Below the pieces are notes generated by a model that saw nothing but the letters and a program-made list of their open reading frames with translations, ran no database searches and was not told the origin of the DNA. A stretch of DNA of 64,000 bases from Fragilariopsis cylindrus CCMP1102 (Eukaryota > Bacillariophyta > Bacillariophyceae > Bacillariales > Bacillariaceae): positions 1-64,000 of the forward strand of contig FMBT01000452.1 in the NCBI GenBank assembly GCA_900095095.1, written 5' to 3'. Of the stretch, positions 1-64,000 are shown piece after piece. The translations under genes were made by a program, and so were the position numbers. Position 1 is the first letter of the stretch. The number at the start of each line of letters is the position of its first letter.

Positions 1-826
1 ACGTTATAAATGCAGATACAGTCGTTGTATCATAAAAACCACTACCAATACTTATACATAAAACAACTATTGCGGATGCTTGTACACCAGCACTCACTGT
101 TGCCTTAAATTTATTTGATATAATTTTTGTTTCATTTTCATTTTCATTAATGACATCATTATTGATATCATCATCATTGATATCATTAGTATTAGCAGTA
201 TTAGTATTAGTAGTATGTAAACTACCAACAAATGATGATAATTGATTTAATTGTCCATATAGTATTGCACCACCAATACCTTGTTGCAATGCCATAAATA
301 GAACCCACCGTCCTTGTTTTGAGTTTGAACTACTTGATTCATTTGAACTTGATTCATTTTCATTTTTATTTCCATTCCAAAATAAGATCATGATACCAAT
401 GGTACCTAAAATTAGTAATCCATACCCAACAATACTTCGAAATAAAAATGTGATATTGGAATTTTTATATTTCATATCAAATTTTGTATCCAATAATGAT
501 TGAAAGATACTAATTGGTAATAAAGGTATAAAAATAATACAATTCAAATAAACAAAAAAGGTATTGCCATATAAGATATTAAAATAGACTAATGACGATA
601 GAGATGAGATATAACCAATTGATGATCCTAATCCTGCCATAAAAAATAAGATTTGTTCGAAATATATATTACTATTATTATTACTACTATTATTATTGAT
701 ACTTTGTCTTGATAATAATGGTGCTATTAATAACGACGACGCAGCGTGTGTATGCTGAGTATGATGTTGCTCTTCGTCGTCGTCATCGTCTAAAGACAAT
801 GACAATAAAGATGATGACGTAGCCAT
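1..826 (-). CDS. Putative ENT-family (SLC29-like) transporter, N-terminal part, cut by the window edge
   Basis: An uninterrupted minus-strand frame starts at the ATG at 824-826 and runs off the left edge, giving about 275 residues. The N-terminus is a Ser/Asp-rich cytosolic tail followed by hydrophobic segments, among them one reading FFMAGLGSSIGYISSLSSLV and later a Gly-rich helix QQGIGGAILYGQLNQ. A segment with KATVSAGVQASAIVV resembles the TM4-TM5 region of equilibrative nucleoside transporters, where a YT-x-AVxSGQxxAG-type motif occurs. ENT proteins move nucleosides or nucleobases across plasma or organelle membranes. The family call rests on this resemblance only; another polytopic carrier remains possible. 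An Asn/Asp-rich loop, coded by AAT/GAT repeats, sits between the predicted helices. The C-terminal half lies outside the window. Confidence 0.5.
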   Translation of the reverse strand, partial: MATSSSLLSLSLDDDDDEEQHHTQHTHAASSLLIAPLLSRQSINNNSSNNNSNIYFEQILFFMAGLGSSIGYISSLSSLVYFNILYGNTFFVYLNCIIFIPLLPISIFQSLLDTKFDMKYKNSNITFLFRSIVGYGLLILGTIGIMILFWNGNKNENESSSNESSSSNSKQGRWVLFMALQQGIGGAILYGQLNQLSSFVGSLHTTNTNTANTNDINDDDINNDVINENENETKIISNKFKATVSAGVQASAIVVLCISIGSGFYDTTTVSAFIT

Positions 827-1685
827 TATAGTGGTATAATATGTTATATTATTCTATTCTGAACTGGTTTGGTATGATCTTCTGTTATTGCCTTTCCTCT
901 CTCTCTCTCTCTCAGTCTATCTATCTCTTTCTCTTTATCTCTTACACACACACACAGCTCACTTGCTTATAAGAGCAGCAATGTACGTAATTCGAAAAAG
1001 TCAACGTATTCGATTCGATTCTAGATTCGATTTCGATTCCCCCCTCTGCTCTCAAGCAAAAATCAATTCAATTCAAATCAATTGTATCGTTTTAGTTTTA
1101 TACTGTTGTTAGAGTCTATAATATAATCTTATTGTGATATTGGTACTATTGTCAACTTCGCATCCCATTTGCGTTCCATTCCGTTTCACATGCAACAAGC
1201 ACTTGTTCTCCTCATGCAACGACATGACCCGACTAAGATATGTTTTTTCGTTTGTCTCTTTCACTCCCACGACACATGATGATGTCATCACACCCCTACA
1301 AGTTAAGTCCCTATCGAGTCGTGGATCGTGAGAATGAATGAATGAATCAATCGAGTCGAATGAAGATCAACGATCAATTGAATCAAATCAATTGAAGAAT
1401 GAATGAATCGAATGAATCAAATCAATTAAATACAGAATGGATTTTTACAAAGGACTGACCTCACTGACGCACACATAAAAATCCTTCAAATATAACTCTA
1501 AGAAGGAATCATCTAATTATAATATAATCATAAGCATCGGACGCAATCGACGATCATCACCATCGACGTCGAGAAGTTACAAAAAAAAGGAATTGTATTC
1601 ATTACGGCAGCCTAGAAAAACTAAGATAAGAATAATTCAATCTTAAAAGTAAACAAACAAATAGATAGCAAACGACAGCCAAACA
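827..1685. other. Divergent intergenic region with simple repeats
   Basis: This 860-bp gap separates two divergently transcribed genes and should hold both promoters. It contains a CT tract near 897-912, an AC tract near 945-956, and two clusters of the motif GATTCGATTC or GAATGAATC (about 1005-1045 and 1330-1430). No credible coding frame was seen; the short ORFs here are low complexity. Confidence 0.5.
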
Positions 1686-2963
1686 ATGGTATTATCTTTG
1701 ACACCTAAACGTACTACTACCATCGCTTTTATTGTCGTCATCGTCGCAGCTGTGTCGATATGCCGTAGTGTCGATGGACTATCAACGAATCCTTCTTCTT
1801 CGAGTAGTAGTAGTCGTAGTAGTAGACGACATGTGATTGAATCATTGTTGGGTGGTGTATCTACTGCTGCTGTTTTAGTGGGTACAGGTACAGGTGGTGG
1901 TATTGATAATACTAATATGATGGCACAGGCAGGTGAAATGGATGTCGATTCCTTTTTACAATCGGGTGGTGTAGCAATGCCCATGGGTGTGTCGGGACAA
2001 GCTGGTAAAAGTAAACCAATTACGAATATTATCTTTCGTGAAGATGGTATCGATATTTCACGAAATTCTAAAACTGGCAATGTCATTGCGGAAATTTTAG
2101 TACAAAAAGCTGGTACCAAACAAGAAGAATATAATGATGAGAATTTAATGTCTGTCATTACATCCTTTTCGGCACCATATCCACTTGGTAAGTTCTGTTA
2201 TGTTTTTTTTTACTACAATACAGTTCAAAGTTGCTTTACGTTATGTTACTTCACGTCGCTTGCGTTGTCGATGATAATTTAGGATCGCGTACAATACTAT
2301 ACTACAAGAACGTTCTGATATAATACTTTACTTCATCGGCGTTACATTTTTTCTCTTTTTCATCTCTATTTCTCCCCCCTTTTTTATATTTCTCTCACGG
2401 TTCTTTTTTTGTTTCATTTTTTTTTTTTTGCATGCACAGCTACCGGTATGGTATATGATGTGGAATGTCGTGATTCGAAAACAGGTGATGCCGCATTTTT
2501 AGCAGTATCTCCACCGATCAATGATATTAGTAGTAGTAGTTCATCATCATCGGTGGCAGATATGAAAGATAAAGATATCATTAAATCCTTATTTGGATTA
2601 CGTGGTCGATTTTCTTTCTATGGTGTACCAACTGATGTGAAAATTAAAAAATCCGTGGTCATTGAAAATAAAGATGGTGGAACTGATAGTAGTAATAATT
2701 ATAAAATTTTAGATGTGAATTTTTCCACATTAACACAAGCCTCAATCGAAGTTCCACGTAAGTCACGGATTGTGGCAACAATACCAAAAGGTAGTAATCA
2801 AATTGTGATGTTAGTGGGTAGTTCCAGTGCACCACGATGGGCTAATAATGGTTCGGAAAAGACTATTACATCGACAGTAGAATCATTCCGTGCCACACCC
2901 TCCCCAAAATCAGATTTAAAAGTACGTCGTGCTAGATCTATACAAGATGAACCATTTGAATAG
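1686..2963 (+). CDS. PsbP-family thylakoid-lumen protein, two exons
   Basis: The model joins 1686-2187 and 2440-2963, removing a 252-bp GT-AG intron (donor GTAAGT, acceptor TGCACAG after a long T tract) in phase 1, and gives 341 residues. The first about 30 residues form a hydrophobic signal peptide ending near VDGLS. Residues about 45-65 hold a twin-arginine followed by a hydrophobic stretch (SSRRHVIESLLGGVSTAAVL), the pattern of a Tat-type thylakoid transfer domain. The mature part carries the PsbP/Mog1-type fold signature: a two-strand start, a PRKSRIVATIPKG strand and a closing APRW...TVESFRA element. PsbP-like proteins bind photosystem II or NDH/PSI assembly intermediates on the lumenal side. 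A Ser run lies in the middle. I am confident of the superfamily but cannot say which paralogue it is; the canonical diatom ASAFAP site with Phe is not evident. Confidence 0.8.
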
Positions 2964-3269
2964 AAATATAAAATAAAATAAAAATCAATGAATATAAAAA
3001 TAAAAGACATCATATGTAGCGTCATAGCAAGACAAAATGTAATTGCCCATAATGATACACAGCTAATAAATAACATAAATAGTAGTACAGTGAGTATATT
3101 CTTTTATACAGTAAGAAACCCAATATTAGCTACTGTCGCTGTCTATATTATATAGCACTGCGAATCGTTTATTGATTATATAACTCAAGTACTGTATGAC
3201 CATTTTCTTTAGTTATTGACTGTCTCTTCTGGCTTATTTCTATTACGACGATATGAACATTTGATAAGA

Positions 3270-4512
3270 TCAAGAGTGTATTTTCGGACATCGACCTTTG
3301 GTTGTAGTGCACAAAAACGAAGGCCAGAGGTAATCAGTCTTTGCTACACCAAGAACTAATAAGAGCATTCCTGGAATGCAAATAATGTAAAATACTGCAA
3401 TGATTCGGAAGAAGGTAAAGGCCTGTGTCACGAAACACAACAAAAACAAACAAACAAAGATTGATGGTGAGCAGTTATATTTTCTTACTTTATGACCCAT
3501 CAAGATACTACTGTATGCGAAAACCCGTCCATACACGTACGACGGTACGGTAACTACGTACCAATTGTTTCATCCTTCCTTCAGATGGCTAACTGACTAA
3601 CTGACTAACTGGCTAACTGGCTAACTGGCTAACTGACTATCTGACTAACTAACTAACTGACTAACTGACTAACTGACTAACTGACTAATTGACTAATTGA
3701 CTACCTGACTATCTGACTAACTAACGTTACCCATAACGATTATCAATAAATTCTGGTGCAAACCAACCACGTAATGTAAAAATTATTGTTAATAAAAGAA
3801 ATAGTATTGTAATAAATGACATGGGACCATTTTTCATATTACATATAAGGAATGTTTTACCTAATACAATATGTCTTTTTAATAATGATGTAAAACCACC
3901 ATATGTAATTGTATTTGAATTTGTATATGTGATCATAAAACATGTGGATGTTAATAAACAACACATACCGGATATCGATAAATTAAAATATTTACGTAAT
4001 ATATATCGTACACGTAATGCTTGTGCAATGGTAAATAATATTAAACCTAATAAAAAATGACATCTCACCAAAGTATATTCAAATTCGAATTCTTTTATTA
4101 TAAAATCTATCACCGATTTTGATATTACTATACCTCCACCAATACCACCTCCGCCAATACTACCACCGGTATTAGAACTAGAACTATATGTGGATGTTGC
4201 TAATTGGGTGGATACTTGTGTGGATACAAATATTGTGGATATTTCGAAACAAAATGATAATATCATCAGGAGTAAATAGGCATACCGTAATGCTCGCCAG
4301 GAACATGATTTTGCGGTATTATTTTGATCATCCCAGACTTTCATACATACTGTGGGTGTTAATTCTTGTAATTGAAACATTTCTTTCATACATATGGATG
4401 CTAATACTGCAGCTGGTACACGTACATTATTGAAATAATTTTGTGCTAATGATGCATGACTTGCTTGTTGTGATGCTACTGTTACTGCTGATGATGACAA
4501 AAATGATGACAT
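3270..4512 (-). CDS. Multi-pass membrane protein of unknown function, three exons including a 22-nt microexon
   Basis: The model on the minus strand is exon 1 4512-3731, exon 2 3510-3489 (22 nt) and exon 3 3422-3270, giving 318 residues. All junctions are GT-AG and the phases (2, then 0) fit only if the microexon is included; it supplies codons reading SILMGHK. The protein has about six to seven hydrophobic helices and a short N-terminal motif NNVRVPAAVLASICMKEMF, which resembles a group of algal membrane proteins I know only as conserved hypotheticals. A Gly/Ile-rich loop (GGSIGGGGIGGGI) is in the middle. The last exon encodes a final helix (IIAVFYIICIPGMLLLVLGV) and a short tail. The function is not recognised. 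The microexon call is an inference from frame and splice sites, and RNA reads would settle it. Confidence 0.65.
3590..3722. repeat. 8-bp tandem repeat (CTAACTGA/CTAACTGG) inside an intron
   Basis: About sixteen units of CTAACTGR fill most of the first intron of the membrane-protein gene. The array abuts the splice donor at 3730, and its unit length and GTTAG content create many cryptic GT and AG dinucleotides. Confidence 0.8.
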
Positions 4513-5169
4513 TGTTATTATTTTTATCTTTTGGTTTCGGTTTCGTTGACGTCAGTTTTCTATAGTACTAAGGTATATATTATATAATCCCCGTCGTATC
4601 GTATCGAATGTACTATACAGTACGTATTAGATGCTATCTCTTACGTATCAGATGCTATCTCTCTTATTATAATGATTGCAGTTGCATGCGAACGTATCGT
4701 ATCGTATAAGAAGGCAGTAATGCAATGCAATGAACTATTGCATTGTAGGTCCTACTACCTACTATAGATCTGGGTGTTCTAGGTGTTGTGTTGTGTTAAA
4801 GAAGATTTTTTGTTCGTTTGTGAAGTTTGTTTCAATCGAATCGAATCTGAATCGAGTCACGAGTCGAATGAAATCGAATCTAACAAGGCACTAAGTCAGC
4901 CCCTATTTAAGAAAAGAAGTGATAATATTATATTTAGTCGCGTTTTAAGTTTTGGGGGAAAAGCTTATAAACAGTATATTTGACGAAATAGATGGTAACA
5001 AAATCAAAACCGATGATGATACAAAACTACCGGTAGGCGGTGATGATTGTAGCAAGAATCAAAGACTTTTAGCAAAAATTAAAGATTCATAACATCGTTC
5101 GGTGACCGGACGGAACGTTACAATATTAAAATTAGTTAGCTAGGTCGTAGCGAGAGATAGTCATCACGT
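4513..5169. other. Intergenic region, no gene seen
   Basis: The gap lies between the membrane-protein gene and the retrotransposon. It contains runs of CGTATCGTATCG, a near-palindromic CAATGCAATG segment around 4720-4745 and a GAATCGAATC cluster at 4835-4885. No supported coding frame. Confidence 0.4.
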
Positions 5170-5179
5170 ATTTAATCTA

Positions 5180-6891
5180 CATCTAAGAGTATCCTCATCA
5201 CCCATCCCGACAATGTGGTTGCAGCTCACCACTTCTTCAACGAGACCCATGGCCTAGGTTTCAAGATCAGCACAGGAAGTCGTTTCCTGGGTGGTTTCAT
5301 TGGAGATACCACTAGTCGAGATGAATACGTATCAACAAAAATTGCCGACTGGATCCACGGCACCAAGGAGCTAGCAGCAGTAGCAAGATTGAAGCATCCA
5401 CACGCAGCTTACACAGGCATTACCAAGTGTTTGCAGCACAAGTGGAGTTTTACTCAACGTGTTATTCCTGGCATTGATGACCTCTTCCAACCTCTGGAGG
5501 ATGAACTCACCAATAACTTGCTTCCTGCCCTATTTGGAGACCCCCCATCCACTATGGATGACAAGCTCAGACTTTTGACCGCTCTGCCAGTCAAACATGC
5601 TGGGCTTGCTCTCCCGAATCCAGTTACCTCCTCCGCAACCAACTACAAGAATAGCACTCTTATGAGTTCTCATCTTCTGTTGGCTGTTCAAGGCAAGATC
5701 AACTTCAGTTTACAGGACCACAGGGACACCTGTCAATCCTCTCTCTCCGCGTCCCGAGAGCTCCGACAAACTGAAAATGATTCTTCATTGACCAACCTCC
5801 TTGCAGCTCTCCCTCTAGCCGCTGCAGGACAACCAAGCACAACAAGAGCAATCAATCGTGCTTCTGAAACCGGTCTTTGGCTTACTACCATCCCTAATCA
5901 CATCAACGGTAACATTCTCGGATGTGACGAATTTATTGATGCTATTCGATTGAGATACCAGAAAGTGCCCCACAATCTCCCCGCCAAATGTGATGGCTGT
6001 GGCTCTGCATTTGATGTAGGCCACGCGCTCCAATGCAAATCCGGGGGCCTAATCATTAGACGTCATGATGAACTCAATCTTGAGCTTGCATCTTTAGCAA
6101 AGATGGCCTTGAAAGAATCTGCAATACGTGCTGAACCTGAAATCAACCCCAGCGCCTCTATTATGGATTCTTCCAACACCATCACAGCCATCGATAAAAA
6201 CGGAGACCGAGGAGATTTGTTGATCAAGGGCTTTTGGGACAATGGAATGGACGCTATCATCGATGTCAGAATAACAGACACAGATGCCAAATCCTATCGA
6301 ACAAGAGACCCAAAAAAAGTTCTACAGTCACAAGAGAAAGAGAAAAAGAAGAAATACCTCGATCAATGTCTACTCCAACGTCGAGCCTTTACCCCTTTCG
6401 TTGTCTCTGTGGACGGCCTGATTGGTTACGAGGCCAGCAATGTGCTAAAGCAACTATCAAAACGTTTAGCAGATAAATGGAATAAGCCTTATTCAGTTAC
6501 ATGTGGAATAGTCCGATCACGTATCAGCATTGCTTGTGCGCGAGCTTCCAATCAATGTCTGAGAGGTTCTCGAATACCATTCAAAACAATGAGCAGACAA
6601 ATTCAATGGGAGGACGGTGCAGGCGCCGGCCTCTATCGAATTGTCCGCTAGCACCACCACCCATCCATATATACACACTGACCACCCCCACCTTCACAAC
6701 TCCACTCTCAATTCCCCTGAATACTAAGAAATATTTCATGGTGGTTACAGTGGAGGTATCCCAACACCAAGCACAAAATGAACCCACTAACCCTCTTATC
6801 CTATCCACGGGGACCACCCTTGAGCAGAACACCATTCATATTACAACCTTTAGCTAGATTAAGATAATTTATTTAGTACCTAATGCAGTAG

Positions 6892-6919
<28 letters not shown>
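5180..6919 (+). mobile_element. 5'-truncated non-LTR retrotransposon (restriction-like-endonuclease type) with target-site duplication
   Basis: The insert ends in a 28-A tail at 6892-6919 and is flanked by a 10-bp direct repeat ATTTAATCTA (5170-5179 on the left; 6919-6928 on the right, overlapping the last A). It begins in the middle of an open coding frame, as expected from incomplete target-primed reverse transcription. The 3' UTR runs from 6652 to the tail. Its GC content and codon use are clearly higher than in the flanking DNA. Only the end of the reverse-transcriptase thumb, a CCHC finger and an endonuclease-like domain remain, so it cannot be autonomous. Confidence 0.85.
5182..6651 (+). 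pseudogene. C-terminal fragment of non-LTR retrotransposon polyprotein (RT thumb, CCHC finger, RLE-like domain)
   Basis: The frame is open from the 5' junction of the insert, so no real start codon exists; the first in-frame GTG is at 5215. Residues near the start (FKISTGSRFLGGFIGD) match the region just downstream of the RT catalytic core in algal and oomycete non-LTR elements. About residue 270 there is a C-x2-C-x7-H-x3-C finger (CDGCGSAFDVGHALQC) followed by GGLIIRRHDELN, a common signature in this clade. The segment GDLLIKG...MDAIIDVRITD looks like a restriction-like endonuclease core with acidic residues and a later Lys-rich stretch. The reverse-transcriptase active site is missing by truncation. 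No frame breaks were seen, which suggests a fairly recent insertion. Confidence 0.8.
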
Positions 6920-6922
<3 letters not shown>

Positions 6923-7081
6923 AATCTAATACATATATATTATTACAATGCAGAAGGATATAACTGTAGCATACTAATGGTTTCACGTGAGTAGCGTTGT
7001 GTACTTTTTTGTCTTCGAACACTCAAGTGCACAGTATTCAATAGTTTGCTACACTCGACTAATGTCGTAACATTCGCACAG

Positions 7082-9521
7082 TCAACCCCCACCAGTACTT
7101 AAACGAATCGCATCCATAACACTTAGTCCGATCGCATAAGCTAAGTTAACAGGAACAGCATTACCAATTTGATCACGAATTTCATCATCGGTACCTTTAA
7201 ATTTGTATGTTTTTGGAAAACTTTGCAACTGTGATTGTTCTAGTCGTGTCAGTGGACGGTTCATATTCTTGTAATGGCGAACAGTCCGTGCTTTTAATAC
7301 TGTACGTGCTGGATTATCTTTTGTTAAGCGAATATCACTGTCTTGCAATTTAGCTGTTTTCAACGTATGTCCTTCTACTTCAACAGCAACACCACTATTC
7401 GGCAAATTGATACGAATAATACCCTCATATTCTAATGGATTGATATCCTCTAAGAAACCAAGTACATTACCAGCTGTTTTAATTGGATATAGATGACGAC
7501 GATTTCCATGTGTTGGCTTTGGTACATTTGGTAACTCCAGACCATTTTTAGCGGCAATAATAAAAATACGTTCTCGAAATTGCGGATCTCCATATTCGAC
7601 TGAATTCAGTGAAAATAATCGAACTTGATATCCCATAACGAGCAATCGTGCAATCATCCTTTGCAAGTAATGTCTATTTTTTATATCATTCATTCCCACA
7701 ACATTTTCAAAAGTAACGTACGGTGGTTGGAAATACTCAACTACGTCTATAAATTGATAAGTTTCTTCGTTGTTGGCATCATCGTTAGCACCACCAGTCC
7801 GATTCGCTCTAGAAGATCCTTGACATGGTGTTGATCCATGTAGTAATGTGATACTACCGATTCGAGGATATCGTGTTGAATATGGATTATGCCTGCAACC
7901 AATAAGAAAATCTTTGACCGTATATTGATGCACAATACTATCTGGAAAATTAGCATTTAGTGTCGAACAGGATGAAGTATCCGAATCGACACTATCTGTT
8001 TTTCCATGAAAGCCCGCCTCTTTTAATCCTAGACTCATCCCTGTTTAGAACAATTGAACGATTTTTAATTTTGTTTAATGTCAATAAGTGAAGTACATTG
8101 TTTTAATAATCTACTAAACACACACGCGTTCTTACACGGAAAAATACAAACACATGCAAAGAATACTTACCTCCACCCCCCGCATAAAGATTCAGGACGG
8201 TAGGCTTCCCATTATCAAGACTAGCAAGAAGAGCAGCATGTGACGGTGATTTATTTACATTGCTGTTATCCGTTGTAGGAACGGATTTATAACAACATAA
8301 TACTTTGGAAGGATTATATTTGGTGTCACCATGTTCTTTCTTGGTAGAAGTAGATGTTGGTTTTCTATTTTTCGTAAATGATTTTGTTCTTTCTTTTTCA
8401 TCAATATAGTAATCATATTCATAATCGATCGGTCCTTCTATTTTGGGATCTCTTCGTTCACCAAGTAAGTTTAATGTCGTCGATATATTATTGGTTGTAT
8501 TACCATTATCATCACCACTATATGATAGAGTTAAAATGCATTTTACGTATTTTTGACTACCAGCACAAACGTATGCTGCTTCTTCCTTTCCAATGTACGT
8601 ATCTTCAAGACGTTTATAGAATTCATTTTCAATCATTGCACAATTTGAACTAGTTTTAACACGAACAATTGTAACAAATGCATTATTCAATACATCATCA
8701 GGTTTATCAGGATCAGGGTTCCTGTAAAATACATCACCTGATTTAAAATGACGTCCACCATACTCCACAAAGGTATGAATTGTATCCGTCGTTGTTTCAA
8801 AGGCGTTCTCTCGGAGTTGTTGTGTCAAAGTTAATTGCTTAAGTTTCTTATCACCTTCTTCGATGCTGCTATTGCTACCTCTTGATTTGCGTTTCTTGCT
8901 TTCGTTGTCGCTGCTAATACTTTCCGCTTTGTTATTTGCATTTCCTTTAACATTTCCTCTTTTGTTTTCTTGCTTCGTGGTATCATTGATTCTGCGTTGT
9001 TGCTGTTTCGTATTTCTAGTAGTAGCATTGTTGCTATCACCAAATAGTGTCCTTGTCACACGGGTATCATCTAGTACCGAGTAGGAAGAATTTGTATGCT
9101 TTGTTGTTGTTGTTGACACGGAAGTAGTAGTCGTTGTATTTTTCGTTTGTTTTTTCGTTGTACTCTTTAATATTGAAGATAATAACTCACTGTCATGACA
9201 CCAACTTTCATCGCCGTATTCATCAAAGTCTTCAATATTGTTGCTATTTTTTGCCTTACCAGTTGATTCATTGGAAGGTGAGTTGAATACAGTATTGGTT
9301 GCAGTTATTACTGTGGCGTGGCTCTTTGCATACGGATTGACATATGTTTTCGTAGTACTTTGTTTGTTGCTGCATATTACGGCGTGATGTTCGCCATCGT
9401 TGCTCGTTAAACTTACTTGACGGCTTGGTAGTATGGACGGCGAATCTCTTCGAGTAGACAAAAAAGTGGAATTGGTATTATTGCCGATAGTACTACCAAT
9501 TGTATTATCTCGTTTGCTCAT
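7082..9521 (-). CDS. DNA (cytosine-5)-methyltransferase, two exons
   Basis: The model is exon 1 9521-8171 and exon 2 8040-7082, with a 130-bp GT-AG intron in phase 1 that splits motif I exactly: TVLNLYAGGGG joins GMSLGLKEAGF. The first ATG in frame is at 9521 (about 769 residues); a TTG-led extension to 9629 is open but has no ATG. C5-methyltransferase motifs are all visible: I (AGGGGMSLGL), IV with the catalytic Cys (GSTPCQGSSRANR), VI (FENVVG), VIII (QFRERIF), IX (LTRLEQSQLQSFP) and X (QIGNAVPVNLAYAIG). Ahead of the catalytic half, residues about 250-390 form a conserved domain (VEYGGRHFKSGDVFYRN onward) that looks like a BAH domain. The first 250 residues are low complexity and Lys/Asn rich, likely a nuclear targeting region. 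Domain order recalls chromomethylase or DNMT1-type enzymes, but I cannot assign a diatom DNMT class. Confidence 0.88.
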
Positions 9522-9784
9522 CTCGTCTCTCCTGTTTCTGTGTTTCTTTTTCTGTGTTTTTGTGTTACCTACAGTATTTGATTGATATTGATGCTGATGC
9601 TTTTCGTATTGACATCGAGGGATGGTCAAGCACCTACGTGTATGTCTATGCTTCTTCCTCTATGATGAGCGAGAGGGTATCTTTGTGTTCAATGTTGTTT
9701 CTCGTCACCAAACAAAAGTAAAAATAAATTATAAAATATTCACAAAATTCAAATTTTAAAAATTCACCGGCAAGCACGGGCGAG

Positions 9785-10456
9785 CAGGGGTAATAATATA
9801 CGGGGTGCGTCACTGCGCGATTTCGATTGAAGCTACGCTGTACCCAAATAAGAAAATTTTCCCAAATTATTTTTTTCACATTTTTTTTCACTAGACAATA
9901 CTAGTTAACTATACCATTTTGGACCACATATAACATACAAAAAAAACATAAAATAAAAAAATTCAAAACACTTTTATAGACCGTATTTCTATGCTGATTC
10001 TGAAAATATCCTCTATTCATGGCTAACTTGAGTTGATCTGCTCCTTGAAAATTGCAAAAATTATGGAGTTGTTTTTACAGGGAGTTTTATGAACCAAATC
10101 ATGACTTAAGTTTGTGGGACTCAAAAACTAAACTCACTGTAAAAAACAACTCCATAATTTTTGCAATTTTCAAGGAGTAGATCAACTCAAGTTAGCCATG
10201 AATAGAGGATATTTTCAGAATCAGCATAGAAATACGGTCTATAAAAGTGTTTTGAATTTTTTTATTTTATGTTTTTTTTGTATGTTATATGTGGTCCAAA
10301 ATGGTATAGTTAACTAGTATTGTCTAGTGAAAAAAAATGTGAAAAAAATAATTTTGGGAAAATTTTCTTATTTGGGTACAGCATAGTGATTTTATTTGTA
10401 CGACGATTTTAAAGCGACGCGCGGATCGTGACGCACCCCGTATATTATTACCCCTG
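9785..10456. mobile_element. hAT-like foldback MITE, 672 bp, with 8-bp target-site duplication
   Basis: The element reads CAGGGGTAATAATATACGGG from its left end, and the right end is the reverse complement. It is flanked on both sides by the direct repeat CGGGCGAG (9777-9784 and 10457-10464). An 8-bp duplication and CAGGG-type termini are hallmarks of the hAT superfamily. The two arms pair along nearly their whole length (about 9785-10083 with 10138-10456), leaving a loop of roughly 50 nt; the right arm carries about 20 extra bases near 10390-10430. There is no transposase ORF, so it is non-autonomous. The arms should form a very stable hairpin in RNA or single-stranded DNA. Confidence 0.85.
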
Positions 10457-10464
10457 CGGGCGAG

Positions 10465-11614
10465 CCATAATGACTTTTTTGCCAGTCGTGCTCTGTCAGT
10501 CACGAGAGGAGGGGACTTGGGAAAGTTAAAATATAACGCACGAAATGATGTCAGTCGTTTGCCATTATTCACGTTGTAAAGTAGCGGTACTGTCCGTAGA
10601 TAGATTGTAGAAGTAGTAGTAGTAGTGTAGTAGGTCCCACAGCATTGAATGATACTATGTAGGAAATAACTGGGCTAGATAAGCTAAGATGATTGTAAAT
10701 TAGCTTGTTATTATCAGTGTTTACATCAAATAATATCATGTATGCAATATAAAATTGATGTAGATTATTATCGTTGGGTCCAATTCTCCTCCCATTCATA
10801 TTTGATACCCACTTAAATGATGATACTGCATAAAGAAAACACAGAGGAACTAGCTAAGGCAGTAGCAACATATCAATCTCTGGTTGTTGTTCCAAAATAT
10901 TGTTGACAGTAGGAATAGAACTAGGACTACCGTACCACTTTTACATGTAGAAGTTTCCATTAAGTGCACAGAAAATTCCCACACAAACAGCAGTAGCTGT
11001 CTCCATTTCTCCAGTAGTTGGTGGATATTTATTTCAACACTTTTGGTAAGAGTCAAGTAATATTTTTAACAGGGAGATATTGAGGTCATCAATAGCTAAT
11101 AGTATAGAATATCAGATAAATAGACTAGAAATCCAATCAGCTGGAAGTAGTAGCAGCAGTATTCATGAAGACTAGGTTTGAGCTGACCACTTGCATATTC
11201 TTTCATCCAGGCTGTACATATGCTGCACCCAATGAAAACAACCCCCCCCCCCCCCTCCCCACTTTTATAGGGACAACATAACAGTTATGGGTTAATATAT
11301 TGTAGCAGTACTTGCAATAGTTGTAATTATTTGGTATATTTGCCGGCTGCATTTTTGTTTGATTCTGACTCTACACATTATAGACACAGGCTTTTCTGGA
11401 AAAACCAACAGAAATTTATACAACCTGTGTGCATTCCATGCTCTTTGCAGTTTTTGCTGGTAGGTAGGACCTCTATAATATAATGATGATAGTAATCTGC
11501 CAGTTTCTTTCTAAACCTATTCCACAGACAGTGCTTTTGGAAAAAAAAAGACTCAATAGAAGCATTATTCATTCTGAGCAAATTCCATACCTTGCACCTT
11601 TGGAAATATCTATA
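10465..11614. other. Intergenic region, no gene seen
   Basis: Only short, compositionally random ORFs are present. A C14-T-C4 run lies at 11242-11260. A degenerate phrase CTGCCAGTTT near 11498 recurs near 12660, on the far side of the neighbouring transposon, so this flank may belong to an older repeat that the transposon split. Confidence 0.35.
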
Positions 11615-12621
11615 GGCGTGTTCCGGCTCAAGGTGATATTTCATGGGACAACGGGACTCAATTTTTTAGATGCGCGATAGGCTCGCGAGAAAATTCTTTT
11701 GAAATTATTAAGAATTGAAATGGAAAATTCCTCTATTAACACATTGACAATGGGAATGTATTGAATCGAACCTCCATGGATATCGGTCTATTTAACATAC
11801 GCTTATAAGACGAAATATAGATATCTATACCGTTAAGAGAGGGAAAAAGTTTGGGTGTGATTTGGTCATCTGGGGAAAATTCTATGAAGATTTATATAGG
11901 TGGCAGGCGAATTTCGAATCGCTAGGAAGAGGTGCATAAGAGAGGGAAGTTAAAAAATCAAATAATGGACTAATAGATAAAGTGCTAGTCCAGATGTCTC
12001 TATTACTGTTATCTTAGTCAATGCGATAATTTGTATAGTTATTAGTACATTAAGAGACGACCCATTATCATCGGGAATATTGGACGTGTTTTTTCGGAAA
12101 ATCCGATCATGTGTGTCTTTTACTAAGAGAGAGCTCAAGTACTTAAAAATGGATCCAATTAAACCCAAATTTTTCGTCATTGTTAAGAGAACAAGCATCT
12201 GTATTTCGTCTCATAAGCTTTTGTTAAATAGATTGATATCCATGGAGGTTCGATTCAATACATTCCCATTTTCATGTTGATATAAGGAAAATTTCGCCCT
12301 ATTTACTGCATAGGTGCGCGTTAATTTATTATTTTCAAACATTGATACCGTACACCATATGGGGAAATTCTCCTTGGATGAGTACCAGGTCATTGCTTAC
12401 ACTACCTAGACCTGTCGATAATTTGGAATGTGTAGAATGCCTATGGATAGTTACTGAAGAAGGTTTGAGGAGCAACCATACAGTTAAAAATCCCCCCGAT
12501 GATGGTACTTTCACTGCATAGCGCGTGTTGTAGAGGGTGTAAACCAATCCCGCGAACAAGCGTCTGTCCGAAGATTGTCACACAGTGCGCAAAACAGAAC
12601 CACGTTGAGCCGGAACGCGCC
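11615..12621. mobile_element. TIR DNA transposon remnant, about 1 kb, termini GGCGYGTTCCGGCTCAA
   Basis: The left end (11615) reads GGCGTGTTCCGGCTCAAGGT and the right end (12621) is its reverse complement with two changes (GGCGCGTTCCGGCTCAACGT). TATA flanks each end, so the target duplication may be TATA or TA; the palindromic flank makes this ambiguous. No transposase frame survives. A TA duplication would suggest Tc1/mariner-type insertion, but the terminal sequence is not one I recognise. A second, longer inverted repeat lies inside. Confidence 0.6.
11750..12270. repeat. Inverted repeat nested inside the TIR element
   Basis: The arm at about 11750-11816 (beginning ATGGGAATGTATTGAATCGA) is the near-exact reverse complement of about 12202-12270. 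Weaker pairing continues inward through the AGAGAGGGAAAAAG and TTCTCTTAACAATG segments. The arrangement could be a second foldback element inserted in the first, or sub-terminal repeats of the same element. Confidence 0.6.
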
Positions 12622-14430
12622 TATAATATACCAAGCCATTCTGTGTATTAAGCAGTGATCTGCCAGTTTATTTCTGCCCCTACCTGTAGGTGAAAAATCA
12701 ACAGTATGTTTTGCACCTTTCGGAAGGTAGTCACAGCTAGCACACATATCCTCCTTAATAAATCAGTGATCTACATTTGTTTCTTTTTGAACCTACTTTG
12801 CAGTCATGTCATGTTACCATCCAATCCATGCCTTATCACAGACAAAGCAGGAAGTTTTATATGGTTACCATATGGTGATGACTGTGATACACAGAACCTA
12901 TTCTTATTAGTTAAAGCACATACATGCAGTGGGAATATTTTCTTTCGTGTTACACTTCTTTACCTCTGAAAAACAAGTGAAGGGTTGTTGTGACAAGATT
13001 TAAAGGAACAATCCACACTAGTACCACTTTGGTACATTACATCCCTCAAACTGTCATGAATAATGGAGAAGAATTGGAAATAGTACATAATATCACCTGA
13101 CCCATCTGGTGTTGTCCTCTGCAACCCTTTTATATGAGATATGTTTTGTTGTTCATTCCACAACCATAAGGAGATGAAAGTTGTAGTAGGCACACACAGT
13201 ATACCCAACCCATCTAATGTTGTCCTCTGCAACCCTTTTGTACTGATATTTTGTTGTTCATTTCTGATCAAAAATCATGTACTGTTACAAGTGTTCCTAC
13301 CATAACAGCGGAATATATTTTACTCCACAATCACAAGGAGATGAAAGTTGTAGGAGGTACTCATAATGTTCTGATACACTTTGTGGATGCTTGTGTACCT
13401 GACCCGGCAGGCGTTATCATCTGCAACAACCCTCAACATTGCTTTTCAGCCAACATGCCATATTTCCATGCCAAAAAGTAGCATTTAGAAATAGGCTAGC
13501 ACAACATTTGAAAGAAGCAATTGGGCAATGGTTTGAACATCCAGATACCATCCATATATGCATATGATCAAAATACACCAACAATACTTGGAGCATTCAC
13601 CTCATTGGTTTTTGGTGGGGCGGGGAACAATAGAATAGACATAAATTTGCCCAAAATACACACATTGCAAAAATATTTGAGATGCTACCACACCCATTCC
13701 AGGTGTGCTGATCACAAATAAAATAGCTAAGGATCCATCTTAGTCATAGAAGGATTGGTTATTACCATTATTTAAGAAAACCAAACATATATTTGGGGTG
13801 TCATGGGTCAAAACCTAACGCTTTAAAGCACACTGAAATCCTCAAATAATATAAAACTGTGTACAATCAAGGCCTTGATGCACCATCAATATGGACTTAG
13901 TACACCAAAACAATTATATGGAGCTCACCAATATAACTATACCTACAAGGTCCGAGTAAAGCTTTGGTTTCTATGGAGATTATGAAGGGATAGGGCCGCA
14001 TTAACCACAAAATGGGCCGTTTAGGCCAAAAAACATGGTTTTCCACTTTTGTGTGCACCTAAGCTGAATCATCAACACAAAGCACCAAGAGCAAGCTCAT
14101 TTTGGTATACATGGTTCATCCCATCTATATATTATGGGATGATTCAACTATTTGAGTGTACTGTATGTCCACAAACACTGCAAATGGGCCAATTTTTGGG
14201 TTATTTGATGTGTGCTGTGTGTGAGCCTACATTGTGAGATACCAGTAGGCTAGCGAGACTAAATAATATAGTAGTTCTCCATCCAATAGTTCAACTGTAA
14301 ATTTTATGGTCTATTTTTCCAAAAAAATGACTTTTTAGGTGTATGTACTTGATGCTAAAGTTGTTATTTAACTACACTAACAAATACTAGTAAAATTTGG
14401 ACATGATTTAGCTCTTATATTGATAATTCA
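12622..14430. repeat. Degraded copy A of a large interspersed repeat family
   Basis: The body (about 13430-14250) matches two other copies in this window (34390-35330 and 60000-61085) in the same orientation, for example through CCATATATGCATATG and GGGAACAATAGAATAGACAT. Just upstream (about 13080-13430) are satellite-type monomers in the opposite orientation to those of the other copies (TCTGGTGTTGTCCTCTGCAA). The right end (14210-14430) is the reverse complement of the left end of copy C (58524-58752), which shows that the family has long terminal inverted repeats. No coding capacity was recognised. Confidence 0.65.
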
Positions 14431-14686
14431 TTTGAGGCTTATCAAAATACTAATTGTGCGCATTGCAAATTTCGTCGGAATTTTCGAATAGCCTCTATTT
14501 TTAAATTACCTCATTTTTGTCACCAAACAAGCTTCATATTTATTTTAATATCAATATCACACTTTTCCCTAACACTTTTCTATTCGTTGAGAAAAAATAA
14601 ACAGACTTTTCTTCATTTTACCTTTACAGTAATAGTTTTAATTCACGACGACTACGACAGATAATAAGACAAAGCCAAATAAGACG

Positions 14687-16182
14687 ATGGTAACGACGAC
14701 AATGGCAACGATGACCGTAGACGCAAATTATAAGGAGAATAAGGATGATAACAATATAAGGAACATCTGTAACCAAAGGAAGTCGACTGTATGGTTGTTG
14801 ATGCTGGTTATTGGCTGTGTCATATTCGGATTTGTTACCAGTTATCATAATCTCAATGATTATAAAAGCTCTGCTTATAGCAGTGCGTCACAGCCAAGAT
14901 CATTATTATTAAACAAACAACAACCACAACCACCACCACTTTTACAATTGAGTGAATTGACTCGAAGCCATATCCAAAATATTATATGTCCCGAACCACT
15001 TTTTCCACTTTACGATAAGATCCTCAATTATAATAGTAAAGAACAACATCTACAGGAACAAATAATTCCAAGATCAATTCATTTTGCATGGATAAGAGGA
15101 TATCATTTCACAGATGACAAAATGGGATTAAGCCGTTGTATATCGCAAGATATGATGGAAATTGTGGATAAATGGAAGGAGCAATTCCCATCATACAATG
15201 TTTATTTTCATGACGATGTTGCAGTTGATGCATTATTTTATGATAATGGTAACTATTGGTATGGTATATTTCCACAATTAAAAGGAATAATGAATTCTTG
15301 CGTTAAATTTGGAAGTGCAATGAGGATTGATATATGGCGAGTTCTTATTTTATATCGACATGGCGGTACGTAGGACATAGCGTCGGATTGTGTATACATG
15401 CATGAATATTGAATTACAGTGGTAGCTTTGTTTAAATCAAAATATGATCAAACTCATGCTTGTATTTCGTTTTCAATCAAATAATGACCATTCATTTTTC
15501 TGTTTGTTTGTTTGTTTGTTTGTTTGTTTGTTTGTTTGTTTGTTTGTTTGTTTGTTCGTTCACGAAAGGATTTTATTCGGATTTTGATATTGCACCTGGT
15601 CCAAAATTAACAGAATTGACAATCCAACACAATGATTCTGTTTTTTTTCTTAGTGATAATTGGAATCGACCAAGTCAATGGTTGATTGGTATGGAACCAA
15701 ATCATCCTATTTTGTATCATACAATGCTAATCATATTAGAACAACTATTAAAACTAAAGAATGTATCAAGGGTAAAACTTGTTTTCTTGACTGGACCAGA
15801 TGCACTAAAACAAGGGTACAATGCTGTCATAACCACTAACGATGATGGTGAGGAACCATATAAACAAATTTTCAAAACAGGCATACATAGATTAAGAAAA
15901 CCATATCCAAATAAAGCTGTTCACAAACTTGGATATAAGGGTCATGTCTATCAAAATGCAAACCAAAAAGTACCGTATACTACTAATAGCAATAATAATA
16001 ATACAACACCAATAATGATTTCCAAAAAAGAACGAATTCAAAAAGATATGAATACAACACACTGGAAGAAAAATTTGGCTTCAAACAAGAAAAAGGTTCC
16101 AAGCGGTAGATGTACTGATCATTTATATATGAATGCCCAGAAACAACAGCAACAATATGTAACCATAGGATTGACCCAATGA
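14687..16182 (+). CDS. GT32-like (OCH1-type) glycosyltransferase with DxD motif, two exons
   Basis: The model joins 14687-15365 and 15569-16182 (phase 1, 203-bp intron, donor GTACGT, acceptor CACGAAAG), giving 430 residues. It is a type II membrane protein: residues about 32-53 (VWLLMLVIGCVIFGFVTSY) form a signal anchor. The catalytic region starts with IPRSIHFAWIRG and reaches the sugar-nucleotide motif across the splice junction, RHGGFYSDFDIAPG, where SDFDI is the DxD metal-binding motif. This layout is typical of alpha-mannosyl or similar transferases of the Golgi lumen (Pfam Gly_transf_sug). The C-terminal 90 residues are Lys/Asn rich and not conserved to my eye. Acceptor and donor sugar cannot be predicted from the sequence. 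Confidence 0.82.
15501..15556. repeat. (TGTT)n microsatellite in an intron
   Basis: About fourteen TTTG/TGTT units sit a few bases upstream of the 3' splice site of the glycosyltransferase intron, where they double as the pyrimidine-rich tract. The reading frame continues through the array in one phase, so intron retention would add a Cys/Leu/Phe/Val-rich peptide instead of a stop. Confidence 0.9.
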
Positions 16183-16618
16183 TGATTAAGGAAGTGAGCA
16201 TGTTGAATGTTCTCTCTTATTTTCTTACACCTACCAGCTAGAAGTTTCTTTCTGGATAGATAATCTATAGATTCGTTGTTACTTTAAAGTAGTATACACG
16301 AAGGAGCTATTTAAATTGAAACAAATGAAGGAGTAATCTTATAAATATTCTGTTGACTTATTGTATTCTTTTCCCACGCAAAAATGATGATTGACAGAGA
16401 AATACTGGACAGATGTGCTGCACAGTTTTGTCTAATTATCAAGGTATCGCATAGTTCTCACTCAATCTGATCAGACCAGGCCGACTGAGTAAGATTATTC
16501 AGAACAACAGGATAGGATTGACTGATTGATCTTTTCTTGAGGAATGATTTATTATCAATCGTCTATCAAACGTAAAACTACTAACTTACTGCTGATTAAT
16601 TTGTTTATTATTTGCGAA
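16183..16618. other. Convergent intergenic region, nothing recognised
   Basis: This gap lies between convergently transcribed genes and should hold the two 3' ends. No coding frame, repeat or structured element was seen. Confidence 0.4.
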
Positions 16619-17638
16619 TTACGAATTACGACGAAGAATTTCAATATTTTCATTTGCATCATTATGTTTATTTAATCCACGGCCAAATACAACAGGTGTA
16701 TGACATTTGGAATGGATCCATAATTGTGCAATATGTTTCTGACCAGATAATAATGATTCTATTAATTCTGAATCTAATGAATTTTCTAATCCTGAATCTT
16801 CATTTCGATTTCGTCCAATCGGTGGTTCACCAGCATGTATCGTTCTATGATCGGCACGTGTATTATCAAATGAATGAACGTTACCGAATGCATTTGTATT
16901 AATATTTGTATCATTAGTGCTTTTGGTAGACTGTTCACCTGTAGTAATGGCTGGAAAGAAAAGTAATGCACGACCAATTTTTGGTGATACAGCTAAACGA
17001 CTGTTATTTGCATCATTACCTATCAGATCACGAAATAATGTCCGTCCTGACCCCTTTTGACATTCATTATCTAAATAAACTAAAACAGTAGCAATACGTT
17101 GACCACCTCTAGTTTGTTCTACCTGCTCTTGATGCTCGTCATTATCGTCATCTAATGCATCCTCATGCCAAGCAAAACCTTGTTTAGAACCAGAATATTG
17201 GACTAATTGTATTTCTTCTATTTGATTTAAATTAATGGAAGGTAGTAATTTTAATAGTTCATTTAATATAGGTGCTACTGCAGAACAACCATATCGTACA
17301 TACCATGTTGTTGATATTCTTTTATTATTTCTATTTCTACTATTACTACTATTACTACTATTACTACTATTACCGATTGTTGTTGTTGTACGACTTTCAA
17401 GACGTATAACTCTACCAGCATCGGATGGTAATTGTCGTTTTGTCAATTGTAATATATTTTGACATTCAATCTTTGTTAAAAAATTATCTATCACAAATAC
17501 TGGTGGATCCACATGTAACCATTGAACACTACTATTACTATTACCAGTAGTATTATTACTACCAGTAGTATTGTTACTGTCATAATTGAAATTTACATTA
17601 CATCGTCCATCTAATGCTGTTGGTTTCGATCCTAACAT
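16619..17638 (-). CDS. Prolyl-4-hydroxylase-like 2OG-Fe(II) oxygenase, catalytic part
   Basis: The frame encodes 339 residues from an ATG at 17638. The double-stranded beta-helix signatures of P4H enzymes are present: FVIDNFLTKIECQNILQL near the start, an HxD iron site (FAWHEDALDDD), a GGQRIATVLVYLDN strand, PKIGRALLFFP, and the distal His in RTIHAGEPP followed by QLWIH. Such enzymes hydroxylate prolyl (or related) residues in secreted proteins using 2-oxoglutarate, O2 and Fe(II). The N-terminus lacks a signal peptide, and the ATG overlaps the TA flank of an inserted TIR element. A candidate missing N-terminal exon lies beyond that element at 19561-19904 and is in frame with this part once the element and one TA are removed. 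The gene is therefore either split by the insertion or spliced around it; the present ATG may be a fortuitous start. Confidence 0.8.
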   Translation of the reverse strand: MLGSKPTALDGRCNVNFNYDSNNTTGSNNTTGNSNSSVQWLHVDPPVFVIDNFLTKIECQNILQLTKRQLPSDAGRVIRLESRTTTTIGNSSNSSNSSNSRNRNNKRISTTWYVRYGCSAVAPILNELLKLLPSINLNQIEEIQLVQYSGSKQGFAWHEDALDDDNDEHQEQVEQTRGGQRIATVLVYLDNECQKGSGRTLFRDLIGNDANNSRLAVSPKIGRALLFFPAITTGEQSTKSTNDTNINTNAFGNVHSFDNTRADHRTIHAGEPPIGRNRNEDSGLENSLDSELIESLLSGQKHIAQLWIHSKCHTPVVFGRGLNKHNDANENIEILRRNS

Positions 17639-17639
17639 A

Positions 17640-19558
17640 CTTCCTCCAGCGAGCGCAAAGTGCCGCGCGGGCTATCGCGTGGAAATTTAGCTAGTGTTAT
17701 TAACACGTTAAAACCTTAAAATATTAAGATATAGGGTTAAAGTAACCGCTTTTAACCCCAATAAGAGACATAAAACACAAAGATAATGATGGAACGATAC
17801 TCAGTACAACAAGATAAATCACAATAACTATCATTACGATTGAATTATCTATGCTATATTAATGTTAATAAGTACTACTGTATGTGCTTATTATCAATGA
17901 ATCGCTTCTTTATGTACTGGACTTGTTGCTTGTTGTGATTGCAAATAATACAGTAAGTACAGTATCGATCGGACCGGATCCAATGGAATGGATCCATTCG
18001 TTCGATCGGATCCGTTCGTTGATTGATACACCCATCCCTCCCTGTAATGTTTTAGATTATTATGTGTATTATTGTGTTTGTATCGGTCCCCGTAATATAG
18101 ATCGGATCCATTCATTGATTCAGCCTTTCCGTAATATAGATTCGATTCCCATTCTCCGTAATATAGATCGGATCCGTTTGTAGATTTCACCCATTCCTCC
18201 CATTGATAGATTAGATTAGATCATAGTGTATATTGTTATGTTTGTATTGTAGTTATACCAATCCAATTTCCAGTACCATGCCTGGAACTGTTAATCTTCC
18301 TCCAAGATCTGATCAAATTCATCATCAATACCACCTGTAAAATATTCATAATCAGGATGATTGACACTTCCATGTTAGACTCATAGTTCATATATATCTC
18401 CTGGGAGTAAGTATTGTGGATCATATACTTGTTCTGGTCGTAGTTCTCCATCACTTTTGTATTCTGCCATTACGATATTCTTTGGTCTATTTTTTTCGAC
18501 GACGGACTGTTGGTGGTGGCGATGTTACTACTAATCCTCTACCATATTCAATAGCACGACGACGACCACTTCGAGTAATATCACCACCACCATCACCACC
18601 TCCTAATGCATTAAATTATATGGTAACCACGTTCTTGAATCCTTGATTGCATCGTAGATATTCTTCGGTCGGTTTCTTTTTCTTTTTCGACGACGGACTG
18701 TTGTTATTGTTGGTGGTGGTGGTGTTACTACTGCTGTCGCTGCTCCTCCACCAAATTCAATACAACGACGACGACCACTTCGATCATTACCACCACCACC
18801 ACCACCACCTCCTCCTCCTAATAGATCAAATGATTGAGCATGTAGTATTTCCTCATTAATGAATTGAGAGGAATTGATAATACCAATTGAATTTTCATTA
18901 TATTTGACATCAACTTTTCTTTCTTCTGTATAAACTGCAGAAACGAATCATATCCCTCCCTTACTTGTAGTGGATGGATCAACTCTAACACATGCTCCCA
19001 TAGAGAAGATATCTCTACTCATAGGAGGAGGAGGCTTGGTGTTGGGACGACGAAACATCTTGTTGTTGTTGTTGTTTTAGTCTTGAAAGAAGCAACACCT
19101 ATTTATTTTTTTCTTGGTCAAAAAATGGAGTTAGAAGGTCCTGCTTCGTGTCATGTCTTGTGCTATTAATACCGAAGAGAGTGCACCAAATTCGTTTTGT
19201 GATTAGACCAATAGAAGATTTGATATGGTTGATTTTATAAAAAATTCGACCAATCTGCTTCACCAACAGTCCCAGTTTGAAAAGAATTGATATTTTGGCT
19301 TTAAAAATAGGACTTTGAAACTGACTAGGAGCGCAGCAGTAGTAGTTGAGATGTTTGTTCTATAGAGTATGGTTTTGTTTATATTCATTCATTGGAAGTT
19401 GACGAAAATTGAGCTACCATGGTCAAATCCATTAGGACGTAATTAAAAAATAATAATGAAATAATAAAGTTTACGATGGAAAAAGAAGAACGTGTTAATA
19501 ACACTAGCTAAATTTCCACGCGATAGCCCGCGCGGCACTTTGCGCTCGCTGGAGGAAG
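17640..19558. mobile_element. TIR element (1,919 bp, 70-bp perfect TIRs, TA flanks) inserted in the oxygenase gene
   Basis: The 70 bases at 17640-17709 (starting CTTCCTCCAGCGAGCGCAAA) are the exact reverse complement of 19489-19558. TA flanks both ends (17638-17639 and 19559-19560), as expected for Tc1/mariner-type insertion. The TIR is GC rich, unlike the interior. Perfect TIR identity suggests recent mobility. The interior has no recognisable transposase; instead it has a decayed gene-like segment on the minus strand and several GGATCCGTTCG-type repeats (17970-18190). It is thus non-autonomous. Confidence 0.85.
18430..19058 (-). pseudogene. Gene-like fragment carried inside the TIR element
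   Basis: From an ATG at 19058 the minus strand reads MFRRPNTKPPPPMSRDIFSM and continues with DVKYNENSIGIINSSQF, a Gly run and RSGRRRCIEFGGG, ending at a TAG at 18603-18605. A single in-frame TGA near 18945 interrupts it. A second, partial copy of the RSGRRR...PPPTVRRRKK block follows at about 18430-18580, so part of the segment is tandemly duplicated. I do not recognise the protein. It looks like coding sequence captured by the element, but it could also be an original passenger gene. Confidence 0.4.
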
Positions 19559-19560
19559 TA

Positions 19561-19904
19561 GCAGCATAGGATTGTGCTTTTATAGTCCTATCATTTGTAT
19601 TTTCTGGTAGTGGTAATAATGCGTCATCCCAATTACGTTGAAAGTCCTTTGTTCTTGTTACAGCTTCTCCCCAACGATCATCATTATCGTCGCCTGAAGA
19701 CTTCAATCCTGTAATATCAATGTATCGTTTTCGAAACTGATGATGGACAGCAGTTTTTACTGCTGTTGTCACTATAAATGCATTGACTGCTACGATGATA
19801 CTAGAACTGCTTGTACTGCTTTCGTCGTCTTCATGATTATAGCGCTGACGGAACAAATGCAACAGTAATGTAATTTTAATCGCCAGCACCCAGATCCTCT
19901 GCAT
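19561..19904 (-). CDS. Displaced N-terminal exon of the prolyl-4-hydroxylase-like gene
   Basis: The frame starts at the ATG at 19904 with a hydrophobic signal-like N-terminus (MQRIWVLAIKITLLLHLF) and a second hydrophobic segment (IIVAVNAFIVTTAV). It reaches the right end of the TIR element after ...IKAQSYAA. Counting one TA, it joins the downstream catalytic ORF in the same frame, giving a 454-residue protein with a secretory N-terminus. In the present sequence the frame instead runs 118 bases into the element and stops at 19443. This exon restores the secretory targeting that the catalytic ORF lacks, which supports the interpretation that both belonged to one gene. Confidence 0.65.
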
Positions 19905-20752
19905 TTTAGAATGATTGTTGTGTGGTTATCACTCCCATGTCAGCGTGGTACAGATCACAGCAATACAGTACACCATGACATAATAAAAGGTACGTAGTAG
20001 AGAGGATATATGATATTGAAGATATAATTTCTTGTAATCAACTCTTGATGCTGCATACAGGTAGAAGATTGTATATTACTGGCTGAGCATCCTCTCCTGG
20101 TGCATGCTGATTATACCCTTTGAATCAATCACACATCATACGTACTTCCGCAATACCCCTCTGGCCCTGTTAAAATAAGAATAAAAAAAGAATAGCATGC
20201 AACACGATTGCTTATGTAAAAAGTGACTGAATGATTGATTCATTCGATTCCTTCGATTCATTCGATTCGAATCATGAATCAATCAGTCAAAGTCTTAAGA
20301 GCAACTAACTACCGTATCGCGTTTAAGAATTTCCATAATCTACTACCGTATCGCGTTTAAGAATTTCCATAATCTACTACCGTATCGCGTTTAAGAACTT
20401 CCGTAAAGCAACGTTACTTACTTTGTAAACTAATCAGAATTTCTTTCTTCGCACACATACATGATGACGATGACAGCGACAATAAAATCTGAATTATATT
20501 GAATCGAATCGAAGATCGTACTAATAAATAGGCTATCTACCGTAGTTATTGAATCAGGTAATAAATCTTCGGCGGCACAGCGGGTAGTGTAGTGTTTATT
20601 TGTGATTGTATTGTGCTTCGTCGATCGATTCGAAGGAAAGGAAGGAAGGAATAATAAACAATACAAAACATAAGTCCAAAATATAAACAACAAAGCATTG
20701 CTTTTTATTTTCTCACCAAAAAAAAAGACGAAATAGTATTACCAAAACTACG
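19905..20752. other. Divergent intergenic region with a short triplicate repeat
   Basis: The gap separates the oxygenase gene from the oppositely transcribed multicopper oxidase. Three tandem copies of a 35-bp unit containing CTACCGTATCGCGTTTAAGA lie at about 20311-20402, and a palindromic ATTCGATTCGAATC cluster lies at 20235-20285. No coding frame is supported. Confidence 0.5.
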
Positions 20753-23233
20753 ATGATGATGGAGATGATGATGTTTTCTTTCTTACGTTCATCTCGTCGT
20801 CCTACTCAATTGTTCGTGCTGGTGGCTTTAGCATTATTTGCTCTCGGTTCAACTTCATCCGTTACAGCAGCAGGTGCAAAACCAAATCAACGATCATCAC
20901 GATCAGCAAACACAAATAAAGAGCAATCACAATCACCGCCACCACCTACTGATAGTACTGATTTTATTGATTGTAATGATCCATGTAATGATGGTGATGT
21001 CAATTATGAATTAATTGCTTCGGTCCAAACCATCAAAATGAATTTTGGAAATTATACGTATCGTGGTCGAACATTCGCACGACCTAATGAAAAAACTGGA
21101 CAGATACCGGAAGGCGACTCCAATCATATGGGACCCACCATGTATGTGAAACCAGGACAAAGTTTGTACATCAAATTTCGAAATGAGCTTTACAAAGAAC
21201 AAACAAAAAATATTAGTCCACTTCCAGTAGAAATTTATGATTATTGGTCACGTCTGGTGGTACCTGGTGAAAAGATTAAGTACCAATATTATAAAAAACC
21301 GGTCTCATCACCTGAATTAATGGAAGTCGATGAAAATAATCTACCAAAATCCTTTGATGCCACGAATTTACATTTACATGGCTTAGATATTGCTGTCCAT
21401 ATGTTTGATCCAGTTGGGACACATAATCCAGAAGCATCTCATATTGCAATTGATCCAGGACAATGTTATTGTTACAAATTTCAAATACCCAATGATCATC
21501 CCGATGGTATGTATTGGTATCATCCACATTTACATGGATCTAGTGCGATACAATTATGGAGTGGAATGATGGGATTATTATATATCCAAGGTACATTCGA
21601 ACAAGAATTAAAGACAAAATATAATATACTCGATAGTCGTGAATTTGTAATCTGGGATCCAATATTTCAAGATATCACAAATAAAACAACAACTGATGAT
21701 AATGATCGACAACAACAACATAATATTGAAGTCGATGAATTTTTACTAGGACAAACAACATTATCGAAAATACATCCATTTTTAGTCAATGGTGAAATCA
21801 CCCCACTATTTGATAATGTGATGGTCAATCAAATATTACATTTACGTGTATTATGTGCTACAATTGAAAATGAAAATACTTTTATTATTTATAAATATGT
21901 CGAAGGTAAAGATTATAGTACAGCAAATTGGAAAACAGAATCGATACCATTTTATCAAATAGCCTCGGATGGTGTGACCTACAGTGGCAATCCCATCCAA
22001 CGGAATATCATTGTAGTAGCAGGTGGTCAACGAGAAGAATTATTATTACAATTTAATGAAACAGGGAAATATGTAATAAGTCAACAGGGTATCCAAGGGA
22101 TGCAATTTTTTGATATGTATGGACATCCACATGATCAATTACTGGCAATCATTAATGTTGTGGATGATGATCAAAACGATAATGATGCTAATGATGTAGA
22201 AGCAGAAGAAGCAGAAGCAGAAGATGCAGTATCATCCTCCTCCTCCCAAGAACAACAACAACCATCAAATATTGATATTCCAAATATGATATTTACACCA
22301 GGATATACCAAAGAGGAAACCATCCACTCTCATCAAATTGTGAAAACAGAAGTCATTGTTTTTTCGATGGGTGCCAATCGGAATCAAGTACCGTTTCCAC
22401 AATATTATGTCAATGGACATAGTTATAGTCCCAACGAAATTAATTTTTATGCAAATCCTGGTGATGCTATTGAATATATCTTAATTAATGCCAATCATAA
22501 TGTACATCCTGTAAGTTACAATTTTGTTACCTTATATATATTGTTACTTACTGTACTCGATTGTTTCGGCTGTTTTGAATGGTCTGACCGGACGTTGTTT
22601 CCGTCATTTTCGTCGTCATCGCGCGTCGTCGCATGCGTACGGTACAGGACCGTTCCTGAATGCAAAATAGATCTATACAACTAACGTATGCGTCGCCTCC
22701 CCCCCCCCCCCCCCCCCCCCCCCCTTCCTCTATCTTCTCTCGTTTACAATTACTAATACAATACAATATCATCATGGAAACAAAAATAAAACAACTTGCA
22801 GTTTCATATACATGTCAATCGTTTTCAAGTAAAAGAAATGGGATCTGAATTATCTACTGATAAGTATCCTGTACTGGCAGAAGTAATGAATTTTACAGAA
22901 GATGTCTGGCGTGATACAGTGGTTATACCACCCAATGGTCGGACACGGATATGGGTACAATATAAAAATTATACTGGAAAGACGGTGTTTCATTGTCATT
23001 TCTTAGCACATGAAGATACTGGTATGATGGCAACATTATTTATTGGTGCACCGGATATTATATTTCATTGGCACGAGCATATACCATTATTAATTGGTGG
23101 TGGTATTGGTATTATGGTAGGTCTAACTATACTATTGCTATACTATATTATATGTATTAATAAAAGACGACAACGATCATCAGATTACTCTGTGGTTAAA
23201 ATGAATGAATTAAAATCAAAGACATATGATTAG
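20753..23233 (+). CDS. Membrane-anchored multicopper oxidase, two exons
   Basis: The model joins 20753-22510 and 22802-23233 (phase 0, 291-bp intron) and gives 729 residues. A signal peptide (FVLVALALFALGSTSSVTAA) starts the protein. All four copper-binding motifs are present: NLHLHGLDI, YWYHPHLHGSS, HPFHIHVNRFQV (the intron splits it after HP) and VFHCHFLAHEDTGMM, whose HCH-x3-H-x4-M supplies the trinuclear and type 1 sites with an axial Met. A C-terminal helix (IPLLIGGGIGIMVGLTILLL) and basic tail anchor it with the catalytic part outside. In algae, such oxidases are candidates for ferroxidase-dependent iron uptake, or for laccase or Cu-oxidase roles; which applies here is inference. An acidic Glu/Asp-rich insertion lies around residues 475-510. 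The intron carries a C26 run (22699-22724). Confidence 0.9.
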
Positions 23234-24770
23234 TTTAGATTAGCAAAAAACAGATATTAAAAAGGAAGAAAAGTGAAGGAAGGGTTTGAATATCAAGAGA
23301 GAGAGAGAAAGGAATTGAGATCAGGATGGAGAACGAGATCGCAAGCTCATATTTCGTTATCTCTCTCTGTCTTTCACTGTGATGAGATGATCGACAAAAA
23401 AAGAAATAAAAACCGGACGTGTCCGGTTCAACGTAAACAAACAACACAATAATGTTTTCAAGTAGAGAGGATCGCTGACTGGACGCCTTCAGTCATTATA
23501 ATTAATTAATTAGATGATAAAAATTTAAAAAAAAATGATAAAACTAGCTGTAGAAACAACTCGGAGGTTACAAATCCTTTCTATATTCCGTACCATCAGT
23601 GTAGATTCTTGCCGATTCGAATCGATTCGTATTATCGAATTTGATGCGATTCGTATCGATTGATTCAATTCAATTCAATTCAAATCTAGCAAGAATTCGA
23701 TAGCATCATAATATACGAATGATTCAATTCAATTCAATTCAATTCAAATCTAGCAAGAATTCGATAGCATCATAATATGGATCGATGCTAGTTAGATGCT
23801 AGTACAGGAGGTAGCTTGCACTACGCCACTCCACACACACACACACACAAATACACAATCATTGGTTGCTAGTAAATTCGTCACCAAAACCCACTGAATG
23901 ACCGCACGCGTCGCTTTACCAGTTTTCTGGTGCATCCCTTCAGTATCGTAAAAGGAATAGATGGTGTGGAGGTAGGTGCATGGATGACAACGATTTATTC
24001 ACCAATAATACCAGGGTGAACTATAAATTAAGTCAAATACAAAACGAAATCAACCCATATAGCTAGGTGGATCGACTCTAGTGCTCCAAAGTCCCACGAG
24101 GTCGGTTTGAGTTGAATTACTAGGGGAAAAATGAATAATCTCCATCCGATGATAGAAAAGATATTAAAAAGCGCGCCACGTGGATCTTTTGAAACCCGCG
24201 CTAAATGATTTACTAGTGAATTTAGGTGCTAATACTAGAGCACTTACATGTTGTCTATATAAGACAACAAGGAACCAATTCCAAATTGCGCCACCAAAAA
24301 TTTCTGACTCCCCACTCCCTCATATTAGCTTAACTTGAGATCGGCGCAATTTGAAGATAATTTTCAGAACCGACAAGACGGTAGTTTGTAGCGCTAGACT
24401 TGACTCCTGACTTCCGATATCGATTGTTTTTGTTAGTATTGGGCGCCCGTCACTACAGTAGTCTAATCTATATATATATATAACCTGCCGTACAGTACGA
24501 GTAAAGTACTACAGAACTCTAGAATATTTAATTTGATTTAATTTTTCTATTTTATTTTATTCAAACCAATGGGCATGCTCCCATACTATGATGGCATGTC
24601 ATGGCATGCCTGGTATGTTTCCTTACACGTTAATATATGTATGCATCATATCAACTTTTTTTTCCTATATACTCACCGTGACAATATCATTACCATTATC
24701 ATTGTCATCATCATTGTCATCATCATGCATCATTCATGCATCTTATCTCAGCATTCATGTTATGATATAT
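23234..24770. other. Intergenic region, about 1.5 kb, repeats only
   Basis: It contains GATTCGAATC-type clusters (23610-23700), a direct duplication of about 60 bp with the phrase AATCTAGCAAGAATTCGATA at 23684 and 23745, a CA tract at 23829-23848 and a TCATCATTG tract near 24700. A 7-bp-stem hairpin GTTGTCT-ATATA-AGACAAC lies at 24250-24268. No supported gene. Confidence 0.5.
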
Positions 24771-26060
24771 TCAACATTCATCATTTGTAGTATTAGAAAA
24801 TCGAATACTTTTATTACTACTAGTAACAGAAGTATTATTATCAACTGACTTTAATGCATCATCATCTGTTGTAGACAAAATTGAATCTATTGTTTTCGTT
24901 GCTATTGATGTTGTTACTGTCGATGATGATACCTGTGGTTCTTGATTTTGTTTTTGTTGCTGCTCCTGTAATTCTTGTTCCTCCTCCACATCCTCTTTTG
25001 TATCCTCCACGTCCTCCTTTGATTTTTTATTTGTATTATCCTCGTCCTCCTTTGTAGTAGTAGTACCATTATCATCATTTGTATTATTATTAGTACTATC
25101 ATTATTATCAGTATCAGTATGATCAGAACGTAGTTTTCCTAATTCAATAACTTTTAAAAATGTCATATTTAATACTTTATCTTCTAATAATTCCATATGA
25201 CCAATATTTGGTATAATTTTTAATTCCGAATTATTACTACTACTTAAACTATCATATACACGTGTTGATATATGACGTGGTAATAATTTATCATTTTCCG
25301 CTATGAAAATTATTGATTTTTGTGTAATTGAATTTTCTATATTAAATGGATATTGGATCCGTTCAATTCTATAATCATTCCTCATACCATTGGATACATT
25401 CATACCAATACATGGTACTACTATTGATAATATACGTGGTAACCAATTTCCAATAAAACAATCCATTACCCAACCATCTTTTCCTGTACCAATATCATCA
25501 TATTGATAATATTCCGGATCCGATGCTAATGTAGCAAAGGCTGTTACACGTGATGGACCTAATATACTGGCACAGGCTAAGGTATTTGGTCCACCACTGG
25601 AATGACCCACCACACCAAATTTTAGAATATTTAATGAATCAGCAATTTCTTTTATATCATTCGCAAAATCTACATAACTGTACACACCAATTTCAACATT
25701 AGACGAACCATGATATCCTGGTCGATTAATAGCAATCACAATATATGTCGATGGTCGATTATCTGGTGTTTCATCTTGTAGTAATGATACACCACTTAAA
25801 TACATACCATGGAAGGCAAATATTACAGGTAAATTAGGATATTTTGATGATTCATCTGCATTATTTGAATCTGATCTGATTAATAAAGGATATTGTGGGT
25901 CACATTTGTCGATGTTACATTTGTCTATTCCAATTGCAGCATCTGATCTGATTAATAGAGGATTTTGTTCGAATTCAATTGGTCCATCAATATAATATTT
26001 GATTTGACGTCCACTCTCACGTAATTCAATAGTATGTAATTTACGTCGTGATTTTCCCAT
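24771..26060 (-). CDS. Alpha/beta-hydrolase fold protein
   Basis: The single-exon frame encodes 429 residues. The fold is visible in order: oxyanion region PVIFAFHGMYLSG, the nucleophile elbow VVGHSSGGPNT (GxSxG with Ser), a candidate catalytic Asp in IIFIAENDKLLPRH and the catalytic His in NIGHMELLE. The substrate is unknown; the family includes esterases, epoxide hydrolases and lipases. There is no signal peptide or membrane helix, so it is probably cytosolic. The phrase PLLIRSD occurs twice in the first 70 residues, with an IDKCNIDKCD doublet between, indicating a small internal duplication. The last 120 residues are Glu/Gln/Asn-rich low complexity and outside the fold. Confidence 0.82.
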   Translation of the reverse strand: MGKSRRKLHTIELRESGRQIKYYIDGPIEFEQNPLLIRSDAAIGIDKCNIDKCDPQYPLLIRSDSNNADESSKYPNLPVIFAFHGMYLSGVSLLQDETPDNRPSTYIVIAINRPGYHGSSNVEIGVYSYVDFANDIKEIADSLNILKFGVVGHSSGGPNTLACASILGPSRVTAFATLASDPEYYQYDDIGTGKDGWVMDCFIGNWLPRILSIVVPCIGMNVSNGMRNDYRIERIQYPFNIENSITQKSIIFIAENDKLLPRHISTRVYDSLSSSNNSELKIIPNIGHMELLEDKVLNMTFLKVIELGKLRSDHTDTDNNDSTNNNTNDDNGTTTTKEDEDNTNKKSKEDVEDTKEDVEEEQELQEQQQKQNQEPQVSSSTVTTSIATKTIDSILSTTDDDALKSVDNNTSVTSSNKSIRFSNTTNDEC

Positions 26061-26794
26061 AATAAATAATAAATAATTAATAAATAATAAAAGGCAGAGT
26101 CAAGTCAAGTCGTTCGCTCTATCTCCTCGCTTATTTACAGTACTGAAACAGGCAACGGCAAACGACGATAAGGTAAATACTATATATATTACGGCAGCTA
26201 GCAACGTATTAATTCTTCTGTTTCGTTCTCGTTTTCGTTTTCCAGTAATAATAGTCGGCGGTTTGCTTCTTGTTTATATTTTTTTTATGCTACTACTGCC
26301 CAAGGCCTGAAAAGAGAGAAGATTTGAGCGATCTGAGCGAAGTTGAGCAAGTTGAGCGACGCACGAAAGAGCGAAGATGTGAATGTTACCACGTACTATT
26401 ACTACTGTATGTAAAGTAAGTACCGTACTGTACTAGTAGTACAGTATGTGATGTGAAGGAACTTTCCACAAAAAGATCAAAATAATATACACGACTCGAC
26501 TGACTAACTCACTCAACTCAATTGATGATACAAATAAATCTTTATTGACTGGTCATGATTAAGTTGTATCTTCAACAAACAGAAATACGACTTATTGAGA
26601 ATAAATAAATAAAAAATAATCATTCTCATTCCTACAAAAGCAAAGCATCGTAGCTATACCTAGTACAGTACACGGCAGTAGAATAGATTAGAGTAATACT
26701 GTTGCAATACATTCGAAGTCAAGTACAGTATAGTACAGCACAGCACAGCTCAAGTACAGCACAAGTTCAGTACAATCATTAGTAGTACATTATT
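26061..26794. other. Divergent intergenic region with TACTGTAC-type motifs
   Basis: Promoter region shared by the hydrolase (-) and the next gene (+). It has many ACAGTACAGTA/TACTGTACT motifs, dense at 26415-26455 and 26665-26775. A GAGCGA-rich stretch lies near 26330-26375. No coding frame. Confidence 0.45.
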
Positions 26795-28450
26795 ATGGCA
26801 ATGCTAAACAAACGACATCCTAATAATAATGCTGATGCTGCCGGCGACATTGACAATCATAATGATAATGTAGTGGTTTTAATAGACCAGCAGGATGATG
26901 ATGACAATAATAATGATAAGAATAAGGCATTACGATCGTCGTCATCGTCGTATAATAAACGTCTGATGAAAATTGGTTTTATTAGTTGTTGTTGTTTTAT
27001 ACTAATTTTACTAACGACCATGAATAGTAATAAAGGTGATGAAAGAATAATTATAGTACAATCGTCTTCAACTCATGGACTTCGAAAATATCCATCCCCT
27101 ACTCAAAATAAAAATAATTTGTATAACTACGAACCATCCATATTAGAAAGTTATATTGTAAATAATGGACGTAGTAATATAAATATGGAATATGATCGTC
27201 AAATAGTAAGTATAAATACAAATACAAATAACGACGACGACAAACCTGATAACGAAGTACGTCCATTATCATTATCGTCATTACTTTCCTACTACTTCCT
27301 ACCATCATTCATTAGGAAGAAGTTGAATGATTATTATAATAGTATTGATTATAATAAATTATCCTCTAATTTACCAAGTGGTTGTGAACTATGGACAAAT
27401 CCACAAATCACCACCCCCAAAATATATAAAGCATTACAAAAGTATCGGAAACAATTACAAGATTATACTATTGATACAAAACAATTTCAAAGGAAGTTTA
27501 CTACTAATAATAATGGTGATCAGGGTAATAATGGTGTTGGTAGTGGTGACGGTGAGGGTAGGGGTTATTATGATTTGAGAGATTATTTTACGGAGGATGA
27601 TTATCCTCATAATCCAAATAATAATAGTCTAAATTACAATGATGCTACTTGTGATTCCATATATGATATTCATCCTCTGAGTCAGATATTTCGCAATCCA
27701 TCATTCTTATCCAAATCCAGTGATGGAATATATATGGAACCATTTTTACCACCATTACGGAGTCCGGAACTGTGTTATAATGAACAGAAACATGGACAGG
27801 AACATGATGAGAGTACTGCTTTAGATTATCACCATTTATTAGATATGGATTATTTAATACATGATTTTGTCAATATCTGTAAAAAACGTATCCATAAATA
27901 TAGTCGTACTATATTTATTGATATGGGTGCATCCTTGCAATATCATATTGATGATCATAGTTCGAAAGAATTGGAATTACCACCCACATTACAATTATTA
28001 AATTTATATTCGAAATTTGGTATACAATTTGATCATATATATGGCTATGAGTATACTATAATGGATCCAAATTTAGTGTATAATGTTCACATACCTAATA
28101 AATATAAAGCAGCCTATCATTGGTATAATATTGGTGTCTCATCTAATATAACATCCTATACCAATCCATTACGTTTAATATTAGATACGTATAATAAAGA
28201 AACGGATTTTATTGTAATAAAATTAGATATTGATACCCCCACCATTGAAATTCAATTATCAAAATTATTATTAGAGATACCTGAATTAACAAAACTTGTC
28301 GATATCTTTTATTTTGAACATCATATTGCCATGAAAGAATTAAGTGCAGCATGGAAATCTACAATGATTAATTCTGGATCGATACAAGATTCCATGGAAT
28401 TTTTTACTTCATTACGTGAACATAATATATTAGCACATTATTGGATATAA
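26795..28450 (+). CDS. Type II membrane protein with a methyltransferase-like C-terminal domain
   Basis: The single-exon frame encodes 551 residues. A signal anchor (MKIGFISCCCFILILLTTM) lies at about residues 58-77 after an Asn/Asp-rich cytosolic tail. The C-terminal 190 residues are conserved in character: TIFIDMGASLQYHI resembles a Rossmann-type motif I, followed by FDHIYGYEYT, YHWYNIGVSS, FIVIKLDIDTPTIEIQL and IFYFEHHI. This pattern resembles a group of FkbM-like SAM methyltransferase-fold proteins in algae and plants; no activity can be claimed. The anchor places the domain in the ER/Golgi lumen. The middle of the protein is Asn/Gly rich. Confidence 0.7.
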   Translation: MAMLNKRHPNNNADAAGDIDNHNDNVVVLIDQQDDDDNNNDKNKALRSSSSSYNKRLMKIGFISCCCFILILLTTMNSNKGDERIIIVQSSSTHGLRKYPSPTQNKNNLYNYEPSILESYIVNNGRSNINMEYDRQIVSINTNTNNDDDKPDNEVRPLSLSSLLSYYFLPSFIRKKLNDYYNSIDYNKLSSNLPSGCELWTNPQITTPKIYKALQKYRKQLQDYTIDTKQFQRKFTTNNNGDQGNNGVGSGDGEGRGYYDLRDYFTEDDYPHNPNNNSLNYNDATCDSIYDIHPLSQIFRNPSFLSKSSDGIYMEPFLPPLRSPELCYNEQKHGQEHDESTALDYHHLLDMDYLIHDFVNICKKRIHKYSRTIFIDMGASLQYHIDDHSSKELELPPTLQLLNLYSKFGIQFDHIYGYEYTIMDPNLVYNVHIPNKYKAAYHWYNIGVSSNITSYTNPLRLILDTYNKETDFIVIKLDIDTPTIEIQLSKLLLEIPELTKLVDIFYFEHHIAMKELSAAWKSTMINSGSIQDSMEFFTSLREHNILAHYWI

Positions 28451-28844
28451 AAAGACTATAAAATAGTATGGACAATACAAAAAAAAGCAACACATCAACA
28501 AAGTACTGTAAAATATAAAATAGTTACACTAAACGATACATACGAAAATAAAGTAGAAAGCATACAGTACAGTGCAGTACATTCCTACAACATATACAGT
28601 ACTGTACATGTCCACCGCCAAGCAAGGGGCTTTTTCCGTTAGTAAAAAAACCAATAAAACTATTTAGTTCTAAAATCTCCTCTTGTTTCAGTAAAGAATC
28701 CGAATGAATGAATCGAATCGAAAGAATCGAATGAATGAATATCAATCATCGAATTCATTACTTTATGTATGTATGTATGTATGTATGCATGCATGCATTG
28801 TATGTAGGTAGGTAGGTAGGTAGGTAGGTAGGTATGTATGTATG

Positions 28845-28875
<31 letters not shown>

Positions 28876-29495
28876 CGTAATAATATTATATGCATTATTT
28901 TTGTTTCTCTCCGGAAAGATCTGTTTGGCGGCATGCACGGGCGGGCCGCGCATCTATTAGGGAGGACGACAGGGCGTAGTATCGAGAAAAATTATATGAA
29001 CAGTACATACATTGTCATTCTTTGGAAGTACAGCTCATTTTTTCCCGCCATCACATAATTTTTTTGAATTTCTATATTTCACATCTGGCTGCAACTACTA
29101 TTTGTACAATGTAGTTCCTACTGTGTAGCTAGTAGCGTGCATCGATCAATATATCCTAGTATCTTCACATCAAGCAAGCAAGCAAGCAAGCAACCGATCA
29201 GATCAGTTAATTGTACTGTACTTGACTTGACTTGTGCATTATTTAAACAAATAAATACAGTAATCATATTGTTTGTCGTCGTACTGTTCTGTTCGTTCTG
29301 TTCCGTAACTGAGTAGCGAGAGTAATTCGTTCATTCATTCATTCACCCGCGAAAGAAAATCCATCATAAGCAAGAAGCGCATCAACTTCACATGACTGCC
29401 TGCACCTTAATCTTCCCCTTCTCTTTCTCTACTACAGTACTAGTAGGATTGCATCGCGAAGCGAATAAACAACAATATAACATTATAGTATCATA
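28451..29495. other. Intergenic region with a tetranucleotide microsatellite
   Basis: The gap contains a compound GTAT/GCAT/GTAG/GTAT microsatellite at 28764-28874, a GAATGAATCGAATC cluster at 28700-28745, palindromic TACAGTACTGTACATG at 28595-28611 and a CAAG tandem at 29171-29192. No gene was recognised. Confidence 0.55.
28764..28874. repeat. Compound (GTAT)n-(GTAG)n microsatellite
   Basis: About 27 tetranucleotide units in ordered blocks: GTAT, then GCAT, then GTAG, then GTAT. Confidence 0.95.
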
Positions 29496-32400
29496 ATGGT
29501 ACGACCAATCATAATCCCAAGGCATCAATCATCAACATCAACATCAACATCAGCATGGTCGCCGTCATCGTTGTCATCGTTGCCGTCGCAACAGCAGCGA
29601 CAGCATCAGCAGCTCGGTAGACATGATGGCGATGATGGTGCTACTACTGGAAGCATTACGGAAAGAAGAAGTAGTACTAGAAACAACAATATACATCCTT
29701 TTAATAATATTTACCATCATCGTCGTCGTCAGTGGCAGGATAATAATAATAATAATAATAGTAGTAGTGTTGATGACTGTACTAGTAGTAACGGGAGTAG
29801 TAGAAGCAGTAATAATGATAGTTATAATACTGTTGGTAATATTATGATTCCAGGTATACGTAGACATGGACAACAACCACGACATTCTTCTTCTTCTTTG
29901 AACAACAATCATCAAACTATAGCTACTCTCGAACATTTACAACAGCCACTTCTATATGATGATCAACAAAAGGTAGATCAGGATAATCCTACTAAATTGG
30001 TTCTACAACCCCGACAACGACCGATGACGATGATAACTGCTCAACAACAACAACTTTATTCAACTCCAGAAAAGAAGCAAAAGGAAAACAAGATGAACAG
30101 TATTAGTAGTAGTAACGTCCGATATGCTGTGTACACACAAAATAAAAACTCTAAACAGAATAATAAGAAAAGTAAGAAAAGTAAGAAAAAGAAAAAATCT
30201 TCACCATCATCTGTCATATCAATTTCTAATAATCCACTAGATTTCATCTTGGAGGAAGGAGAAGAATTTGAAGATGAAACTACCGATGATGATAATGATG
30301 ATGACAATGACAATGATGACAATGATGACAATGATGACAATGATGACAATGATGACAATGATGACAATGATGATGATGATGAAGGAACAGGAGATCTTGC
30401 TGTCTTTGATTCAGAAGAATCAGTAGTTAGTTCAGTATTTAGTTCAATGTTTAAAGATCTTGAAGATGGTGATAATGAAGATGAAGATGAAGAAGCCGAA
30501 GTAGAAGAAGAAGCTAAAGAAATAGAAATAGAGACAGCAGCTGCAGCAGTGGCAGCAGGAAGAGTCCTCCAAACAACGGAGGCGACGAAGGCGACGAAAT
30601 ATCGTAATAGTACTGGGTGTACTACTACACGTAGGAAGAAAAACGTATGTACATCAATGTTTCCAAATCATCAGAAAGAAGAAGATATTGAAGAAGAAGA
30701 ATTTTTCTATAAGTACGATGATGTTGATGATTTTGATGTAGAACGATTATCAGATGCATTTGGTAGTAGTACATTTGGTAGTACAATCAACCATGTTGAT
30801 GAAGAAAGTTATAAACAAGAATTTGATTGTTGGGATACAAGAGCAACAACATTTCCAGGAATGATGAATGGTGTACATCAAAAGGAACAATTTTCTATTG
30901 CTGCTGGTGCTAGTGGTGCTGTTGGTGGTGCTAGTGGTGCAGATATTATAGCAACAACAACAACAACATTTTTAGGAATGATGAATGATATTCATTATGA
31001 TGAACAATTTGCTATTGCTAGTGGTGGTGCTGGTGCTGGTGCTACTGGTAATAGTAGTAGTAGTGTAGCACCAATAACACCAACAACATTACAAAAACAA
31101 GAAGAACAAAGGGAACGTACAAACATCAATAATCTTCCTACTCGTGATAATAATCATGACAATTGCAAGTATAATAACAATAACAATAATAATAATACTT
31201 CGCTTCATCTTCCAATGCATAAAATATTAAAAACGGCTGCATACAAAAGTCGTTTAGGTTCACCTTTACATCAACATCAAGTTTATAAAAATCAAACTCA
31301 ACAGAAAACTCCTAGGCCATGTCGTTTCTTTTTCCGGCAAGGTTCTTGTCGATACGGTGAAAATTGTCGATTTAGTCATGTAGTAGAAACGGGACAAAAT
31401 CAACAGCAGCAGCATAGTCGAGATAAAAAAACACCGAGTGCTCAACAGCATCAATTACAACAACATCAATTGTTGCAACCACCACATGTTACTAATAGTA
31501 TTTCGACAACAGAACGATCGTTATTTTTTCCATCATCGTCACCGATTATGATAACTCCACCATCATCTTCATCATACTCACATCAGCAGCATCAGCAACA
31601 GCAGCAACATCAACATCAACCAACATTATCATCATCATTGTTCAACAACTTTAGTTCTTCGTCATTGCCGCCGAATATGCCATCATTGTATCCACGACCG
31701 TCACCACTGCTATGTGTAGAAGTAGAACAACAACAACTACGACATCGTCGTGGTAGTGGTGGTGAAACTACTCCTACTCTTCTAATGAATGATCGATATG
31801 ATAAATATAAACAAATGAATCGAATAAATTCTAAACTTAATAATAATAATGATAAACAACATAACATGCTACTACTTTCACGTCAAAATCAACAATTACG
31901 TCATCAGAATGAGAATGAGAATGACAATGACAACGAGAATCACAATCACAATGAAAATGACATTGACAATAAAAACAATGATGCATTTAATATTGCAGAG
32001 GAAGAATTATTAAATGATATCCAACATTCATTTGATGTTGTTGAAAAACTTCAAATGAAAATCAATTTAGCAAAGCAACATCATAATGCATGTATAGTAA
32101 GACATCAAAATGCATGCTCAAAACGTAATATAGAAGTTGAATCGTATGCTGTACAAACATTACATCTTGAAATAATTAATAAATATATTGGAACAAATGA
32201 AAAAGCACGTCAATTGTTATTGTTGGATGATGATTTTTTTTTTAATAATGGTGGTGGTGGTGGTACGACGTCGTCATCAATCTTAAATTCAAGTTTTGCT
32301 AGTACACAACCAGGATTGATCAAACCGGGGATACGTCATAGTATAAAAAATAATAGTAATGATAATCATCATCAGCAGGAACAGGAACAGGAACAGGAAA

Positions 32401-32741
32401 ATAATGAGAATACAAATAATAATATAAAAATTGATAATCCATATGGAGATAAATCTGTTGAAGAATTACGTGTAATAAAAAATCGTTTAATTATGATAAA
32501 AGATTTATTTACAAATGCTCAACAACAGCAACAGCAACAGCAACAGCAACAAAATGATTCAAAAGATTCATCAGTATCATTATCAGAAGAAGAAGACAAG
32601 GATAAGGATAAGGATAAGGATAAGAAACAGCAGCAGCAGCAATCACTAAATAAACAACAACAGACGGGGGATGATTCACAAATAAGGATCGAAAATGCAA
32701 CATCCAAATACATTTTATTTAGGAATCGTAATTTAATATAG
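29496..32741 (+). CDS. CCCH zinc-finger protein with extensive low-complexity regions
   Basis: The single-exon frame encodes 1,081 residues. A single C-x8-C-x5-C-x3-H finger (PCRFFFRQGSCRYGENCRFS, then H) lies at about residue 610; this type usually binds RNA and acts in mRNA processing or decay. The rest is dominated by Gln, Asn, Ser, His and Asp runs, including (DDN)n around residue 270 and a poly-Gln stretch near the C-terminus. A region around residues 835-905 (FDVVEKLQMKINLAKQHH onward) is non-repetitive and predicted helical, possibly a coiled coil. There are also two imperfect copies of a block FPGMMNGVHQKEQFSIAAGA / FLGMMNDIHYDEQFAIASGG about 40 residues apart, indicating internal duplication. 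Confidence 0.78.
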   Translation: MVRPIIIPRHQSSTSTSTSAWSPSSLSSLPSQQQRQHQQLGRHDGDDGATTGSITERRSSTRNNNIHPFNNIYHHRRRQWQDNNNNNNSSSVDDCTSSNGSSRSSNNDSYNTVGNIMIPGIRRHGQQPRHSSSSLNNNHQTIATLEHLQQPLLYDDQQKVDQDNPTKLVLQPRQRPMTMITAQQQQLYSTPEKKQKENKMNSISSSNVRYAVYTQNKNSKQNNKKSKKSKKKKKSSPSSVISISNNPLDFILEEGEEFEDETTDDDNDDDNDNDDNDDNDDNDDNDDNDDNDDDDEGTGDLAVFDSEESVVSSVFSSMFKDLEDGDNEDEDEEAEVEEEAKEIEIETAAAAVAAGRVLQTTEATKATKYRNSTGCTTTRRKKNVCTSMFPNHQKEEDIEEEEFFYKYDDVDDFDVERLSDAFGSSTFGSTINHVDEESYKQEFDCWDTRATTFPGMMNGVHQKEQFSIAAGASGAVGGASGADIIATTTTTFLGMMNDIHYDEQFAIASGGAGAGATGNSSSSVAPITPTTLQKQEEQRERTNINNLPTRDNNHDNCKYNNNNNNNNTSLHLPMHKILKTAAYKSRLGSPLHQHQVYKNQTQQKTPRPCRFFFRQGSCRYGENCRFSHVVETGQNQQQQHSRDKKTPSAQQHQLQQHQLLQPPHVTNSISTTERSLFFPSSSPIMITPPSSSSYSHQQHQQQQQHQHQPTLSSSLFNNFSSSSLPPNMPSLYPRPSPLLCVEVEQQQLRHRRGSGGETTPTLLMNDRYDKYKQMNRINSKLNNNNDKQHNMLLLSRQNQQLRHQNENENDNDNENHNHNENDIDNKNNDAFNIAEEELLNDIQHSFDVVEKLQMKINLAKQHHNACIVRHQNACSKRNIEVESYAVQTLHLEIINKYIGTNEKARQLLLLDDDFFFNNGGGGGTTSSSILNSSFASTQPGLIKPGIRHSIKNNSNDNHHQQEQEQEQENNENTNNNIKIDNPYGDKSVEELRVIKNRLIMIKDLFTNAQQQQQQQQQQQNDSKDSSVSLSEEEDKDKDKDKDKKQQQQQSLNKQQQTGDDSQIRIENATSKYILFRNRNLI

Positions 32742-33203
32742 CTATAACATAATAATGCACACATTCATCAAACAGCACATTGCAGTGCAGTGTAGTACTG
32801 TACTTTACAGGAAACTCATATCCATATACAACTTGTAGGAACAGCGCATAGTCTAGCATAGTCTAGCATAGTCTAGCACAGTCTAGCATAGTCTAGCACA
32901 GTCTAGCATAGTCTAGCACAGTCTAGCATAGGATATTACTGTATGGGATGAATATTTTTTTTGATTATATCATTATATATATGTAGATCCTTTCGATTCC
33001 TCAAAAGAGATAACGATTTTGCCGTAGCAACCGATTATTGAGATTATCTTAAGACGCGACACAAGAAACATGATTATAAATCTCCCCAAATTAGCATAGA
33101 GGGGGCCCCGAAAATAAATGTATTCAGGGACAAAAAAATGTATTTGGGGACAAAATATTACATACAAAAATATTGTATATGTACTACACTAGTACTATTA
33201 AGT
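32742..33203. other. Intergenic region with a 10-bp tandem repeat
   Basis: Nine to ten copies of AGCATAGTCT/AGCACAGTCT lie at about 32847-32930. The rest has no coding frame; a phrase TGTATTCAGGGACAAAAAAA / TGTATTTGGGGACAAA is directly repeated near 33119-33156. Confidence 0.6.
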
Positions 33204-34345
33204 CGGGTGCACTAACATCCACATAGTATACTAGAACATTGTGGTTGTTGAATAAACTGCATTCCGCTTTTAAGGCAGGCACAAACAAATAACAAGACTT
33301 TTGATCAAAATGAACCACAAAATATCTCATTTGAAAGAGTTGCAACAGACAACACCAGCAGGATTAGGTGCATAAGCATTCACATAGTGTATCAAAACAT
33401 TGTGTTTGCCTTCTACAACTTTTCTGTTCATGTGGTTGAGGAATAAAATTTGTTTTACTATTGTTGCATGCACAAAAATAAAGAGGTTTTTGATCAGAAA
33501 TGAACAACAAAATATCTTATTTGAAAGGGTTCCATAGGACAACACTAGATGGGTGAGGGGTGCAAGCATTCACATAGTGTATCAAAACATTGTGTTTGCC
33601 TTCTACAACTTTTCTGTTCCTGTGGTTGAGGAATAAAATTTGTTTTACTATTGTTGCATGCACAAAAATAAAGAGGTTTTTGATCAGAAATGAACAACAA
33701 AATATCTTATTTGAAAGGGTTCCATAGGACAACACCAGATGGGTGCGGGGTGCAAGCATTCACATAGTGTATCAAAACATTGTGTTTGCCTTCTACAACT
33801 TTTCTGTTCATGTGGTTGAGGAATGAAATTTGTTTTACTGTTGTTGCACGCAGAAAAATTAAAAGCTTTTTAATCAGAAATGAACAACAAAATATCTCAT
33901 TTGAAAGAGTTGCATAGGACATTACCTTCTTTGTCAGGTGCATAAGCATTCACATAGTGCACTAGAACATTATGTACTAGAACATTGTTTGTGCCTCCTA
34001 CAACTTTTCTGTCCATGTGGCTACTGAATAAATTCAGTTTTGCTTTTGTGACAGGCACAAAAAGAACAACATGATGTTTGATCAGAAATATTGAACAGCA
34101 GAATATCTCAGTTGAAAGGGTTACAGAGGACAACACCAAATGGGTTGGGTGCACTAACATCCAAATAGTGTATTAGAACATTGTGTGTGCCTCCTACTAC
34201 TTTTCTGTTCATGTGGTTGTGGAATTAAATTCATTACTCTGTTATGGTAAGCACATAACCAGAACATGATTTTGGATCAGAAATAATGAACAACAAAATA
34301 TCTCATTTGAAATGGTTACAGAGGACAACACCAGATGGGCTGGGT
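33204..34345. repeat. 190-bp satellite-like tandem array of repeat copy B
   Basis: Five to six monomers of about 190 bp share AAAATATCTCATTTGAAAGR, ACAACACCAGATGGG and ACTTTTCTGTTCATGTGG. Adjacent middle monomers (33520-33890) are nearly identical, while outer ones have diverged. The minus-strand ORFs inside are repeats of one monomer and not genes. The monomer is related to, but shifted in sequence from, the 188-bp monomer in copy C. Confidence 0.85.
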
Positions 34346-35460
34346 GCACAAACATCTACATAGTTTACTAGAACATTGTGTTTCCCTCCTACCATTGCTC
34401 CATTCCTGGTGGTTCATCATCACTTGACTAAAGTAATTCTGATTGGTATCATTATTTATTTGTATCTCAAAAATTCTCCTTAGGTTCTACAACCAGCATG
34501 GTGCACCAGAATACCACCCAGTCATTTATCTCATTCCCATAGGGGATGAACCAAGGGTTATGATCCCTCATACATACCTTATTCTTGCCTCCAGAACACA
34601 AACATTGCATCTTGGCCAACATGGTTTGAACACCCAGATACCTTCCATATATATATATATATATGGGCAAAACAGACCAACAATACCTTGAACATTTACC
34701 ATATTGGTGGTGTGGTGGGGCAGGGAACAATAGAATAGACATAAAATGTACACATTGCAAACATTTTTGAGACGCTACCGCGCCCATACCAGGTATGCTG
34801 AGTCCCAAATAACAAAGCTAGTCATCAAACTAACTCATTAAGGTTTTGGACTATATCATTGCTGTAGGTAACCATAGATATATTTGGATGTCACTGGTCA
34901 AAACCCACCTCTATTAAAACACACAATTTCCTTAAGTGCCAAGTGCGCGTGTAATCAAGGCCGTATTGCACCTAATAACCATGAAAGGTTATATGGAGCT
35001 CATCATTATACCTATGGGTACAAGATCCAACTATTGCTTAGGACTGTAGGGAGGTTAGGAAGGTGTCAGTATTTGCTAAGCCCCAAAAGGGTCATTTAGG
35101 TCCCAAAAGAGGTTTTCCCCTCTAGTGCCCACATCAGCATGGTCCTGCCATAGCTTGCCAAGTTTTTATTGCCTTTGGTGTATATGGTCAACCCTATGTG
35201 CTTACTTTGGGATAATTAATCCCCCCCCGATGGGCCATTTTCCCATGTCCTAGGCTGCATCACCACACCCTTTAGCACCTTCAAGTGTGAAGAACACATA
35301 CCTAGCGCCCCAAAGTCCCGTCCAGGTATCCACCCTATGCATATTAAGTTCAGATTATACCATCAAATTGGGACTTTATACATGCTAGGATGGGTTAGAA
35401 TGCCAGAAAGTGGACTGGTACAGGTAGCTAGCAATTACCACAGGACATGATTTAGTTTAT
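34346..35460. repeat. Body of large interspersed repeat, copy B
   Basis: From about 34390 this stretch aligns by eye with 60000-61085 and, less well, with 13430-14250. Shared phrases include TGGTTCATCATCACTTGACT, GGGAACAATAGAATAGACAT and TATGGAGCTCA. A remnant of the terminal repeat (GACATGATTTAG) is visible at 35447-35458. No coding frame is shared between the copies. Confidence 0.7.
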
Positions 35461-35669
35461 CGCCTTATTTAAAATAAAAACTAAATACGTACAAGTCTGT
35501 CCCTTTTGACTAGAAAATAAAGTGCTACCAAAAAAAAGTCACAGTGTTTTTAACTAATTAAAAAGCCTAAAAAAGTTAAAGTGTGCTGTTAATCCTGCTG
35601 ATATTGTAATTGCTATTGCTATTGCTATTGCTATTGCTATTGCTATTGCTGCAACTGTTACTGTTATTG

Positions 35670-37460
35670 CTATTGTTTTAATGCATTGAATGAAATATCT
35701 AAAAATTGATCAATCAGTTTTGTTTGTTGCTTTTGTTTCTTTACTTGCTGCAGCACATCTTTATCATTATCATTATCAATATCAATATCAACATATTTAT
35801 TATTATCATTATCATTATCACTATCATTATGATTATTATTCTTACTACTATTACTAGCTGTCATATGTTCATGTAACATAATTTGTAATACATATCTACC
35901 AGGTGAACACAGACATTGAATTGATGTATCATTTAAATCGATACCAAAACCTAATCCATATGATAATGTATTACGTAATTCCGCTATCATTTGTATTTGG
36001 ACAGTTGTTGTTGTCAACTGCTGCGAATGTTGTTGCTGTTGCTGTAGTTCTTGCATTTGTATCATTTGACACAATACATCTTCAACAGTAGCAACCTCAT
36101 TATTTGATTTAACGTTGTCGTCGTTGTCGTTGTCATCATCGTCTTCGCTGGTATTATTCTTGCTTGTATTGGTATTGGTATTAGTATCAGAATTGTTATC
36201 TTTAAACAAAATATCAGTACGTAATACATATTTTGTACCAAATGATATTAATGGACAACCACGATGATATAAATCATGTTCAAATAATACTACTGACCTG
36301 CTTTTGGTATTATTTTACAACACTCTTTTGTTGATGTTGATGTTGTGGTGGAAGATGACGTAGTGTTAGAAGCTGCAGTCCTACCTGTATTATATATTTC
36401 ATCCTCTTCTTTTGATAAAAATTCAGTTTCACCACCATTAAAATCTTTACCATTCCCATCATTTAAATACAATAGTACAGTAATGTAGCTACTACTAGTA
36501 GTACCTTGATTATCACTACCAATTTCTATTTCTGTGGTGGCATCAAAATGTGGTTGAAATTCATCATTGTCCCCCGCATCATATTTCAATACACGTAATC
36601 TTGGATTTAATCCTATTGGCATCGATATAGATTCACGTTTTATAAATTGAGTCATTCCATTTGATAGACATGATATGTGGTATTGTTATTATCTTCATTG
36701 TTATCATCGTTGTTGTTATCATCCTGCTGTACTGCTTCACCATCACCATCCAGTGATGACGATAATAATAGTATTGGTTGTAATCGTTTCCATAATAACT
36801 CTTCTACAATTGTTTTCGAATGAAATACAGCTAATTTATGTGGATTTGGACGTTCCAATTTCACTTCAAATTTAGTTTCACCATCTGGTGATGTATGCAT
36901 TGCATGGGTATATATTGAAATGATCTTTATTATCTGAACTACTATTGGTACTACTCGAACTAGTTAACTATTCGTATTACTATTCGAACTATTTCGAGCT
37001 TGAACTACTACTATTTGCAGCAACATTTATCAGTTGAAGACATTCCTCTTTTGTTAAAATATTTGTTATTTCAAATGCAAAACAATCCTCTGGATTATAG
37101 TATTTTCGTGATACACCTTTCGAGTTGGGTAATTTATACGACGTGCCTGTGGACGACGAATAGGTAATACAGGATGACGATGAGGAAGGGTATTGCTACT
37201 ACTGCTACTACTGATATCGCTTCTTACTGCTGGTGGGGTAGTGGTGCGTCGTAGTTGTTTTCTATATGTATTTCTTCTTCTAATTCTACCACTTCTTCTG
37301 CCATCGTCATAATAATTCCTCCTCCTCCACCGATGACGGAAGATAATCCAGATAAACCTAATATATCAAAAAGTGCAGCATCAGACGAAGAACATGATGA
37401 CGTCGAAGTACTTGATGCAGTATCATCATTGAGGTCGTCGTCATTTTTAACGCATATCAT
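35670..37460 (-). pseudogene. Second P4H-like 2OG-Fe(II) oxygenase, broken by at least three frameshifts
   Basis: Four overlapping minus-strand frames together read like one prolyl-4-hydroxylase: 37460-37224 (low-complexity N-terminus), a segment near 37140-37010 reading FAFEITNILTKEECLQLINV, 36900-36652 (LWKRLQPILLL), 36655-36290 (LNPRLRVLKYDAG, the iron-site FQPHFDATTE, YITVLLYLNDG, KIIPKAG) and about 36296-35670 (VVLFEHDLYHRGCPL with the distal His, then GTKYVLRTD). Each change of frame corresponds to one missing base, for instance between IIPKAG and VVLFEH near 36293. The iron and 2-oxoglutarate residues themselves are intact. Either it is a young pseudogene, or the assembly has single-base deletions; I cannot tell from one sequence. 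The tail beyond RTD is a Gln/Asn/Asp-rich extension. Confidence 0.7.
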
Positions 37461-38002
37461 GGTGCTGTTATATTGTTCGTTATATTGTATTCTATGTATT
37501 GTGTCTTTGTGTCAAAATTCACTCATCTGACCGATCTCTCTTTCCATTCATATTTTTTGTTTGTCGTCGTTATATTATGATGATTGTTCGCGCCATGATT
37601 GGATAAGGGGATTTGGATTTGGATTGGTTGACTGACATACAGGGTACAGTAATCAACAAAACATTGCAGTCCCGTTTCGAACAAATAATAAAGACATCAC
37701 TAAAAGCTCATCATTATTTTTGACATGTCTGTATTTGATTGATATTTATGTCATCATTGATTGATTGCTTTCACAACGCAAAGCAAAGCGAAGCGTCCCC
37801 CATCAATCGTGGTAAACGATACACACAAGAAGGAACAATCACTGCAACAATAATAGCATCAACAATAACAACGTCACATCATATCATATCGTATCATACA
37901 TACTATAGCTAGTTTGTTAGTCGTATGCATATGTAACAAGTAAAAAACGTTGGTCTATTGTCATTTCAAAATAACAGAACGATATCAAACAATACAATAA
38001 CA
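37461..38002. other. Divergent intergenic region
   Basis: A region of 540 bp between the broken oxygenase and a small plus-strand ORF. It has a GGATTTGGATTTGGATTGG direct repeat near 37609-37627 and ATCATATCATATCGTATCAT runs near 37880. No gene. Confidence 0.4.
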
Positions 38003-38266
38003 ATGGCGGCATCATCATCGACAATAACAAACAATAAAAATATCAGTAATAATAATAAAAATAATAAAGGAATAGTACGAAGGCATCATCAACAACCGAG
38101 ACGACATGGACGAAGAAGTAATAGGAAGCAAATTAATGATAACAACACTACTAAAACTGATATCGATGAATATTCAAGATTCTTTGAAGTAGTTTGGATA
38201 TTCTTTGCAATATGGTTACTGCATCATTGTTCTCTAACCAGTTGTAAAAACTTACTTGTCTATTAA
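38003..38266 (+). CDS. Small hypothetical protein with one C-terminal hydrophobic helix
   Basis: The ATG at 38003 opens an 87-residue frame: a Ser/Asn-rich start, a basic middle (RRHHQQPRRHGRRSNRK) and a hydrophobic segment (FFEVVWIFFAIWLLHH). It lies head-to-head with the broken oxygenase. No family was recognised, and it may be a chance ORF or the first exon of a longer gene. Confidence 0.25.
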   Translation: MAASSSTITNNKNISNNNKNNKGIVRRHHQQPRRHGRRSNRKQINDNNTTKTDIDEYSRFFEVVWIFFAIWLLHHCSLTSCKNLLVY

Positions 38267-38856
38267 ATGAAGAAAATGGTGTTGACTTTTGTTTCTTTCA
38301 GACGATTCATTGATTATATGATATAGTAGTGGTAGTTAGTGGTGGCGGTTAGTATACACATTATCATTACCAAACATTATTTTCAGATTGCTTTTAGAAC
38401 TAGAAGCTAACTACTCTGTAGTAGCAAGATTAAAACTTACTGTACCTACTGTACCACTAGAAAAAGTGCCATTATGAGATAAGAAGTAGTAGTATGCCAA
38501 GCCATTCATATTTTTTGCTGGGTTGTCTATATATAATATGTATATATTGACATAAAATAAATTGTACTGTTGACTGATGTTGCTATAATTTATTTATTTA
38601 TCATCATTTATCTTATTATTATTTTGGTGATTCATTCATTTTCTTCCGTCCTGGTAGTAGTAAATCTTCTCTTAATTCTTTCTTCAGTTGAATTAATCCA
38701 CACTCAATACAAAAATAGGTACCACATTTACGATTTGTACGTTCGGATATATATTTCGATTCCACTCTTGTGTTCTTCTTTTTCTTCTTTTCAACTTTAT
38801 TGTTATTACGGTACCTAACTTGTCGTTCCTGTAGTACTGTTTCTATTTCTGTTGTT
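38267..38856. other. Convergent intergenic region, nothing recognised
   Basis: This gap holds the 3' side of the RING gene. A minus-strand frame at 38619-39014 overlaps the RING C-terminus in another phase and includes a Cys-x2-Cys pair (YFCIECG); it may continue the RING protein if another frameshift exists, but the evidence is weak. Confidence 0.3.
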
Positions 38857-39534
38857 TCAGTAGTAGTTGACGTTGTTGTTGTTGTTCGAGTTGGCGTTGA
38901 CGCTGCTGTTGACGTTGATATTATTATTGCTGTTGACGTTACTGACGGGTCGATCAATTGGTAACATAATAATTCTACAACATGGACATACTTTTTTACG
39001 TAATAACCATTCACGAATACAATTATGATGAAATATGTGTGGACAATTTATTGTTGGTGATATACTGATTTTATCACCTACTTTAAAAGATTCCATACAT
39101 ATACTACATGATGGTTTTGAGTGCAGGTCGATCCCTTCACTCTCATCATCATCATCATCATCATCACTTCCGTCAGGATAAGATAAGCAGTCGTCGTCGT
39201 CGTCTCTATCTTCATTAGAAGTAAGGACCAAAACGTCGTCGACGTCCTTCGTTGTTGGTGTACCATCATCTGGTTCATCATCGTTATTTTTCTTAGTTGA
39301 GTGCTGCTGCTGCTGCTGCTGCTGCTGCTGAACCACCAACCGGTGATGGTGATGCTTATTTTTTTCCTTCATAATTTCCATTTTTGTTAATATCTGTACC
39401 CTCGTTAATAGTGGTTGATATTGTAGTGATTGTTGTCGTTGTATGATGCCATTCATTCGTTGTTCTTGTTGTTTGGAAATAATCTCTATACCACTACCAG
39501 TACCATCTCTTTCTAATCTTTTTCCTCTTTTCAT
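38857..39534 (-). CDS. RING-H2 zinc-finger protein, C-terminal part (probable E3 ubiquitin ligase)
   Basis: This 225-residue frame contains a canonical C3H2C3 RING: CSICMESFKVGDKISISPT then NCPHIFHHNCIREWLLRKK and CPCCR. RING-H2 domains recruit E2 enzymes for ubiquitin transfer. The domain is preceded by poly-Gln and Asp-rich stretches. The frame begins at an ATG that overlaps the stop of the next ORF (39531-39956) by ATGA, and the protein frame is open upstream of that ATG, so the two are probably parts of one gene separated by a single-base deletion. With the N-terminal TM part (40229-40719) the whole would be a membrane RING protein, a common architecture in diatoms. Confidence 0.8.
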   Translation of the reverse strand: MKRGKRLERDGTGSGIEIISKQQEQRMNGIIQRQQSLQYQPLLTRVQILTKMEIMKEKNKHHHHRLVVQQQQQQQQQHSTKKNNDDEPDDGTPTTKDVDDVLVLTSNEDRDDDDDCLSYPDGSDDDDDDDESEGIDLHSKPSCSICMESFKVGDKISISPTINCPHIFHHNCIREWLLRKKVCPCCRIIMLPIDRPVSNVNSNNNINVNSSVNANSNNNNNVNYY

Positions 39535-40090
39535 AATACCAGCTGTCGCTGTTGCAATTGTTGAAGCAGCAGAAGCTGGCGTTGACTGTGACGCTGTTCG
39601 TGGTAAGTTGTTGTACGCAACCTCATTCCAATACTAGTACCATTATTATAACAATCAGCAGTACCAGAAATAGAATCGGAATCAATAGTACCATATTTGA
39701 GGGCATTCTTTTTTACTGTTACTATTTGTTCTAATATATCATCATCAGTATCAGTATCTCTTATTGGATCTAGTTTACTGTGCAAAATTTCGATACCACA
39801 CCTGTTTTCAACAACAACATCGGGGACTACTACTGCACACTCAATATCAGTGTCAATGTCACTGCCCCTACTATTATCACATCTACAACTACTACTGTCA
39901 GCAGAAGTCGATAAAGTCTCAAAACTTGTAGTAAGACAAATTGGAGGAAACGACAACGAGTCGTCGTCCAGACTAGTAGGCGTGTCAATAGTAGTATTAT
40001 CTTTAAAATAATTCCTAATGAACTTTTACCATTTTTTTGACGACAATAATTTTGTATACATTCACATATATCATCATGAGGTTGAATAGT
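39531..40090 (-). CDS. Middle part of the TM/RING-H2 protein, frame-broken
   Basis: After a splice acceptor at 40091-40092 (ATCAAG), the sequence reads TIQPHDDICECIQNYCRQKN, then shifts by one base near GGAATTATT (about 40008) into the frame of the ORF 39956-39531, which includes SLSFPPICLTTSFETL and GTIDSDSISGTADCYNN. It ends just as the RING-containing frame begins. No conserved domain was recognised. Confidence 0.5.
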
Positions 40091-40228
40091 CTTGATTGTG
40101 ACAGTAATAGCAAAAACAAAAAAAAAAAACAGTATAGGTGAGTATTAAGAGAAGAATATACCATTGTTGAATTCAATGTTCGAAAAAGTCGATATAAAAG
40201 TCGATCTTTGGTTACATACGGTACATAC

Positions 40229-40719
40229 CTTTTGTATTAACCATTTATCAATTGCATAATATCGACGTTCCATTAATTTTGATTGATTTTTATTATAATA
40301 TTCGGAAATAATTTACGTTGAACATACTTTAAATAAGTAGGTTTATACATTAAATATAACATATTCATGGCAAGTACAACAATTAATCCAATTAATGCAA
40401 TCATAATTATTATATGATAATTTGTAGTATTTGTATTATTGGAATATGAATTATTTGTATTTGTATTTGTATTATTTGACGATGAGGATGATGCAGTAAT
40501 ATTCATCATTACATCGTCATTGTAACTACTGTTGTAATAAAAATCAGCATCATCAATAAGCTGATCGTTGCGACGACGATTAATACCTCCTCTCAAGTAT
40601 GACGAAGCAGGTCGTCCGTGAAAACCATTGGCCAGATAATAATAATCACTATTATCAGCATCATTACTACTGGTAGTAGTATCTTCGTCTGCAGTAATTG
40701 CAGCAAATGAGCTCTCCAT
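40229..40719 (-). CDS. N-terminal part of the TM/RING-H2 protein, one transmembrane helix
   Basis: From the ATG at 40719 the frame encodes an acidic/Asn-rich region and a hydrophobic helix (HIIIMIALIGLIVVLAMNML). It shifts by one base near 40310 into a frame reading NQSKLMERRYYAIDKWLIQK, which ends at a GTATGT donor (intron 40228-40091) in phase 0 with the next exon. An extension to 40785 is open but has only a TTG. The arrangement TM, acidic linker, RING-H2 fits a membrane-anchored ubiquitin ligase. The frameshift may be a sequencing error. Confidence 0.55.
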
Positions 40720-40785
40720 CTTATTTTTTCTTTTTCTTTTTCTTCTTCTATCTAAACAACGTTGCCAGATCTCACTCTTATTCAA

Positions 40786-41876
40786 AGAAGGGAGAGGGAG
40801 GTAAAGAGAGAGAACTGTTGGGTGGAAATAATATTATGGCTGGATGATGATACAGTATCAGTATTCGGTATAAAACTCAACATATAGGCGAAGGTTTATA
40901 TTTGCGCGTCATAAAAATATATATTGTAACCAATCCAGTTATTGAGAAAGCTTCTTCACAGTCTCGTGTTCGCTTTTCGCTTCATTTATTTGACATGCTA
41001 ACTGTATGTCACAAGGATTTATCTACTGTAACTGCTGTAGCCTAACTTAGTGTATCATATAATTGTTTTGTGTATCCGGGATTACTACTTTAAGTACAAG
41101 TAGTGGTATTGAATTGGCGCCGTGATTTGCATTCTAACGATTTAAAAAAAGTATGACGAGTCACACATTGAGGTCGTGGAATACGCACTATTAGAGGATT
41201 TACCGTTAGGAATTAAATCCCGCGTAGCACGATACAAGAAAAATAGTTTCCGTTGGTTATTATTTAACGTTCGTGGAGAGAAAGGTGGTGTGCGTGATGG
41301 ATGAGTGCGCACCCCACTTCACAAAAAAGAAAAATATTATTATGACATGATCAACGACTGAAATCGCAGTTCTTGTCTTTTGTTTATTTTTTTTCAACGC
41401 CATTTTAATTTTTTACGTCTTTGTTTACAATCCAATATCGTTGTGCAGTAACTAACACCAGCCAGATCGTTTTCGTTAACAACCTTTGAGAAAGCAACAG
41501 GTTTCATGGGAGGACTTGAAGGTAGCACAAAACTTTTTTCCTGGTGTATGATTTTTGTGTTGCCTATTATTGTCGAGTAATAGTATCAATATTCCTGACT
41601 TGTCACGATACCAACGATAATTGTTATTGGTTATGCTACTATGCTGTAATAGTGGTAATCGATTATCGACATTGTATTCAATTTTCATAACTATATTTAT
41701 TCTTGTATAAAAAATATTTATCATACATTCAATTCGCTTCAAAGCATAAAAGGAAGAATAATAATAGTAGAGAACGATTTCGATAATAACTACTACGTGT
41801 ACAATAATAATTACGGGCAACAACAAAACAATTATAGTTCAATAGTAGTCGGGAGGACATACAGCAAAACAGGATC
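40786..41876. other. Intergenic region with one unassigned short ORF
   Basis: A minus-strand ORF at 41476-41826 (116 residues, hydrophobic start, Cys-rich end CATFKSSHETCCFLKGC) has no recognised family and may be a chance frame. Otherwise this is AT-rich sequence with no repeats worth naming. Confidence 0.3.
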
Positions 41877-43953
41877 AGTCAGTAGAAGAAGAAGGAGAAG
41901 AAGATCTAATACCGGTCTTTACTATTATTCCATCCTATTCTGATTTAAAAAATCAAATTGAATAATTATTAGAAATGAAACATGGATATTTAAAACATCC
42001 TATGAATTATCAACAACATTGATGGTTTTGTCGACGACAGTTATGGTGGAGGACGATGTGACCAACGACTATGGCGACGACGTTAATTCGAATAATAGAA
42101 AAAATACATCAACAGTAGGAGGACGAGAAATACAACAGAAACAGCAGCCAGCAGCAGTATATTCGAAAACGAGAAGTTGCGAATAAGAATATCATAAAAT
42201 TAAAAGAATCAAATTATCTACCACCAAAAAGAAAACTGGAAAATAAAGTATTATGCCGTGAGGAATGTTGTGTGGAAACATCCTATATATCCACAAAACA
42301 AGATTCTACTAAATTATTAAATTGGAGAAATGATATACAAGATCTATCCGATATTATGATACAACAATTTGATAATCAACATGCGACAGTACATTCCACG
42401 AATCTGTATGATGAAAGATTAATCAAATGTTTGATACCAGGTACTATTATTAGCGTCGATAATTTTGAAAAGTCCATCAATTATTTTTGGAAACAAATAC
42501 GACCACAAATTACTGTACCATTATTTGTGTTGCTAAACCGGTGGTTCGGATAATAATTCACCCTATATTAGTAAACATATACTGATAATCCGAGGAAGAT
42601 TATACAACAATACCTAAGTGATCCATTATTAATACGATGGTATGGAATGAATCCATTATTACCATTATCATTGCCATTGCCACCATCATCCATAGAAAGA
42701 GTCACTACTTCGAATAAATTCCGTCCATTATTATCAGGATTAAGTTATTTACATCCACAGGAACGTTATTTATCCACTTATTTAAAATTAATTAATTATA
42801 CAAATCCATTTTCATCCAACGTATATACAAAAATTATTTAACAGCACCGCTAGCACAAGAAATGATAATAATAATATATATACAAAAGAATATACCAAAA
42901 TAATACCAGTATATCGATTTTGATATTGATATTGATTTTGATCGAGATATATTTGTACATTTTGGACGGAAACGTAATCCAGTACGACAACATTTATGGA
43001 AAATACTTTGTCCTACTACAGGGTCAACAAAGGCCAATAAGAGTTCATCATCAGTTTCATCATGCAATGAAGAAACAAATCATTTACCAATGCATGATAT
43101 ATATACAGATATGACATCATTATCATCGCAATACATAATTATAAATTTGGTATAAGTCCACCGGGTGCTGGTTATGATTGCTATCGTCATTATGAAATGT
43201 TATATTTAGGTATAATACCAATAATATGGGATAATCGACCAACACCACAAGATCAAGATCAAGACAACAATAACAATGATAATGACCAATGACAATGACG
43301 ATAATAATGATTTACATTATTTGTATAAAGATCTACCAGTTATATTATTAAATAATACATTTTCTCCTCGTAATATAAAAAATCGTAATGATATTATATT
43401 AGTTGTAAAAGATTTTTTAAATAGTGAAAAATTTCACTATAATTTAAAACATAATGTATATGCAAAAGGTTGGAAACGTTTATTCTTGAAGAGTAAACGT
43501 GATATAATATTGAATGATATTAATATTAAGACTACTGGTAGTGATGACAGTAGTAGTAGTACACCTAGTAGTAGTAGTAGCAGATACTACTATATTCATC
43601 GTAATAATAACAATACTGAAGATGGCAAAGAAAAGGAAGAATACTATGAAGCTTATAGGTACTTTTTAAATAGTAACAACAACAACAACGACAACAATAA
43701 CGAAGGCGACGAGATTAAGAGCAATAATAATCGATCACCCTTTGGTAGTAATAGCAGTGACAACACCACAGCAAAAACAACAACAACAACTAGTACTAGT
43801 ACAACTACTACCACAGTAAAGAATCCAATATATTGCTATTACGCTGATGAGAATTGTGTAGTAACTGATGCAACTACAGCTACAGCTACAGCTACAGCTG
43901 CAAGTGCTGATCAAGAATGGATTCATCGATGGAATAATAATAATGCATTATAA
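41877..43953 (+). pseudogene. Exostosin/RXYLT1-like glycosyltransferase, disrupted
   Basis: Fragments in alternating frames share the order of a stramenopile glycosyltransferase: LIPVFTIIPSYSDLKNQIE (near 41910), LCREECCVETSYIS, IKCLIPGTIISVDNFEKS with YFWKQIRPQITVPLFVLLN (42272-42540), GGSDNNSPYISKH, SDPLLIRWYGMNP, LNYTNPF-type block (42780-42830), FVHFGRKRNPVRQHLWKILC (42950-43010), then KFGISPPGAGYDCYRHYEML with YLGIIPIIW (43145-43235) and LYKDLPVILLNN (43320-43355). The last motifs are the donor-binding end typical of exostosin-like/RXYLT1 transferases. In-frame TAA and TGA codons near 41970 and 42023, plus several shifts, break it. The stops make a true pseudogene more likely here than for the neighbours. 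The tail after 43500 is low complexity. Confidence 0.65.
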
Positions 43954-44218
43954 TAGAAAATTCAGCTAAACAAATAAAATTGTTAATGCATACTCTTAGT
44001 GTGAAAGCTGGTGGCCATATAATGTTTTTACTTGTGGCTTCGGCGACTATTGTTTGATCATGTAAGCGTGATTGATTCATCGGCGAATGTCACCATTCAC
44101 ACCCTCCATTAGTTGAACCAGATGGCAACACACCTATACTACATTACAAACTGCTGCTAATACTATAGATTTAGGGACTACCGTCGACATCTCCAGAAAA
44201 CGCTAATTTTTAAAATAG

Positions 44219-44291
44219 TGCGTTGAGGACTATCATTATCAGGAGATCCACGAAGTTGTTGTTTGATTTGCTGCAGTGACGCCATAAAAGA
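44219..44291 (-). repeat. Partial duplicate of the 5' coding end of the cupin gene
   Basis: The plus-strand phrase GATCCACGAAGTTGTTGTTTG followed by ATTTGCTGCAGTGACGCCAT closely matches 45107-45152, which encodes the signal-peptide end of the cupin gene. The copy is in the same orientation, about 0.85 kb downstream, and is isolated from any longer frame. It appears to be the relic of a tandem gene duplication. Confidence 0.6.
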
Positions 44292-44481
44292 GACCATACA
44301 ACTATGCAGTAACAACATATAGAGAATACTGTTCAGAATTCCTTGAGACTTGTCATGTATAATATATGTTAAGTAAAGCGTACGATACTAATTGAACTAT
44401 GAAATCTAGACTAACCACTGCCCTTGGAGATGGTAATAGTTAGGTTCAATAACAACCCAATCGCGTCCACCGTACGGGGTT

Positions 44482-45218
44482 CTAAACAAAACAATCTTCT
44501 ACTTTCCCTCCTGTGAGACTGATAACCGAGGCTTTTGTGTAAGCAGGCATCATGTAACAGTCGGGAGCTTCATATGTTGCATCTGGTAAGCCCTCAGTCT
44601 TTACCATAATTTTTCCTTCACGAAGACACAATAACTGTGGGGTTTCATGATAATGGATAGGGGCGCGTCCCCTTCTGGTCTACCAAGTCGGTAACCTGCG
44701 TAGGTGACGCCTTCGTATTCAAATTGACTGCTGGTCTGGCTAGAAACGGCAATCCCTGAGGTGTCTGTAACAATGTAGTTTGATGGATTGGTATTATTAC
44801 TAATGAAGGTTGTTGTTCCTTCAGTTGCCGGCCATGTGCTGTATAATTTTTTGCCGTTAATTTCGTCATAAGGTGGAGGTAGCAGCTTGCGACGTTCGTC
44901 GAGTGAGAGCTTTTGATTTGGGCATCGCCAACGACCATCTTTAGGATCTAACCTTGGTAGTGGGCAACCTATACTTTCGTTTCCGTTGCTATAAGCTTCG
45001 AGTATGTTGTTGTTCGATACAGCGTTGGCTGTACCTGCAACAGCATCATTTGTAGTAACAGTTGGAGAAGAAGTCGGAGAAACAGTTGGAGAAACAGTAT
45101 CACTATCAGCAGATCCACGAAGTTGTTGTTGATTTGCTGCAGTGACCCCATCTAGTAGAGATGAAGAGGCAAATGCTAATGCTAATGCGAGAACGATGCT
45201 ATTAAATTTGAAGTTCAT
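44482..45218 (-). CDS. Secreted cupin-like protein with one probable single-base deletion
   Basis: The ATG at 45218 begins a clear signal peptide (FNSIVLALALAFASSSLLDG), followed by LRGSADSD and a Thr/Ser/Pro-rich linker. The written frame stops at 44601, but the adjacent frame, entered through a CCCC run near 44660, continues with SIHYHETPQLLCLREGKIMV, EAPDCYMMPAYTKASV and a stop at 44482. The HxH-x-E and following GxxxV spacing is that of a cupin motif 1. The combined length (737 nt) is exactly one base short of an open frame of 246 codons. Cupins have many roles (binding, isomerase, oxygenase), so no activity is inferred. The protein is expected to be exported. Confidence 0.65.
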
Positions 45219-45690
45219 ATTGCTGTCGATGTTTTTGATGTATAGGATATTATTTTGTTTTGTTTTGCTTTGCTTTTATTTGTTTGCGTTTTAATTTTAT
45301 GAGAGAAGATATGATTTTTACATTAATTCGCTTCGGTCACTCGTGTGTTGTGTACCTTAAAAATTGAATCGTCTCATTCATTCATAGCGGGTGCAGTTAT
45401 TTTGGTCCCGTCGCGTCCCTTTTTTTTAAGCCTGTGCATATACATTATTCATCATACACTTTTTCGTCGCGTGAACTCTTCGCTTTTATCGTGTTAAAAT
45501 CCCTATCGATAGCACGCGGTAAAGTTAAAGTACTGTAACATTCTCCATAGACTACATGGTATGTTTGTTTCTCGTTCAGTTATTCGTCGCGTCAATGTTT
45601 TGATCACTTTTTAAAGAGACCAGCATCTTTGCCTGTAATAGTATTCTCATGTACAGCTAGGCAGTATTTCGAAAATGAGGATTGATTCTA
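45219..45690. other. Intergenic region, nothing recognised
   Basis: This is the 5' flank of the cupin gene. It has TTTTGTTTTGTTTTGCTTTGC runs next to the start codon (likely 5' UTR) and no coding frame. Confidence 0.4.
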
Positions 45691-46652
45691 GATTCATTCC
45701 TTCACTTGCCTTTTTAATGGCGGATCGACCCCCAGTTCTATTTCTCTGGGAGCACTATTATAGTATCGTGCAGGTAAGCGATCTTAAATAGCTCCTCGCG
45801 ATACTGGAATAGATTCATTCCTTCACTTGCCTTTTTAATGGCGGATCGACCCCCAGTTCTATTTCTCTGGGAGCACTATTATAGTATCGTGCAGGTGAGC
45901 GATCTTTATTAGCTCCTCATGATACTGGAATTGATTCATTCCTTCACTTGCCTTTTCAATGGCGGATCGACCCCCAGTTCTATTTTTCTGGGAGCACTAT
46001 TATAGTATCGTGCAGGTGAGCGATCTTTATTAGCTCCTCGTGATACTGGAATTGATTCATTCCTTCACTTGCCTGTGATACTGGAATTGATTCATTCCTT
46101 CACTTGCCTTTTCAATGGCGGATCGACCCCCAGTTCTATTTTTCTGGGAGCACTATTATAGTATCGTGCAGGTGAGCGATCTTTATTAACTCCTCATCGC
46201 GATACTGGATTGATTCATTCCTTCACTTGCCTGTGATACTGGAATTGATTCATTCCTTCACTTGCCTTTTTATTGGCGGTTCGACCCCCAGTTCTATTTC
46301 TCTGGGAGCACTATTTTAGTATCGTGCAGGTAAGCGATCTTTATTAGCTCCTCGTGTTACTGGAATTGATTCATTCCTTCACTTGCCTGTGATACTGGAA
46401 TTGATTCATTCCTTCACTTGCCTTTTTATTGGCGGATCGACCAACGGTTCTTTTTCTTGGGAGCACTATTCTATCATGCAGTTAAGCGATCTTTATTAAC
46501 TCCTCATCGCGATACTGGATTGATTCATTCCTTCACTTGCTTTTTCAATGGCGGATCGACCCATGGTTCTTTTTCTTGGGAGCACTATTCTATCATGCAG
46601 TTAAGCGATCTTTATTAGCTCCTCATCGCGATACTGGATTCATTCCTTCACT
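45691..46652. repeat. 121-bp tandem array, about eight units
   Basis: Units begin at GATTCATTCCTTCACTTGCC (45691, 45812, 45933, 46054/46088, 46212/46247, 46368/46402, 46522, 46637). Each contains GGCGGATCGACCCCCAGTTC, a CCCAG...CTGGG hairpin and TATCGTGCAGGTRAGCGATC. Some units carry an extra 34-bp duplication of the start. Unit sequence drifts gradually from left to right, the last two having CCATGG or CCAACG in place of CCCCCAG. The array ends about 150 bp upstream of the secreted-protein gene. Confidence 0.9.
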
Positions 46653-46799
46653 ATCCCTTGTAATGGCTCACAAAAACAAAAAGTAATCAACAACAAAGCC
46701 TAATACAAAAACAACAATTAATAACAAACTAACAACCTCTCACAAAACTATAATACAACTACTACAACAACAACAGCAAAAGCAATACCAAAAGCAACC

Positions 46800-47225
46800 A
46801 TGAAGCTCCTTCAATACTCCGTCCTATTTGTCCTCGGTTCCACTCTTCTTTTTTCCAACGGCGCTGCCGCCGCCCTACGCGGTGCTGCTTCCGATGCTGA
46901 AGATGAAGACGTGGCTGTTGCGTCCTATGCTCCGGTGCACATAAAGAATCTTACCCCTTACCGCGCCACAGGGGTTGTCAGTTATTCTTCCGGGCCTTTC
47001 AAATGCAGCGATGACAGCTATGACGTTAAACCTCAGCCAGGAGAGTGGACGGGGCCCTCCAGGGGTATATGCTTGGTGCACCAAATTACAGCCACTGTCC
47101 ACAACGTTACCGGATGTGATGGTGACGTCCTGGCAAAAAGTTACAGTTCAACGGGAACGGCCTATAGCCAATATGTGGTTATGCCGGTGGGCAAGTGCAA
47201 ATTCCAGGCAACCCGTCTTTCGTAA
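46800..47225 (+). CDS. Small secreted protein with four cysteines, GC-rich codon use
   Basis: The 141-residue single-exon frame has a signal peptide (LLQYSVLFVLGSTLLFSNGA) followed by ALRGAASDAEDED, a likely propeptide. The mature domain is about 100 residues, with KCSDDSYDV, RGICLVHQI, TGCDGDV and GKCKF supplying four Cys (two possible disulfides), and a YSSTGTAYSQYVV strand near the end. The layout suggests a small beta-sandwich extracellular domain that I cannot name. Its codons are much more GC rich than those of neighbouring genes, which fits strong expression or foreign origin. The 5' leader is rich in CAA/ACA. The LRG after the signal peptide is shared with the secreted cupin (QLRGSADSD). 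Confidence 0.75.
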   Translation: MKLLQYSVLFVLGSTLLFSNGAAAALRGAASDAEDEDVAVASYAPVHIKNLTPYRATGVVSYSSGPFKCSDDSYDVKPQPGEWTGPSRGICLVHQITATVHNVTGCDGDVLAKSYSSTGTAYSQYVVMPVGKCKFQATRLS

Positions 47226-48275
47226 AATAAGAGTACGTGAGGATTTTCAAGAAACGACGACAGATGTTAATAGAAAAATAAACCAAAAAAGAAAATAAAA
47301 AGTAAAAACAATTGAGCCTAGAGTGGGATCCAGGCAAGAAAAAAACCCAAAAAGTTGATGAAAGAGTTAGAATGATGACTGCCCTCGCTATTTAATTGTA
47401 ACACTAAATAGATTCTGCTGTTTTATTACAAATATATTTCTTTCTAGCCTCATCATCACATTAGAACAACGACAATGATTGCGATGACAACGACGAGAAG
47501 TGTGCACGGATTTAATAACAATCATCACACGAGTAGTCAAGTACTACTTTAGGACCTAGTACTATTAGGTACAGGACTCGACTCAGAGTCCGTAAGTCGT
47601 AAGTAGCAATCTTGAATCTAGTAAGGATGGTGATGATTAAAAAGGTAGGTATTGTACTGAAATAGTCCCAAAAATAGTGCGCACTCACGCAGGCGATAAA
47701 AGAACAATAATATATATGTACTCCCTCCGTAAGTTTTAGATGAGTAAGTTTTATATTAACGCGAGTTTACTAAGCTCTTATACTGGAATGAATACTTTCA
47801 ACTTTCTGTCCGCCATATATTGGGGAAATCACGAAGAAAAATCCATATATTATTTTTGCGGAAACCACGACGAAAAATCGATACGAAGACGAAGAAAACG
47901 TACAATGCGGCGGCTTTAAAATTGCCGGTAATATGTCAAAGTACCAACGGGACTTTCATAGGTCGATATCTTATATGTTTTAGTGCGAAGTGTTGTGTAA
48001 CTAGATCAAAACACAAACTGTTTCAAAAATTATAGTAGTATACCCAATTATTTTTCAATTTTAAACTATTAAGCTATAGTTGCATTACATTACTCTTACT
48101 CTTACTGACAATGTTTGGGCAAAAAGCAACAGATAGTCAGTATCGTCGACAGTGTAGTAATATATAATATCTCACTACACAAATTCTTAAATGATTTTAT
48201 TAATACAGCACATAATAAGGCAGAGACTATAATAATGATATTTCACCATACTGCACAGTATACCCAATATTTTTT
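47226..48275. other. Intergenic region with a mariner/Stowaway-like end
   Basis: At 47719 the sequence reads TACTCCCTCCGTAAGTTTTA, close to the CTCCCTCCGT terminus known from plant Stowaway and mariner-like elements. The following 100 bp recur near 52822. An imperfect direct repeat AATCACGAAGAAAAATCCAT / AACCACGACGAAAAATCGAT follows at about 47826-47881. The ORF at 47820-48035 overlaps this repeat and is probably not a gene. Confidence 0.5.
47718..47817. repeat. Interspersed repeat, copy 1 (Stowaway-like terminus)
   Basis: The segment from GTACTCCCTCCGTAAG to CTTTCAACTTTCTGTCCG is about 85 percent identical by eye to 52822-52920. The partner terminus and target duplication were not located. 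Confidence 0.65.
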
Positions 48276-49025
48276 TCAGATATACATATATTGTATTGTA
48301 GGATGATTGGTATGTACATTGTGTTGGACTTTTTGTTGATAAGGACTATTATTATATGTCAATGCCTTTGACTTCGACTTCGATGACGGTGATGTCAATA
48401 ATAATTCTGCTGGTTTCTTAGCTCGACGATGATGACGAGTATGACTACGATTACTTCTGGGTGTTGTTGCCGTGGTATAACTATTGACTTGATGATGCTT
48501 ATTTCTATTATCGGAACGAGATCTTGTTGAAAGTGGTGATGTTGGTGGTGATGGTGGTGGTGATGATGATGGTGGTGGTGAGAATGTAACACTTCTACCA
48601 TTATTTGTTTTGTTCGTAATCCGTCTCCCATTCCGATAGACAAAGCATGATGGTGGAACAATTGTAGTATCAGTAGTTGTTGAAATCTTTTTCCATTCGG
48701 ATGTAATAGTTGTATCATCGTCGATATTATCGTCAGTATTTGTTGTAGTAGTAGTAGTATTACTATTCCAGCTCACTGGTGGAAATATTATCTCACCACT
48801 ACTGATATTTTGTAACATAGTATCAGCAGGTGGTTGTTGTTGCTTATCTTGACGACGACGATCCATTCCTTTTCTGAGATAACTTTTGTTGGTAATATTG
48901 GGGATGAGGTTTTTGGTACTACTACGAACTGATTTTAAAAACTTTTTGACTTTGGACATTTTAGCTGCTGTAATGAATCGTCGCAGTAGTGATGATGATT
49001 GTTGTTCTTGTGTTGAAATATTCAT
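48276..49025 (-). CDS. Hypothetical low-complexity basic protein
   Basis: The 249-residue frame has a non-repetitive N-terminus (AAKMSKVKKFLKSVRSSTKN) that could form an amphipathic helix, then Thr/Ser/Pro-rich disorder with a (Ser/Pro)n block. No domain was recognised. Its start overlaps the stop of the upstream ORF by ATGA, so the two could be one gene broken by an indel or an unrecognised intron. Confidence 0.4.
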   Translation of the reverse strand: MNISTQEQQSSSLLRRFITAAKMSKVKKFLKSVRSSTKNLIPNITNKSYLRKGMDRRRQDKQQQPPADTMLQNISSGEIIFPPVSWNSNTTTTTTNTDDNIDDDTTITSEWKKISTTTDTTIVPPSCFVYRNGRRITNKTNNGRSVTFSPPPSSSPPPSPPTSPLSTRSRSDNRNKHHQVNSYTTATTPRSNRSHTRHHRRAKKPAELLLTSPSSKSKSKALTYNNSPYQQKVQHNVHTNHPTIQYMYI

Positions 49026-49657
49026 ACTGATGAAACTACCACTACTATTCGACTGTTCTTCTTTTTTTCGAGTACTATTATAGATGGCGATGGTGATGGT
49101 GGTGGTGTATTATAATACTCGATATTATCTTTCAATTTCTTCTGCTGAGGTTTCGTCCTCGTCATTCTTCTTCGTCGACTATCTTCGCCATTGTTTTTAT
49201 TAGTTTTATCATTATCAGATAATGCTGCAGATGGTAGTGACTTCTTTCTTCTGCTTTTTCTGATCATGTTCCTCTTCTTTTCTTTGTTTTGAATACACGT
49301 CGTAGTAGTCGTTGGGTCGTACTCCTTTGTAATGTCCACTGTACTATGACGTCGTCGAAAGTTGGTAATCTTTTTAACAAGTAGTTTATGAGTACTACTA
49401 CTTGTAGTACTAACATTACTACTTTTTGATGCATTGCTATGGCATGAATTGTTATTTAATTTACTGATATTGTAGCAGTGTTTTTTGTTACTTTTACTAC
49501 TTTTATTGTGTAATGAATTCCGTACATCAAGTTCTAACCATGTTGGTGGGGGTGGTGCTAATGATGATTGACGAACACGAGGATGATGCTTTTTTTGCCT
49601 TTGTTGTCGTTGTTGTTGTCTTTCTTTTGATGCTGATGTTGACTTTGGTGGCATCAT
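49022..49657 (-). CDS. Hypothetical Lys/Arg-rich protein
   Basis: The 211-residue frame opens with a basic Gln-rich stretch, contains PPPPTWLELDVRNSLHNKSS and a KLLVKKITNFRRRHSTVDIT segment, and ends in a basic and then Pro/Ser-rich region. Composition suggests a nuclear or nucleic-acid-binding protein, but no family is recognised. It overlaps the next ORF by four bases. Confidence 0.4.
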   Translation of the reverse strand: MMPPKSTSASKERQQQRQQRQKKHHPRVRQSSLAPPPPTWLELDVRNSLHNKSSKSNKKHCYNISKLNNNSCHSNASKSSNVSTTSSSTHKLLVKKITNFRRRHSTVDITKEYDPTTTTTCIQNKEKKRNMIRKSRRKKSLPSAALSDNDKTNKNNGEDSRRRRMTRTKPQQKKLKDNIEYYNTPPPSPSPSIIVLEKKKNSRIVVVVSSV

Positions 49658-50154
49658 ATTTTACTCGCACTGTAGTTAATATTTTATTAGGCCTTTTCAT
49701 ACTATTTCTTTCTTCTTTGGATAATTATTTTATAGATTGATGAATTTTGGATAATAATAATAATAGTTACAATAATGGCGAAGAATACTACGAATGAATG
49801 ATCGAAGATCCATCTCAAGCCTTTTTATTTCAGTGTTGGCAAGACGCAAAAGTATCAACAAGATAATAAAAATAGTGACTGTTCGTAAAAAATAAATCAA
49901 GTTTCTTGGCATTTAGGAAAGAAGGGGGAGGGGCTATAATCTTGTGTGTCTCATACAAACAATAAATCTTAAACTTCTTGAGCTTGTATGTGCACTAGTA
50001 TGGCGCGCGGTGCATTTTTGTGATACACTGAAACAACACATCATCCAAACCAGTCTTACTATACTTCGTAAAGGAAGGCGATAATAAATCAAAAATTCGA
50101 GCAGCAGCAGCAGCAGTAGAACAAGAAGAAAAAATAGTAGCGGTCGACGAAAAG
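49658..50154. other. Divergent intergenic region
   Basis: A region of 500 bp between the Lys/Arg-rich ORF and the sulfotransferase gene. From 50031 the plus-strand frame that leads into the sulfotransferase N-terminal ORF is already open but lacks an ATG until 50155. No other feature. Confidence 0.35.
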
Positions 50155-52290
50155 ATGATATCGTCATCATCATCATCATCATCATCATCATCGCCATTAT
50201 CGTCTACTACTAGTACAATAAAATCATCACATCATCTTCACAACGACAACAAAAGCGACAACAAATACGGAAACAAAATCAACTCCATCAAAATCAAAAT
50301 AAATATACCTATTTTATCTATGGTCAAAATGGTGAACAACAATCAAATTGGATCTACAATGCACAATTTTTACATGTTGGTAAAGGTAAGCTTGGCATCG
50401 CAAGGCTTCAGGTAGCTCTTGGAAGAAAGATTTCGATTTATGTTTCCATTCTAAAATGTCGTTCTTCTTTCATCTTTTCTTTTCTCAACTTCTCACTTCT
50501 CACTTCTTTACATACGGTTTTTTGTCACCGTCACCGTCACCGTCATATTATATTATATAGCTGGTGGTGGTACAATAAGGGAACGTATTGAAAAATTAAA
50601 TTTTAATATTGAATATAAACATAGTCCACTAGGAAGAAATTATACTCAAACAACAACAACAACAATGATAGCATCAGCAGCAGCAACGACAGCGTCAACG
50701 CCAGCAGCAGCAGAAAATGAAAAAATGACAATGACAACACCAACAACCTATTTAATTGGTGTACGTGATCCAATTGATCGTTATATATCCAATTTTTATT
50801 GGCAAGGATTAACATTATGTTTAGAAGAAAATGATACAGATAATTCAAATAATGATACAACTACAACTACCACTACAATGAGTTATTATTATAACGATAC
50901 ACGTAAAAATGGTGAACCATTATCTACAGTCACACGGAAACCAAATAAATTTTGTCGATTACAAACGAAGAATATACCCACAAGCATAGATATATCAAAT
51001 ATGATACATATAAAATACAATAGTAATGCCAGCGAATTAGCGGAATCATTGTGTAGTACTACTGACGATGCAATACAGGATATGAATATGTTATCACATG
51101 CCAAACATACATTATGGGATTGGTTACAAGTTACTGGGATACTTGTTAATCAACATGATGATACTACAAGTAATAGTAGTAGTAATCCTACTAAGATAAA
51201 TAAGAATGTAAATGTGGCTGGTATGGTAGTAGAAAATGGATATGATTTTCTACAACAAATTGATGATAGTATTGAATATGCATTTACAAATAGTTTCAAT
51301 TTACAACAGCAAAATTCTGATAATACTAATAATGACCAACAACATCAAAGTCGAAGTCAACGTCAACTAGTAGGTGATCATCATCATACTAATACTACTA
51401 ATACTACTGCACATGATATAATGGAAATGAAACTATTCGATTTGAATAATAATCATGATGGTGATGGTAATTCCACAAAATCAAATAATGATTCAAAAAA
51501 TAATGGAAATGGAAATCAAAGAAAAAAAGTGAAAGAACATTCGAGTTCCTCATCAAAGAAAGAAGTGTTACTAGATTATAGTGAGTTACCATGGATCCAA
51601 AAAATGCAACATCATCAACAGAATGGTTTATCCAAAAAAGGTGCATGTTGTTTAGCGAATCATTTTTATTGGAAGGATTATCATATCTTATTCAAACCAA
51701 CAAGTTTTAGCGCTAACGACGTTATTACCAGTACATTTCTGAGTGATCTCGTCTGTAATTATGGAACAAGATCTACCACAAGCACAAGTAATAATAATAG
51801 ATCAGCTACTAATAAATCACAACTATGTATTGATGCATTAAATTCTATATCACAACGATATAAGAATCTTCAATGTAATAACGATAATGAAGAAGAAAAT
51901 ATAGAAGAAGAAGAAGAACAACAATATACTGATAGCGATAACGATAACGATAACGATAATGAAGAAAATAATGATGCTGACGTTGATGTTACTATCAAAA
52001 TTAACATTAAAGATAAAGAACATCAACGTCGACATGAAGTAGTAGACAAAAATAAGAATGATCTAACAACAGCAACAATAGCAATAGTATCTGCATCAAC
52101 GTCATCATCTCTATCAACAAAAGCAACATCATCACCATCAACATCAGCAGAAACAGTGATGATGAAAACAACATTACATATATATTCATTTTTTCTAATA
52201 ATTTTCATTCTATGGTTATATATGGTGAAACAATATATTCATAATATCAGTAGTAATAATCATCGCAATAAGCCGCAGCAAAAAAGATAA
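50155..52290 (+). CDS. Sulfotransferase-family protein, two exons, uncertain 5' end
   Basis: Exon 2 (50561-52290) follows an intron at 50386-50560 (donor GTAAGC, acceptor TATATAG). Across the junction the frame reads LHVGKAGGGTIRERIEKLNF, the 5'-phosphosulfate-binding loop of PAPS-dependent sulfotransferases. LIGVRDPIDRYISNFYWQGL is the 3'-phosphate-binding motif. Further conserved pieces are ACCLANHFYWKDYHILF and a C-terminal hydrophobic helix (SFFLIIFILWLYMVK). These enzymes sulfate polysaccharides or glycoproteins in the Golgi. Long Asn/Thr/Ser insertions separate the conserved blocks. In exon 1 the frame that enters the motif (TYFIYGQNGEQQSNWIYNAQ) is blocked upstream by a TAG near 50207; the ATG at 50155 opens a different phase, so either the start is elsewhere or a base is missing in the TCA repeat (50160-50195). 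Confidence 0.72.
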
Positions 52291-53247
52291 ACCCCAGGAG
52301 AAGCAGCAAACACCACGCTACAATACTGGTCAACTTGAACACAATCACACTTTACTATTCCTATGATTTATAATATCTATACCATTATATGTTCTCGTGG
52401 AGGTTTTTTCTCTATTGCTACAACTTTTTAGTCTAAAAAATAATGTTACCTTTTCCTTCCTTTTTTTATAGTGCTCTTCTCGTTGCACTTGAGATGTTGT
52501 TTTAACGAGCTATCAATACACAAAACACATATAACAATCTTAACGTAACAGCAAACTGAAGATTTATCATCATCCTCGTCGTTAATGTAGCGATACTTAA
52601 GTATTTAAATTTCAAAGAAGAATTTTTATCACGAGTCAATAATTGTACACCAGCCAATACGTCGCTCAGTCAAAAAACAAAAATGTATTTATGGTAGTAA
52701 GTAATGCAAGGTAATTCTCCCTTTAATTATTTAAGTTCTCTGAGCTGTACTGTTGAACTGGTATTTTTGTAAGTCTAACAAAAATATTGATATATAATAC
52801 AAAGCTAAATTTTACTTAATGTACTTTCTCCGTAAGTTTTAAATGATGTGTAAGTTATAATAACGCGAGTTTATTAAGCTCTTATGGACTGGGAATGAAT
52901 ACTTTCAACTTTCTGTCCGTTTAAAAGAACACGATTTTTCAAATTACTTAAAGTTATACTACCTCCCACATTACGGAAACGCAACTTGTCCGCATAATAT
53001 ATATAACACACGAAGTGCGTTGTACAATAATAAAAATAAAATACACTAGTACAAAGTAGCCAATTCCATTCAAAAACATTAGATTTCATTTTACTGATAC
53101 AAAATCAAACAACGTACACTGTTGTATCACAAGTGAAAACCGCATAAAATCGAAGATGAGTACTAACAACGACTACAACGAAAAAAGGACAACAATAAAT
53201 GCTACGATGACTACAATCCAGCAAACGACTATAATGATTATGATAAT
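52291..53247. other. Intergenic region with a repeat copy
   Basis: It contains the second copy of the Stowaway-like repeat (52822-52920) and otherwise unstructured AT-rich DNA. An ATG at 53157 opens a short frame out of phase with the CRAL-TRIO gene. Confidence 0.4.
52822..52920. repeat. Interspersed repeat, copy 2 (Stowaway-like terminus)
   Basis: The segment reads GTACTTTCTCCGTAAGTTTT and continues in parallel with 47718-47817 (AACGCGAGTTT, AAGCTCTTAT, GAATACTTTCAACTTTCTGT). It has a few small indels relative to copy 1. Confidence 0.65.
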
Positions 53248-55133
53248 ATGAATGGTATAAGTAGTGGCAGTGGTAGTAGTAGTGCAGATGATGATGGTGC
53301 TGTTACAACAACAGTAGGACTAAGTGCTGTAGATGAATTACTATCCAAAGAATTATTCCAAAATTTATGTTTTCAAAAGGAGGAGGATTTTGATGATGAA
53401 ATCAATGGAAAACGTTGTCATTATGATGCAATAAATGAAACATCTGAATTAATATCAACATCATTACTACAACTATCCTATGAACTGGATGTTGTGATAC
53501 CCAATCATGAAAAACGTGCCTATATATCATGTCAAGAACTAGACGAGAGAGCAAATGGATATTCTATTGCTGGTGATACTAGTAGTAGTACAGGAGTTGG
53601 TATAATTATCTCATCCTATATTAATAATATTGATTTTCGTTTACGTTTTTTACGATGTGAATTATTTGATATCAAAAAAGCAGCAATGCGTATAGTGAGA
53701 TTTCTGAATCTTGGTTTTGATTTATATGGTGAATCTATATTATTACGTCCACCTTTATTTAAAGATTTTAGTTCTACTGAAAAGGTACGTTACGCTTATT
53801 TGTTTACCGTACAATAAAGTACCAAGTTCTATATTGTTTACACAAAAAAAGATAACAAAAAGTGTGATACTGCAGTGCCGTATCTTATCATAATTGATAT
53901 CTCTCTCTCTCACTCTATTCTTCTTTCTTTCTTAAAATATTGCACGATCGTCACGGAACTGTTTGTATTGTAACGCATTTTTTCTCTAAAAGGCTGTATT
54001 CCGTAAAGGGTACGTGTACTATCTTCTTCCTTTCGTTCGTTCGTGATCTACGCTATTGTACAGTCCTCGTTCTTTTTTTCAATACAACTGTACTACTTTC
54101 TCTCATACTCATTCTATCTTTATTTTTATAACAATGTCTACTATCGTTATCGATATATATTATAGATTTTATCAACTTTTACCTTTTCGTTCCGAAGGTA
54201 TTGGTCGACGTATATTGTTTATCAACCCCAACACTGAATGGGATACAATTGATCCTAAAATACGTGATAAAATATTATTTTATATAATCTATCGTGTCGG
54301 ATTACGCAATACTAGTATACAAAAAGAAGGTATTATTATTGTATCATGGATGGATTCGGCATTCAAAATCTCCAATCATTCTATTAACCTACTTTCGGTA
54401 CGAATAAGTGCCATACATATTTGTACAACTGATATACCATATCATGGTATACCACGATCTGTTGTTGGAATGATGATTGCACAAAATAGGTCACGAATTA
54501 AATTACATGCTGGTACGTTATATTATTACGTTATTGCGTTATTACGTTACATTATTGTTATTCTCCTTTGTGTTAACAGCTGTGTATATTCGTATTCGTA
54601 TTATATTTCAAGTTATCAATGATTTTATCTAACACTTTTCAATTTATTTCTGCACAGGAAATGCAGATGACTTGAAGTCTATTCTAAAAGGTTATTTAGG
54701 TTTTGTAAGTGAACACTTACCTATTACCGACACGGGCAATATTAAACAAAACTATTTTCGAAAAAGTTATAAAATGCTTCATTTGTTGGAACAAGGTGGA
54801 CCAGCAGCAGAAACATGCAAATGGATCGAATGTCCATCATTAACGGATGTATTATTCCAACAGGGTCGGTCACTTTCTCATACACCGGGAAATTCAAAGT
54901 TACTAGAATTAATAACGTCGTTAATAACTGGTGAAAGTAAAAATAAAAGATCCTCAATTCTACAGATAATTTCAAAAATCAAACTGAATAATGGCGTGTT
55001 CTTAACTCATAATGAAAAGGGTTGGTGGGATGAAATTGATGATTTCGAGGCTTATAAAAGAATTGATTATATTTTTATTAATCAAGGTAGGCCAGCTAGA
55101 AGAAAGAACGCACGCCACAATTTCATAAGCTAA
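53248..55133 (+). CDS. CRAL-TRIO protein with a C-terminal DUF6824-like domain, four exons including a 17-nt microexon
   Basis: The model joins 53248-53784, 53993-54009, 54166-54512 and 54658-55133, giving 458 residues. Every junction is GT-AG. The phases fit only with the 17-nt exon, which supplies AVFRK and most of a Gly codon and restores FYQLLPFRSEGIGRRILFIN, the start of a CRAL-TRIO lipid-binding fold. The fold continues through IIVSWMDSAF and ISAIHICTTDIPYHG. The C-terminal part contains DVLFQQGRSLSHTPGNSKLL and a GWWDEIDDFEAYKRIDYIF block, resembling DUF6824, a domain much expanded in diatoms, where DVLFGRG-x-HPGN is typical. CRAL-TRIO proteins carry phosphoinositides, tocopherol or retinoids; the role of the second domain is unknown to me. 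The start codon is uncertain: the frame is open for about 75 bp upstream without an ATG. Confidence 0.78.
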
Positions 55134-55194
55134 AAAAGTTTCAGTACAGGAATAGCTTGAATAAGCGACGCATTGCGCGCGTAATGGCTAGTAG

Positions 55195-55471
55195 AGAAAA
55201 TTCTTCTTCGAAATTTAAATGCTTCATTCACTCTACATATGAATTCTATTCCTGTTTTTCCACCACACAGTATCTAATAGACTGTCCATCGAGCGACAGA
55301 AAGTTGGAGCTATTAGTACTGTAGAACAACTATTTCTTTTCCAAAATTTAAATACTTTAGTATCGCTACGTTGGATTTTCCTACATGAAAGAATTCACTG
55401 CTGTTTTTCCATCATACAGTAGCTAAGTTGATTGTCCATCGAGCGACAGAAAGTTGGAGCTATTAGTACTG
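55195..55471. repeat. Two direct copies of a repeat of about 140 bp downstream of the CRAL-TRIO gene
   Basis: Both copies end with the identical phrase TCCATCGAGCGACAGAAAGT followed by TGGAGCTATTAGTACTG (about 55288 and 55435) and share TTCTATTCCTGTTTTTCCA-type upstream sequence. The phrase CGACAGAAAGTTG is the complement of the CAACTTTCTGTC found in the 47718 and 52822 repeats, so a distant relationship is possible. Confidence 0.65.
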
Positions 55472-55520
55472 GGAGGAAACTTATTCCGGCGATTTAACTG
55501 TATCTTCTAATATATAACGT

Positions 55521-56196
55521 TCATAAGTTGTGATTAAGCTGTAATTCCCCTTGATTAATTTGTCGTGCGTTTGGTTGACTTGTTGAACCTGAAACGCGGT
55601 GGCTTTGTAAGTTGGTCATCCGATGATGGGCACAATATTGCGCGTCGGAAACAACTTCATCATATCGTCTACCGTTGTTGCTAAGAATAATACCATCATA
55701 GATACACGCCTTGACCACATTTTTGTGTTGGAGCAGCTACTACACAATTGGCCGTTTTTATCGCACAAGCTACAGTAGCCGATGCTATATTCGGATGTGT
55801 TGGTGATGTGAAAATTAATATGTAGCTCCCACGGTTCCAAATCGTCTTCCTGCAAACTTATTAGATACTCTAGTGTCCTCTGTTTTTTGCGAGAAATTGT
55901 CTGACTGCTTTTGCTATAATTGAAGCTGCCGTCGCCTCTAATCGTCGTCTTAGTTGAAAAATGATGCAATCTTCGTTGTTGTCGTCAAGTTCTGTGATTT
56001 TGTACGAAATGATGAGGGTATACAGATCATGCAGTTTTGTTTTCATGTGCGGGCGTTGTGAAATTGCTTTACTGTTAAATATGCACCATGTGCGGTATAC
56101 ACGGTAATCAGAAATGCTGTAACACTGTAATACTAATGTAATTGATGTTGCTTTAACGTCGTTTCTGAGATACCGCGATATGGTCGTGCTAGTCAC
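55521..56196 (-). pseudogene. IQ-motif and Cys-pair protein, broken by two homopolymer frameshifts
   Basis: Three consecutive frames read as one protein of about 225 residues. The first (56196-55870) ends in AASIIAKAVRQFLAKNR, which resembles an IQ-type motif. Skipping one base in the A6 run near 55890 enters KKQRTLEYLISLQEDDLEPW, ELHINFHI and a C-x2-C-x6-C-x2-C motif (YCSLCDKNGQLCSSCSNTK). Skipping one base in an A5 run near 55722 enters VVKACIYDGIILSNN, DAQYCAHHRMTNLQSHRVSG and the stop at 55521. The total is two bases short of an open frame. It may be intact in the real genome. I know no name for the family; calmodulin binding is only a guess from the IQ-like stretch. Confidence 0.5.
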
Positions 56197-56413
56197 GTTT
56201 CAGTATGTACACTATTACTCCTGTGTGATAAATTTTAGATAACTACTGAACATGCAAACGGAGAATTACAATAACAACGTTATCTATAATTTATGGGTTA
56301 TATTCTAAATGTTAGTCTCCAGATATTGACACACCTATTGTGACTGGACGTTACAATATCTGGGTTATGCATTTAGTCTAAAGGCATAAGCCTTTTGGCT
56401 GAAAGCCTTTCAA

Positions 56414-56482
56414 CATATATATATATACGTATCTCTCTCTCTATATATTTTTATATATATATATATATATACATATATATTC
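56414..56482. repeat. (AT)n/(TATACA)n low-complexity tract
   Basis: Alternating AT and TATATA with a short CT run occupies the intergenic space just downstream of the next gene's stop codon. Confidence 0.8.
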
Positions 56483-56494
56483 TATGGTGCACTT

Positions 56495-58147
56495 TTAGGA
56501 CGAGAACGGTGGTGGTGGTATAATTCGTACTTTACGATTCGGTCCAGCATCTGGTGGACAGGTGACCATAAATCGTTGTCCATTTGCATTGACAGTAAAT
56601 TGCATACCAGGATAGATATTAGGTGGTATGGTGACTAAGAATGTTTTTGGTGTATGCGCGCCACTGGATATAGAATTCCGATTCACATTCCGAACTTCGG
56701 GTGTCATCGGTACAGCACCACCCGATGTGGCAAACGAAAAGAAAAAGGCGTCCGTATCCAAGGAAGAATACATGCTGTCATTGCTAGAAGAATGTACGCC
56801 CGAAATGTCAGCCGAACCCAGAATAGTGACTCCTTCGGAAGAGCCACCGACAATTGTTATTAGATCCGTGTATACCTTGTCGGTTCGAATCATTTGGTTA
56901 GTACTGCATCCTCGATGCAAATCTGCGCACTGAAATTTCACCGTCGCGCAATTAGCGCCATGCATTTCAATCTTTAGGAGCGGCACATTCCAGTTTTTCC
57001 TTTGAATGCCAACAATCACTCGCTGCAAAATTGATTTTGGAAAGGACACGATATTGACCTTGCCACTTCCTTTTGGTTGCAGACATCCAATCTGGCTACC
57101 ATCATCCGATGTTGCCGTTAGATTATTCCTTGAAAGGAAAAAAGTAGACTTGTCTTCTACCGAGACGGACATGTCAATCGCACAATGCCATCGCCAACCG
57201 AGACTCCACAGCTCTTGCAAAACACCACATACGAGCTTAGCAGAGGCAATGTTTTCCTCCGTCGTGTGTGGGTACCAAGGCCGACCAACACATTTGATTT
57301 GTCGGGAATCTTGAAAGTTATTCGTTGCACTGACGCCTCTTCTCCAGTGCTTGCGAACGGCACTCTCAAAGGCAGACCGCGACACCTCATCAGACGATCC
57401 AATGAGCCGAATCTTGTGCATGCGTTCTAGCGCGACGGCACAAAACTCGGACTTTGGTTGCTCGAACCCCAACCCATCACGAAAGAAGAGGAGTGAATCG
57501 GCATCATAGTCAGAGGTGGTACAGTCAAAGGGTACAACTCGAATCCATCCGTTGGATTCCATGTATCTCAACATACTGATAACAAGCTTGCATACATCAA
57601 TGTGCTTTGAATTGCTTGTTTCCATGGCCATCCAAGGTCGACCATTTAGTTTATAGCCACGTAGGCCATACTTGTTGTTCACGGATACACCGTACTTCCA
57701 GTTGGTGGAAAGAATTCGTCCGAAAGCTTCAATTTCAGATTCTGGTAGTTGAACGATGCGCACCTTGTCAACGTGACCCAGTTGAAGACAGGCGAGTTGT
57801 GTTTGCCGATCCTCGGGGTCCTTCTGAAAGAATAACGTCCCTGCCGAGGCGCCGACAATGTTAAGATCTGCGCAGCACAAAAGTTGCATATGTTGTCGTT
57901 GCATGGCTTTGACAAGATCTAAGAAAACCTGACGAGACAAGACACTCGCGCCTTGGTGATCAAACCAAATGTTTTGCGATTGAAATTTCAATCGACAGCA
58001 ATCGCCATTACGGAGTGTTTTCAGGGCCTTTTGAAGGTGTGGGTTCGAGACATGCTGAAAGAGCTCCCAATCAGATTTACCAAAGGGTTGAATCAAAGCC
58101 TTGCTCCCACTGTACCGATACAGTGAAATTGTCTGAACTTCTGGCAT
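56495..58147 (-). CDS. Repeat-domain protein with a C-terminal PPGxxPG-type module, 550 residues
   Basis: The single-exon frame is well balanced in composition, unlike its low-complexity neighbours, and more GC rich. Three to four units of about 110 residues share the pattern: VRIVQLP.../IRLIGSS..., a W-x3-GVS motif (TNWKYGVSVNNKYGLRGYKL; KHWRRGVSATNNFQDSRQIK), a GRPW motif, KLV-x-M/VL, then a GW strand (MESNGWIRVVPFDC; LWSLGWRWHCAIDM) and LFF/FFL. The last about 60 residues (VTIPPNIYPGMQFTVNANGQ then RFMVTCPPDAGP) match a short C-terminal module I have seen repeatedly in diatom hypothetical proteins. I recognise the layout as a conserved eukaryotic uncharacterised repeat but not its function. 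There is no signal peptide or membrane segment, so it should be cytosolic or nuclear. Confidence 0.8.
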   Translation of the reverse strand: MPEVQTISLYRYSGSKALIQPFGKSDWELFQHVSNPHLQKALKTLRNGDCCRLKFQSQNIWFDHQGASVLSRQVFLDLVKAMQRQHMQLLCCADLNIVGASAGTLFFQKDPEDRQTQLACLQLGHVDKVRIVQLPESEIEAFGRILSTNWKYGVSVNNKYGLRGYKLNGRPWMAMETSNSKHIDVCKLVISMLRYMESNGWIRVVPFDCTTSDYDADSLLFFRDGLGFEQPKSEFCAVALERMHKIRLIGSSDEVSRSAFESAVRKHWRRGVSATNNFQDSRQIKCVGRPWYPHTTEENIASAKLVCGVLQELWSLGWRWHCAIDMSVSVEDKSTFFLSRNNLTATSDDGSQIGCLQPKGSGKVNIVSFPKSILQRVIVGIQRKNWNVPLLKIEMHGANCATVKFQCADLHRGCSTNQMIRTDKVYTDLITIVGGSSEGVTILGSADISGVHSSSNDSMYSSLDTDAFFFSFATSGGAVPMTPEVRNVNRNSISSGAHTPKTFLVTIPPNIYPGMQFTVNANGQRFMVTCPPDAGPNRKVRIIPPPPFSS

Positions 58148-58523
58148 TGCGTTTTAGAGTATAAAGGCGGACGTTGAAAGTTGGAAGAAAGAACTATTAG
58201 AAAAAGAGTGAGGAATCCCATCGTCAGTATTCTTCCTTCTTCTTCTTCTTCTTCTTAACTTCAATATCAATCGCTTGTTGCACATAAAAGTGGATTCTGT
58301 AAACAGTGATTTAGTTATGACCGTTATTTAAAACAGTTAAGTCGCCAAAAAAATTGTTGTCCGTAATTAAGTCTTGATACGTTTCCTTCCTGTAGAACAA
58401 AAATTTCTTTTCCAACACTACCGTAGTACCACTTTGTGCGTTACACCCCTCAAACAGTCATCATTTTTTTGAATTTTCGCGCCGGGTGAACTAGCGAAAC
58501 GCATAAATAATTCTCCACGTGGA
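58148..58523. other. Intergenic region, no gene seen
   Basis: Upstream flank of the 550-residue protein gene. It has a CTTCTT tract at 58232-58256. The phrase GTACCACTTTGTGCGTTACA and CCCCTCAAACAGTCAT (58428-58464) recurs in degenerate form at 13020-13060, near copy A of the large repeat. Confidence 0.45.
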
Positions 58524-58785
58524 ACTAGTCATTAATATAAAGACTAAATCATGCCCACAATTTTACTAGTATTTTGTTAGTCTAGTATGTTATAACAACT
58601 TTAGCATCAAGTATATACACATAAATAGTCATTTTTTTGGAGAAAAAATAGGATAGGAAGTTTACAATTGATCTATTGGTTGGAGAATAGTTATATTCCT
58701 TAGTCTTGTAAGCTTACTGGTATCTCATAACGTAGGCTCATACACAGCACACATTTTAGGGATTTAAAATGTATGTGTACACACA

Positions 58786-59950
58786 ACAAAATATCTCATT
58801 TGAAAGTATTACAGAGGACAACACATTCTGGACTGTGTGCACTAGCATTCTTATAGTATACTAGAAAATTGTAGTTGCCTCCTACCACTTTTTTGTTCCT
58901 GTGGTTGTTGAATAAATTACAATCCGCTGTTGTGGAAGGTACACAAACAACAAGATTTTTGACCAAAATGAACAACAATATATCTTATTTGAAAGTGTTG
59001 CAGAGGACTCACCTTCTGGGCCGTGTGCACTAGCATTCTTATAGTATATTAGAACATTGTAGTTGCCTCCTACCACTTTTTTGTTCCTGTGGTTGTTGAA
59101 TAAATTACAATCCGCTGTTGTGGAAGGTACACAAACAACAAGATTTTTGACCAAAATGAACAACAATATATCTTATTTCAAAGTATTGCAGAGGACAACA
59201 CATTCTGGACTGTGTGCACTAGCATTCTTATAGTATATTAGAACATTGTAGTTGCCTCCTACCACTTTTCTGTTCCTGTGGTAGTTGAATAAATTACAAT
59301 CAGCTGTTGTGGAAGGTACACAAACAACAAGATTTTTGACCAAAATGAACAACAGTATATCTTATTTCAAAGTATTACAGAGGACAACACATTCTGGGCC
59401 GTGTGCACTAGCATTCTTATAGTATATTAGAACATTGTAGTTGCCTCCTACCACTTTTCTGTTCCTGTGGTTGTTGAATAAATTACAATCCGCTGTTGTG
59501 GAAGGTACACAAACAACAAGATTTTTGACCAAAATGAACAACAATATATCTTATTTGAAAGTGTTGCAGAGGACTCACCTTCTGGGCCGTGTGCACTAGC
59601 ATTCTTATAGTATATTAGAACATTGTAGTTGCCTCCTACCACTTTTTTGTTCCTGTGGTTGTTGAATAAATTACAATCCGCTGTTGTGGAAGGTACACAA
59701 ACAACAAGATTTTTGACCAAAATGAACAACAATATATCTTATTTCAAAGTATTACAGAGGACAACACATTCTGGACTGTGTGCACTAGCATTCTTATAGT
59801 ATATTAGAACATTGTAGTTGCCTCCTACCACTTTTCTGTTCCTGTGGTAGTTGAATAAATTACAATCAGCTGTTGTGGAAGGTACACAAACAACAAGATT
59901 TTTGACCAAAATGAACAACAGTATATCTTATTTGAAAGTGTTGCAATGAC
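58786..59950. repeat. 188-bp satellite array with a trimeric higher-order repeat of 566 bp
   Basis: Six monomers of about 188 bp form two consecutive trimers. The middle and third monomers of the first trimer are nearly identical to those of the second, 566 bp away, and differ from their immediate neighbours (for example TTCTGGGCCGTGTGCACTAG after CTCACC in monomer 2 against ACACATTCTGGACTG in monomer 3, and TGGTAGTTG/ATCAGCTG in monomer 3 against TGGTTGTTG/ATCCGCTG elsewhere). The minus-strand ORFs starting MLFILVKNLVVCVPSTTADC at 59166 and 59732 are products of this periodicity, not genes. Confidence 0.88.
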
Positions 59951-59999
59951 CGTCTGGGCCGTGTGCGCAAAAATCCACAGAGTATTGTGTTTGCCTCCT

Positions 60000-61085
60000 A
60001 CATTCCTGGTGGTTCATCATCACTTGACTAAAGTAATTCTGATTGGCATCATGTTTATCTAACAAATTCTCCAGTGGAGTTTGGTTATATTGGAATACTA
60101 AACAACTTTGAATAATCAGATGAATAACTTCTCCTTAGGTTCTAGAACCAGCATGGTGCACTAAAATACCACCCAGTCATCCATCCTGTACCCATAGGGA
60201 ATGAACCAAGGGTCATGATCCCTCATACATAACTTATTCTTGCCTCCAGAACACCAACATTGTATTTTGGCCAACATGTCATATTTCCATGCCCACAAGT
60301 ACCATTCAGACATAGGCTGCCACAACATCAAAAAAAGGAATTGAACCATGGTTTCAACACCCAGATACCTTCCATATATGCATATGGTCAAAATCAACCA
60401 ACAATGCTTGGAACAGTTGGTGGGGCAGGGAACAATAGAATAGACATAAAATGGCCCAAAATGCACACGTTGCAAACATGTTTGAGATGCTACCACGCCC
60501 ATACCAGGTATGCTGAGTCCCAAATAAAACAGCTAGACATCAACCCAATTCACAAATGTTTTGGATTATATCATTATTTTAGGTAACCATACATATATTT
60601 TGGGTGCCACGGGTCAAAACCCACCGCTACTAAAACACACAATTTCTCTAAGTGCCAAGTGCCTGTGTAATGAAGGCTGTGATGCACCATCAATATAGAC
60701 CTAATAACCTTGAAAGATTATATGGAGCTCAGCATGATACCTATGGGTACAAGGTCCAACTATTGCTTTTTGAGGCTCTAGGGAGGTTAGGAAGGTGTCA
60801 GGGTCATTTAGGCCTCAAAACAGGTGTTTCCCCTTTAGCGCCCACATTAGCTTGGTCCTGCCCATAGCCTGCCAAGTTTATATTCCCTTTGGTGTATATG
60901 GTCATCTCCATGTGCTTACTTTGGGACAATTCATCTTTTTGTGAGTGTGTACTAGGTCACATACCTCCCCAAATGGGTCATTTTCCCATGTCCTAGGCTG
61001 TATCACAGATTTTACCACCTTCCAGTGTAGTGGGAAGAGCACATACCTAGCGCCCCAAAGTCCGGTCCAGGTATCCACCCTATAC
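60000..61085. repeat. Conserved body of the large repeat, copy C
   Basis: It aligns by eye to 34390-35330 through many shared phrases (TGGTTCATCATCACTTGACT, GTTCTAGAACCAGCATGGTG, CCCAGATACCTTCCATATAT, GGTCAAAACCCACC, AGCGCCCCAAAGTCC). The copies differ by substitutions and small indels. No conserved reading frame is apparent. Confidence 0.75.
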
Positions 61086-62351
61086 ATACACCCAAAGTAA
61101 CTGTACAAAAGTAATATGTGTGCAGCTGCTGTTCTATGTGTATCATTCTGCCAATAATGGTCTAGGAGGGAAGGCAAGGTAGGCAATATGTGGGATTTCT
61201 ATTATATATATTATAGATGCTACCATCACTTTTTTCCCTATAAAATTAGTCAGCAACATTTCAAGCATGCATAAGATAATAACAAGAGCCGCTGTAGAAA
61301 AGTAGTATCTGTGCAATTGTTGTTCTACATGTATCTTTTTATTTTAATGCAACAACCAACAGGATGTTATTATATTGCAACCAACATTTTTAGTGAGTGT
61401 GATAGGGAGATGATGCATTGAAACACCAAACAACCATCTCCATACTCCTTTTGATAAGATCAATTGATACAGCTTGTATTTGTCACTGTCATTTCTATAC
61501 ATGAAAATAAGAAATAAACATGCCATCCCACACACAGTAAGATTACACAGGGTAGTAGGTATTTCTTAAACTATTAGTGCTGCACTTGTTCTGGATACAC
61601 TCACATGACCACTAGTTGAATATAGTGTTGAAAATGCAAGTTGAAAGGTATATACTTTGGCTGACTTCAGTGGTTTATGTTTGGTTGTTCAGCTGCAGCA
61701 GTCACAACCCTAAAAAATGTAACAAGTAAAAATATCTCAAAAAACCAATCAAGGACCATACTTAAAATAGTCGCTGTTGGCTGAATAGTGCTCCAACACA
61801 AATTTTGACAGATATTTCCAAACAAATACTCATAAAATATACTAACCCACCTAAAGCCAAAACCATATGGGCATCTGGTCCATATGCAACACCTAGTGCA
61901 AAATTATTTCTAGTGGATTTTAGCTAAAATAGGGTATTTATTGGTTTTTGGTCCTTGACGAAGAAAATAAACCCCTGTTCACCAATATCAACTTTCAGAA
62001 ATGTGAAGATTAAACATATAATGGGTACCATAATTTTATTTTCCGGAAAGAGTTGTTCTAGCAAAAATAATAGCCGCAACAAATTAACTAGTAACATGGT
62101 GCGTTAAAGGCTAGTCATTGTAAAGGAATGTGTGCATGAATTGAAAGATTTCCTACCACATATTTTGGAACCATTATTTGTTACACTTATGGTAAGGTAG
62201 AGGAACTCTCCCTGACTAAAAAGAAGCATTCTCTTGGAAGTTCTACCCTGCTTTGTGTCCTGAACAAGATATCTCATAAAAAGATGATGTGTGCTGTGTG
62301 TGAGCCTACACTGTGAGATACCAGTAGGCTTAGGAGACTAAGGAATATAAC

Positions 62352-62915
62352 ATTCCTTCGATTTTCTAAAATAAAATAATAATTTTTAGTGACACTTTAG
62401 TTCGTCGGTGATGGTTTTTATCTATCTAGTTGTTCCAAAATGGCAATATATTGGAACTTTGATAATACCATTGTCTACAGCAGAAAAAATGTAAGATGGG
62501 CATGCATCTATGATGGAGGAAGGTTAAGCTCTACTTTACTCTACTGTACTCTACGTTGAATCAATCTACGTAACGTAGAATTAATACTACTATTAGCAGT
62601 AATAGTAGAGTAGTTAGCTAAAGTAGGGTGATTATAGTAGAATTGGGTACTGTAATTTAATCTATAAATAGAACTAGCTAGTTAGCTAGCTAGCTAGTTT
62701 GACGTATTGCATATATAATAGTCAGAGTTGCTTCACAATTAATTGCTTCACCATTTCACATCTTTTCACAGTTGCTAAAGTATTTTGTTGACCCTTCTAT
62801 TGTTGAACTACTACCATCAGTAGTACCAGTACCAGTACCAGTACTACCACAACAATCCCAATATCCAGATGTATCATATATTGCATCTGAATCTAATATA
62901 AATTTCATTTCATTC
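62352..62915. other. Intergenic region, nothing recognised
   Basis: The stretch contains CTACTTTACTCTACTGTACT and, some 60 bp on, the partly complementary AGTAGAGTAGTTAGC (near 62603), an imperfect hairpin, plus a TAGCTAGCTAGCTAG run at 62683-62698. No gene. Confidence 0.4.
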
Positions 62916-64000
62916 TTAATTTTTGTGAGTCTTTTTTGTTTTTTCAGTACGTAATGCTAATTTTGCTTCTGCTGGATACGATAAAAATTCAATTGAATCC
63001 TTGGATATAATCCATTTTCCTTTATGATTATGATTATGATTATGAACATTATTATTAGGAACATTATTATTACCGTTTTTGACATCATCATATTTGTCAT
63101 CAGTAGTATCATGGTCATAATCATCAACGTTGCTGCTTATTATTATTGAGGAATCAAAAGAAGCACCGCATTTGATACACCGCTGATTGTCATCTTTCTT
63201 GTCTTTCTTTATATTGTTAGTAGTAGTAGTATTGCTATGCTGACCATTAGTCTTTTGCAGGTTTTTTAGATCCTTTAAGGATCGGCTTCTGCTGCTGTCC
63301 ATTATTCTCTGGTTGCTGCTGCTGCTGTTGCCGCTGCTTTTTATTCTTATTATTATGCAATGACCATAATTGATATACATATTTTTCCATCCGTTTCTTT
63401 TCTTCTAATAGAACATTATTTTGTATCATAATACGTGAAATACAATCATGTGTGGTATTGGCAGTAATATTAGTATTATTATTTGTTTTTGTTTTTACTT
63501 TTGGTGACGACGTTGGAGTTGACGTTGTTGTGTTAGTGTGAGTATTTTGCATTACTTCCTGATTGACAATAGTTTCAATAGTATGAAATAATTCCTTTTG
63601 TGTTTGGAGTTGTATTCTTTCATATAAAATAATAAATAATGTTTCCCAAAAGACATGTTCTTTCATTCGTCCTGGTACTAATCTCATCCGTATTTTGGAG
63701 ACATTCACTGATCTTGACGACGACGATTTTGATGATGACTCTAATATTCGTATACATAAACGTATTAAATCAACATCATGATTATCATGATCATATCGTT
63801 GTTGTTGCTGGTCTTCCTTCTGTTGTTGTAGTGAAGAATTATTACCATTGCAGAAGTAGTTTGGCGATGATGATGATAAATCATTCTTATTTTCATTCTC
63901 ATTTCCTTCCTCTTGCTGCTCTACATTATCATTATTAATTACAGTCTTTTCAAATTCACGATATTTTTTGATTCGAGTAGCAGTGATTCGTATTTCATCA
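62916..64000 (-). CDS. BSD-domain-like protein, 5' part beyond the window, one frame break
   Basis: The frame is open from the right edge (64000) to 63247. After a Gln/Asn-rich linker it reads IRMRLVPGRMKEHVFWETLF and ILYERIQL, matching the F-W core of BSD domains as found in SYAP1/DOS2-type and TFIIH p62 proteins. It stops at 63247, but the next frame, entered at an A6 run near 63267, continues with NLQKTNGQHSN, a CIKCG Cys pair, KGKWIISKDSIEFLSYPAEA and a stop at 62916. The change needs one base fewer here, unlike the other broken genes in the window. The N-terminus lies outside. BSD proteins act in transcription, membrane trafficking or signalling; nothing here decides which. Confidence 0.5.

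Follow-up and report, generated by a model that had tools for sequence, protein, structure and literature searches.

A very probable Stowaway/mariner-like transposon insertion in a diatom oxygenase coding sequence, with an empty site on a homologous contig

The closest described systems are transposons that target TA dinucleotides, and transposons that have come to be spliced as introns. One account of Stowaway elements gives the consensus of their terminal inverted repeats (TIRs) as CTCCCTCCRT and reports that 1–4-bp TIR fragments are left beside the TAs, both at putative Stowaway excision footprints and with Osmar5 in yeast (PMC1925063). For carrot, high polymorphism of Stowaway insertions is reported, with almost none of them in exons (PMC6881990). 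PlantMar (DD39D) elements are characterized as 2–6 kb long with short TIRs, and the source that describes them reports them from plants and stramenopiles only (PMC7325037). Introners are described in a survey in which TIR evidence was obtained for 72 of 177 tested families and many non-autonomous transposons are stated to have become introners (PMC9860276). The same survey describes some introners as adding or dropping neighbouring codons and some as using GC or GA donors, and the median lengths of its families range from 30 to 654 nt (PMC9860276).

The window analysed here is a stretch of 64,000 nucleotides from Fragilariopsis cylindrus CCMP1102. The original prediction described a 1,919-bp element within it, with perfect 70-bp TIRs and TA flanks, and this description was confirmed. 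The element, classed below as a non-autonomous, Stowaway/mariner-like TIR transposon, extends from 17640 to 19558 (no strand assigned) as delimited by its repeats and by alignment to a second contig, C709. Its left TIR arm (17640–17709, forward strand) and right TIR arm (19489–19558, reverse strand) are identical at 70 of 70 positions. When the outer TA is included, an inverted-repeat comparison gives 72 nt of 100% complementarity between 17638–17709 and 19489–19560. Chance is far too weak an explanation for a perfect 70-bp inverted repeat. The left and right TAs of the target-site duplication lie at 17638–17639 and 19559–19560 (no strand assigned), and a single TA is present at the corresponding position on C709. 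Together with the other genomic copies described below, the element has the features by which a cut-and-paste TIR transposon is recognized: TIRs, a TA duplication, an empty site and other copies with the same ends. The most strongly favoured reading, held with high confidence, is that a non-autonomous, internally deleted, TA-targeting Stowaway/mariner-like transposon inserted into an oxygenase coding sequence on one homologue of this diatom.

The interrupted gene is read on the reverse strand. Its 5’ part, 344 nt at 19561–19904, holds 114 complete codons plus 2 nt and aligns to a 464-aa frame on C709. The 3’ part, at 16619–17638, is a 339-aa ORF that begins at a native internal Met and contains a PF13640 2OG-Fe(II) oxygenase domain (residues 144–230; 30.1 bits against a curated cut-off of 27). 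The C709 protein matches the same family at 27.9 bits against the cut-off of 27. As had been claimed, removal of the element together with one TA fuses the two frames without a shift: exon 1 (344 nt, 19904–19561), one TA and exon 2 (1,019 nt, 17637–16619) add up to 1,365 nt. This is an open frame of 455 codons when the terminal stop is counted, and it contains no other stop. Any insertion accompanied by a target-site duplication rejoins in frame in this way, so rejoining alone is no evidence for splicing. As it stands, the exon-1 ORF is extended by 39 codons of element sequence and ends at 19443. The N-terminus encoded in the window resembles a signal peptide by eye, and a V-N-A-F sequence may be comparable to the cleavage motif of diatom plastid-targeting presequences. 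No solved close relative of the intact oxygenase was found at E 0.001.

The start codon of the 3’ ORF had been described as formed across the insertion junction. This holds insofar as the duplicated TA supplies the A of the ATG at 17638–17636; the insertion did not, however, create the codon. The same in-frame Met is present on C709 in the same context (KSYAAMLGS against QSYAAMLGS); as judged from these two copies, the ATG is the original internal Met codon, kept through the TA duplication. An ORF that begins at a native Met and carries the PF13640 match would also be consistent with a gene split into two expressed units, the 3’ unit being an oxygenase without its N-terminal presequence and with a changed location in the cell. 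We regard this as very unlikely, since any recent insertion would be expected to leave such an ORF open. The insertion probably leaves a null or truncated allele and the cell dependent on C709, which would provide the intact gene.

The empty site came to light when the same genome was searched at protein level with the 339-aa ORF. All 18 candidates were scored and gave six places: the window, a C709 copy that is 89% identical along the full 339 aa, and four more distant homologues (24–36%). The C709 copy is one uninterrupted 464-aa frame with the same N-terminus (MQRIW...) and C-terminus as the window gene. The joined 454-aa protein aligns with it in register from end to end, is 10 residues shorter and shows 7 gaps, as counted on the protein alignment. 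Since both frames are open end to end, no frameshift has accumulated. A homologue that started at the present ATG and lacked the 19.6–19.9-kb exon would have spoken against the predicted insertion; the C709 homologue does not begin at that ATG, and it contains that exon.

At nucleotide level, window positions 19559 and 17639 map to adjacent bases of C709, which has one TA, no extra bases and no footprint. Around the gene the two contigs are 86–91% identical, with about 90% identity in the adjacent flank. Because published excision footprints retain TIR fragments, the clean single TA on C709 reads as a site that no element has occupied. Nor would a misassembly be likely to produce a target duplication. 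The single-TA, footprint-free site thus supports the suggestion of a recent insertion in the original prediction, and its further suggestion of a polymorphism is borne out in the sense that a homologous contig of the same assembly lacks the element.

The relationship between C709 and the window extends well beyond the gene. C709 is 33.7 kb long, and its matches, which together span about 4.3 to 62 kb of the window, form three blocks: 4.3–14.5 kb in direct orientation, and 32.9–13.5 kb and 62.3–54.7 kb in inverted orientation. Its main pieces are 74–93% identical to the window, and window positions 34.4–54.7 kb are missing from C709. A search for a second copy of window 35.6–54.6 kb gave only one 35-bp match among the 39 of 396 candidates that were scored. 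The content of silicon transporters, a family also present in silicifying algae other than diatoms, points to a diatom genome. There were 27 matching stretches in the genome (best 757 bits), and among 14 control genomes there was a match in one, below the cut-off. The matches include near-identical pairs across contigs, for example C581/C268 and C331/C90, and such pairs fit an assembly that retains part of a second haplotype. We read C709 as the other homologue, rearranged, with a segmental duplicate as the alternative. C709 serves as the empty site in either case.

The age of the insertion was assessed from the TIR arms and from the gene. The arms show 0 differences in 70 positions, with a 95% upper limit of 4.2% divergence, whereas the window and C709 genes differ by dN 0.054 and dS 0.127 (1,362 aligned nt). 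For exon 1 (342 nt) the values are dN 0.040 and dS 0.049, with changes too few for inference on selection. The identical arms set against the dS of the gene, together with the lack of any accumulated frameshift, suggest that the insertion probably took place after the two homologous segments had split. The arms may be an imperfect clock: between the C603 copy and the window element they are 99% identical, compared with 76–80% for the interiors, and this greater likeness of the arms may reflect constraint or conversion. Since carrot Stowaway insertions are polymorphic and almost lacking in exons, one that sits in coding sequence on a single homologue is in keeping with a recent event.

The original prediction also proposed splicing of the transposon as an intron. 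Here, a spliceosome would remove the element from the oxygenase mRNA, as with an introner, and the full protein would still be made. The locus does resemble introners, being a non-autonomous TIR element inside a gene whose exact removal, leaving one TA, restores a frame in which neither part has a stop or a frameshift. It differs from them in having no canonical exact boundary: the three possible exact boundaries are TA..AG, AC..GT and CT..TA, none of which is GT-AG, GC-AG, GA-AG or AT-AC. Inexact removal was evaluated against 60 mononucleotide shuffles of the element, a control that considered GT donors only. Near the ends, 40 of 912 GT/AG choices (24 x 38) give an open product in frame, the nearest adding 6 nt. 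The shuffle means are lower and farther (23 choices, with the closest at 37 nt), which is a mild lean towards splicing; as many in-frame choices were nevertheless reached in 5 of 60 shuffles and one as close in 17 of 60. Strong donors (GTAAG, GTGAG, GTATG, GTACG) number 0 in the scanned region, whereas shuffles have 1.9 on average (sd 1.5); this is a weak point against splicing.

Properties of the element and of its family also argue against an intron. At 1,919 nt, the element is longer than the median of any of the published introner families. Across the empty sites of the 18 other paired copies that were examined, long frames reach at most 135 codons, compared to 461 in the window, and 0 of these 18 interrupts a long frame. 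Given an empty homologue that bears no footprint, a young insertion is explanation enough. With exact boundaries that are non-canonical and GT/AG choices that lie within the shuffle range, the proposal of splicing is unsupported, and we consider it extremely improbable.

A route independent of splice sites would be repair of the transcript. ‘SOS splicing’ of transposon-bearing mRNAs has been reported in C. elegans. By analogy, the 70-nt inverted repeats would pair as a hairpin and the whole 1.9-kb element would be removed. The perfect TIRs could pair in the transcript in this manner, and both coding parts are open; recency alone, however, accounts for the intact coding parts. The literature searched contained no report of SOS splicing, and we know of no evidence for such a route in diatoms. 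If it were true, the insertion allele would yield a full-length oxygenase, and transposon-hit transcripts would be mended independently of splice sites in a diatom. This explanation is given hardly any weight, and a recent insertion into the coding sequence is retained as the preferred reading.

A search for other genomic copies of the TIR, which had been proposed as a check on the element, showed that many are present. A DNA search with the element returned at least 94 matching stretches, which are stretches rather than copies and include self-matches. A 26-base pattern consisting of TA and the TIR start, allowed up to 3 mismatches, had 90 matches in the genome compared to 0 for the reversed control, and a shorter TIR pattern had 324 compared to 1. 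Distinct paired elements number 19 with the window’s included, a count of best-scoring or chosen loci rather than a random sample, with loci showing one or no recognized end left out. TA is found on both sides in 18 of the 19, the exception being C31, a short and doubtful pair.

Since TA was part of the search pattern, a second search for ends used the TIR without it, at 19 loci (L016–L034). Ten ends, spread over 6 of these loci, reached the score, and TA precedes all 10; the TA share of dinucleotides in the window is 9.3%. The other 13 loci had no passing end; two of them, L021 and L022, carry TA at each end according to their alignment offsets. The family falls into size classes of about 0.17–0.39 kb, 1.5–1.9 kb and 3.7–3.9 kb.

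Among the longest copies, L017 (3,924 bp) codes for a transposase-like protein. Two overlapping frames encode it, separated by a candidate GT-AG intron. The core of the protein contains the motifs Q-S-D-E-K-W, W-D-N-A-T-P-H and N-S-P-x-x-N-x-x-D, and its second and third D are separated by 38 residues; the putative catalytic residues of a DDxD/E triad were assigned by resemblance of motifs, with L026 read by eye. The core frames of two other long copies, L016 and L025, are shifted or broken. The window element aligns with L017 at both ends, the longest pieces being positions 1–199 and 1196–1851. Between its ends it carries a broken N-terminal remnant of the family transposase (18624–19058, reverse strand), which is 55% identical to residues 1–138 of the L017 ORF and contains an internal stop. 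Comparison with the L017 ORF gave no match to the catalytic core inside the window element. The missing core and the stop in the remnant indicate a non-autonomous element, which must therefore, we infer, have moved in trans. A novel protein-coding role for the element was considered and dropped, the broken transposase remnant being the only coding feature recognized. There was no Rfam match at the gathering score for a structured RNA in the 15–22-kb part of the window.

Database comparisons of the transposase gave no assignment. With an E value limit of 10, two cores had no hit in Pfam, and the N-terminal region had no Pfam match. A sequence search of the PDB with the core returned no transposase, only kinases, actin-related and other unrelated chains, and a profile search of the PDB gave no match. 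A DDE_3 search of the genome found C714 and C598 only, the window element’s family not being among them. The DDE_3 (IS630/Tc1-type) transposase of C714, as also that of C598, shows a weak likeness to the family protein in the D-N-A..H and S-P-x-x-N regions. When the core was compared with a DDE_3 protein of the same genome by hhalign, the result was P 0.065 and a probability of 0.9%, with a query profile of 3 sequences.

The TIR of the window element starts with CTTCCTCCAG, which agrees with the Stowaway consensus at 8 of 10 positions, and the relatives L019–L022 start with CTTCCTCCGT, which agrees at 9 of 10; the TA target is shared with Stowaway and plant mariner-like elements. The TA target-site duplication is also the one expected of the Tc1/mariner superfamily. 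As with Stowaway and PlantMar, short copies occur beside longer, transposase-coding ones, and the 3.7–3.9-kb copies lie inside the PlantMar size range. The family departs from PlantMar in the L017 spacing of 38 rather than 39 and in TIRs of 70 bp rather than short ones, and it contrasts with both groups in having a transposase that is not recognized by the Pfam and PDB searches. Because of the TIR start, the TA target and the motifs, the element is classed as a Stowaway/mariner-like TIR transposon, a known kind, with a superfamily placement that is probable but unproven. No on-topic report of mariner-like elements in diatoms was found in the literature searched, which does not imply their absence.

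In the preferred reading, the element would have moved by cut-and-paste, mobilized in trans, and landed within the coding sequence of a 2OG-Fe(II) (prolyl-4-hydroxylase-like) oxygenase. The mobilizing transposase would have been of the type encoded by the 3.7–3.9-kb copies. The TA at the target is duplicated, and exon 1 now reads through into the element and terminates there.

The window and C709 thus make a clean natural comparison: within one assembly, one homologous segment carries the gene interrupted by the transposon and the other carries it uninterrupted. The site is a potential test bed for transposon removal from diatom mRNA, and nothing here suggests that such removal takes place. 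For the element family, the pair is direct evidence of TA-targeted insertion, and it suggests that a family with many MITE-like relatives has been active after the divergence of the two segments.

The region of the oxygenase gene is inverted on C709, the homologous contig that carries the uninterrupted gene, relative to its orientation in the window (window 4320-62270 compared with C709; loci L065, L066, L015 and L067). In this comparison, both ends of the inverted block match the window segment near 13450-14462. This double match resembles what an inversion with staggered breaks would leave.

For window 35.6-54.6 kb, no second copy was found in the assembly except for one 35-bp match, with 39 of the 396 candidates scored, whereas the flanking parts of the window do have a second copy there. 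The segment may be hemizygous, collapsed or moved. The repeats at about 33240-33975 and 58.8-60.1 kb are apparently arranged in tandem, and the genome contains many further copies of them outside these places. Reading by eye also showed a unit of about 34 bp (ACTACCGTATCGCGTTTAAGAA...) that occurs three times in tandem at 20308-20402, in near-perfect copies.

The neighbour of the oxygenase gene, on the other strand, is a multicopper oxidase-like ORF (20753-22684, plus strand; PF07732 match, NCBIfam matches below their cut-offs). The minus-strand ORF at 7082-8038 matches the bacterial type of cytosine-5 DNA methylase well (PF00145, E 9e-40; TIGR00675 above cut-off).

The transposase-coding copy of the element family, L017, is located at C464:185522-189445. 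No Pfam match was found for the N-terminal region of its transposase, and a candidate spliceosomal intron separates the first from the second catalytic-motif region.
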